Origin: Phycisphaerae bacterium
GTDB lineage: Bacteria > Planctomycetota > Phycisphaerae > Tepidisphaerales > Tepidisphaeraceae
DNA length: 32,892 nucleotides
Assembly (NCBI GenBank): GCA_025924315.1
Contig: JAICIO010000061.1
Coordinates: 1-32,892, forward strand
Direction of reading: 5' to 3'
Positions 1-32,892 of this stretch are shown here, one piece after another. The notes under the pieces are model-generated. The model had not been told where the DNA came from and made no database searches. It saw only the letters and a program-made list of their open reading frames with translations. Made by a program: the position numbers and the translations under genes. Each line of letters opens with the position of its first letter. Positions within the stretch are counted from its first letter, which is position 1.

Positions 1-4
1 AAGT

Positions 5-87
5 CACACGCTCTGAGCGAAGCGAAGAATCTCGATATCGAGCACGTGCTCCATTCCCGAGATCCTTCGCTTCGCTCAGAGTGTGTG
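5..87. repeat. Inverted repeat, family B (copy 1)
   Basis: Arms at 5-34 and 58-87 are near-perfect reverse complements and carry the core CTGAGCGAAGCGAAGAATCT. The spacer is about 23 bp. Related copies lie at 23526-23603 and 29701-29794, and a fragment lies just before the MCE gene near 31816. This core type is dispersed in many bacterial genomes. Confidence 0.85.
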
Positions 88-96
88 AGTTTTTGT

Positions 97-166
97 GTGG
101 CGAGGGCGTCTCGCCCTCGCATTTGCGGCTGCAGCCGCGTTTGCGAGGGCAAGATGCCCTCGCCAC
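97..166. repeat. Triple-hairpin inverted repeat, family A (copy 1)
   Basis: A tandem of three hairpins: GCGAGGGCG-TCT-CGCCCTCGC, then the palindrome GCGGCTGCAGCCGC, then GCGAGGGCA-AGA-TGCCCTCGC. The whole unit is also an inverted repeat (GGCGAGGGC ... GCCCTCGCC). It sits inside a further pair of arms at 83-94 and 171-182 (GTGTGAGTTTTT and its complement). Other copies are at 23439-23516 and 31734-31799. Confidence 0.85.
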
Positions 167-222
167 GTCGAAAAACTCACACGCTTTCAGGAGACGTAAT
201 CAATGCAACCGACGACGCGCGC

Positions 223-260
223 AAAAAACGGTCGCGAGCCGAATGGCTCGCGACCGTTTT
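223..260 (-). terminator. Rho-independent terminator of dnaK
   Basis: On the minus strand a 16-bp perfect stem (arms at 245-260 and 225-240) with a 4-nt loop runs into six T residues. It lies 24 bp after the dnaK stop codon. The stem is longer and more perfect than typical, but its polarity fits dnaK. Confidence 0.85.
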
Positions 261-283
261 GTTTCTGCACGGGATGAAGCGAA

Positions 284-2212
284 TTACTCCTTCACTTCAT
301 ACTCCGCGTCGATGACGTCCTCGTCCTTTTTGGCGCCCTCGGTCGTTCCGCGATCGGTTTGGGCTTCGGGGGACGGGCCTGCGCCACCGGGGGCGGCACC
401 GGCCGGGGCGCCTTGGGCCTTGTAGATCTCTTCGCCCATCTTCTGCAAGGCGGGCTGGAGATTTTCCAAAGTCTTCTTGATGCGATCCCCATCGTCGCTC
501 TTGAGCGCGTCGCGGAGATTGTTCAAGGCCGACTCGATGTTCGATCGAGTCTCGGCCGAAACCTTGTCGCCGTGTTCCTTGAGCGATTTCTCGGCCGAAT
601 AAGCCGCGGATTCGCCCTGATTCTTGAGGTCGATGACCTCGCGGCGCTTCTTGTCCTCGGCCGCGTGCGACTCGGCGTCGCGCTTCATCTTCTCGATCTC
701 GTCCTTCGACAATCCACCCGCGTTCTGCACGGTGATCTTGTTTTCCTTGTTGGTGCCAAGATCCTTCGCAGCGACGGTGAGGATGCCGTTGACGTCGACG
801 TTGAAGGTCACCTCGATCTGCGGCATGCCGCGCGGTGCGGGTGCGATGCCTTCGAGGTTGAACGTGCCGAGCAGGCGATTGTCCTTCGCGAACTCGCGCT
901 CGCCCTGCAACACGTTGATCGTCACGGCGGCCTGGTTGTCGGAGGCCGTCGAGAACACTTCTTTCTTGCTCGTCGGGATCGTCGTGTTGCGCTGAATGAG
1001 CGGAGTCATCACGCCGCCGAGCGTTTCCACGCCGAGGCTGAGCGGAGTCGCGTCGAGCACGAGGATGTCCTTCACCGCGCCCGTTGCGATCGCGCCCTGG
1101 ATAGCCGCGCCGACTGCGACGACTTCATCCGGATTCACGGTCTTGTTCGGCTCTTTGCCGTTGAACAGCTCCTTGACGAGCTTCTGCACCATCGGCACGC
1201 GCGTCGAACCACCGACCAGCACAACTTCGTCGATCTGATTGGCCGCGAGACCCGCGTCCTTCAGGGCATCGATCACCGGCTGGCGCGTCTTCTCGACCAG
1301 CGGAGTGATGAGCTGCTCGAACTTCGTCCGCGTGATGGTCATCTGCAAATGCTTCGGACCATTCTGATCCGCGGTGATGAACGGCAGGTTGACCGTGGTC
1401 TCCATCGCGTTGGACAGCTCGATCTTCGCCTTCTCGGCCGCTTCCTTCAGGCGCTGCAGAGCCATCGGATCTTTTCGCAGATCCACGCCCTGCTGCTTGC
1501 GGAATTCTTCGGCGATGTAGTTGATGAGCTCTTCGTCGAAGTCGTCGCCGCCGAGGTGCGTGTTGCCGTTGATGCTCAGCACTTCGAAGACGCCGTCGCC
1601 GACGTCGAGCACCGACACGTCGAACGTGCCGCCGCCGAGGTCGAAGACCAGGATCTTCTCGTTCTTCTTCTTGTCGAGGCCGTACGCCAGAGCAGCGGCG
1701 GTCGGCTCGGGGAGAACGCGCATGACCTTCAGGCCCGCGATTTCACCCGCGTCCTTCGTCGCCTTGCGCTGCGCGTCGTTGAAGTACGCCGGAACGGTGA
1801 TGACCGCTTCGGTGACCTTCTCGCCGAGATAATCTTCAGCCGTCTTCTTCAGATCCTGAAGGATGAACGAGCTGATCTCTTCCGGCGTGTAGTCCTTTCC
1901 GCGGACCTTCACCTTCACGTATTCTTCCGGCCCACCGACGATTTCGTACGGGACCATCTTCTCTTCCTGCGCCACCTCACTGTGCCGGCGGCCCATGAAG
2001 CGCTTGATGCTGAAGATGGTGTTCTTCGGATTGGTGACCTGCTGATTCTTCGCGACGGTTCCGACCAGTCGCTCGCCCTTTTCATTGAAACCGACAACCG
2101 ACGGCGTGATTCGGCTGCCAGCAGAATTGATCAACACCTTGGGCTGATCGCCTTCCATGATCGCGACCACGGAGTTGGTCGTGCCCAGGTCGATGCCAAT
2201 GACTTTTGCCAT
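284..2212 (-). CDS. dnaK: Molecular chaperone DnaK (Hsp70)
   Basis: Full-length Hsp70 (642 aa), an ATP-dependent cytoplasmic chaperone that works with DnaJ and GrpE. The N-terminus carries the actin-like ATPase phosphate-1 motif [11 protein letters not shown] (about residues 6-16). It is followed by [21 protein letters not shown], the phosphate-2 motif [10 protein letters not shown] and the adenosine motif LVGGSTRVP. The substrate-binding domain follows ([15 protein letters not shown], about residue 390 on), then the helical lid and a disordered Ala/Gly/Pro-rich tail ending in acidic residues. The start ATG at 2212 has the strong ribosome site AAGGAG. No grpE or dnaJ is adjacent. A sigma-54-type promoter lies 74 bp upstream and a strong terminator follows, so it is probably a single-gene unit. 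Confidence 0.98.
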
Positions 2213-2285
2213 GATAAAACTCTCCTTAAACGCCCGATGCGGACACGAGAGACCTCCCGCCCGACCCGGCTTGAATTGTGATTAG

Positions 2286-2302
2286 AGCAACGAATGTGCC
2301 AA
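2286..2302 (-). promoter_or_regulatory. Sigma-54 (RpoN)-type promoter of dnaK
   Basis: The minus strand reads TTGGCACATTCGTTGCT, against the consensus YTGGCACGNNNNTTGCW. Only the base after GGCAC differs, and the GG and GC doublets are separated by the required 10 nt. Predicted transcription start is near 2275, giving a leader of about 60 nt before the dnaK ATG. No CIRCE element was seen in the region. Confidence 0.6.
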
Positions 2303-2309
2303 GAAATGC

Positions 2310-2323
2310 CACGGCACACCGTG
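2310..2323. promoter_or_regulatory. Short inverted repeat upstream of the dnaK promoter
   Basis: CACGG-CACA-CCGTG, a perfect 5-bp inverted repeat with a 4-nt centre. It sits just upstream of the -24 element of the predicted sigma-54 promoter. It could be a protein-binding site; the regulator is unknown. Confidence 0.3.
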
Positions 2324-2436
2324 TTTCAATTAACTGTACGACAGAGAGTTAGCGGATGTTCGGCAAATGTTCACAAATCGGGAGGGTTGCCATTTCGACA
2401 GGCGAGGGGAAGGGCCTGCCACCTTGGCAAAGGCGG

Positions 2437-3726
2437 TTATGAAGCGGCGGGACTTGCCCCGGTCGACGCTCGGCACGGGGCAAAGCCCCGCCGCTTCATG
2501 GAGCGTCGTCGCGGACGGCGCAGGAGTGGGACAAGGCCGATTACAATCAGCGCGAGTTGCGGTTCGGGAACGGCCTGAAAGTGCGCGAGTACGAGCTCTT
2601 CGTTGCCCATGCCGGTCAGGCGCTTGAGGAGCTCAAACGAGCCGATCACGCCGTCGTCGTCATTGCTCACCGAAACGCGGTCCGCGAGATTCATATCCTC
2701 AAAGGCATGCTCGTAATCGATTCCGCTGATGTCGATGCTGTCGCCGGTCAGGATCACGTACTCCGAATCCGTTGCGGGAACGAATGACCCGGCGACGGCA
2801 ACCGCGAGATGCGTGCTGAGCGTCGCCGCGCCGTCCACGTGCACCGTGTCGTGGCCGGTGGAAGTGATGTCGATCTGGAGATTCGTTGTCGTACTTCGGA
2901 AAGCGAGATTGCCGGTGAAATGCAGATCGCCGGTGGTTACTGTCGGACCGGAGCGCGAGCCCGGATTCACGACGGCTTCGTCATTGACCTGCGTGCTGCT
3001 GAGCGTGCCGGACCCGCTCACGACTCCGCTGCCGTTCACCTGGATCGCGTTGGTTGACGTCGCCGTGCCATTGCTCAGTCGCAGTTCGCCATTGAGATCG
3101 AACGAATTCGTCTGAAGCTGTCCGCCGTTCTGAAGCGTCACGCCCGATTGATCCACAACAGTGATCGCGTTTGAGCGAATCACGCCGGCGCCGTCGGACG
3201 TGATGATCCCCTGGTTCACCTCAATGCTGCCGCTGCTCGCGTCGAGCGTGCCGGAAATGAAACCGTTGTTGCCCCTCGCCTGCACATAATGCGTCGCGGA
3301 AAGCTGTCCGCCGGCGTTGATCGTGATCGTGGAATTCGTGACGAGCGAAGTCGCGTTCAGCGCTCCGCCCGATTGCACGAGAATTTGCGCCGCGGTGGAT
3401 GAAATGTCGGCCGTATTCACCGTCAGATTGCCGAGGCTCTGGATCGTGAGATTGGGATGATCGGCGCTCATCTCGAGCGTGCCGATGGTGATGGGCGCGT
3501 TCAGCGTGATGTCGGCGCTATCCGCGATTGGCGAGGCAAACAGCGCCGCCTCGCTGGCCTGATCCGGCACATCTTGCGGCGACCAATTCGCGGAATCGGT
3601 CCAGCTGCCACTCGTTGTATTCCAGGAAATCGTCTGAGCTTCGGAAGCGCAGCAGAAAAGTCCCAACCCTATCGCGACGGCAATCCATGACCGCCGCGCG
3701 CACGGTCGCTTTCCTCTCCAACCCAC
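2437..3726 (-). CDS. Secreted PEP-CTERM beta-helix-like protein
   Basis: A probably surface-exposed or exported structural protein; no enzymatic function is recognised. A signal peptide (Arg/Lys-rich n-region, hydrophobic AVAIGLGLFCC, then ASEA) precedes the sequence WNTTSGSWTDSANWSP, typical of planctomycete autotransporter-like proteins. Repetitive Asn/Thr/Ser/Gly-rich strands follow, suggesting a right-handed beta-helix. The C-terminus has the PEP-CTERM sorting signal VPEPQLALIVIG plus an arginine cluster. I chose the GTG at 3726 because GGGAG lies 5 nt upstream; the GTG at 3738 and the TTG at 3813 are alternatives in the same open frame. The last residues after the arginine cluster are encoded by an inverted repeat (2439-2499) that also overlaps the stop, so the natural C-terminus may have been altered by repeat insertion. 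Confidence 0.75.
   Translation of the reverse strand: MGWRGKRPCARRSWIAVAIGLGLFCCASEAQTISWNTTSGSWTDSANWSPQDVPDQASEAALFASPIADSADITLNAPITIGTLEMSADHPNLTIQSLGNLTVNTADISSTAAQILVQSGGALNATSLVTNSTITINAGGQLSATHYVQARGNNGFISGTLDASSGSIEVNQGIITSDGAGVIRSNAITVVDQSGVTLQNGGQLQTNSFDLNGELRLSNGTATSTNAIQVNGSGVVSGSGTLSSTQVNDEAVVNPGSRSGPTVTTGDLHFTGNLAFRSTTTNLQIDITSTGHDTVHVDGAATLSTHLAVAVAGSFVPATDSEYVILTGDSIDISGIDYEHAFEDMNLADRVSVSNDDDGVIGSFELLKRLTGMGNEELVLAHFQAVPEPQLALIVIGLVPLLRRPRRRSMKRRGFAPCRASTGASPAAS
2439..2499. repeat. Inverted repeat, family F (copy 2)
   Basis: Arms ATGAAGCGGCGGGACTTGCC and its near complement ending CCGCCGCTTCAT enclose a short GTCGACGCTCG spacer. Each arm contains a GGGGC-TT-GCCCC-like mini-hairpin as in the copy at 3846-3921. 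It encodes the tail of the PEP-CTERM protein. Confidence 0.8.
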
Positions 3727-3845
3727 GCGCTCTCCCACGATCGATCCGCCGACCGAACATCCATGCCCGTCGATGGGATCGAAGCTCTCTGGAGAGTCAA
3801 TTAATCGCCACAAACAGGAATTGCAAGCCGGAATGAACTGTATTA

Positions 3846-3921
3846 TTTAGCCGTGGGGCTTGCCCCGCGCGGGCGCCACGAAGCGAAACGCGTCTCGCGC
3901 GGGGCGAGCCCCGCGGCTAAA
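3846..3921. repeat. Inverted repeat, family F (copy 1)
   Basis: Arms beginning TTTAGCCGTGGGGCTTGCCC and ending CGAGCCCCGCGGCTAAA surround a GC-rich spacer. It lies between the PEP-CTERM gene and the end of the upstream MBL-fold gene, both on the minus strand, and may act as a terminator for the latter. Confidence 0.8.
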
Positions 3922-3935
3922 TGGGTTTTCGACAA

Positions 3936-4667
3936 TCACGATACAAGCGACCGGCCAAAGATCCGCCCGTCGTACCAGAAGCGCTCCTTTCGCAGCGCGT
4001 CATAATACTTCGGCAGCACTTCTTCCACCAAACTTCCGCCGTGCATCGGATGGATGCGCTTGAAGTTCATCTTTTCCACGCGATCGACGACTTGAAGCAC
4101 CGGCTCTCGTCCGCCGAAAATTCCGACCGTGCGATAGAGCCCGCACATTTCCTTCCCCAGATTTTCCGAAACCGTGTGCGGCTGATCGCCCGGTTGCAGA
4201 AACAAATCCGCCGGAAAAAGCGACTGCGTCGTCTCGTCCATCAGCATCATCGAATCCCAATGATGCACGTGCGGCGTCTCGAGGAACCGCAGCCTGTGCT
4301 TGCCGAGATCGATCTTGTCCCCATCGCGGACGCCTTTCACCGGTCCGACATAATCCCACCCCGACAGATTCACGGCCGCACCCACCTCGCTGCAAACGAG
4401 CGTCGAATCCTTTGCTTCCTTCACAAAACGCCCCATCCCGCCGCACTCGTCGGCCTCGAAATGCGGGACGATCACGTACTTCAGGGTCTTCGGATCCAGC
4501 ACCTTGCTGATCGCCGCGTACACGTCATCGAACATGTGGTGCGTGCCGGTGTGAATCAGCGCGGGCTGATCATCGTCTATTAGAAACTGGTTGAACGTGA
4601 TCCCAATCTGCGGATTGAACATCGAGATGCGGTAAATCCCGTCACCGACCTGATCAACTTGCGACAT
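3936..4667 (-). CDS. Stand-alone diiron MBL-fold protein (flavodiiron-type ODP domain)
   Basis: A 243-aa cytoplasmic metallo-beta-lactamase-fold protein resembling the oxygen-binding diiron domain of flavodiiron proteins, which reduce O2 or NO. The ligand pattern matches: H69-x-E71-x-D73 (PHFEADECGG), H136 exactly 62 residues after D73 (PHVHHWD), D154 (LFPADLF) and H209 (HPMHGG). This H-x-E-x-D set differs from the H-x-H-x-D-H of hydrolytic MBL enzymes. No flavodoxin domain follows, so electrons would have to come from a separate partner. The start at 4667 is supported by AGAGGG upstream; the longer open frame to 4718 only translates an inverted repeat. It is divergent from the EamA gene across that repeat. 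Substrate is not certain. Confidence 0.8.
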   Translation of the reverse strand: MSQVDQVGDGIYRISMFNPQIGITFNQFLIDDDQPALIHTGTHHMFDDVYAAISKVLDPKTLKYVIVPHFEADECGGMGRFVKEAKDSTLVCSEVGAAVNLSGWDYVGPVKGVRDGDKIDLGKHRLRFLETPHVHHWDSMMLMDETTQSLFPADLFLQPGDQPHTVSENLGKEMCGLYRTVGIFGGREPVLQVVDRVEKMNFKRIHPMHGGSLVEEVLPKYYDALRKERFWYDGRIFGRSLVS

Positions 4668-4680
4668 CAAGTTACCCTCT

Positions 4681-4756
4681 TGTAGGGTCCGCTTCAGCGG
4701 ACCGGTTATTCTCTTCACGAACGGATAGTAACCGGTCCGCTGAAGCGGACCCTACA
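4681..4756. repeat. REPIN-like inverted repeat, family C (copy 1)
   Basis: Arms TGTAGGGTCCGCTTCAGCGG + ACCGGTTATT and the reverse complement. Each arm holds a hairpin GGTCCGC-TTCA-GCGGACC next to GTAG. The spacer is about 16 bp. It fills the intergenic space between two divergent genes. Confidence 0.9.
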
Positions 4757-4779
4757 AATCTTCAAAAACGGAAGGTGCC

Positions 4780-5217
4780 ATGTTTGAACAACGCTGGCTG
4801 ATCTACGCCCTACTCTCGGCCGTGTGCGCCGCGTTCGTGCCGATCTTCGGGAAGGTCGGAATGAAAGACGTGAACGACACGCTCGCGACGGGAATTCGCA
4901 GCATCATCATGACGATCTTCCTGGTCGGGCTTTGCACGGTGATGGGCGTGTGGTCGAAGGTGCACACGGTCACCATCCGTCCGCTGACGATGATCGCCCT
5001 TTCGGGCCTCGCGGGCGCCTGCTCATGGCTGTTCTATTTCAAAGCATTGCAGTTCGGCGAGGCGACGCAGGTTGCGCCGATCGACAAAATGAGCGTCCCC
5101 TTCGCCGCGATCCTCGCGTTTCTTCTCCTGAAAGATCGCCCGTCTGCGCTGAATTGGCTCGGCATCGTCGTGATCGCCATCGGCGCCTACCTTGCCGGCC
5201 TTCCGCGACATGCCTGA
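4780..5217 (+). CDS. EamA-family (DMT superfamily) small transporter
   Basis: A 145-aa inner-membrane protein with a single EamA domain and about five membrane segments (residues about 6-24, 36-58, 67-86, 92-113 and 120-141). Motifs include an N-terminal WLIYALLSAVCAAFVPIFGK and the VAPIDKMSVPFAAILAFLLL segment. Ten-TM members carry two EamA domains; this one has a single copy and probably works as a dimer, as small multidrug-resistance-type proteins do. Ribosome site GGAAGG precedes the ATG. The substrate cannot be told from sequence. Its promoter must lie in or near the family C repeat that separates it from the divergent diiron MBL gene. Confidence 0.85.
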   Translation: MFEQRWLIYALLSAVCAAFVPIFGKVGMKDVNDTLATGIRSIIMTIFLVGLCTVMGVWSKVHTVTIRPLTMIALSGLAGACSWLFYFKALQFGEATQVAPIDKMSVPFAAILAFLLLKDRPSALNWLGIVVIAIGAYLAGLPRHA

Positions 5218-5224
5218 ATGCCTG

Positions 5225-5321
5225 TCGCGAAGGCGCGAAGATGCGCGAAGGTCACGAAGAAGAATTCGAAATGAATCTGGCGTTTCTTCGCGAATCTTCG
5301 CGAGCCTTCGCGTCTTCGCGA
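5225..5321. repeat. Imperfect inverted repeat of CGCGAAG units
   Basis: Arm 1 (about 5225-5265) repeats CGCGAAGGCGCGAAGATGCG-type units; arm 2 (about 5282-5321) is the imperfect complement. It lies between the EamA gene and the DUF4914 gene and could form a long hairpin after EamA. No other copy was seen in the window. Confidence 0.65.
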
Positions 5322-5392
5322 TACAACATCCCTACAATTCACAAAGTTTTGCCTTGTAGACGAACCGTTCTTCCGTACATTCCGCGGCCATT

Positions 5393-7270
5393 ATGAACTC
5401 GTTTGACTGGACCAAGCTCAACCTTCCCAAAGACGCCAAAGATGTTTTGATCAAAGCGCCGCGCGTGATCTGGCCGACAGATGCGGCCGAGCTGATCGAC
5501 CTCGCCTGTGGCGGGCCAGGCCTTGACGAATTCGAAGTGCGTTATGACGTCCCCGAGAAAGGTTCGATCCTCGAAGCGACGGTCGCACGCGTGCGCAATG
5601 GCGTTGTTGCCAACTATCCAGAGCCGTACATGCGCCGCCGCGATCCGGATTGCATGGTGATCGCGGACGATCTGCCGACCGACAAGCCCACGTTCAAAGA
5701 TCGCTTCGGTTACGAATTTACTTCGCTGCGCGACGAGACGTTTCAGTGGCTGTCGCATCAACCACTGGTCGCGTTCGGTTTCGTCGCCGGGCGAAAGGGC
5801 CTCGGCGTCGATGGCCTCATGATCGCGCCGGCGAACGCGGCATTTTTCGCGTACGCGCTCGCGCAGCTTCAGGGCTTCCAGACGCCGGAAGAATTGGCCG
5901 ATGAGTTTGAGCCGCACGCGGTGATTTACGTCGCCCCGCCGTTCCGTCACACGCGGTTCGACGGCAAGCAGATGGTCGTGCACAACCGCACCGCCAATCT
6001 GCACGAGATGTTCGCCTACAACCTCTACCCCGGCCCGAGTGCGAAGAAAGGCGTATACGGCTTCCTCATCAACCTCGGCGAAAAGGAACGCTGGATCACC
6101 GCACACTGCTCGGTCGTGCAGGTGATCACGCCTTATGACAACGTCGTGACGATCATGCACGAGGGCGCGAGCGGCGGCGGAAAGAGCGAAATGCTCGAGC
6201 AAGTCCATCGCGAGCCGGACGGGCGATTGCTACTCGGCCGCAATGTCGTCACCGGCGAGCGACGGCACCTGGAAATCTCGCGCACGTGCGACCTGCATCC
6301 GGTGACGGACGACATGGCGCTGTGTCATCCGAAAATACAGGATGCACCCAAATACCTGCGCGTGACGGATGCGGAAAATGCCTGGTTCGTCCGCGTCAAC
6401 CACATTCGCGATTACGGCACCGATCCGCACCTGGAAAAACTGACCGCGCAACCTCCCGAGCCGATCGTCTTCATGAACATCGACGCGGTTCCGAAAAGCC
6501 GCGCGCTGATCTGGGAACACATCGAAGATGCACCGGGCAAGCCGTGCCCCAACCCACGCGTGATCATGCCGCGGCAGATCGTGCCGAATGTCGTCGATGA
6601 AGCGGTAACCGTGGACATCCGCAGCTTCGGCGTCCGCACCCCGCCCTGCACGAAGGAAAATCCGACCTACGGCATCATCGGCCTCTTCCATCTGCTTCCG
6701 CCGTCGCTCGCGTGGCTCTGGCGGCTTGTCGCGCCGCGCGGGTTTGCCAACCCGAGCATCGTGGACAAGGAAGGCATGAGCAGCGAAGGCGTCGGCAGCT
6801 ATTGGCCGTTCGCAACGGGACGTCGCATCGATCAGGCGAATCTGCTGCTCGAGCAGTTCGAAAATACGCGCAAGGTGCGCTACATCCTTACGCCCAACCA
6901 GCACGTCGGCGCGTGGGAAACAGGCTTCATGCCGCAATGGATCGCCCGCGAATATCTTGCGCGCCGTGGCAGCGCAAAATTCAAACCGGATTCGCTTCAA
7001 CCCGCGCGCTGCCCGCTGCTCGGCTCCGCGTTATTCCAGCTTCAAGTTGAAGGCCGAATGGTCCCGCGGTGGTTTTTGCAAGTGAACACGCAGCCGGAAG
7101 TGGGTGACGAAGCGTACGACAAAGGCGCCCAGCAGCTCTACGACTTCTTCGCGACGCAACTGGCGAAGTTCAACAAGGACGATCTCGCACCGCTCGGCCG
7201 CCAGATCATCCAATGCTGCCTCGACCGCGGAAACGTTCAGCAATACGACGCGCTGATGCCGCAGCAGTGA
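5393..7270 (+). CDS. DUF4914 family protein with PEPCK-like P-loop
   Basis: A 625-aa protein of probable cytoplasmic location; I recognise it as the DUF4914 family, whose function is not established. A clear Walker A-type loop HEGASGGGKSEML lies at about residues 256-267 (Lys264). It is followed by VTDD at 304-307, which could supply metal-binding acids. Further conserved-looking blocks are VFMNIDAVPKSRALIWEHIE (about 365-385) and PFATGRRIDQANLLLEQF in the C-terminal third. The GxSGxGKS loop followed by paired acids is reminiscent of phosphoenolpyruvate carboxykinases, but overall identity was not tested. The ATG at 5393 lacks a Shine-Dalgarno match. A possible promoter TTGTAG-16 nt-TACATT (5354-5381) ends only 11 nt before it, suggesting a very short leader. 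It converges on the pseudopilin gene. Confidence 0.75.
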   Translation: MNSFDWTKLNLPKDAKDVLIKAPRVIWPTDAAELIDLACGGPGLDEFEVRYDVPEKGSILEATVARVRNGVVANYPEPYMRRRDPDCMVIADDLPTDKPTFKDRFGYEFTSLRDETFQWLSHQPLVAFGFVAGRKGLGVDGLMIAPANAAFFAYALAQLQGFQTPEELADEFEPHAVIYVAPPFRHTRFDGKQMVVHNRTANLHEMFAYNLYPGPSAKKGVYGFLINLGEKERWITAHCSVVQVITPYDNVVTIMHEGASGGGKSEMLEQVHREPDGRLLLGRNVVTGERRHLEISRTCDLHPVTDDMALCHPKIQDAPKYLRVTDAENAWFVRVNHIRDYGTDPHLEKLTAQPPEPIVFMNIDAVPKSRALIWEHIEDAPGKPCPNPRVIMPRQIVPNVVDEAVTVDIRSFGVRTPPCTKENPTYGIIGLFHLLPPSLAWLWRLVAPRGFANPSIVDKEGMSSEGVGSYWPFATGRRIDQANLLLEQFENTRKVRYILTPNQHVGAWETGFMPQWIAREYLARRGSAKFKPDSLQPARCPLLGSALFQLQVEGRMVPRWFLQVNTQPEVGDEAYDKGAQQLYDFFATQLAKFNKDDLAPLGRQIIQCCLDRGNVQQYDALMPQQ

Positions 7271-7289
7271 TGTAAGCGTAGAAAATCCC

Positions 7290-7335
7290 CGCTAAGCCGC
7301 AAGCGGCTCATTGACGTGCCGCTTGCGGCTTAGCG
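7290..7335. terminator. Inverted repeat between convergent genes (family E, likely bidirectional terminator)
   Basis: A perfect 18-bp inverted repeat, arms CGCTAAGCCGCAAGCGGC (7290-7307) and its complement (7318-7335), with a 10-nt loop. It lies between the convergent DUF4914 and pseudopilin genes. Each arm also holds its own mini-hairpin GCCGC-AA-GCGGC, as in the other repeat families here. No T tract follows, so it may be a repeat co-opted as a terminator. Confidence 0.65.
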
Positions 7336-7350
7336 CGAATGGGAAAGCAC

Positions 7351-8259
7351 TCACTTCATGCGAATCGCCCGGAACGCGTCACGGCAGCTGACAAACGAGG
7401 CGTGGCCGTCACAGTACAGCATGTTCATCGAGTTCACGTTGTACTTGTTTCCGCGATCCAGCCTTCCGTGGCGGTTGAAATCTAACGAGAAATTTCCGCC
7501 ATCCGGTTCATAAGGAAACGGCACGTTCGTTTCTGGTTCGAACGGCCACTTGCTTGTGTAGTCAAGCGCCGTGCTGTTTGAAGTGACAAAGGCCGGATGC
7601 ACGCTATCAAACATCAGCGCGCGTTCGGCCGCGTGCGTCCACTGCGTTTGCTTGAAGAACTTCCCGCACAACGCGAGCGCCGTCAGCGGCCTGCCGGTGG
7701 AATAGACATAACCGTCGACATTCTGCTGGGCGATCTTGAACTGGTTGATGACATAGCTGCCGGTCGGATTGATCAAGTCGTCCGGCGCGAACGGATAGAT
7801 GTTCATGTTGTAGCCGGTGTGCGTGCTGGCGGCGCCGTACGTTGCTCCAACCAATGTCATGCGTTTCCAGGAGGGGCAACCCCACAGAACATTGTTGCCG
7901 AATTTGAATTCTGCATCATCGATCCAGGGGCCCAGTGCGCCCGCGGTTCCGCGCGCCAGCCCGTCCGGGCACGTTTCAGTTCGCAGCGCGTACTTGCTGA
8001 GGAAATCGTGCCACCGGCGCTCTCGCGTGGTGCCGTTGAACGTCAGGCGATATTGGAACCGCTGCAGCGGCCAGCAGCCGTTGTTATTTGTGGAGTAGAG
8101 GAAGAAGACCTGGCCAAGCTGCTGGAGCGCCGCGAGGCACTTGGTGCGATCGGCGGCCTTTCGCGCCTGCGTCAGCACCGGCAGCAGCAGTGCAATAAGG
8201 ACCGCGATAATCGCAATCACGACGAGCAGTTCAACGAGCGTAAAGCCTCGCTTGCGCAT
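7351..8259 (-). CDS. Type IV pseudopilin-like protein (prepilin N-terminal methylation domain)
   Basis: A 302-aa exported protein with a textbook prepilin signal [20 protein letters not shown]. Peptidase cleavage is expected after Gly5 and N-methylation on Phe6, with Glu10 being position 5 of the mature protein. The hydrophobic helix runs to about residue 30. The C-terminal part ends in [13 protein letters not shown], matching the planctomycete H-X9-DG region, but Asn replaces His at the usual position. Such proteins are highly multiplied in Planctomycetota and their roles are mostly unknown. Ribosome site AGGAGA precedes the ATG at 8259. No type II secretion genes are adjacent. Confidence 0.88.
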
Positions 8260-8360
8260 GAGATCTCCTGGAGTATGTGGTTCTGTGCGGGCGTGAATTT
8301 CCCCTGACGCGACACGGACATTGCAATCGTTCCCCGAAGCGGAGCTCCTCCCCGGTCTTA

Positions 8361-8396
8361 AACACGTTCACGCGAGAGATGTGACGCGAACGTGTT
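8361..8396. promoter_or_regulatory. Inverted repeat upstream of the pseudopilin gene
   Basis: AACACGTTCACG (8361-8372) pairs with CGCGAACGTGTT (8385-8396) with one mismatch and a 12-nt loop. It lies about 100 bp upstream of the pseudopilin start and about 85 bp upstream of the divergent small gene. It could be an operator or a hairpin. Confidence 0.35.
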
Positions 8397-8480
8397 GAGT
8401 GAGTCTACCGTTTTCAATAAGACACAACTAAAGAATTCTGAGAAGCCTTTCACATGGCCGTACTATGATTTGTTGAAGCC

Positions 8481-8762
8481 ATGAGTGACGTGCATAGAAG
8501 TCCCCCAAACGTTCGCGAACGAATCCGAGAGATTCTGCTGGCGGACTGGGATCCGTCGAACGCCGCGCGCTTCGAGGCGGCGCATGGCGAGTATGATTCG
8601 TATATCGATCCGCTGTGGGAGCTGATCTCAAGTGACGCAGGCCTGGAGGCGATAATCGACTACCTCCGCCAGCGCGAGCTCGAGAGCATGTGCTTCCCGT
8701 CGATCGGCAAAAGTCATCTCAAACGCGTCGGAGAAAAGCTGCTCGCCCTCAAGGATTTGTAG
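8481..8762 (+). CDS. Small DUF1871-like protein
   Basis: A 93-aa soluble protein. The pattern IREILLADWDP ... HGEYDSYIDPLWELI ... YLRQRELESM closely resembles the layout of DUF1871 (B. subtilis YugE type): a WDP motif, an EYDSY motif and a C-terminal helix. I assign the family by pattern only. Related small proteins are often found as immunity or helper-like proteins, but no toxin gene is adjacent and no function is claimed. There is no clear Shine-Dalgarno site before the ATG. The stop codon TAG is created by the first bases of a family C repeat (8758-8808), so the last residue or two may be a consequence of repeat insertion. Confidence 0.65.
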   Translation: MSDVHRSPPNVRERIREILLADWDPSNAARFEAAHGEYDSYIDPLWELISSDAGLEAIIDYLRQRELESMCFPSIGKSHLKRVGEKLLALKDL

Positions 8763-8808
8763 GGTGCGCTTCAGCGCACCGGTTATTTCATGCATAACCG
8801 GCGCACCC
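8758..8808. repeat. Truncated REPIN-like repeat, family C (copy 4)
   Basis: Arm 1 TTGTAGGGTGCGCTTCAGCG + CACCGGTTATT is complete. Arm 2 (ATAACCGGCGCACCC) has lost the 8 bases that would form its inner hairpin. It supplies the stop codon of the preceding gene. Confidence 0.8.
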
Positions 8809-8824
8809 AACCCATCGAGATCGG

Positions 8825-9661
8825 TTACGGCACATTCGTCGCGACATCAATTCCCGCGTCGGTCGTATCCAGAACATCGGTGCCGCTTCCGCCATCCACC
8901 GTGTCCGCTTCACCGTCGCCGACGATGAAATGATCGTCGCCCGCGACGCCTTTGATCGAGTCGGTTCCGGATCCGCCGTCGATCGTGTCGGCCCCACCGC
9001 CGCCCTGGATCGTGTCATGGCCCGCGCCACCGAAAATGTGGATCCCGCGCCGGCTGCCGTTGAACAGCGTATCGTTTCCGCTTCCGCCGATCAGCGTTTC
9101 GATATCGGCGCGAATGTGGTCGTCAGTGATGATCGCGGGCGCGCCCGTCGTGACGAAGGCGGAAATGTCGGTGTTGAAACCGGCGTAGGTAACGGTGTCG
9201 TTCCCATCCTGCCCGAAAATCGAATCGTCGCCGCTGGCATCGCTGAGCGGAATGAAGGTGTCATCGCCGGAAAAGCCGAGCATATTGTCATAACCCAGGT
9301 CGCCTTGCAGCGTGTCGTTGCCTTCGGCGCCGAACATGTAATCGTTCCCGCCGCCGCCGAAGATTTGATCGTTCCCCTTTCCTCCGCAAAGGCTGTCGTT
9401 CCCGCGCCCGCCGTTCAGGATCGCGGGTTTGGCGAGGCTGCCAAGATCAACAAGATCGGGCCCGCCCGATGTACTCACCTGAATGCGCTGCACTTTCGAC
9501 GCATCCACCGTGGAGAGCTGGCCGTTGTCGTGGACGACGATGCTGCTTCCGCTTCGTTCGAAGAGGATGGTGTCCGCACCGTTCGTCCCCACGACGCTGA
9601 GCGTTCCACCTCCGCTAAGCGTCACGCTGAGAAATCGCCGCAGTTCCAGCAGGTCGATCAT
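8825..9661 (-). CDS. RTX-type calcium-binding repeat protein
   Basis: A 278-aa secreted or surface protein with glycine-rich nonapeptide repeats that bind calcium in a parallel beta-roll. Units visible in order include GGRGNDSLC, GGKGNDQIF, GGGGNDYMF, GAEGNDTLQ, then GGSGNDTLF, GGAGHDTIQ and GGSGTDSIK, in two blocks separated by about 60 residues. The N-terminus MIDLLELRRFLSVTL resembles the planctomycete LEPR-XLL motif found at the start of large surface proteins, in place of a standard signal peptide. The start at 9661 is fixed by AGGAG 5 nt upstream; the longer open frame to 9688 lacks this. There is no recognisable toxin domain or type I secretion gene nearby, so a structural or adhesive role is more likely than a haemolysin. 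Confidence 0.85.
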   Translation of the reverse strand: MIDLLELRRFLSVTLSGGGTLSVVGTNGADTILFERSGSSIVVHDNGQLSTVDASKVQRIQVSTSGGPDLVDLGSLAKPAILNGGRGNDSLCGGKGNDQIFGGGGNDYMFGAEGNDTLQGDLGYDNMLGFSGDDTFIPLSDASGDDSIFGQDGNDTVTYAGFNTDISAFVTTGAPAIITDDHIRADIETLIGGSGNDTLFNGSRRGIHIFGGAGHDTIQGGGGADTIDGGSGTDSIKGVAGDDHFIVGDGEADTVDGGSGTDVLDTTDAGIDVATNVP

Positions 9662-9766
9662 GGTTCTCCTGGTCGAGTTTGACGGCACGGTGGCGAGAGA
9701 CCGTTCCCGCTACGCTTATCTTGCTGCTCGACCAGGAAAATCACGTACGACTTTGGTCCAGTTCCT

Positions 9767-10816
9767 CTAGGCGACGTGAAGAAGCGTGCATGCGTCGGCT
9801 TGCTGGGGAAGTTCGGCGACGAGCGGGAGAAGCTCGCGCAGGACATGTTCTGCGGCGGCGGGTCGGTTACGGTGGATGATCAAGTCGTCGGGAACCGGTG
9901 GGCGGAAGTGAATTTCACAGCGCAGACGCGAGCGGGTGCGGGCGAGGCACGGGATGACGATCGCGTTGGTGATGGCGGCGAGGGTGAATCCGCCGAGCTG
10001 AACGTTGAGGCGAAGCGATTCACTCCCGATGGTCACGGCGGTTTTCCCGCCGACCGCATCCATCGCCATCAGCAACGCGCGATTGGGCGCCGCAAGAAAT
10101 TCCTTGATGTTGAAGAGATCGTCGAGGCTCGTCCCGAAAACCCACGGGACGCCGGCAAGCCCGTTCGCCCGATCGCCTTGCTGGACATAGTGAATGCGGA
10201 TGCGATCCGAAGGGTCATAATGCGAGCTCGTCATCGCGGCGATCTCGAGGCCCGACGCGCGCAGCCAGTGAAACATCTGCAGTGTCGGGCCGCAGTGAAG
10301 CGTGACCAGTACCACCGGCCGGCCCGTCGCGAGGCTGCCGCGAAGCACATCCTCGCCAAAAAGCGCGCATCGCTTCTGCCAGCGCGGCTCACAAAGCCGG
10401 TCGGGCCAGTGGCGAACCAGATCCGTCAGTTGATTCTGATAGCGCGCCCGCAGGAGCGCGATCGTAGAGACCGGTTTCGCGAAGACTTTCTGCCGCCGGC
10501 CAAGCTCACGCAGCGCCGCCCGATGAGCACGCAATCCGCGCAGCGCGCGTATCAACACGATCGGTGCCACCACCGCCCGAAACAGAACCAGCGGCAGGCA
10601 TCTCTCCAACGCGCGCACGAGCCACACGCGCATCCATCGAAGCCCGATCAGCAGCGACTGAACCGTCGGACGTGGTAAACGGAGATTCACACCGACCGGG
10701 CGCGCCGCGATCGGCGGCGCCACGGCCTCCCCTTGATCCAGATCGAAATGGCTGGAAGAAATGCTCAAACCCGCGAGAAATCTATCACGCCGCGCGCCTA
10801 AAAAGAACCACGACAT
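9767..10816 (-). CDS. LpxL/HtrB-like lipid A acyltransferase family protein
   Basis: About 349 aa, resembling the lysophospholipid/lipid A lauroyl-acyltransferase family, which transfers acyl chains at the inner membrane. The block GRPVVLVTLHCGPTLQMFHWL matches the family's catalytic H-x4-E/D region. Further downstream LLMAMDAVGG and FTLAAITNAIVIPCLARTR match the conserved middle and C-terminal blocks. A hydrophobic stretch near residues 75-95 may be the membrane anchor. The catalytic acid expected five residues after the His is Leu here, so activity is uncertain. I chose the ATG at 10816, preceded by GGAAG. The longer GTG start at 10882 would overlap the -35 box of the divergent ilvC promoter and has no clear ribosome site. 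Confidence 0.75.
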   Translation of the reverse strand: MSWFFLGARRDRFLAGLSISSSHFDLDQGEAVAPPIAARPVGVNLRLPRPTVQSLLIGLRWMRVWLVRALERCLPLVLFRAVVAPIVLIRALRGLRAHRAALRELGRRQKVFAKPVSTIALLRARYQNQLTDLVRHWPDRLCEPRWQKRCALFGEDVLRGSLATGRPVVLVTLHCGPTLQMFHWLRASGLEIAAMTSSHYDPSDRIRIHYVQQGDRANGLAGVPWVFGTSLDDLFNIKEFLAAPNRALLMAMDAVGGKTAVTIGSESLRLNVQLGGFTLAAITNAIVIPCLARTRSRLRCEIHFRPPVPDDLIIHRNRPAAAEHVLRELLPLVAELPQQADACTLLHVA

Positions 10817-10875
10817 TGTGGTCTTCCGCGCAAGTTCGCGCACGAACGTGTCAATCTGAAGCGAGCCTCCGGTTT

Positions 10876-10904
10876 TTGACACACCACCGCGATTCCATTA
10901 GATT
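10876..10904 (+). promoter_or_regulatory. Sigma-70 promoter of ilvC
   Basis: TTGACA (10876-10881), a 17-nt spacer, then TAGATT (10899-10904). The -35 box is perfect and the -10 box matches four of six positions. The predicted start near 10911 leaves a leader of about 25 nt, with no room for a leader-peptide attenuator or T-box. Confidence 0.7.
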
Positions 10905-10935
10905 TGCCGGACTTTTCACGAATTCAGGAGCTGAT

Positions 10936-11952
10936 ATGGCCGATTTGAAGATGGTTTATGAAAAAGATGCGCCGCTCGACGCCCTCAGGGGGAAGACGGT
11001 CGCCATCATTGGATTTGGTTCGCAGGGACACGCCCACGCCCTCAACCTCCGCGACAGCGGGGTCAAGGTGATCGTCGCCAACCGCAAGGACAGCGCCAAT
11101 GGCCGCCTCGCGATCGAACATGGCTTCGAACCCATGAGCGTCGAAGACGCGGTGAAGCAGGCGGATCTCGTCATCATCACACTGCCGGACGAGGTTCAGC
11201 CGGAAGTGTGGAACAAGAGCATCAAGCCGAACCTGAAAAAGGGCGCGGCGGTCGGTGTCACGCACGGGTTCAACGTGCACTTCAAGACGATCGATCTTCC
11301 GAAGGAAAACGACGTGCTGCTCGTCGCCCCCAAGGGCCCGGGCCACCTCGTTCGCAGCGAATTCGAAAAAGGCGGCGGCGTGCCGTGTTTGCTGGCGATT
11401 CATCAGGATGCGACGGGCAACGCGCGAAAGATCGGCCTCGCCTGGGCGCGCGGCATCGGCGGAGCGCGCAGCGGCGTGATCGAAACCACCTTCAAGGACG
11501 AATGCGAAACTGACCTCTTCGGCGAACAAGCCGTTCTCTGCGGCGGTCTCTCGGCTCTCATCAAGGCCGGCTTCGAAACGCTGGTTGAAGCGGGCTATCC
11601 GCCGGAGATGGCGTACTTCGAATGTGTTCACGAAGTGAAGCTGATCGTTGATCTCATCTACCAGGGCGGCTTGGGTTACATGCGTTACAGCATCAGCAAC
11701 ACCGCCGAATGGGGCGATCTCAAAAGCGGTCCGCGGATCGTGAATGACGCGACGAAGAAGGAAATGAAGCAAATCCTGAAGGAAATTCAGGACGGCACGT
11801 TCGCCAAGGGCTGGCGCGCCGAATACGAAGGCGGGATGAAGAACTTCAAGGCGTTGTACGAGAAAGACAACAACCACCCGGTCGAAGTCACCGGACGCCG
11901 TCTCCGCAAGCTGATGCCGTGGCTGAAGGCCAAAGAACCGCCCAAGGCGTGA
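10936..11952 (+). CDS. ilvC: Ketol-acid reductoisomerase (NADP+), class I
   Basis: A 338-aa enzyme of valine, leucine and isoleucine synthesis that converts acetolactate or acetohydroxybutyrate to the dihydroxy acid using NADPH and Mg2+. The Rossmann motif IIGFGSQGHAHALNLRDSG lies at residues 24-42. The following NRKDSA region would contact the cofactor. Metal-binding acids lie in the knotted C-terminal domain (DLFGEQAVLCGG and FECVHEVKLIVDLIYQGG). The length fits the short class I form. AGGAG lies 5 nt before the ATG at 10936; the open frame continues upstream without meaning. It has its own promoter and terminator and no other ilv gene is adjacent. Confidence 0.97.
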   Translation: MADLKMVYEKDAPLDALRGKTVAIIGFGSQGHAHALNLRDSGVKVIVANRKDSANGRLAIEHGFEPMSVEDAVKQADLVIITLPDEVQPEVWNKSIKPNLKKGAAVGVTHGFNVHFKTIDLPKENDVLLVAPKGPGHLVRSEFEKGGGVPCLLAIHQDATGNARKIGLAWARGIGGARSGVIETTFKDECETDLFGEQAVLCGGLSALIKAGFETLVEAGYPPEMAYFECVHEVKLIVDLIYQGGLGYMRYSISNTAEWGDLKSGPRIVNDATKKEMKQILKEIQDGTFAKGWRAEYEGGMKNFKALYEKDNNHPVEVTGRRLRKLMPWLKAKEPPKA

Positions 11953-11977
11953 GCATCTCCAGAATTCAAGATTCGAT

Positions 11978-12010
11978 CGCGACGCTCGCTTCGAGCGTCG
12001 CGTTTTTTTT
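11978..12010 (+). terminator. Rho-independent terminator of ilvC
   Basis: A perfect 11-bp stem CGCGACGCTCG / CGAGCGTCGCG with a 3-nt loop, followed by eight T residues, 25 bp after the ilvC stop codon. Confidence 0.95.
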
Positions 12011-12092
12011 AGGGGAACTGCATCGTCGAGCAAATCGCAGCCACTCACCTGATTAGGTGAATAGCGTGTGATCCAATGATTTCTACAGTCGA

Positions 12093-12126
12093 GCTCCTGA
12101 AGATTGCGAGGCGCTAAATCAGGAGC
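12093..12126 (+). promoter_or_regulatory. Hairpin sequestering the ribosome site of the protease gene
   Basis: GCTCCTGA (12093-12100) is the exact complement of TCAGGAGC (12119-12126), with an 18-nt loop. The second arm contains the Shine-Dalgarno sequence AGGAG used by the ATG at 12132. In the mRNA this 8-bp stem would mask the ribosome site. Confidence 0.5.
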
Positions 12127-12131
12127 CGGAC

Positions 12132-13244
12132 ATGCCGAACTTTGTCGATGACTTGGCCAAACAGGTAACGCTGACACCCGACGAACGCGCGGTGTTACAG
12201 CAGGCGGGCGTGCATTCCGCGGAAGAGATGCTGAGCTTGCTTTACGCGTTTCCATCGCTGAGCCAGCAAGGCGTGAATGTCACGAAACTTGAGAAGGCCG
12301 GCACGCAGCGGATGAGCGTGAACTTCATGAAGGTCGCGACCAGCGCGACGGCTGGCGCGATCCTCCCACTCGGCCGCGGGGCGCTTCCGCCACCCAAGTC
12401 GAAATGGAAAACTGGCGCCGCCGTTCCGAAATTTGCAGCCGCAGCAGCCGCGCCTCCGCCTGCGGCGGTGACCTGCGGCGCGCTCGATCTTCGGCCGAAG
12501 ACATCGTGGCCGGTTCGCTATCAGGGGCAACGCGGAACGTGCGTCGCGCACGCAGTCGTCGCGCTGCTGGAGCATTTGTCGATCGCGACTGAGCCCACCG
12601 TGGATTTCTCCGAGCAATTCCTTTTCTGGGCCGCGAAGATGCGCGACGCCGACCCCAATCCCCTGGCTGACGGCACGTTTATCCGCTGCGCGAAAGACGT
12701 TCTCCAGAGCGTTGGCGTCTGCGAAGAAAGCTTCTGGCATTACAACGGGACGCCCATTGCAGGCAACGTGACCCAGGAGCAGCCGCCGGGAATTCCAACA
12801 CCGACCGCGATCGCGAATGCCAATACGCACACGCACAGTGCGGCCCTCTTCAACGATGCGTTCAATCCGCCAGCGGGCGCGGCGCAGGCGCTGTGCAGCG
12901 CGCTGCAAACGGCGCAACGGCCGGTTGCGATCAGCTTGCCGGTCTTCGCCGATCCGCTCACGCCGAAGAACGACAACTGGCAGACGCTCGTCGGTTGGCA
13001 ATACGGGCGCGTGCTCGATCCGCCGCCCGGCGCGGTTGTCATCGCGGGCCACGCGATCTGCATCACTGGCTTTGCGCCCGACCCAGCCGAGCCAATGGGC
13101 GGATATTTCGTTCTTCGAAACAGCTGGAGCGGCGCGTGGGGCGCCGGCAATCCGTCGCCGAATTCGAAGGGCCCAGAGCAAGGCTATGGCTGGATTTCCG
13201 CTTCGTATATCGAGAACCATCTCTGGGAGATGTGCCAGCTATAA
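12132..13244 (+). CDS. Papain-like (C1A) cysteine protease, cytoplasmic
   Basis: A 370-aa protein with the complete papain catalytic set: Gln131 and Cys137 in YQGQRGTCVAHA, His307 in GHAICITGF and Asn330 in LRNSWSGAWG. There is no signal peptide. Residues 1-60 form a helical module (TPDERAVLQQAGVHSAEEML, then SLLYAFPSL), resembling helix-hairpin-helix-like modules. A flexible Ala/Pro-rich linker (about 75-115) joins it to the protease domain. There is no obvious classical propeptide, so activity may be controlled by the N-terminal module or by expression. Its ribosome site lies in a hairpin. The next gene starts 17 nt downstream and encodes a small protein with a related helical module. Substrate unknown. 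Confidence 0.85.
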   Translation: MPNFVDDLAKQVTLTPDERAVLQQAGVHSAEEMLSLLYAFPSLSQQGVNVTKLEKAGTQRMSVNFMKVATSATAGAILPLGRGALPPPKSKWKTGAAVPKFAAAAAAPPPAAVTCGALDLRPKTSWPVRYQGQRGTCVAHAVVALLEHLSIATEPTVDFSEQFLFWAAKMRDADPNPLADGTFIRCAKDVLQSVGVCEESFWHYNGTPIAGNVTQEQPPGIPTPTAIANANTHTHSAALFNDAFNPPAGAAQALCSALQTAQRPVAISLPVFADPLTPKNDNWQTLVGWQYGRVLDPPPGAVVIAGHAICITGFAPDPAEPMGGYFVLRNSWSGAWGAGNPSPNSKGPEQGYGWISASYIENHLWEMCQL

Positions 13245-13260
13245 TGCCGTAGCCGCGATA

Positions 13261-13596
13261 ATGCAGGAGGTGATTCGGCGCCGCATGCGACTTGCTCCGT
13301 CCCCAGCCCCAGCCGCTCCCGGTGACTTCGGCGCGACGATCGTCGGAGCCGAGATGCGCGTTGCACAAGCAGTGTGGGACGCCGCGAGCGCGTTGTCGCT
13401 CTCAACGAGTCAGGATCTTCTCGCGTACGCGCAAACCTTCCCAACCGCACTTGCGAGTAAATTGCAATGGCAACCGAGCGACGTCGTGCGCGCTGCGGCG
13501 ATGCTGGCGGACGTAATGCGGGCACACGGTGAACTCCCACCCACGCCAACCACACGGCCTGGCTTCGGCGCGATGAATCCACGCGATCAAAAGTGA
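13261..13596 (+). CDS. Small helical companion of the papain-like protease
   Basis: A 111-aa hypothetical soluble protein. A Pro/Ala-rich N-terminus (APSPAPAAPGDFGA) precedes helices. The segment STSQDLLAYAQTFPTALASK (about 54-73) parallels SAEEMLSLLYAFPSLSQQ of the preceding protease, in both cases a helix ending in an FP turn followed by another helix. The ATG at 13261 lies 16 nt after the protease stop, so the two are very likely one operon. The AGGAGG at 13264-13269 is too close downstream to serve it, so the true start may be 13285. A role as inhibitor, targeting subunit or substrate of the protease is inference only. Confidence 0.55.
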   Translation: MQEVIRRRMRLAPSPAPAAPGDFGATIVGAEMRVAQAVWDAASALSLSTSQDLLAYAQTFPTALASKLQWQPSDVVRAAAMLADVMRAHGELPPTPTTRPGFGAMNPRDQK

Positions 13597-13617
13597 GCCT
13601 GCAGCCGCGATGCAGGC
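13597..13617. terminator. Short hairpin between convergent genes
   Basis: GCCTGCA-GCCGCGA-TGCAGGC, a perfect 7-bp stem starting one base after the small gene's stop codon. It lies between it and the convergent histidine kinase gene. There is no T tract, so termination function is uncertain. Confidence 0.35.
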
Positions 13618-13652
13618 ATCGCCACTATGGGACGCCCGCGCGGCAAGCGAAA

Positions 13653-15125
13653 TTATCGGGGCGGCGCCGCGCCGGATGAGATCGTCCTGCGGAATGTCGT
13701 CGAGGCTTCTGCTGGTGGTATATCGGCCCGGCGTTTCGCGGCGGGAAGCGACATCACGATCGTGAATTCTTTCGCATCGCTCGCGGCGGAGATTTTTCCG
13801 CCCATGAGCTCGACATACCCGCGCGTCAGCGTCAGCCCCAAGCCGCAGTGGCGTCCCGTCGCCGTGCGCGAGGGGTCGGCCCGCCAGAACGGAGCAAACA
13901 CTTTGTCGACGTCGTCGCGCAGGAGCGGCGGACTGCTGTTCGCGATGCGGAGTTCGACCGAATCGTCCGACATCGCCGTCGCCAGCCGGATGTTCCCGCC
14001 GGGCGTCACGTACGACGCAGCATTGTCCACGAGGTTCAGCAGAACCGAGCGCAGCAGCTGCCGATCGGCGCTCACGATCACGTCGGACGAAACGTGCCAC
14101 TGCACATCGACGGCATCGATCGGCTGGGCGGCATCCCAGCATTCGCGCAGAAGCGGCTCAAGCGCGATCGGCTCAACGTGCGGAGCGACCTGCCCGGCGC
14201 CAAGCCGCGTGAGCGACAGCAGCGATTCGACCATGCGATGCATCAAATCAACCGCATTGAGGCATTCCCCCAGGACACGACGGTATTCGCCCGGATCGCG
14301 CGGCTGATGGGCGCAGACCTCCAGCGCCGCCTTCATGCCTGCCAGCGGCGTTCGCAGCTCGTGGGCGACGTTTCCAGTGAACGCTTTTTCGCGCACGAAC
14401 GCGGCGTCGAGGCGGCCCAGCATTTCGTTTAAGCGCTCGACGATCGGCACGAGCTCGGTGGGTGAAGCTTCGACCGCGATGCGCTCTTTCAAATCTGCGA
14501 GGCCGACGCGCGAGATTTTCTCCGCGATTTCACTCGCCGGCGCAAGCGAGCGATCGACGATCACGCGCGTCGCCAGGAGCGACACGCCCGTCGCCACGCC
14601 GCACACCCCGAGCAGCAACATGGCCAGGCGCGACATGCGCGCGCTGATCTCGTCAATGTCGGCGGCAACGACGATCGTCGCCATGCGCGACGGAAGCGTT
14701 GACGGCCGTTCGTCCTCCTCCATGTGCAGCGGGAAGGACATCGAAAATGCCCGGCCGACGCGCCCATCGGGCAGAATGAGCTTCGTCACCGCGCGTTCCC
14801 CGGAGGCCGGCCGCGGAAGATTCTTCTCGCCCAGCGTCGTCGACCCCAGCGACTGCTGCGAATCCTTCAACCACACCTGAAAAAACTCCGGATCGTTCCT
14901 CCGCGAAAACTCCGGCATCTGCTGCGTGTCGTACTCGACCTTGAGCTGCCCCGCGTCCACCTCCGCGATCGATGCGATCGCGCCCGCTTTGCTCTCGAGC
15001 GTGTTGTCGAATTCGATCAGCAGGTACGCGCGCACGGTAAAATAAATCGCCAGCCCCGAGAGGAGGAAAACGACCAGCGTCGAGATCGTCGCCCCCATCA
15101 GGAGTCGTCCGCGGAGCGATTTCAC
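13653..15125 (-). CDS. Periplasmic-sensing histidine kinase (CusS/BaeS-like)
   Basis: A 490-aa inner-membrane sensor. TM1 is at about 12-33, followed by a periplasmic domain (34-165), TM2 (about 168-188) and a HAMP linker (190-243). The HisKA domain has phospho-acceptor His255 in VAHELRTPLAG. The ATP-binding domain has its N box at NLVDNAASYV, F box at VFAPFWRADPSR and G box at CGLGLTLTRGYVELMGG. It starts with GTG and overlaps the response regulator stop by 4 nt (GTGA), so the two are translationally coupled. The signal is unknown; the CusS-like layout hints at metal or envelope stress. A roughly 30-residue tail extends beyond the kinase domain. Confidence 0.93.
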   Translation of the reverse strand: MKSLRGRLLMGATISTLVVFLLSGLAIYFTVRAYLLIEFDNTLESKAGAIASIAEVDAGQLKVEYDTQQMPEFSRRNDPEFFQVWLKDSQQSLGSTTLGEKNLPRPASGERAVTKLILPDGRVGRAFSMSFPLHMEEDERPSTLPSRMATIVVAADIDEISARMSRLAMLLLGVCGVATGVSLLATRVIVDRSLAPASEIAEKISRVGLADLKERIAVEASPTELVPIVERLNEMLGRLDAAFVREKAFTGNVAHELRTPLAGMKAALEVCAHQPRDPGEYRRVLGECLNAVDLMHRMVESLLSLTRLGAGQVAPHVEPIALEPLLRECWDAAQPIDAVDVQWHVSSDVIVSADRQLLRSVLLNLVDNAASYVTPGGNIRLATAMSDDSVELRIANSSPPLLRDDVDKVFAPFWRADPSRTATGRHCGLGLTLTRGYVELMGGKISAASDAKEFTIVMSLPAAKRRADIPPAEASTTFRRTISSGAAPPR

Positions 15126-15799
15126 GTCTGCACCTCGCCGAGGAGGTATCCGATTCCGCGCCGCGTGTGAATGAGCCGCGGCGAGCCGTCGCGCTCGATC
15201 TTGCGGCGCAAGTGGCCGATGAAGACATCCACCACGTTGCTCTCCGCGGTTGAAGCGTCGTCGTAGACGTGATCCCAGATTTCGGTGCGCGTGACGATCT
15301 GCCCGACGCGATGGGCCATGAACTCGAGCAGCGCATATTCGCGGGCGCTGAGGTCGATGCGCTCTCCACCGCGCGATACCGAACGCGCGGTGGTGTCGAT
15401 GTGGAGATCCGCGATCTGAATCACCGGCGATTTCGCGTCATATTTCCGCCGCACCAGCGCCCGCACGCGCGCGAGCAGTTCGCCCAGTGCAAACGGCTTC
15501 ACAAGGTAATCATCCGCCCCCATGTCCAGGCCTTTGATGCGATCGCTGGTCGAATCCTTCGCCGTCAGAATCAGCACATGGCTCGGCGAGTTCTCTTCGC
15601 GCAATTTTTTGAGGATAGAAAGCCCATCGATCCCCGGCAGCATCAGATCGAGCACGATGACGTCGTAGTTTCCGGAGCGCGCCTGCCAAAGCCCTGTCTC
15701 CCCATCGCGCGCTGCATCGACCGCATACCCCTCTTCGCGCAGGCCCTGCTCGAGGGATTGACGAAGCAGGTCGTAATCTTCGATGAGCAGCACGCGCAT
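15122..15799 (-). CDS. OmpR/CusR-family response regulator
   Basis: A 225-aa DNA-binding regulator. The receiver domain (1-115) has acidic residues E7/D8, phospho-acceptor Asp51 in VLDLMLPG and the Lys motif DYLVKPFALGELLARVRAL. The C-terminal winged helix (about 125-222) includes LSAREYALLEFMAHRVGQIV and VDVFIGHLRRKIE. It is the partner of the overlapping histidine kinase downstream. The gene for the PepSY-like secreted protein lies just upstream on the same strand, separated by a REPIN-like repeat, and is a likely target or accessory. The ribosome site before the ATG is weak. Confidence 0.95.
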   Translation of the reverse strand: MRVLLIEDYDLLRQSLEQGLREEGYAVDAARDGETGLWQARSGNYDVIVLDLMLPGIDGLSILKKLREENSPSHVLILTAKDSTSDRIKGLDMGADDYLVKPFALGELLARVRALVRRKYDAKSPVIQIADLHIDTTARSVSRGGERIDLSAREYALLEFMAHRVGQIVTRTEIWDHVYDDASTAESNVVDVFIGHLRRKIERDGSPRLIHTRRGIGYLLGEVQT

Positions 15800-15817
15800 A
15801 CGTTTAGTCTACCGAAA

Positions 15818-15903
15818 ATCCCGTAGGGTCCGCTTCAGCGGACCGGTTATTCCTTCGCTCCAAAAGGCGAGTAACCGGTCCGCTGAAGCGGACCCTACGG
15901 GAT
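15818..15903. repeat. REPIN-like inverted repeat, family C (copy 2)
   Basis: Arms ATCCCGTAGGGTCCGCTTCA + GCGGACCGGTTATT and the reverse complement, spacer about 20 bp. It has the same stem variant (GGTCCGC/GCGGACC) as the copy at 4681. It separates the PepSY-like gene from the response regulator. Confidence 0.9.
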
Positions 15904-15926
15904 ATGGCGAGGCGATCGAGAGCGAT

Positions 15927-16574
15927 TTACTTCTTCTCGCCTTTCTCTTCCTTCTCGTCGTCTTCGTCCTTTTCTTTCTTGCCCTTGTGCTCGTCCTTTT
16001 CGCCCATCTTCAGCTGCTTCTTCAGGAGCGTGCCGTCCTCGGCGACTTTGATCTCGTACTTCTTGCCGTTGATGTCGACTTTCGTCTCGTAGGCGTTCTT
16101 GCCCTTCTCCGATTCCTTCTCGACCTCCTTCACCTCGGCGTTGTCCGACTCCTTGGCGAAGGTCGCTTTGACGGCGGCGGGGACCTGATCGAGCGGGACT
16201 TTCACTTCGTCCTTTTCTTCCTTCTCGCCCTTCTCGCCTTTTTCACCCTTCTCGCCCTTTTCGTCTTCCTCCATGTCGAGCTTGTTGCTGATGACCTTTC
16301 CGTCGCCGTCCACAACGATCTCGTGGTTCTTGCCGTCGACGATCGCGTCGGCTTCGTACACCGTCTTGCCATCGCGGGTTTCTTTGTCGACGGTTTCGAC
16401 CTTCGCGCCCTTGCTCTCCTTCGCGATCGCATCCTGCGCCGCTTGCGGCGCGTCGGTCAGCTTGATCTTCTGCTCGTCGCCTTCGTCCTTTTCTTCAGCG
16501 CGAGCCTTGACCACAAAACCACTCGCCAGCGAAACGCTCAGCGCCGCCGCGAGAATCCAGTGACGATTCTTCAT
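15927..16574 (-). CDS. Secreted protein with two PepSY-like domains
   Basis: A 215-aa exported protein. The signal peptide is MKNRHWILAAALSVSLASGF with cleavage near ARAEE. Two homologous units follow: the first (about 35-97) has LTDAPQAAQDAIAKESKGAK and VDGKNHEIVVDGDGKVI; the second (about 122-187) has VPLDQVPAAVKATFAKESDN and INGKKYEIKVAEDGTLL. They match the pattern of PepSY-like putative periplasmic domains. They are joined by a charged KGEKGEKGEKGEKEEKDE linker, and the C-terminal 25 residues are almost entirely Lys, Glu and Asp. AAGGAG fixes the start at 16574. Such proteins are often encoded next to two-component systems, as here. Function is not established; peptidase inhibition or metal binding are possibilities. 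Confidence 0.8.
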   Translation of the reverse strand: MKNRHWILAAALSVSLASGFVVKARAEEKDEGDEQKIKLTDAPQAAQDAIAKESKGAKVETVDKETRDGKTVYEADAIVDGKNHEIVVDGDGKVISNKLDMEEDEKGEKGEKGEKGEKEEKDEVKVPLDQVPAAVKATFAKESDNAEVKEVEKESEKGKNAYETKVDINGKKYEIKVAEDGTLLKKQLKMGEKDEHKGKKEKDEDDEKEEKGEKK

Positions 16575-16639
16575 GAGAAATCTCCTTCCAGGTTGGGCGG
16601 AAAGATAACGGGGGATCGTGAAGAGGCGATGAACAGAAT

Positions 16640-16701
16640 GGTGATTGGTTATGGGTGATTGATGAAGGCGGCTTTTAATCAATCACCAATAACCAATCAC
16701 C
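16640..16701. terminator. Long inverted repeat after the ABC permease gene
   Basis: Arms GGTGATTGGTTATGGGTGAT + TGAT (16640-16663) and the nearly perfect complement (16678-16701) with a 14-nt loop. It begins 8 bp after the permease stop codon and lies upstream of the PepSY-like gene. It is AT-richer than the other repeats here. It may end transcription of the ABC genes. Confidence 0.6.
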
Positions 16702-16708
16702 CGATTCA

Positions 16709-18514
16709 TCACCCTTTCATCCCCGTCATGACCATCCCCTTCACGAAGTATTTCTGGAAGAGCAGGAACATCAGAATCACGGGCAGGGTCATCAGCACAT
16801 TGCCGGCCATGAGCATCGTCCAATCGGTCATGGTCGATTGGTCGGCGCGGACCGCAAACAGGCCGAGGCTCAATGGGAATCGCGATTGATCGCGCAAATA
16901 AATCAGCGGGCCCATGAATTCGTTCCACGCCCCCATGACGGTCATGATCGCGATCGCCGCGGCCGCGGGTTTCACGAGCGGGACGAAGATATACCACCAA
17001 GTCTGCACCGCGTTCAGCCCGTCGATCCGCGCCGCCTCTTCCAACTCCCGCGGGATCGTCTTCATGTGCTGCACCATCAGGAAGATGAAGAACGCCCCGC
17101 CAAGCCACGCGGGCACCCACAGCGGATTCAGCGTGTTGTACCAGCCCAGCGCCCGCCAGATCATGAACGACGGGATCATCGTCACCTGTCCCGGTAGCAT
17201 CATCGTCGAGAGCAGCAGTACAAACGCGAGCGAACGTCCCGGCCAGCGCAGTCGCGCGAATGCATAGGCTACAAACGTACTACTGAAGAGCGTGCCGAGC
17301 GTCATCAGCGCGACGAGGATCACGCTGTTGGCGACGTAGGTCCAAAAAGGAACGGAGTAAAACGCGCGAGAGTAGTTTCGGATGACCTTTGCATAGATCG
17401 CGCGCGTCGTCGAACTCGGGGTAAGAATCAAACGCAGCGTCGCGTGCTTTCCCGCGTTGCTTGAATCGACGTAAGCATCTTTCGCTTCCTGTAGCGGGAT
17501 CCACAGTTTCGGCTTGTAGGTATCGTCCTCAAACGTCGGCGGTTGGAAGGGAATGCTGCCGGGGCGCGTTTGTGCGACGTAGCTCGGCCGCTCGGATTTC
17601 CACCGCTTTCCGCCGACGTCAAGCGTCGCATCCACGCCGTGCCAGCTGTTGTCCGCCTTGAAGCTGAACAGCAGTTTGTGCATCTGCGACGGATCGACCG
17701 GAAAATCGAAATCGTATCGCAGCACGACGGGGTCGCTGCTCGAATTATCGAAGTGATACTTGAGGTAGTTCACGCCATCGGCGCCCTGCAGCAATTGCCC
17801 GTCGCCGGATTCGACCTTCCACTGCGACGCGATCTGCTTTGCGCCCGCGAGGGTGTAGATGTGCGCGTCGAGCGTGCGCAACAAAAGTCCCAGCACTTCA
17901 AACCGCGCCAGCCGCGATTCCATTCCGTTCTTTACGATCTCGGGCGTGAGCAGCGTGCGATAGGCGTCCAGCAGCGCCGGCTCCGTCCCGTCCCACAGCT
18001 TTATGTTGAGCCGCGCCGAAAGCAGATTCACGACCGCGGCCGATGACGCTTCGCGAAATTGGTTGGCATTGACGAAATCGATCTTCTGCCGTGAGATTTC
18101 CTCAGATACCGCCTTTCGGGTGATGTCGAGCAATTTGGGCGAGCGCTCGTCCCACGCTTTTTCTCTCACTTCCAGCGGCTTCACCAGTGCCGGGGTTGGC
18201 AAAACATAGGGCGAATGATCGCGGAAGGTCGGAATCTCCGGCCACCACGAATTGCTCGTCAATTCCTCATCCGTCTTCAAACTCGTCGCGACCATCCAGA
18301 CGAAAGGGAAGATGAAGATCCCAACGCCGCAGAGCAGGGTGAGATGCAACCAGCCACGACGTGCGACGTAGCGGCCGATGCGGTCCCATCTGCGGTTTGC
18401 ATGTGGCATAGTCCCGGCGCGCCCGGACTGTGCTTTCCCGGGAGCACAGCCGGGGGCCGCTGTGCCACATGGGTCTTGGGCAGCCACAGGTGTTTCCACA
18501 TCAACCCTGCTCAT
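16709..18514 (-). CDS. Carbohydrate ABC transporter permease (MalG-like) with large extracytoplasmic insertion
   Basis: A 601-aa inner-membrane subunit of a CUT1-type sugar importer. TM1 is at about 56-78. Some 300 extracytoplasmic residues follow (about 80-385), then the permease core with five TMs. The core includes VPFWTYVANSVILVALMTLG and the EAA coupling loop ELEEAARIDGLNAVQTWWYI. Typical MalG proteins have only a short first periplasmic loop. The distal part of the insertion (VVLRYDFDFPVDPSQMHKLL, LDVGGKRW, WIPLQEA) looks like a beta-sandwich, carbohydrate-binding-like fold (inference). The ATG at 18514 overlaps the end of the upstream fusion gene by 14 nt, implying coupling. Residues about 16-38 are encoded by an inverted repeat (18401-18470); an internal ATG at 18409 is an alternative start. 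Confidence 0.88.
   Translation of the reverse strand: MSRVDVETPVAAQDPCGTAAPGCAPGKAQSGRAGTMPHANRRWDRIGRYVARRGWLHLTLLCGVGIFIFPFVWMVATSLKTDEELTSNSWWPEIPTFRDHSPYVLPTPALVKPLEVREKAWDERSPKLLDITRKAVSEEISRQKIDFVNANQFREASSAAVVNLLSARLNIKLWDGTEPALLDAYRTLLTPEIVKNGMESRLARFEVLGLLLRTLDAHIYTLAGAKQIASQWKVESGDGQLLQGADGVNYLKYHFDNSSSDPVVLRYDFDFPVDPSQMHKLLFSFKADNSWHGVDATLDVGGKRWKSERPSYVAQTRPGSIPFQPPTFEDDTYKPKLWIPLQEAKDAYVDSSNAGKHATLRLILTPSSTTRAIYAKVIRNYSRAFYSVPFWTYVANSVILVALMTLGTLFSSTFVAYAFARLRWPGRSLAFVLLLSTMMLPGQVTMIPSFMIWRALGWYNTLNPLWVPAWLGGAFFIFLMVQHMKTIPRELEEAARIDGLNAVQTWWYIFVPLVKPAAAAIAIMTVMGAWNEFMGPLIYLRDQSRFPLSLGLFAVRADQSTMTDWTMLMAGNVLMTLPVILMFLLFQKYFVKGMVMTGMKG
18401..18470. repeat. Inverted repeat, family D (copy 1), inside a coding region
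   Basis: Begins ATGTGGCATAGTCCCGG and ends GGCCGCTGTGCCACAT, with inner arms GGACTGTGCT and AGCACAGCCGG. It lies within the N-terminal coding region of the MalG-like permease. The second copy is at 21132-21200. Confidence 0.8.
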
Positions 18515-21041
18515 AGTACACCCACTTCTTGCTGAGCCACAGCTGCGTGAGCGTCAGCACCAGCACCACGATGAACAGGATCCACGCGAGGGCGCTCGCG
18601 TAGCCCATGCGGAAGAATTGGAATGCCTGCTGAAACAGGTAGTAGGCATAGAACAGCGTCGAATCTTTCGGCCCGCCGGCGGTCATGATGTAGCTCTCGG
18701 CGAAGATCTGCATCGTGCCGATCAATCCGATGATGATGTTGAAGAGGATGTACGGGCTGAGCAGCGGGATCGTCACGTTCTTGAACCGCTGCCAGCTGCT
18801 GGCGCCGTCAACTTTCGCGGCCTCGTACATCTCCTGCGGGATCGATTGCAGCCCCGCGAGCCAGATGATCATCCCACCACCGGCGGCCCAGATTTTCATG
18901 AGAATCAGCGACGGCTTGCTCCAGTTTTCGCTCTGCAGCCACAGCGGGAGGCCGAAATGGAACGGGTGGCCGAGCATTTTCGAAATCATCTCCGCGAGCC
19001 ACTGCATTACGGTTGTGTCGTAGAGCCAGATCAGCGCGCCGTTGATCAAGCCGTAACTCGGATTAAGCAGCCAGATCCACATCAGGCTCGCGACGACGAG
19101 TGGCACAATCGCGGGCATGTAAAACGCGGCCCGATAGAAGCCAATTCCCCGAATCTCGCGGTTGAGCAGCAGCGCGATCGCGAGGCTGATCGCCATCGTG
19201 ATCGGGATGGCGATGATCATGTACGCGGTGTTGATCAGGCTGACGTAAAAGTTCGGATCGGTCGCGACGCGCGTGTAATTCCCGCCGCCGACGTATCGCG
19301 CCGGCGAGAGGATGTCGTAGCGCGTGAAGCTGAAGATAATGCTGAACAGAATCGGGCCGCCGACAAACGCGATGAATCCGATCGTCCACGGCGACAGGAA
19401 GAGCATCGCAGCGCCGACCTCCCGCGCGCGATAGCCATACTCGCGCTTTCGCTTGCGATACGCGATCACCAGCGCGACAAACGGCAGCGCGACGAGCGCG
19501 CCGTAGATCACAAAATACGGTGTCCAATTGACGGGCGACGACGGCGGCGGATGCAGGATCTCATCCAGCCCCTCCTGCACCTCGACCTGATTCTTCGCCA
19601 GCGCCAGCTTGTACTCGTCCTGCCCCGTCTTCTTCGCCTCGTCGGCGTATTCGTGGTTCACGCCTGCTTCGTACGCCCGCATGTGCTTGTTCCACAGCAG
19701 CTGCCCCACCGGCGTGACCGGGCGGATCAGCGTGTGCGGCATCAGCTCGCGAATCGTCGCGAACGCCTGCTTGAACGCCGGCGGAAGCGTCGGATTGGCA
19801 TCGACGTATTCCTTGATGAACGCTTCGTAGAGCTTGCGATTCGCGAGACCGCGCGGGACATACAGCCGACCTTCAGCAGACTTCGTATCGTGCCGCCCTT
19901 GCTCGAGGATCCGCTCGCCCTCTTCACTACAAATGTATTGAATCAGCTTAAACGCGCCCTCTTTCTGCTTGGCGGTCTGCGGGATGACGAGCGAATGTCC
20001 GCCGGCCCAGGTGATCGGCGGTTTCCCCGCGGCGAGCTGGTCGGCCGGCATCGGCGCGGGAACCATCATGAAATCCATTTCCGGCTTCCAGTCGGCAATG
20101 GTTTCCATGAACCCCGCGACGTTGATCTCCATCGCGAGATCGCCACGCAGAAACGGATCGAGATCACCGGCCTGCTGATTCGCCTGAAACGCGTCGACCT
20201 GCGCCACCCCGCCGAGGTCGTCGTAGCATTCGGTCATGAACTTCAGTGCCCGAACGTTCGGCGGCGCGTCGAGCGTCACCTTCGTGCGGTCGGGGTTCAT
20301 AAACTCCCCGCCGGCCTGCCACGAGTAAATGTAGAGGTAACTGTTGCCGGTATTCGGCGCGAAACCGAGACGCTTGATGCCGCTCGTCTTGTCGCCGGGC
20401 CGATTGAAGATCGTCAGCTTCTTCTCGTATTCGCGCAGCTCATCCCAGGTCTTGGGCGGTTTTGGATTGCCGCGCTCATCGACCAGTCCGGCCTGCCGGA
20501 GCAAATCGCAATTCACGAACAGCTCGCGACTGTCCGCGGTAATTGGCACGCCATACAAGTGCGCCTTCTCGCCACTTCCGGGCGGCGCGTAGCTCGCCTC
20601 TTTCACCGTGAAGTCGTAGTACTCGGAGAGATCGACGCGATACGGGTCCTTCGGATCCTGCCTGGCGATGAAGGGATCAAGATCCGTCATCGCCCCCCGC
20701 GCCGCCCATTCGCCAATCGCGAAGCGATCGAAGAACACGACATCCGGCGGAACATCCCCCGCGATCGCGCACATGAGCCGCTGCGCATCGCCCACCAGAT
20801 CGCGCGCGACCGACTGGCTCATGATCACTTTGTATTGCGGATTCTTTTCTTCGAACCGGTGAACGAGGGCGTAGATTTCATCGCCGAGAAAATTCCCGCC
20901 CCAGAAGACGATCGTCTGCCGACCGTCCTGCACCTGGTCGTGCGTGCTCGAATAGGTCCAGTAGCCGAGCCCGACGACGCTCAGCGCCGCCAGGATCAGC
21001 ATCAATGTCAACGAGATTTGACCCGCACGCAATCGGCGCAA
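18501..21041 (-). CDS. Fusion of extracellular solute-binding protein and MalF-like ABC permease
   Basis: An 846-aa inner-membrane protein combining two usually separate parts of a CUT1 sugar importer. An N-terminal TM anchor (about 8-28) is followed by a family 1 solute-binding domain (about 41-460). This domain has TIVFWGGNFLGDEIYALVHR at its start, then DVVFFDRFAIGEWAARGAM, WQAGGEFMNPD, and GHSLVIPQTAKQKEGAFKLI at its end. The permease half (about 508-846) has MLFLSPWTIGFIAFVGGPIL and the EAA loop YEAAKVDGASSWQRFKNVTI. The TTG start at 21041 has GGAGG 9 nt upstream. The downstream MalG-like gene overlaps by 14 nt. No ATPase gene is nearby, so a shared MsiK/MalK-type ATPase elsewhere is likely. 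Substrate unknown. Confidence 0.9.
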   Translation of the reverse strand: MRRLRAGQISLTLMLILAALSVVGLGYWTYSSTHDQVQDGRQTIVFWGGNFLGDEIYALVHRFEEKNPQYKVIMSQSVARDLVGDAQRLMCAIAGDVPPDVVFFDRFAIGEWAARGAMTDLDPFIARQDPKDPYRVDLSEYYDFTVKEASYAPPGSGEKAHLYGVPITADSRELFVNCDLLRQAGLVDERGNPKPPKTWDELREYEKKLTIFNRPGDKTSGIKRLGFAPNTGNSYLYIYSWQAGGEFMNPDRTKVTLDAPPNVRALKFMTECYDDLGGVAQVDAFQANQQAGDLDPFLRGDLAMEINVAGFMETIADWKPEMDFMMVPAPMPADQLAAGKPPITWAGGHSLVIPQTAKQKEGAFKLIQYICSEEGERILEQGRHDTKSAEGRLYVPRGLANRKLYEAFIKEYVDANPTLPPAFKQAFATIRELMPHTLIRPVTPVGQLLWNKHMRAYEAGVNHEYADEAKKTGQDEYKLALAKNQVEVQEGLDEILHPPPSSPVNWTPYFVIYGALVALPFVALVIAYRKRKREYGYRAREVGAAMLFLSPWTIGFIAFVGGPILFSIIFSFTRYDILSPARYVGGGNYTRVATDPNFYVSLINTAYMIIAIPITMAISLAIALLLNREIRGIGFYRAAFYMPAIVPLVVASLMWIWLLNPSYGLINGALIWLYDTTVMQWLAEMISKMLGHPFHFGLPLWLQSENWSKPSLILMKIWAAGGGMIIWLAGLQSIPQEMYEAAKVDGASSWQRFKNVTIPLLSPYILFNIIIGLIGTMQIFAESYIMTAGGPKDSTLFYAYYLFQQAFQFFRMGYASALAWILFIVVLVLTLTQLWLSKKWVYYEQG

Positions 21042-21131
21042 ACGCCTCGTCCTCCGCAGAATCCTTCCGCCCCGTGTGTGATGGTCAGGATTATACAGTC
21101 GGACCGTCGATTTGTTTGAATCCGAGCCGCG

Positions 21132-21200
21132 TGTGGCACAGCCGCCCTCGGCTGTGCTCGATGCGCGAGCAGAAGCACAGCCGGGGGCGGCTGTGCCACA
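21132..21200. repeat. Inverted repeat, family D (copy 2)
   Basis: Arms TGTGGCACAGCCGCCCTCGG + CTGTGCT (21132-21158) and the nearly perfect complement (21174-21200), spacer 15 bp. Each arm contains the mini-hairpin AGCACAGCCG...CGGCTGTGC. It lies directly after the cobA-hemD stop codon and may act as its terminator. Confidence 0.9.
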
Positions 21201-21203
21201 TGA

Positions 21204-22766
21204 TCATTTGCCCGCCACTGCTTCAACCAATCCGTCGACGTTATACGTTTCGGCCTCGATTGTCGGCGTTAGACCAAGGTCGCGGAGCGTCTGACTCGTG
21301 ATCGGTCCAATGCTTGCGATCTTCACGTTCTTCAGCTTCGTCGCGTAATTGCTTCCCAGCAGCGACACGAAATTCTTTACCGTGCTGCTGCTGGTAAACG
21401 TAACCCAGTTCACCTCGCCCGCGTCGCTCGCAGTCAACAGCTCATCGGGCAAGTTCTCCGCCGGCTTCGTTTCATAAACAGCGACGTCGCGAACTTCGGC
21501 TGCGCCGTGGGCTTTGAGTTGATCGCGGAGGATGGGTCGCGCGATGTCCGCGCGCAATAACAAGAACTTATGCCCCGCGATCTGGCCGTGGCCTTGCAGG
21601 GCATGCACCAACGCCTCCGCGACGAAATCATCGGGGCACAGGTTGACGTGGAGTGCAAGCTCGCGACGAATCGCCTCCGCGGTCGCGTCGCCGATCGCGG
21701 CGATGTCGGCGGTGCCGAAGACGCGCACGTCACGCTCCATCGCGTCCAGGCGTGCGCGCGTGAAGCGCACGCCGTTGGCGCTCGTGAAGATGATCCAGTC
21801 GTAATGGGCGGCATGTTTGATGGCGTCATCGACTTCGGTGAAGTCTTTCGGCGGCGCAAGGTCAATTGTCGGCGCTTCGATCACGCGAGCGCCGAGCGCC
21901 TCGAGTTTCTGCGACAGCGCACTCGCCTGCTGCCGCGTGCGCGTGACGACGATCGTCTGACCGAACAGCGGACGTGATTCGAACCAGTTGATCGCCTGGC
22001 GCATCTCAACGACACGGCCGACGATCGTGATCGCCGGCGCGCCGATCTTCGCCTCCGCCACTTTCTGCACGATGTCGCGCACCGTGCCGGTGACGGTCCG
22101 TTGCTTCGGCGTCGTCGCCCACTGTATCGTCGCCGCCGGTGTTTCGCCGCTCATTCCGTTCGCCATCAGCTTTTCGCAGATGCGCGGCAGCGCTTTCACG
22201 CCCATGTAGAACGCGATGCACGGCAGCTTCGCGACGCTGGCCCAGTCGATATCGCTTGAGCCGACCGCTGCATCGCGCGAGCGGCTTTCGGACTCCTTGT
22301 ACTCCTCTTCCTTCTCGTGACCGGTGATCAGCGTGAAGCTCGAATTGAAATCGCGATGCGTGACGGGAATGCCGGCGTAAGCGGGACCTGCAATCGCAGC
22401 AGTAATGCCGGGGACCACTTCGAACTTTACGCCCGCCGCCGCGAGCGCTTCGCACTCTTCCCCGCCTCTTCCGAACACAAACGGATCGCCGCCCTTTAAG
22501 CGCACGACGCGCTTGCCTTCTCGCGCTTTTTCCACCAGCAGCGCGTTGATCTGTTCCTGCGTCATCGAATGCGACGCGGCTTTTTTCCCGACGTAGATCG
22601 TTTCCGCCCGGGGGCAATAACTCAGCAGCCGTGGATTCGATAAATAGTCGTAAATGACGACATCCGCCTGGTCCAATAATGCGCGCCCGCGCACTGTGAT
22701 CAGCCCCGGGTCTCCGGGACCTGCACCCACCAGAAACACCACACCTTTTGAATCTTTGCCGCTCAA
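21204..22766 (-). CDS. cobA-hemD: Uroporphyrinogen-III C-methyltransferase / uroporphyrinogen-III synthase fusion
   Basis: A bifunctional tetrapyrrole enzyme of about 520 aa. The N-terminal SUMT domain uses SAM to make precorrin-2 and has FLVGAGPGDPGLITVRGRAL, VVIYDYLSNPRLL, VVRLKGGDPFVFGRGGEE and VVPGITAAIAGPAYAGIPVT. It carries a charged insertion (EKEEEYKESESRSRDAA) at about residues 150-170. The C-terminal HemD domain (about 255-520) cyclises hydroxymethylbilane to uroporphyrinogen III and has IVVTRTRQQASALSQKLEAL and WIIFTSANGVRFTRARLDAM. I chose the TTG at 22766, with GAGG 6 nt upstream and the usual short lead-in to the SAM motif; the ATG at 22826 lacks a ribosome site. The product feeds siroheme or cobalamin synthesis. 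Confidence 0.93.
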   Translation of the reverse strand: MSGKDSKGVVFLVGAGPGDPGLITVRGRALLDQADVVIYDYLSNPRLLSYCPRAETIYVGKKAASHSMTQEQINALLVEKAREGKRVVRLKGGDPFVFGRGGEECEALAAAGVKFEVVPGITAAIAGPAYAGIPVTHRDFNSSFTLITGHEKEEEYKESESRSRDAAVGSSDIDWASVAKLPCIAFYMGVKALPRICEKLMANGMSGETPAATIQWATTPKQRTVTGTVRDIVQKVAEAKIGAPAITIVGRVVEMRQAINWFESRPLFGQTIVVTRTRQQASALSQKLEALGARVIEAPTIDLAPPKDFTEVDDAIKHAAHYDWIIFTSANGVRFTRARLDAMERDVRVFGTADIAAIGDATAEAIRRELALHVNLCPDDFVAEALVHALQGHGQIAGHKFLLLRADIARPILRDQLKAHGAAEVRDVAVYETKPAENLPDELLTASDAGEVNWVTFTSSSTVKNFVSLLGSNYATKLKNVKIASIGPITSQTLRDLGLTPTIEAETYNVDGLVEAVAGK

Positions 22767-22825
22767 GAAGTGCCTCAAAATTGAACGAAAGTTGGATAAA
22801 CCTTTACGCCTGCGCGGTCGATGCA

Positions 22826-22873
22826 TTGGGTAGCGACTGGAAGGTCGCCCAAGCTCACGGATGGCTATCCGTG
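22826..22873 (+). promoter_or_regulatory. Structured 5' leader of the PilZ gene (two hairpins)
   Basis: Hairpin 1: TTGG-(GTA bulge)-GCGAC, loop TGGAAG, GTCGC-CCAA (22826-22852). Hairpin 2: CACGGAT-GGCT-ATCCGTG (22856-22873). Both lie 25-70 nt before the PilZ start. They do not match the known c-di-GMP riboswitch layouts that I can recall. Possible cis-regulatory RNA. Confidence 0.3.
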
Positions 22874-22897
22874 GGCCTCAAGAACGGAGATTCGCAC

Positions 22898-23251
22898 ATG
22901 GTTGCGCTTCTTAAAATGCCCGCGCGGTTCGATACCGAGTCCAAAGGATCCGAGCGTCGGATGTTTCCGCGCCGCGAGATTCATGCACACATCGAAGGCA
23001 AGCGCGTCGATCACACGATCGCCGCTCATCGCGAGCCGCATCTTGCACTGGCGCTGCGCGACCTGTCGCTCGGCGGACTCAGCGCCATCAGCCAGACGCC
23101 CCTAATGGCCGGCGAGCGCCTCGCGGTTTTCTTCCCGCCGCAGGGCATCAAGCGCGGCTGGGACGCCTACGGACGCGTCATCCGCTGCAACCCCAGCGCC
23201 ATGGGCTACCGCATCGCGGTCGAATTCGACCCGATCCCCGCGGCCGCCTGA
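22898..23251 (+). CDS. PilZ domain protein (c-di-GMP effector)
   Basis: A 117-aa cytoplasmic single-domain protein. PilZ domains bind cyclic di-GMP through an RxxxR motif and a [D/N]xSxxG motif; here they are R21-MFP-R25 and D55-LSLG-G60. The remainder forms the expected beta-barrel (ERLAVFFPP, YGRVIRCNP, YRIAVEFDPI). The start at 22898 is supported by GGAG 9 nt upstream; the longer open frame has no ribosome site. It is transcribed divergently from cobA-hemD, and a terminator follows. The output is unknown; motility, adhesion or exopolysaccharide control are common for the family. Confidence 0.88.
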   Translation: MVALLKMPARFDTESKGSERRMFPRREIHAHIEGKRVDHTIAAHREPHLALALRDLSLGGLSAISQTPLMAGERLAVFFPPQGIKRGWDAYGRVIRCNPSAMGYRIAVEFDPIPAAA

Positions 23252-23280
23252 TCGATCATAAAGTAATTGGAGCCAGAATG

Positions 23281-23324
23281 CAGGGGCGAGTGTCGCAAGA
23301 CGCTCGCCCCTGTGTTTTTGTTTC
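23281..23324 (+). terminator. Rho-independent terminator of the PilZ gene
   Basis: Stem CAGGGGCGAG (23281-23290) / CTCGCCCCTG (23303-23312) followed by TGTTTTTGTTT, 30 bp after the PilZ stop codon. Confidence 0.85.
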
Positions 23325-23438
23325 ATGGACCCCCTCTCCCTGGAAGGGTGAGGGTTAGGGTGAGGGTCGAGCGTGAGAGTCATGAAGCGCTGTTTATTTG
23401 ACCACACGTCAATCGTCATCCAGAGAGCGTGTCATCTT

Positions 23439-23516
23439 TAACGTGGCGAGGGCGTCTCGCCCTCGGACTTGCGGCTATAGCCGCGTTCGCGAGGGCAAGA
23501 TGCCCTGGCCACGTTA
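23439..23516. repeat. Triple-hairpin inverted repeat, family A (copy 2)
   Basis: Outer arms TAACGTGG / CCACGTTA. The core has GGCGAGGGCG-TCT-CGCCCTCG, the central palindrome GCGGCTATAGCCGC and GCGAGGGCA-AGA-TGCCCTGG. It is slightly more diverged from copies 1 and 3 than they are from each other. Confidence 0.85.
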
Positions 23517-23525
23517 GAGGATCAC

Positions 23526-23603
23526 ATCCTCTGAGCGAAGAAGGATCCCAAGACCGAGACAGGCTCTCCCGAACTGGAGATCCTTCGCTTCGCCCAGGAT
23601 CAC
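23526..23603. repeat. Inverted repeat, family B (copy 2)
   Basis: Arm 1 ATCCTCTGAGCGAAGAAGGATC and arm 2 GATCCTTCGCTTCGCCCAGGAT, imperfect complements. It lies directly after family A copy 2, the same A/B pairing seen at the left edge of the window. Confidence 0.7.
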
Positions 23604-23683
23604 GCTCGCGGTGTAGGGTATCGAAACGATTCGACGCGATTCGCCCTCACCCCCCACCCTCTCCTTCCAGGGAGAGGGGGTAA

Positions 23684-24802
23684 TCACGCCCTGTACGTCC
23701 CCCCGCTCCTTCGGTTGTACTCCTCGCGTTTTTTCGCTTCCGCCTCACCATAGAAGAACGAGAGCAGCACGAACCGTCGCCCCGCCGTCACGTCGGTCGC
23801 TTCATGCAGCATCGAGCAGGAGAAGATCACGGCGCTGCCCGCTCGCGGACGGTAATGATGCACGCTGTGCTCGGGGAAACGGAGGTGTCCGCCTTCGAAA
23901 TCGTCGTTGAGCAAGAGCGACATCGCGAAGCGACGGTGGGCGGTGCCTTCGGTGGTGTTGTCGCGATGCGGGCGGAAATACCCGCCGCGGCTCGCGTCAT
24001 AGCAGGCGACGCGAAAATCCTCGAATCGCGTCGCGTTGTAGTTGAACGCCTGAAAGATTTGCGGAACGATGTGAATCCCGATCTGCTGCTTCACTTGGTC
24101 GAGAACTGGTCCGGATTTGAGAAAATGATCCCGGCGGATCTTGTGGTTGTAGTCGTATTGGCCGACGGTCTTGCCGTCGATCTGCTTCATGAAGCCCGAA
24201 TCTTCATTCCCCTGCGTCTCCCACGTCTGAACGAGCTCCCGGCAGAGTTCGGGTGAAAGAACGTTTCGCATCAGGAGCACCGGCGCGTGCTCGACGATCA
24301 ATCGCGACGGCTCGGGAAAGAGCAATTCGCGTGCGTCGGCCAACACCTCGGCGGCGTGATGTTTCGGCGCGATCTCGTCGTAGCGCTTCACGATGCGCAG
24401 TCCCGCGTTCATCAGAAACGTCGATTGCGAAATTGTCAGCGCGCTCGGACTCTCCGGATTCGGCGAAGCGATCCCCAGTTCAAACGCCGCGTGCGCATCG
24501 GCGTCGCTTGCGAGCGGGTACGGCAGGCCGAGCGTCTGCACCCACTTCTTTTGCGTCTCGACATCCTGTACGCCCACGCCGACGACGTTGATGCCGAGCT
24601 GTTGAAACTCGGGATACAGATCGCGAAACCCCGTGACGATTTCCGCGAAGCCATCGACGGCGTCGCTCAGATAAAAAAAGAGCACGAGCGGTCTGCCGAG
24701 CAGATCGTTCGCGTCGACTTTTTTGCCTTGCGTCGAAGGAAGTGAAAACGCGGCGGTGTATTCGCCCGCGCCGCGCGGTCGGTTCAATGCCGCGGTCGTC
24801 AT
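23684..24802 (-). CDS. Peroxiredoxin-like / prolyl-4-hydroxylase-like fusion protein
   Basis: A 372-aa cytoplasmic fusion. Residues about 14-165 align with the thioredoxin-fold of AhpC/BCP peroxiredoxins (FFYLSDAVDGFAEIVTGFRD, INVVGVGVQD, LPYPLASDADAHAAFELGI). Both positions that hold the peroxidatic and resolving Cys in BCP are replaced (Phe52 and Thr57). Residues about 170-355 form a 2-oxoglutarate/Fe(II) oxygenase domain of the prolyl 4-hydroxylase type, with metal ligands H279, D281 and H333 (RPHRDN, MLHEATDV) and R343 as the 2-oxoglutarate partner. The oxygenase half therefore looks active and the redoxin half non-catalytic. The start at 24802 has AGGAA upstream; the frame stays open to 25186 without recognisable content. 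Substrate unknown. Confidence 0.88.
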   Translation of the reverse strand: MTTAALNRPRGAGEYTAAFSLPSTQGKKVDANDLLGRPLVLFFYLSDAVDGFAEIVTGFRDLYPEFQQLGINVVGVGVQDVETQKKWVQTLGLPYPLASDADAHAAFELGIASPNPESPSALTISQSTFLMNAGLRIVKRYDEIAPKHHAAEVLADARELLFPEPSRLIVEHAPVLLMRNVLSPELCRELVQTWETQGNEDSGFMKQIDGKTVGQYDYNHKIRRDHFLKSGPVLDQVKQQIGIHIVPQIFQAFNYNATRFEDFRVACYDASRGGYFRPHRDNTTEGTAHRRFAMSLLLNDDFEGGHLRFPEHSVHHYRPRAGSAVIFSCSMLHEATDVTAGRRFVLLSFFYGEAEAKKREEYNRRSGGTYRA

Positions 24803-25343
24803 ACGACGGGTTCCTGTAACAAAGAATTCCCACCGTCCCTTGTCGCCCGGGCGCGTCGCCAGATCTGACGCAGTCGCTTGGCCAGACTGATGACGCGCCC
24901 CGACCATTTTACCAACGCAAGACGATCCGCGCCCGCGCGATTCGATGGCCGTGGGACTCGGGGAACGATGGGAATGAACGATGGCGTCGTCTCCGACGCC
25001 CCAACTTTTTCCAGAAGAAACGCCGTGTGGTGCCTCGATCAAATCGCTCGCGCTTGCGAGCAGCGCATCACATGCATTGGAACGCGACCGCCGCAGCCGA
25101 TAGGTGCCGCCTTGGGTTCGAACGTACATCCATCGCATCGCGTGATGCCTCGTGCGGATAAACATCGGAGCATCCTGCTCCGTCACGCGTTGCGGCGCAC
25201 GTCCCGTTCAACCCCGCACGCCACAACCGCATTGCCCGAGACGAGCTTACGATCGAAATAAGGCAGGTAAATTCGAAGGATTGCCCAATTTTCGCATGCG
25301 AAAAGGGCGAGGAGGGATCGGTAGAAATACGGAGGGTCAACCT
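24803..25343. other. Intergenic region with nothing recognised
   Basis: About 540 bp between the oxygenase fusion gene and the family G repeat. Several open frames cross it on both strands, but none has a ribosome site, coding-like composition or recognisable motifs. It must contain the promoter of the oxygenase gene; no convincing boxes were found. Confidence 0.5.
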
Positions 25344-25418
25344 GCGGAGCTGCGCTCCGCCGCTAAATATTGAATCGAACGATTGCGCGCCATAGTTAGC
25401 GGCGGAGCGCAGCTCCGC
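25344..25418. repeat. Inverted repeat, family G
   Basis: Perfect 23-bp arms GCGGAGCTGCGCTCCGC + CGCTAA (25344-25366) and the complement (25396-25418), spacer 29 bp. Each arm contains the mini-hairpin GCGGAGC-TGC-GCTCCGC. It lies 15 bp after the response regulator stop codon and may terminate that operon. Confidence 0.9.
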
Positions 25419-25432
25419 GGGTGGATTTCGAG

Positions 25433-26086
25433 TCAATGCAGCGAGCACAACCCACTCCGAATCGCGAACTTGGTCAGCCCCGCGATCGACTTGATCTGGA
25501 GTTTTTCCATGATGTTGTGGCGATGGCTGTCGACCGTTCTCACGCTGATGTGAAGCAGCTCCGCCACCTCCGCGCTCGTATTCCCTTCGGCGATCAATTG
25601 GATCACCTCGCGCTCGCGCGGTGAAAGATTCCCGCCGGCGCTGTCGTTGAAATTCCCTTTCGCCCGCCGCACGTAATCGCCCATCACGAGCGGCGACAGG
25701 GACGGACTGAGATACGTCTTCCCCGACATCACATCTTTCATCGCCGTCGCGAGCTCACCATACGCCCCCTGCTTCAGCACATCTCCGCGCGCCCCCGCCT
25801 TCAGCGCCTCGAAGAGATACTGCTCATCCGCGTGCATCGAGAGCATGATCACGCGAACATCCGGCGCGACCGTCGCGAGCTGCCGCGTCGCATCGATCCC
25901 GTTCAGCCCGCTCATCGCCAGGTCCATCAGCACAAGATCCGGCTGCAGCTCGCGCGCCAGATCGATCGCCTCCCGCCCATTGTCCGCCTCGCCAACAACG
26001 TGCACTTCGCCGGACGCTTCAAGAAGCGCCCGAATCCCCGACCGCACGAGCTCATGATCTTCAGCAAGCAAAACGCGAATCGGCAT
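25433..26086 (-). CDS. NarL/FixJ-family response regulator
   Basis: A 217-aa transcription regulator. The receiver domain (1-120) has the acidic pair in LLAEDHELV, phospho-acceptor Asp55 in LVLMDLAMSG and the Lys region AGARGDVLKQGA. The C-terminal LuxR-type helix-turn-helix (about 150-210) has LSPREREVIQLIAEGNTSAE and LLHISVRTVDSHRHNIMEKL. AGGAG fixes the start at 26086; the open frame to 26167 only translates part of a repeat. The upstream gene on the same strand is a HisKA_3 histidine kinase, its likely partner, separated by 111 bp holding a REPIN-like repeat. Confidence 0.95.
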   Translation of the reverse strand: MPIRVLLAEDHELVRSGIRALLEASGEVHVVGEADNGREAIDLARELQPDLVLMDLAMSGLNGIDATRQLATVAPDVRVIMLSMHADEQYLFEALKAGARGDVLKQGAYGELATAMKDVMSGKTYLSPSLSPLVMGDYVRRAKGNFNDSAGGNLSPREREVIQLIAEGNTSAEVAELLHISVRTVDSHRHNIMEKLQIKSIAGLTKFAIRSGLCSLH

Positions 26087-26119
26087 GACGATCTCCTGAC
26101 GTCTCCATGTCGGCCCCGT

Positions 26120-26193
26120 TAGGGTGCGCTTCAGCGCACCGGTTATTTCCGCGGTCCGCTCAATCAATAACCGGTGCGCTGAAGCGCACCCTA
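26120..26193. repeat. REPIN-like inverted repeat, family C (copy 3)
   Basis: Arms TAGGGTGCGCTTCAGCGCAC + CGGTTATT (26120-26147) and the perfect complement (26166-26193). The inner stem is GGTGCGC/GCGCACC, differing from copies 1 and 2 by one compensated base pair. It lies between a histidine kinase gene and its response regulator gene. Confidence 0.9.
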
Positions 26194-26197
26194 CAAG

Positions 26198-27274
26198 CTA
26201 CGTCGCGTTCACCGGCAGCGGCACCTCGAGAATCACTCTCGTCCCTTCACCGATGCGGGAATCCAATTGCATCTCTCCGCCGAGCGTTGTGATGCGCTCG
26301 CGGATGCCGGGCAATCCTAAACCTCTTCGCGATTGCGGGGCGAGCGCTTCGACCGAATCGAAACCGCTTCCGTCGTCGTCGATCACGATCCGCAATCCGC
26401 CGGATTCCCAATGCACGGCGGCGACGATTTCCTTCGCCCGGCCGTGCTTTACCGCATTGTTCAGCAGTTCCTTGGTCGCACGGAAGAGATAATGATTGAG
26501 CGACGACGGCAGCGGCTGCGGTTCGCCGATCTCAGAAATCTCGACATCCGTTCCCGTCCGCTCCTGAAACTCACGGCTATATCTTCGCAACGTCGCAACC
26601 AATCCGAGATCATCCAGCATCGCCGGATGTAGGTCGAACGTCAGCGTGCGCGTCTGCTGAATCAGCCGATCGACCATTCCCGCGCAATCGCTCAATCGAT
26701 GCGAGCGTTTTGGATCCGTCGGCGCGGCTGACTGCGCGGCTTCAAGGTTGATCTTCACCAGCGACAGCATCTGGCTCACCGCGTCGTGAATCTCATACGC
26801 CACGCGCCGCCGCTCAGCCTCTTCCGCGGCGGAGATCTGCGCGCCGAGCCGCTGCAAACTCGCCTGCGCCTGCACGCGCTGGGCGATCTCCGCCTTCAGC
26901 TCCTGCGTGCGCTCGTCGACCATCTGCGCCAGTCGCGTGCCGGTGTTCTTCCAATGCACGACGACCTCGACCGCCATCACGAAAAACACTCCGCGGACCA
27001 GCGCGTTCCAGAACCAATACAGCGCCTCGTGCTGCTGCGGTGTCGAGACCGCGTCGACGTACATCCACACGACCGCGCACGCCACCGCCATTGCATATCC
27101 GCTGCGCCGACCGACGTACCACGCGAGCAACGACACCGGCAGCAGGTAGAACTGCGCGAAAGCGAGATCCGGACCCGTCAGCCAGTCGACGTACCCGACG
27201 ACCGCGAGCACGACAACGCTCGCGATCATCGCGTAGATCGGGCGGTGCAGAAATTTCGGATCGGGAAACCGCAT
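26198..27274 (-). CDS. NarX/DesK-type histidine kinase (HisKA_3)
   Basis: A 358-aa inner-membrane sensor kinase. Residues about 10-105 hold four hydrophobic segments (VVLAVVGYVDWL, FAQFYLLPVSLLAWYVGRR, AMAVACAVVWMYVDAV and LVRGVFFVMAVEVVV) with very short loops, so the signal may be sensed in the membrane. A coiled coil (about 110-150) leads to the HisKA_3 dimerisation domain with phospho-acceptor His163 (RRVAYEIHDAVSQML). The ATPase domain has KELLNNAVKHGRA (N box), VIDDDGSGFD (G1) and RRGLGLPGIRERITTLGGEM (G2). It is probably co-transcribed with the NarL-type regulator downstream. The ribosome site is weak (GAGG only 2 nt before the ATG). Confidence 0.93.
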   Translation of the reverse strand: MRFPDPKFLHRPIYAMIASVVVLAVVGYVDWLTGPDLAFAQFYLLPVSLLAWYVGRRSGYAMAVACAVVWMYVDAVSTPQQHEALYWFWNALVRGVFFVMAVEVVVHWKNTGTRLAQMVDERTQELKAEIAQRVQAQASLQRLGAQISAAEEAERRRVAYEIHDAVSQMLSLVKINLEAAQSAAPTDPKRSHRLSDCAGMVDRLIQQTRTLTFDLHPAMLDDLGLVATLRRYSREFQERTGTDVEISEIGEPQPLPSSLNHYLFRATKELLNNAVKHGRAKEIVAAVHWESGGLRIVIDDDGSGFDSVEALAPQSRRGLGLPGIRERITTLGGEMQLDSRIGEGTRVILEVPLPVNAT

Positions 27275-27343
27275 CGCCTCAAGTCTACAGGCTTTCTCTC
27301 GACGCGCTCAAGCGATTCGCGTACCTTTCCGCGCTCGCGCAAC

Positions 27344-27396
27344 GGCACTAAAGTGCCGCTGCCGGGCCCGAAACTGGCAGTGGCACTTCAGTGCCA
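27344..27396. repeat. Inverted repeat, family H, upstream of argJ
   Basis: Arms GGCACTAAAGTGCCGCTGCC (27344-27363) and GGCAGTGGCACTTCAGTGCC (27377-27396), near-perfect complements. Each contains a mini-hairpin GGCACT-N2-AGTGCC. Outer arms CGATTCGCG (27313-27321) and CGCGAATCG (27402-27410) frame it. It lies between divergent genes. Confidence 0.8.
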
Positions 27397-27421
27397 CTGC
27401 TCGCGAATCGAAGGACGGACC

Positions 27422-28627
27422 ATGCCCCAGTTGCATTTGCTTTCGCCCAAAGGCTTTCGCGCCGCCGGTGTGTCGGCGGGCATCAAGACGAAGAAGCACG
27501 CGAAGGACGTCGCATTGCTTGTCGCCGATCAGCTTTCCCCCGCGGCGGCGGTGTTCACGACCAACAAAGTGTTTGCGGCGCCCGTGAAGATCGGGCGCGA
27601 GCATATTTCAAACGGTGAATTGCGCGGCGTGGTCGTGAACGCCGGCAACGCCAACGCCTGCACAGGCATGCAAGGCGAGAAAGACGCACGGCGGATGTGC
27701 GCGCTGTCGGCGGACCTGCTCGATGCGCGCGACGAAGAATTTCTGCCCTGCTCAACGGGAATCATCGGCCACCTGATGCCGATGCAAAAGGTCGAACGCG
27801 GGATTCGCGCCGCATCAAAAGCGCTCGGCAATTCGCGCGAGCATGCCCTTTCCTTTTCCGATGCGATCCTCACCACCGATCTCGTCCGCAAAGAAGCCGC
27901 CCTCGAATCAAAAGGCGGAAAGAAGTTCCGCATCGCCGGCGTGTGCAAAGGCAGCGGGATGATCGGCCCGCGAATGACGCTGCACGCTACGATGCTGGCC
28001 TTTATCACAACCGACGCGCAGGTCCCCGTTCCACTTCTACGCAACGTGCTTGAGTACGCAACCGAGCGCAGCTTCAACGCCGTCACGGTGGATGACCACA
28101 TGAGCACGAACGACACGGCCGTCGTCATTGCCTCCGGCGCCGCCGATGCGAGCATCGAATCCCCCAAAGAAATCAATTACTTCCGCGATGCGCTAACGAA
28201 CGTTTGCGAATCGCTCGCCTATCAAATCGCCAAAGACGGCGAAGGGGCGACGAAGGTCGTCGCGATCAACATCACCGGCGCGATCAGCGACAGCGATGCG
28301 CGCGTGATCGCAAGAGCGATCGCCAACTCCCCGCTCGTGAAATGCGCCATGCACGGCAACGATCCGAACTGGGGACGAATCGTGAGTGCAGCCGGTTTGG
28401 CCGGCGTTCCCTTCGACCCCGACAAATGCTCGCTGAAACTTCAGGCCACAACCGTCTTCCGCAACGGCCAGCCGGTGAAGTTCGATGCGAACAAGGTGAG
28501 CAAATCCCTCGCGGCGAAAGAGGTCCAGGTCGACCTCGCCTGCAACGCAGGCAAAGGCGTCGCCACCTGCTGGACCTGCGATCTCTCCAAAGGCTACATC
28601 ACCATTAACGCCGACTACCACACCTAG
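27422..28627 (+). CDS. argJ: Glutamate N-acetyltransferase / ornithine acetyltransferase (ArgJ)
   Basis: A 401-aa enzyme of the cyclic arginine pathway that moves the acetyl group from N-acetylornithine to glutamate. In some species it also uses acetyl-CoA. It self-cleaves before a Thr that becomes the nucleophile; here the motif KGSGMIGPRMTLHATML places it at Thr190. The oxyanion-hole motif STGIIG lies at 111-116 and VVNAGNANACTG at 71-82. The C-terminal block KCAMHGNDPNWGRIVSAAG is also conserved. AAGGA lies 6 nt before the ATG at 27422. No other arg gene is adjacent. It converges with the DUF1570 gene across a perfect palindrome. Confidence 0.97.
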   Translation: MPQLHLLSPKGFRAAGVSAGIKTKKHAKDVALLVADQLSPAAAVFTTNKVFAAPVKIGREHISNGELRGVVVNAGNANACTGMQGEKDARRMCALSADLLDARDEEFLPCSTGIIGHLMPMQKVERGIRAASKALGNSREHALSFSDAILTTDLVRKEAALESKGGKKFRIAGVCKGSGMIGPRMTLHATMLAFITTDAQVPVPLLRNVLEYATERSFNAVTVDDHMSTNDTAVVIASGAADASIESPKEINYFRDALTNVCESLAYQIAKDGEGATKVVAINITGAISDSDARVIARAIANSPLVKCAMHGNDPNWGRIVSAAGLAGVPFDPDKCSLKLQATTVFRNGQPVKFDANKVSKSLAAKEVQVDLACNAGKGVATCWTCDLSKGYITINADYHT

Positions 28628-28630
28628 TTT

Positions 28631-28684
28631 CAAATTAAAGGGTCCTGTCCCCTTTAATTAAAGGGGACAGGACCCTTTAATTTG
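28631..28684. repeat. Perfect 54-bp palindrome between convergent genes
   Basis: The sequence reads CAAATTAAAGGGTCCTGTCC up to the central AATT and its exact complement onward; all 27 base pairs match. It starts 4 bp after the argJ stop codon, and A/T runs at both ends allow it to act as a terminator in either direction. The TAA stop and last residues of the DUF1570 protein are encoded inside it. Confidence 0.95.
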
Positions 28685-29709
28685 GAATAGCTGACTTTCG
28701 CGGACGATCGGAGGTCGAATTTGATGCCGGTTTTTTGCAAGCGACCGGCGCCCTCGATCGCGTCCTTCAGCAGCTGCGGTGGAAGCCAATCTTCGTTGGA
28801 GATTTTTACCTGACCGCTTTTCGCCGCGGTCACGAAGTCTGCGAACGATTTGAACGACTGTCCCTGTGCGATCGCGCGGGTAAGAAAGCTGTTGAAGATG
28901 TCCGTCACCGCCGTCGCGTAAATCTCCGGCGTCGGATCATCCGGCAGCGTCGTCCAATACCGCTTCCACTTCAGCTCGAAGCTGTCGATCTCGCCGAGGT
29001 TCGTTTCGAATGCGCGCGTTGCATCTCTTCCCTGCGACACGTCACTCATGAATCGCTCGAACGGCTTTTGATATTTCCGGTCATCACCATGGGCGAGGAA
29101 CTGAATGAGCGACCACGCCTCGTCGTAATTCGCCAGCAGCAGCTCGCGGTTCCATTCCTTTTGGTCGAGCTTCATGAACTCGCGAAGCGGTTTGAATTCG
29201 CCGGACTCGATCCGCTTCTTCACGCGTTTTGCGCGCCACGGTGGAATGGCGCCGTCGACGTAGCCGTCGCCGGTGAAGATCGCTTCGCCGAAGTATTCGG
29301 CCAATCCCTCGTCGAGCCACGGCGGAAGACGGCGGGCGATCGTCGCGTGCGCGAACTGATGGAAACCTTCGTGCTGGATCGTCTGCCAGGTGAGGCCGGT
29401 CATTTTCTCGCCCGCGACGGCCATCAGCTTCGTGCCGGTGCAGTAGCCGCAAGTGCCCTTCGGCCCACCGGCGGCGAAGTAGTCGCTTTCGTTTTGATAC
29501 AGATCGAACGGTAGCTTCTGTTCGATTTTTCCCGCGAAGCTTTGTGTTCGGGCGGCGTATTCGTCCGCCATTTTGTTGATGCGAAGCACCGCCTCGTGCG
29601 CAGCGGAGTCAGGCAGGTCAGTCTGGATTGTGTAGTACTGCGTGTCGATCGTGCGAAGTGGCTCTGCGCGGACCGGTCCGCCGATCAGACATGCCACGAG
29701 AAATGTCAT
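28654..29709 (-). CDS. Secreted DUF1570-type gluzincin-like metallopeptidase
   Basis: A 351-aa exported protein of the planctomycete-rich DUF1570 group. A short signal peptide MTFLVACLIGGPVRA is followed by a domain with the zinc motif HEGFHQFAH (H-E-x-x-H) and, about 20 residues later, WLDEGLAEYFGEAIF, where the downstream Glu would be the third ligand as in gluzincins. It is therefore a plausible zinc peptidase; substrate unknown. Both ends lie in repeats. The ATG at 29709 is in the left arm of family B copy 3, with no Shine-Dalgarno site. The frame stays open to 29787 only by reading that repeat. The C-terminal KLKGPVPFN and the stop codon come from the 54-bp palindrome. Confidence 0.8.
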   Translation of the reverse strand: MTFLVACLIGGPVRAEPLRTIDTQYYTIQTDLPDSAAHEAVLRINKMADEYAARTQSFAGKIEQKLPFDLYQNESDYFAAGGPKGTCGYCTGTKLMAVAGEKMTGLTWQTIQHEGFHQFAHATIARRLPPWLDEGLAEYFGEAIFTGDGYVDGAIPPWRAKRVKKRIESGEFKPLREFMKLDQKEWNRELLLANYDEAWSLIQFLAHGDDRKYQKPFERFMSDVSQGRDATRAFETNLGEIDSFELKWKRYWTTLPDDPTPEIYATAVTDIFNSFLTRAIAQGQSFKSFADFVTAAKSGQVKISNEDWLPPQLLKDAIEGAGRLQKTGIKFDLRSSAKVSYSKLKGPVPFN

Positions 29710-29794
29710 TCTGAGCGCAGCGAAGAATCTCGGGCTGGGATTCGACGCGACTTTCTGCGGCCCGAGATGCTTCGCTTCGCTCAGCATGACATTT
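29701..29794. repeat. Inverted repeat, family B (copy 3)
   Basis: Arms AAATGTCATTCTGAGCGCAG + CGAAGAATCTCGGG (29701-29734) and the near-perfect complement (29761-29794), spacer 26 bp. The left arm provides the ATG of the DUF1570 gene; the right arm ends 6 bp from the stop of the heparinase-like gene. Confidence 0.9.
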
Positions 29795-29800
29795 CACACG

Positions 29801-31636
29801 TTACTTCGCTTGCGATGCGTCGCTCCACTTGTCGAGCGGTTCGAGTTCCATCTTCGGCTGGTCACCTTTCGCGGCGAAGAGCACCGCGATGCGAATCTCC
29901 TTCGCAGGCGTGGGCTTGATGAACAACCGCGTCACGCCCTTCAGCGGCGTCTGCGGCGGATCGATCTTCGGAATCTCAGTTTCGAATTTCATCCCCTTTG
30001 CGTTCAGGAGGTGCGCCTCGATCGTGGCCCCGCCGCGGATGAGCGTCGCTGTCGCGCCGTCGTCTGAGATCTTCACCTCCGCCTGGGTCATCATGGACCA
30101 GATGACCGGCAAATCTTTGTCGCCCGAAACTCCATCCTGCACCAGCACGCTCTTTCGATTGAGCATCGCCACGCCGCGCTTGGCGCTTTTCGCTTCGGGG
30201 TACGCCTTCGACAGATCCGTGATCGCGAAGGCGCGATCCGGCTTGGAATCGTAGGCGATAATCGGCGCTTTGGCGGTGGGCGGCTGGTTGGCGTTGTCGA
30301 GCGTCAGCGTGTTGTGGGCCTGGGTTTGCAGTCGGAAATAGGTGTATCGTTTTTTGCCGAAATAGTCGGGCAGGTTGTAATCATCGGGGCCGAGGTCGCA
30401 CGCCCAGCGCTGGCCGAGCGCGTCGAGCACGAACGTGCCGAGATCGAGATGCGCGTGGTTCGCCTTGTTGTCCCCGCCCTTGAAGCCGACATACCACGCC
30501 TTCCGATCGCCGAAGCTGCTGCGGAAGAACGCGACGTTCACGCCTTTGAAGAACGCGTCGCGCGGGAGATCTTTGGTCGAGCCATCCGGATCAAACCAAA
30601 GAAGGCCGAAGGCGTCGCTGAACTTGGGCGACTGCATCCGCTCGGCGGCGGCGAATTCGGGGTGATTGAACTCGCGCGCGAACCAATACATCTGCGCCGC
30701 CGGCGCGACACCCTCGCCGGCATCAGCGAAGTTGAAGCTCTTGTTGATCGGGCCCGTCGATTGAATGCGGAAATTGCCGGTCTCGGAAACGCCCGGAGAC
30801 GATTTAAGGCCGAGATCGTTGCCAAGCGCCGTCTCGAGCGCCGCCAGGTAATACACGTTGTACTGCGTCGCGTAATGCCAGTAGCCGGGCCCTTCCGGCC
30901 ATCCGCCATCGGGCGCGAACGTTTTCATCGCGCGCTCGATGCCGGTTTTGGTCAGCGGAATCATCTCGCGCGCGAGGTCCGGCTCCTCATCCGCGATCGC
31001 GAGCGAGCCCATCATCATTCCGCCGGCGCAAACCTGCGCCCAGTTGTGGCTTGCCTTCGTCCAGGACGGATGCGTTTTCTCATACGCGTTCAAGCCCGGC
31101 TTGAGCCCCAGCTCGATGATGCCATGTTTAATGGTCGAGCGGTCTTCAGGCGACAGCTGATCGTAAAACCAGTCGTACCCAATGGCGGCGGCGTTGGTCA
31201 TTTCGGCGACATCGAGAAAGTGCGACGGGTTCCAATCTTTCATCGCGACGATGGTGAGCAATTCGGTGCGCGCCCGCTCGAATAGCTTCGGATCGGGATG
31301 CAGACGATAGAGCGTGCCGAGCACGGTGATTCGACCAAGCGCCGTTCGGCTCTGCATGAGGAGTCGCGGGCCGATGAGCTTGTGCTCGACCGGCGGCTGG
31401 GTGAGGATTTTCTCCGCGGCGTCCTGCAGGCCTTTGTAGTACGACTTGGCGAACGGATCGTGCTGGATCGCATCGCGCACGCGGTCGAGATCGGAATCGA
31501 GCACGAGCAGGCGAGGGTGAGTCTTGCGGAGCGTGGCGAGGACATCGTCATCCGCGTGGACCGGCACGGTAAGAACGACTACGCCAACGAGAATCGCCGC
31601 AAGGCATCGCACAATGTTATTGGCACTACGGATCAT
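29801..31636 (-). CDS. Heparinase II/III-like polysaccharide lyase
   Basis: A 611-aa exported protein. The signal peptide (1-28) ends VPVHA. An all-helical alpha/alpha toroid domain (about 40-330) has conserved-looking catalytic-region motifs SHNWAQVCAGGMMMGSLAI and PDGGWPEGPGYWHYATQYN. The C-terminal beta-sandwich (about 370-600) has the family signature NHAHLDLGTFVLDALGQRWA, followed by LQTQAHNTLTLDN. These match heparinase II/III and related alginate lyases, which cleave uronic-acid polysaccharides by beta-elimination in the periplasm. Which polymer is cut cannot be decided here. It lies upstream of the DUF1570 gene on the same strand, with family B copy 3 between them. The ribosome site is weak. 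Confidence 0.9.
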   Translation of the reverse strand: MIRSANNIVRCLAAILVGVVVLTVPVHADDDVLATLRKTHPRLLVLDSDLDRVRDAIQHDPFAKSYYKGLQDAAEKILTQPPVEHKLIGPRLLMQSRTALGRITVLGTLYRLHPDPKLFERARTELLTIVAMKDWNPSHFLDVAEMTNAAAIGYDWFYDQLSPEDRSTIKHGIIELGLKPGLNAYEKTHPSWTKASHNWAQVCAGGMMMGSLAIADEEPDLAREMIPLTKTGIERAMKTFAPDGGWPEGPGYWHYATQYNVYYLAALETALGNDLGLKSSPGVSETGNFRIQSTGPINKSFNFADAGEGVAPAAQMYWFAREFNHPEFAAAERMQSPKFSDAFGLLWFDPDGSTKDLPRDAFFKGVNVAFFRSSFGDRKAWYVGFKGGDNKANHAHLDLGTFVLDALGQRWACDLGPDDYNLPDYFGKKRYTYFRLQTQAHNTLTLDNANQPPTAKAPIIAYDSKPDRAFAITDLSKAYPEAKSAKRGVAMLNRKSVLVQDGVSGDKDLPVIWSMMTQAEVKISDDGATATLIRGGATIEAHLLNAKGMKFETEIPKIDPPQTPLKGVTRLFIKPTPAKEIRIAVLFAAKGDQPKMELEPLDKWSDASQAK

Positions 31637-31733
31637 GCAATCATCTTCGCGGTGATGTTAGTGACTTGCAACGTGACGGCGGTATGACTACAAACGCCGC
31701 ACTGCTCGTGTGAGAGCGTGATTTTTCCAACGC

Positions 31734-31799
31734 GGCGAGGGCATCTTGCCCTCGCAAACGCGGCTATAGCCGCAAATGCGAGGGCGAGACGCCCTCGCC
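31734..31799. repeat. Triple-hairpin inverted repeat, family A (copy 3, inverted)
   Basis: The reverse complement of this 66-bp unit differs from copy 1 at only two positions, in the central palindrome (GCTATAGC instead of GCTGCAGC). A fragment of family B (GCTCTGAGCGG, 31816-31826) follows, just before the MCE gene. Confidence 0.9.
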
Positions 31800-31833
31800 A
31801 CACAAAGGATCATATGCTCTGAGCGGAACCACG

Positions 31834-32844
31834 ATGTCACCCTATCGCAGAAATGTTCTGGTTGGCGCGACGGTCCTGGGGTCGCTGATCGTGCTCGGCT
31901 GGATGATCATCAAGTTCAGCGGACAGCTCGCGACGCCGTTTAAGCCGAAACAGTTCACGGTGCGGTTTGTTTCCGATCGAGCCGAAGGCGTGGCCGAGGG
32001 TTCGCCGGTGAGCTTCCTCGGCGTGCCCGCGGGTCGAGTCACGGCTGTGCAACGTTCGAAAGATGAGCTGCAGGTGTTCATCGACGCATCGCTCGATCAG
32101 GAACCGCCGATTCCCGGCAATGTTCGCGCGATCATTCGCACCGCCAGCGCGCTGGGTTCGGGTTCTGCCATCGTCTTAGAGATGACCGGGCCGAAGCCGG
32201 AAGGCCGGTTGCAGCAGAACGCGCAGATTCCGGCGCGATACGTCGGCCTCGACATTCTTCCCCCGGAATTCGCCGAGCTCGCGCGTGAGCTAAAGGCGAC
32301 CGCCCAGCAGATGCGGGAAGCGAACCTCATCGGCCACGTTGATGAGCAGGTGCAGCACGTCGGAAAGCTCATCGATTCGATTCAGGCGTACGTCGGCGAC
32401 GAGAAAACCCGCGATGATCTGAAGGCCGCCATCGCAAACCTCCGCACGACGACCGACTCCGCGACGCGGATCACCAACAACCTCGAAAAGTTCAGCGGAA
32501 AGCTCGACAAGATGGGCGATCAGGCGCAGGCGACGCTCGCCGACGCCCACACGACGATCCAAAACGCCAACACCGCCATCACCAAGACGCAGACGAACAT
32601 CGACCAGGTGACGACGCAGGTCGGCGATCGCCTCACGCAGATCAGCAAGCTGCTCGACCAGTTCAACGGCATCGCCCAGAAGGTGAACGACGGCAAAGGC
32701 ACGGCCGGGGCGCTGGTGAACGATCCGAAGCTGTATCAGGGTCTGGTCGATGTCACGCAGCAGCTGAATCTCACCGTCACGGATCTGCGAAGGCTCGTGC
32801 AGCAGTGGGAACAGGAAGGCGTGTCGCTGAAGCTCAACAAATAA
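31834..32844 (+). CDS. MCE/MlaD-family lipid transport protein
   Basis: A 336-aa inner-membrane-anchored periplasmic protein. TM helix at 10-28 (VLVGATVLGSLIVLGWMII), a single MCE domain at about 38-118 (FTVRFVSDRAEGVAEGSPVS and FLGVPAGRVTAV at its start), then a long helical region (about 140-330) rich in Thr, Ala and Gln with heptad-like spacing. MCE proteins form hexameric rings or tubes that carry phospholipids between membranes with an MlaE permease and MlaF ATPase; those genes would be expected near but are not in the window. The ATG at 31834 lies 8 bp after a family B repeat fragment and lacks a good ribosome site. A family C repeat follows. Confidence 0.92.
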   Translation: MSPYRRNVLVGATVLGSLIVLGWMIIKFSGQLATPFKPKQFTVRFVSDRAEGVAEGSPVSFLGVPAGRVTAVQRSKDELQVFIDASLDQEPPIPGNVRAIIRTASALGSGSAIVLEMTGPKPEGRLQQNAQIPARYVGLDILPPEFAELARELKATAQQMREANLIGHVDEQVQHVGKLIDSIQAYVGDEKTRDDLKAAIANLRTTTDSATRITNNLEKFSGKLDKMGDQAQATLADAHTTIQNANTAITKTQTNIDQVTTQVGDRLTQISKLLDQFNGIAQKVNDGKGTAGALVNDPKLYQGLVDVTQQLNLTVTDLRRLVQQWEQEGVSLKLNK

Positions 32845-32853
32845 CAGCGGTCT

Positions 32854-32892
32854 TGTAGGGTGCGCTTCAGCGCACCGGTTATTCTCCGCGTC
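32854..32892. repeat. REPIN-like repeat, family C (copy 5, cut by the window edge)
   Basis: TGTAGGGTGCGCTTCAGCGC followed by ACCGGTTATT, the left arm with the GGTGCGC/GCGCACC stem variant. The right arm is beyond the window. It starts 9 bp after the MCE stop codon. Confidence 0.85.

What the first reader, a model, noticed from the sequence alone, without database searches (positions are those of the whole stretch)
23684..24802. Peroxiredoxin-like domain without cysteines fused to an intact prolyl-4-hydroxylase domain
Gapless alignment of FYLSDAVDGFAEIVTGFRD to the BCP motif puts Phe52 and Thr57 where the peroxidatic and resolving cysteines belong, and the activating Thr is Val49. The oxygenase half keeps H279, D281, H333 and R343. 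The redoxin fold has probably become a binding or sensing module for an Fe(II)/2OG enzyme.
Basis: partly seen in the sequence, partly recalled or inferred. Interest (0 to 1): 0.6.

Follow-up and report, generated by a model that had tools for sequence, protein, structure and literature searches.

The report
Hydroxylase carrying a dead peroxiredoxin domain
This bacterial gene fuses an intact iron-dependent protein-hydroxylase domain to a peroxide-scavenging fold that has lost all its catalytic residues; relatives in several phyla show the same loss at different stages, so the old enzyme half was probably kept as a structural or binding module.

Summary
Window 23684-24802 (minus) encodes 372 aa: a PrxQ/BCP-type redoxin domain (residues ~8-163) and a P4H/PHD-fold Fe(II)/2OG oxygenase (~164-365). 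The redoxin half contains no cysteine. Activating Thr, peroxidatic Cys and catalytic Arg are V49, F52 and Q126; H279, D281, H333 and R343 are intact. AlphaFold2 gives a confident two-domain model.

I collected 143 fusion homologues, mainly from Cyanobacteria and Alphaproteobacteria, with some from Planctomycetes. Only 26 keep the peroxidatic Cys (13 of 123 before I enriched for near relatives), 8 keep CxxxxC, and 1 keeps the full Thr/Cys/Arg triad. The four oxygenase residues are present in at least 122 of 123. Close Cys-less pairs show purifying selection on the redoxin half. Two Moorena-type genomes encode the oxygenase without it.

Best explanation: a protein hydroxylase with a pseudo-peroxiredoxin scaffold or substrate-binding module. 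Binding is inferred, not shown. No operon partner is conserved, the substrate is unknown, and I found no paper describing the fusion.

The parts
23684..24802 (-). Gene for the redoxin / Fe(II)-2OG oxygenase fusion, 372 aa, ATG start, stop codon included
   Evidence: Open reading frame; homologues cover the full length
24314..24781 (-). Redoxin (PrxQ/BCP-type) domain, residues ~8-163, no cysteine
   Evidence: Pfam AhpC-TSA 4.1e-21; VIA-align Z about 23, rmsd about 2 A to PrxQ/BCP structures over residues 8-163; no Cys
24620..24676 (-). Former peroxidatic motif, residues 43-61 FYLSDAVDGFAEIVTGFRD: V49 for Thr, F52 for peroxidatic Cys, T57 for resolving Cys
   Evidence: Gapless alignment; T, C and C at the three positions in 19, 19 and 18 of 19 stand-alone redoxins
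24425..24427 (-). Q126, position of the catalytic Arg of peroxiredoxins
   Evidence: Arg in 19/19 stand-alone redoxins, 24/123 fusions
23708..24313 (-). P4H/PHD-fold Fe(II)/2OG oxygenase domain, residues ~164-365
   Evidence: Pfam 2OG-FeII_Oxy_3 6.2e-15; separate model pLDDT 91.4; Z 20.0 to algal P4H 3gze, 19.7 to P. putida P4H 4iw3
23960..23968 (-). H279-x-D281, first two Fe(II) ligands
   Evidence: 123/123 and 123/123 in fusion homologues
23804..23806 (-). H333, third Fe(II) ligand
   Evidence: 122/123
23774..23776 (-). R343, inferred 2OG-binding Arg
   Evidence: 122/123

Best explanation
The protein is a P4H/PHD-fold Fe(II)/2-oxoglutarate-dependent hydroxylase, probably acting on a peptide or protein side chain, with an N-terminal pseudo-peroxiredoxin. 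The redoxin half descends from a PrxQ/BCP peroxidase that was fused to the oxygenase. The fold was kept while the Thr/Cys/Arg active site was dismantled in steps and more than once. It now most likely serves as a non-catalytic scaffold that stabilises the oxygenase or helps hold its substrate, loosely comparable to the thioredoxin-fold PDI subunit that keeps collagen prolyl 4-hydroxylase soluble and competent. Shown here: the domain make-up, the loss of active-site residues, its breadth and repetition, conservation of the oxygenase site, and purifying selection on the redoxin half in close Cys-less pairs. Inferred: the direction of change (loss rather than gain), hydroxylase activity, a peptidyl substrate, and the scaffold or binding role.
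For: Both domains pass curated cut-offs and fold confidently. The redoxin half is structurally PrxQ (Z about 23) but lacks Thr, Cys, Cys and Arg. Only 26/143 fusions keep the peroxidatic Cys and 1/143 the full triad (13/123 and 1/123 in the less biased set). H, D, H and R of the oxygenase are in 122-123/123. Intermediates exist (residues at 49/52/57/126): TCRR (L111), ICCR (L088, L026, L028), NCRR (L122), RCSY (L024), SSLF (L185), VFTQ (window). The tree needs four changes of peroxidatic-Cys state; starred branches force at least three changes of the Cys-less label. dN/dS of the redoxin half is about 0.07-0.45 in close Cys-less pairs, against about 0.03-0.57 in the oxygenase half. Oxygenase-only versions exist in Moorena-type genomes inside the near group, so the oxygenase is the core activity. 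The oxygenase half's best structural matches are peptidyl hydroxylases: algal P4H with peptide, P. putida P4H with EF-Tu, PHD2 with HIF. The window genome has 24 AhpC-TSA domains including a canonical BCP, but a single 2OG-FeII_Oxy_3 domain, this one. PDI as a thioredoxin-fold partner of a P4H catalytic domain: PMC9676403.
Against: No assay, binding partner or substrate is known, and gene neighbourhoods show no conserved partner. P4H-fold enzymes also include ones acting on small molecules. The oxygenase folds alone in prediction and exists alone in Moorena, so the scaffold is not always needed.
Confidence: 0.6

Rival explanations
1. The redoxin half is a redox or peroxide sensor that switches the oxygenase, as a thiol switch in the Cys-bearing cyanobacterial members and by some other means in the rest.
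For: Cys52 (and Cys57 in 8 members) is kept together with Arg126 in 21 of 26 Cys-bearing fusions. Three cysteines in the oxygenase half are nearly invariant (C187 122/123, C329 121/123, C267 109/123).
Against: The window protein's redoxin half has no Cys, and 117/143 fusions lack the peroxidatic one. The activating Thr is replaced in 25 of 26 Cys-bearing members. The oxygenase cysteines stay conserved whether or not the redoxin Cys is present.
Confidence: 0.15
2. Two linked functions in the ancestor: the peroxiredoxin protected the oxidation-prone Fe(II) centre from peroxide, and the module became vestigial once other peroxidases took over. Today it is a passenger kept only because it helps the protein fold.
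For: One near relative (L111) keeps the full triad; the window genome has many other AhpC-TSA proteins; the redoxin half is relaxed relative to the oxygenase half; it is absent in Moorena-type genomes.
Against: dN/dS in the redoxin half stays well below 1 in close pairs and the domain is kept in nearly all members across several phyla.
Confidence: 0.17
3. Local degeneration of one gene in one genome, with no wider meaning.
For: The window protein sits among relatives that still carry Cys52, so its own loss is separate.
Against: Most fusion homologues have lost the site; the reading frame and all oxygenase residues are intact; the only close relative in the same family, L003, has also lost it.
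Confidence: 0.04
4. The redoxin half is still an active peroxidase or reductase using other residues.
For: The fold is intact.
Against: No Cys at all in the domain and no consistent replacement at the peroxidatic position (Ser, Ile, Val, Ala, Gly).
Confidence: 0.02

Closest known systems
PrxQ / BCP peroxiredoxins (E. coli Bcp, Xanthomonas PrxQ 5iiz, Burkholderia 5enu)
   Same: Fold over residues 8-163, Z about 22-24; core sequence motifs (G13, F43, D100) shared
   Different: Thr, peroxidatic Cys, resolving Cys and Arg all replaced; fused to an oxygenase; far below the NCBIfam equivalog cut-offs (47 vs 260 and 43.6 vs 140 bits)
P. putida prolyl hydroxylase (4iw3, EF-Tu), algal P4H-1 (3gze), PHD2
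   Same: Fold of the oxygenase half (Z 18-20); HxD...H plus 2OG-binding Arg
   Different: 15-20% identity; these have no redoxin domain; substrate here unknown
PKHD-type hydroxylases PiuC / 3dkq and lysyl hydroxylases LH3
   Same: Best sequence-profile matches in the PDB (1e-7 to 4e-4)
   Different: Below the NCBIfam cut-off for PKHD (34.8 vs 143 bits); no redoxin domain
Collagen prolyl 4-hydroxylase with PDI as beta subunit (PMC9676403)
   Same: P4H catalytic domain paired with thioredoxin-fold domains that provide solubility and a competent conformation
   Different: PDI is a separate subunit that keeps its CGHC cysteines and bridges the catalytic domain through disulfides; analogy only
P-DUDES peroxiredoxin-like domain (SRPX, CCDC80; PMC3091736)
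   Same: A peroxiredoxin-like domain without the canonical peroxidatic Cys
   Different: Different family (Pfam scan of the window protein gave no such domain); the paper's text does not mention 2-oxoglutarate or hydroxylase
Peroxiredoxin-nitroreductase fusion (PDB 4eo3)
   Same: A peroxiredoxin fused to another enzyme; Z 21.5, rmsd 1.4 A to the redoxin half
   Different: Partner is a nitroreductase, not a 2OG oxygenase

Membership tests
PrxQ/BCP peroxiredoxin | Peroxiredoxin (AhpC-TSA) fold | tested here: met
   Pfam AhpC-TSA 75.6 bits vs cut-off 26; Z about 23
PrxQ/BCP peroxiredoxin | Thr/Cys/Arg catalytic triad | tested here: not met
   V49/F52/Q126; 19/19 stand-alone redoxins have the triad
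PrxQ/BCP peroxiredoxin | Resolving Cys five residues after the peroxidatic Cys | tested here: not met
   T57; Cys in 18/19 stand-alone redoxins
PrxQ/BCP peroxiredoxin | NCBIfam equivalog cut-off | tested here: not met
   47 vs 260 bits and 43.6 vs 140 bits
P4H/PHD-fold Fe(II)/2OG oxygenases | 2OG-FeII_Oxy domain | tested here: met
   56.4 bits vs cut-off 27; 59 of 60 aligned homologues match
P4H/PHD-fold Fe(II)/2OG oxygenases | HxD...H facial triad and basic 2OG-binding residue | tested here: met
   H279, D281, H333, R343; 122-123/123 in homologues
P4H/PHD-fold Fe(II)/2OG oxygenases | Double-stranded beta-helix fold of prolyl hydroxylases | tested here: met
   Z 20.0 to 3gze, 19.7 to 4iw3, 18.6 to PHD2
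P4H/PHD-fold Fe(II)/2OG oxygenases | Hydroxylation of prolyl residues | not testable with these tools
   Needs an assay; substrate unknown
PKHD-type hydroxylase (PiuC/YbiX) | NCBIfam PRK05467 equivalog cut-off | tested here: not met
   34.8 vs 143 bits
PKHD-type hydroxylase (PiuC/YbiX) | Gene next to a TonB-dependent receptor | tested here: inconclusive
   A TonB receptor lies near the Niveispirillum homologue, but no partner is conserved across loci

The most novel reading that the evidence does not exclude
A widespread, uncharacterised family of bacterial protein hydroxylases in which a captured peroxiredoxin has been turned, several times independently and through living intermediates, into the substrate-recognition module of an Fe(II)/2OG enzyme, with the cyanobacterial 1-Cys and 2-Cys members coupling hydroxylation to redox state.
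Probability: 0.2. Interest if true: 0.68.

Novelty: new variant of a known kind. Interest (0 to 1): 0.45.

Why it matters
The family offers a natural series from a catalytically intact redoxin (L111) through 2-Cys, 1-Cys and Ser forms to a Cys-free one, all fused to the same oxygenase. That makes it possible to test directly how an enzyme fold is kept after its chemistry is lost, and whether a bacterial protein hydroxylase needs a thioredoxin-fold partner as collagen prolyl 4-hydroxylase does. It also flags many proteins annotated simply as '2OG-Fe(II) oxygenase' or matched as AhpC/TSA whose redoxin half should not be read as a peroxidase.

Tried and rejected
Viral contigs: no relatives. Plasmids: fusion relatives only in Niveispirillum and Rhizobium leguminosarum. 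Operon partner: neighbour ORFs of 78 loci were clustered; the recurrent clusters are ABC-type ATPases at scattered distances, two-component proteins, or neighbours shared by close relatives only. Literature: eight searches of the held library found no description of a peroxiredoxin-2OG oxygenase fusion; subscription journals are mostly missing, so absence there is not shown. dN/dS for distant pairs is saturated and was disregarded; only close pairs are used. VIA-align on the full model was filled by the redoxin half, so the oxygenase half was predicted and searched separately. The redoxin-domain tree has few columns and many open forks; the oxygenase trees are preferred.

Full report
Observation. 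The gene at window 23684-24802 (minus) encodes 372 aa with an AhpC-TSA/redoxin domain and a 2OG-FeII_Oxy_3 domain, both above Pfam's curated cut-offs. V49, F52 and T57 stand where Thr, peroxidatic Cys and resolving Cys belong, the catalytic Arg is Q126, and the redoxin half has no Cys. The metal ligands H279, D281, H333 and the Arg R343 are present. AlphaFold2 gives pLDDT 92.9 for the whole protein; residues 8-163 match PrxQ/BCP structures at Z about 23. The oxygenase half, predicted alone (pLDDT 91.4), matches prolyl hydroxylases of proteins best: algal P4H 3gze Z 20.0, P. putida P4H bound to EF-Tu 4iw3 Z 19.7, PHD2 about 18.5. By sequence profile the nearest solved relatives are PKHD/PiuC and lysyl hydroxylases.

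Breadth. Full-length relatives were found in the window's own family (5 of 26 genomes, the window's included), hardly elsewhere in its phylum (1 of 392), in 20 of 292 cyanobacterial genomes, 57 of 291 in one cyanobacterial order (near-type search) and 50 of 240 alphaproteobacterial genomes, besides Planctomycetes, a Deltaproteobacteria MAG and an Anaerolineae MAG. The window and L003 carry the cyanobacteria-like type, while G005 and G001 of the same family fall in the alphaproteobacteria-like clade. With the near absence from the phylum this suggests horizontal transfer (inference).

State of the active site. In the first 123 fusions the peroxidatic Cys is kept in 13, with no preferred substitute elsewhere (Ser 24, Ile 21, Val 15, Ala 14, Gly 13). 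After adding near relatives (a deliberately enriched set) it is 26 of 143, CxxxxC in 8 and the full Thr/Cys/Arg triad in one, L111. All 19 stand-alone redoxins of the comparison set keep the triad. The oxygenase's H, D, H and R are in 122-123 of 123. C187, C329 and C267 are also highly conserved there, for reasons unknown.

History. On the oxygenase-domain tree the window protein lies with L003 (94/86) next to L111, L183 and the L024 group (81/73; 87/69), whose members mostly keep Cys52; the 17-member cyanobacterial 1C/2C group is separate (100/98) and so is the large Cys-less clade (100/99). Four changes of peroxidatic-Cys state are needed, and starred branches force at least three changes of the Cys-less label. 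The tree is unrooted, so loss rather than gain is inferred from the stand-alone peroxiredoxins, all of which have the Cys. Placement of the window protein itself is only moderately supported and moved slightly between trees.

Selection. In close pairs with unsaturated dS the redoxin half of Cys-less members has dN/dS of about 0.07-0.45 and the oxygenase half about 0.03-0.57. The domain is therefore maintained, though less strictly than the oxygenase (entropy 2.48 against 1.41 bits). Two Moorena-type genomes encode only the oxygenase with no redoxin upstream and fall inside the near group.

Function. The window genome has 24 AhpC-TSA domains, one of them a canonical BCP (PGCTKEAC), and only one 2OG-FeII_Oxy_3 domain, this one. 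Peroxide removal is thus amply covered elsewhere and the oxygenase is the unique asset of the fusion. The best reading is an active protein hydroxylase with a pseudo-peroxiredoxin scaffold or binding module; PDI's role in collagen P4H (required for a soluble and competent catalytic subunit, PMC9676403) is an analogy, not a homology claim. Thiol sensing remains possible in Cys-bearing cyanobacterial members, not by the redoxin half of the window protein. No partner gene is conserved and the substrate is unknown.

Limits. The second sample was chosen for near relatives. Literature coverage is partial. Activity, substrate and the role of the redoxin half are inferences.

Noticed in passing
window 23329-23681: Two 38-nt inverted arms (23329-23366 and 23644-23681, 79% complementary) 277 nt apart flank a 42+42 nt inverted repeat (23436-23519) just downstream of the gene; the arm pattern occurs once in the genome at up to one mismatch.
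   Followed up: partly
window 23684-24802 minus, residues 187, 267, 329: Three cysteines in the oxygenase half are nearly invariant across fusions (122, 109 and 121 of 123), C329 four residues before the metal ligand H333.
   Followed up: partly
L058 5827-6624; L192 1332-1973: Moorena-type genomes encode the oxygenase alone, without a redoxin domain upstream, nested among the fusions.
   Followed up: yes
L023 5037-7619: The Rhizobium homologue lies beside an opposite-strand cluster DoxX / DNA-binding domain / DUF692 / DUF2282.
   Followed up: no
L024 3199-5679; L025 219-2681: The Laspinema and Phormidium homologues lie near a large same-strand protein with glycine/aspartate-rich repeats (GDDRIFGLEGND...).
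   Followed up: no
window 21204-22826 minus: Uroporphyrinogen-III methyltransferase-type domain fused to HemD.
   Followed up: no
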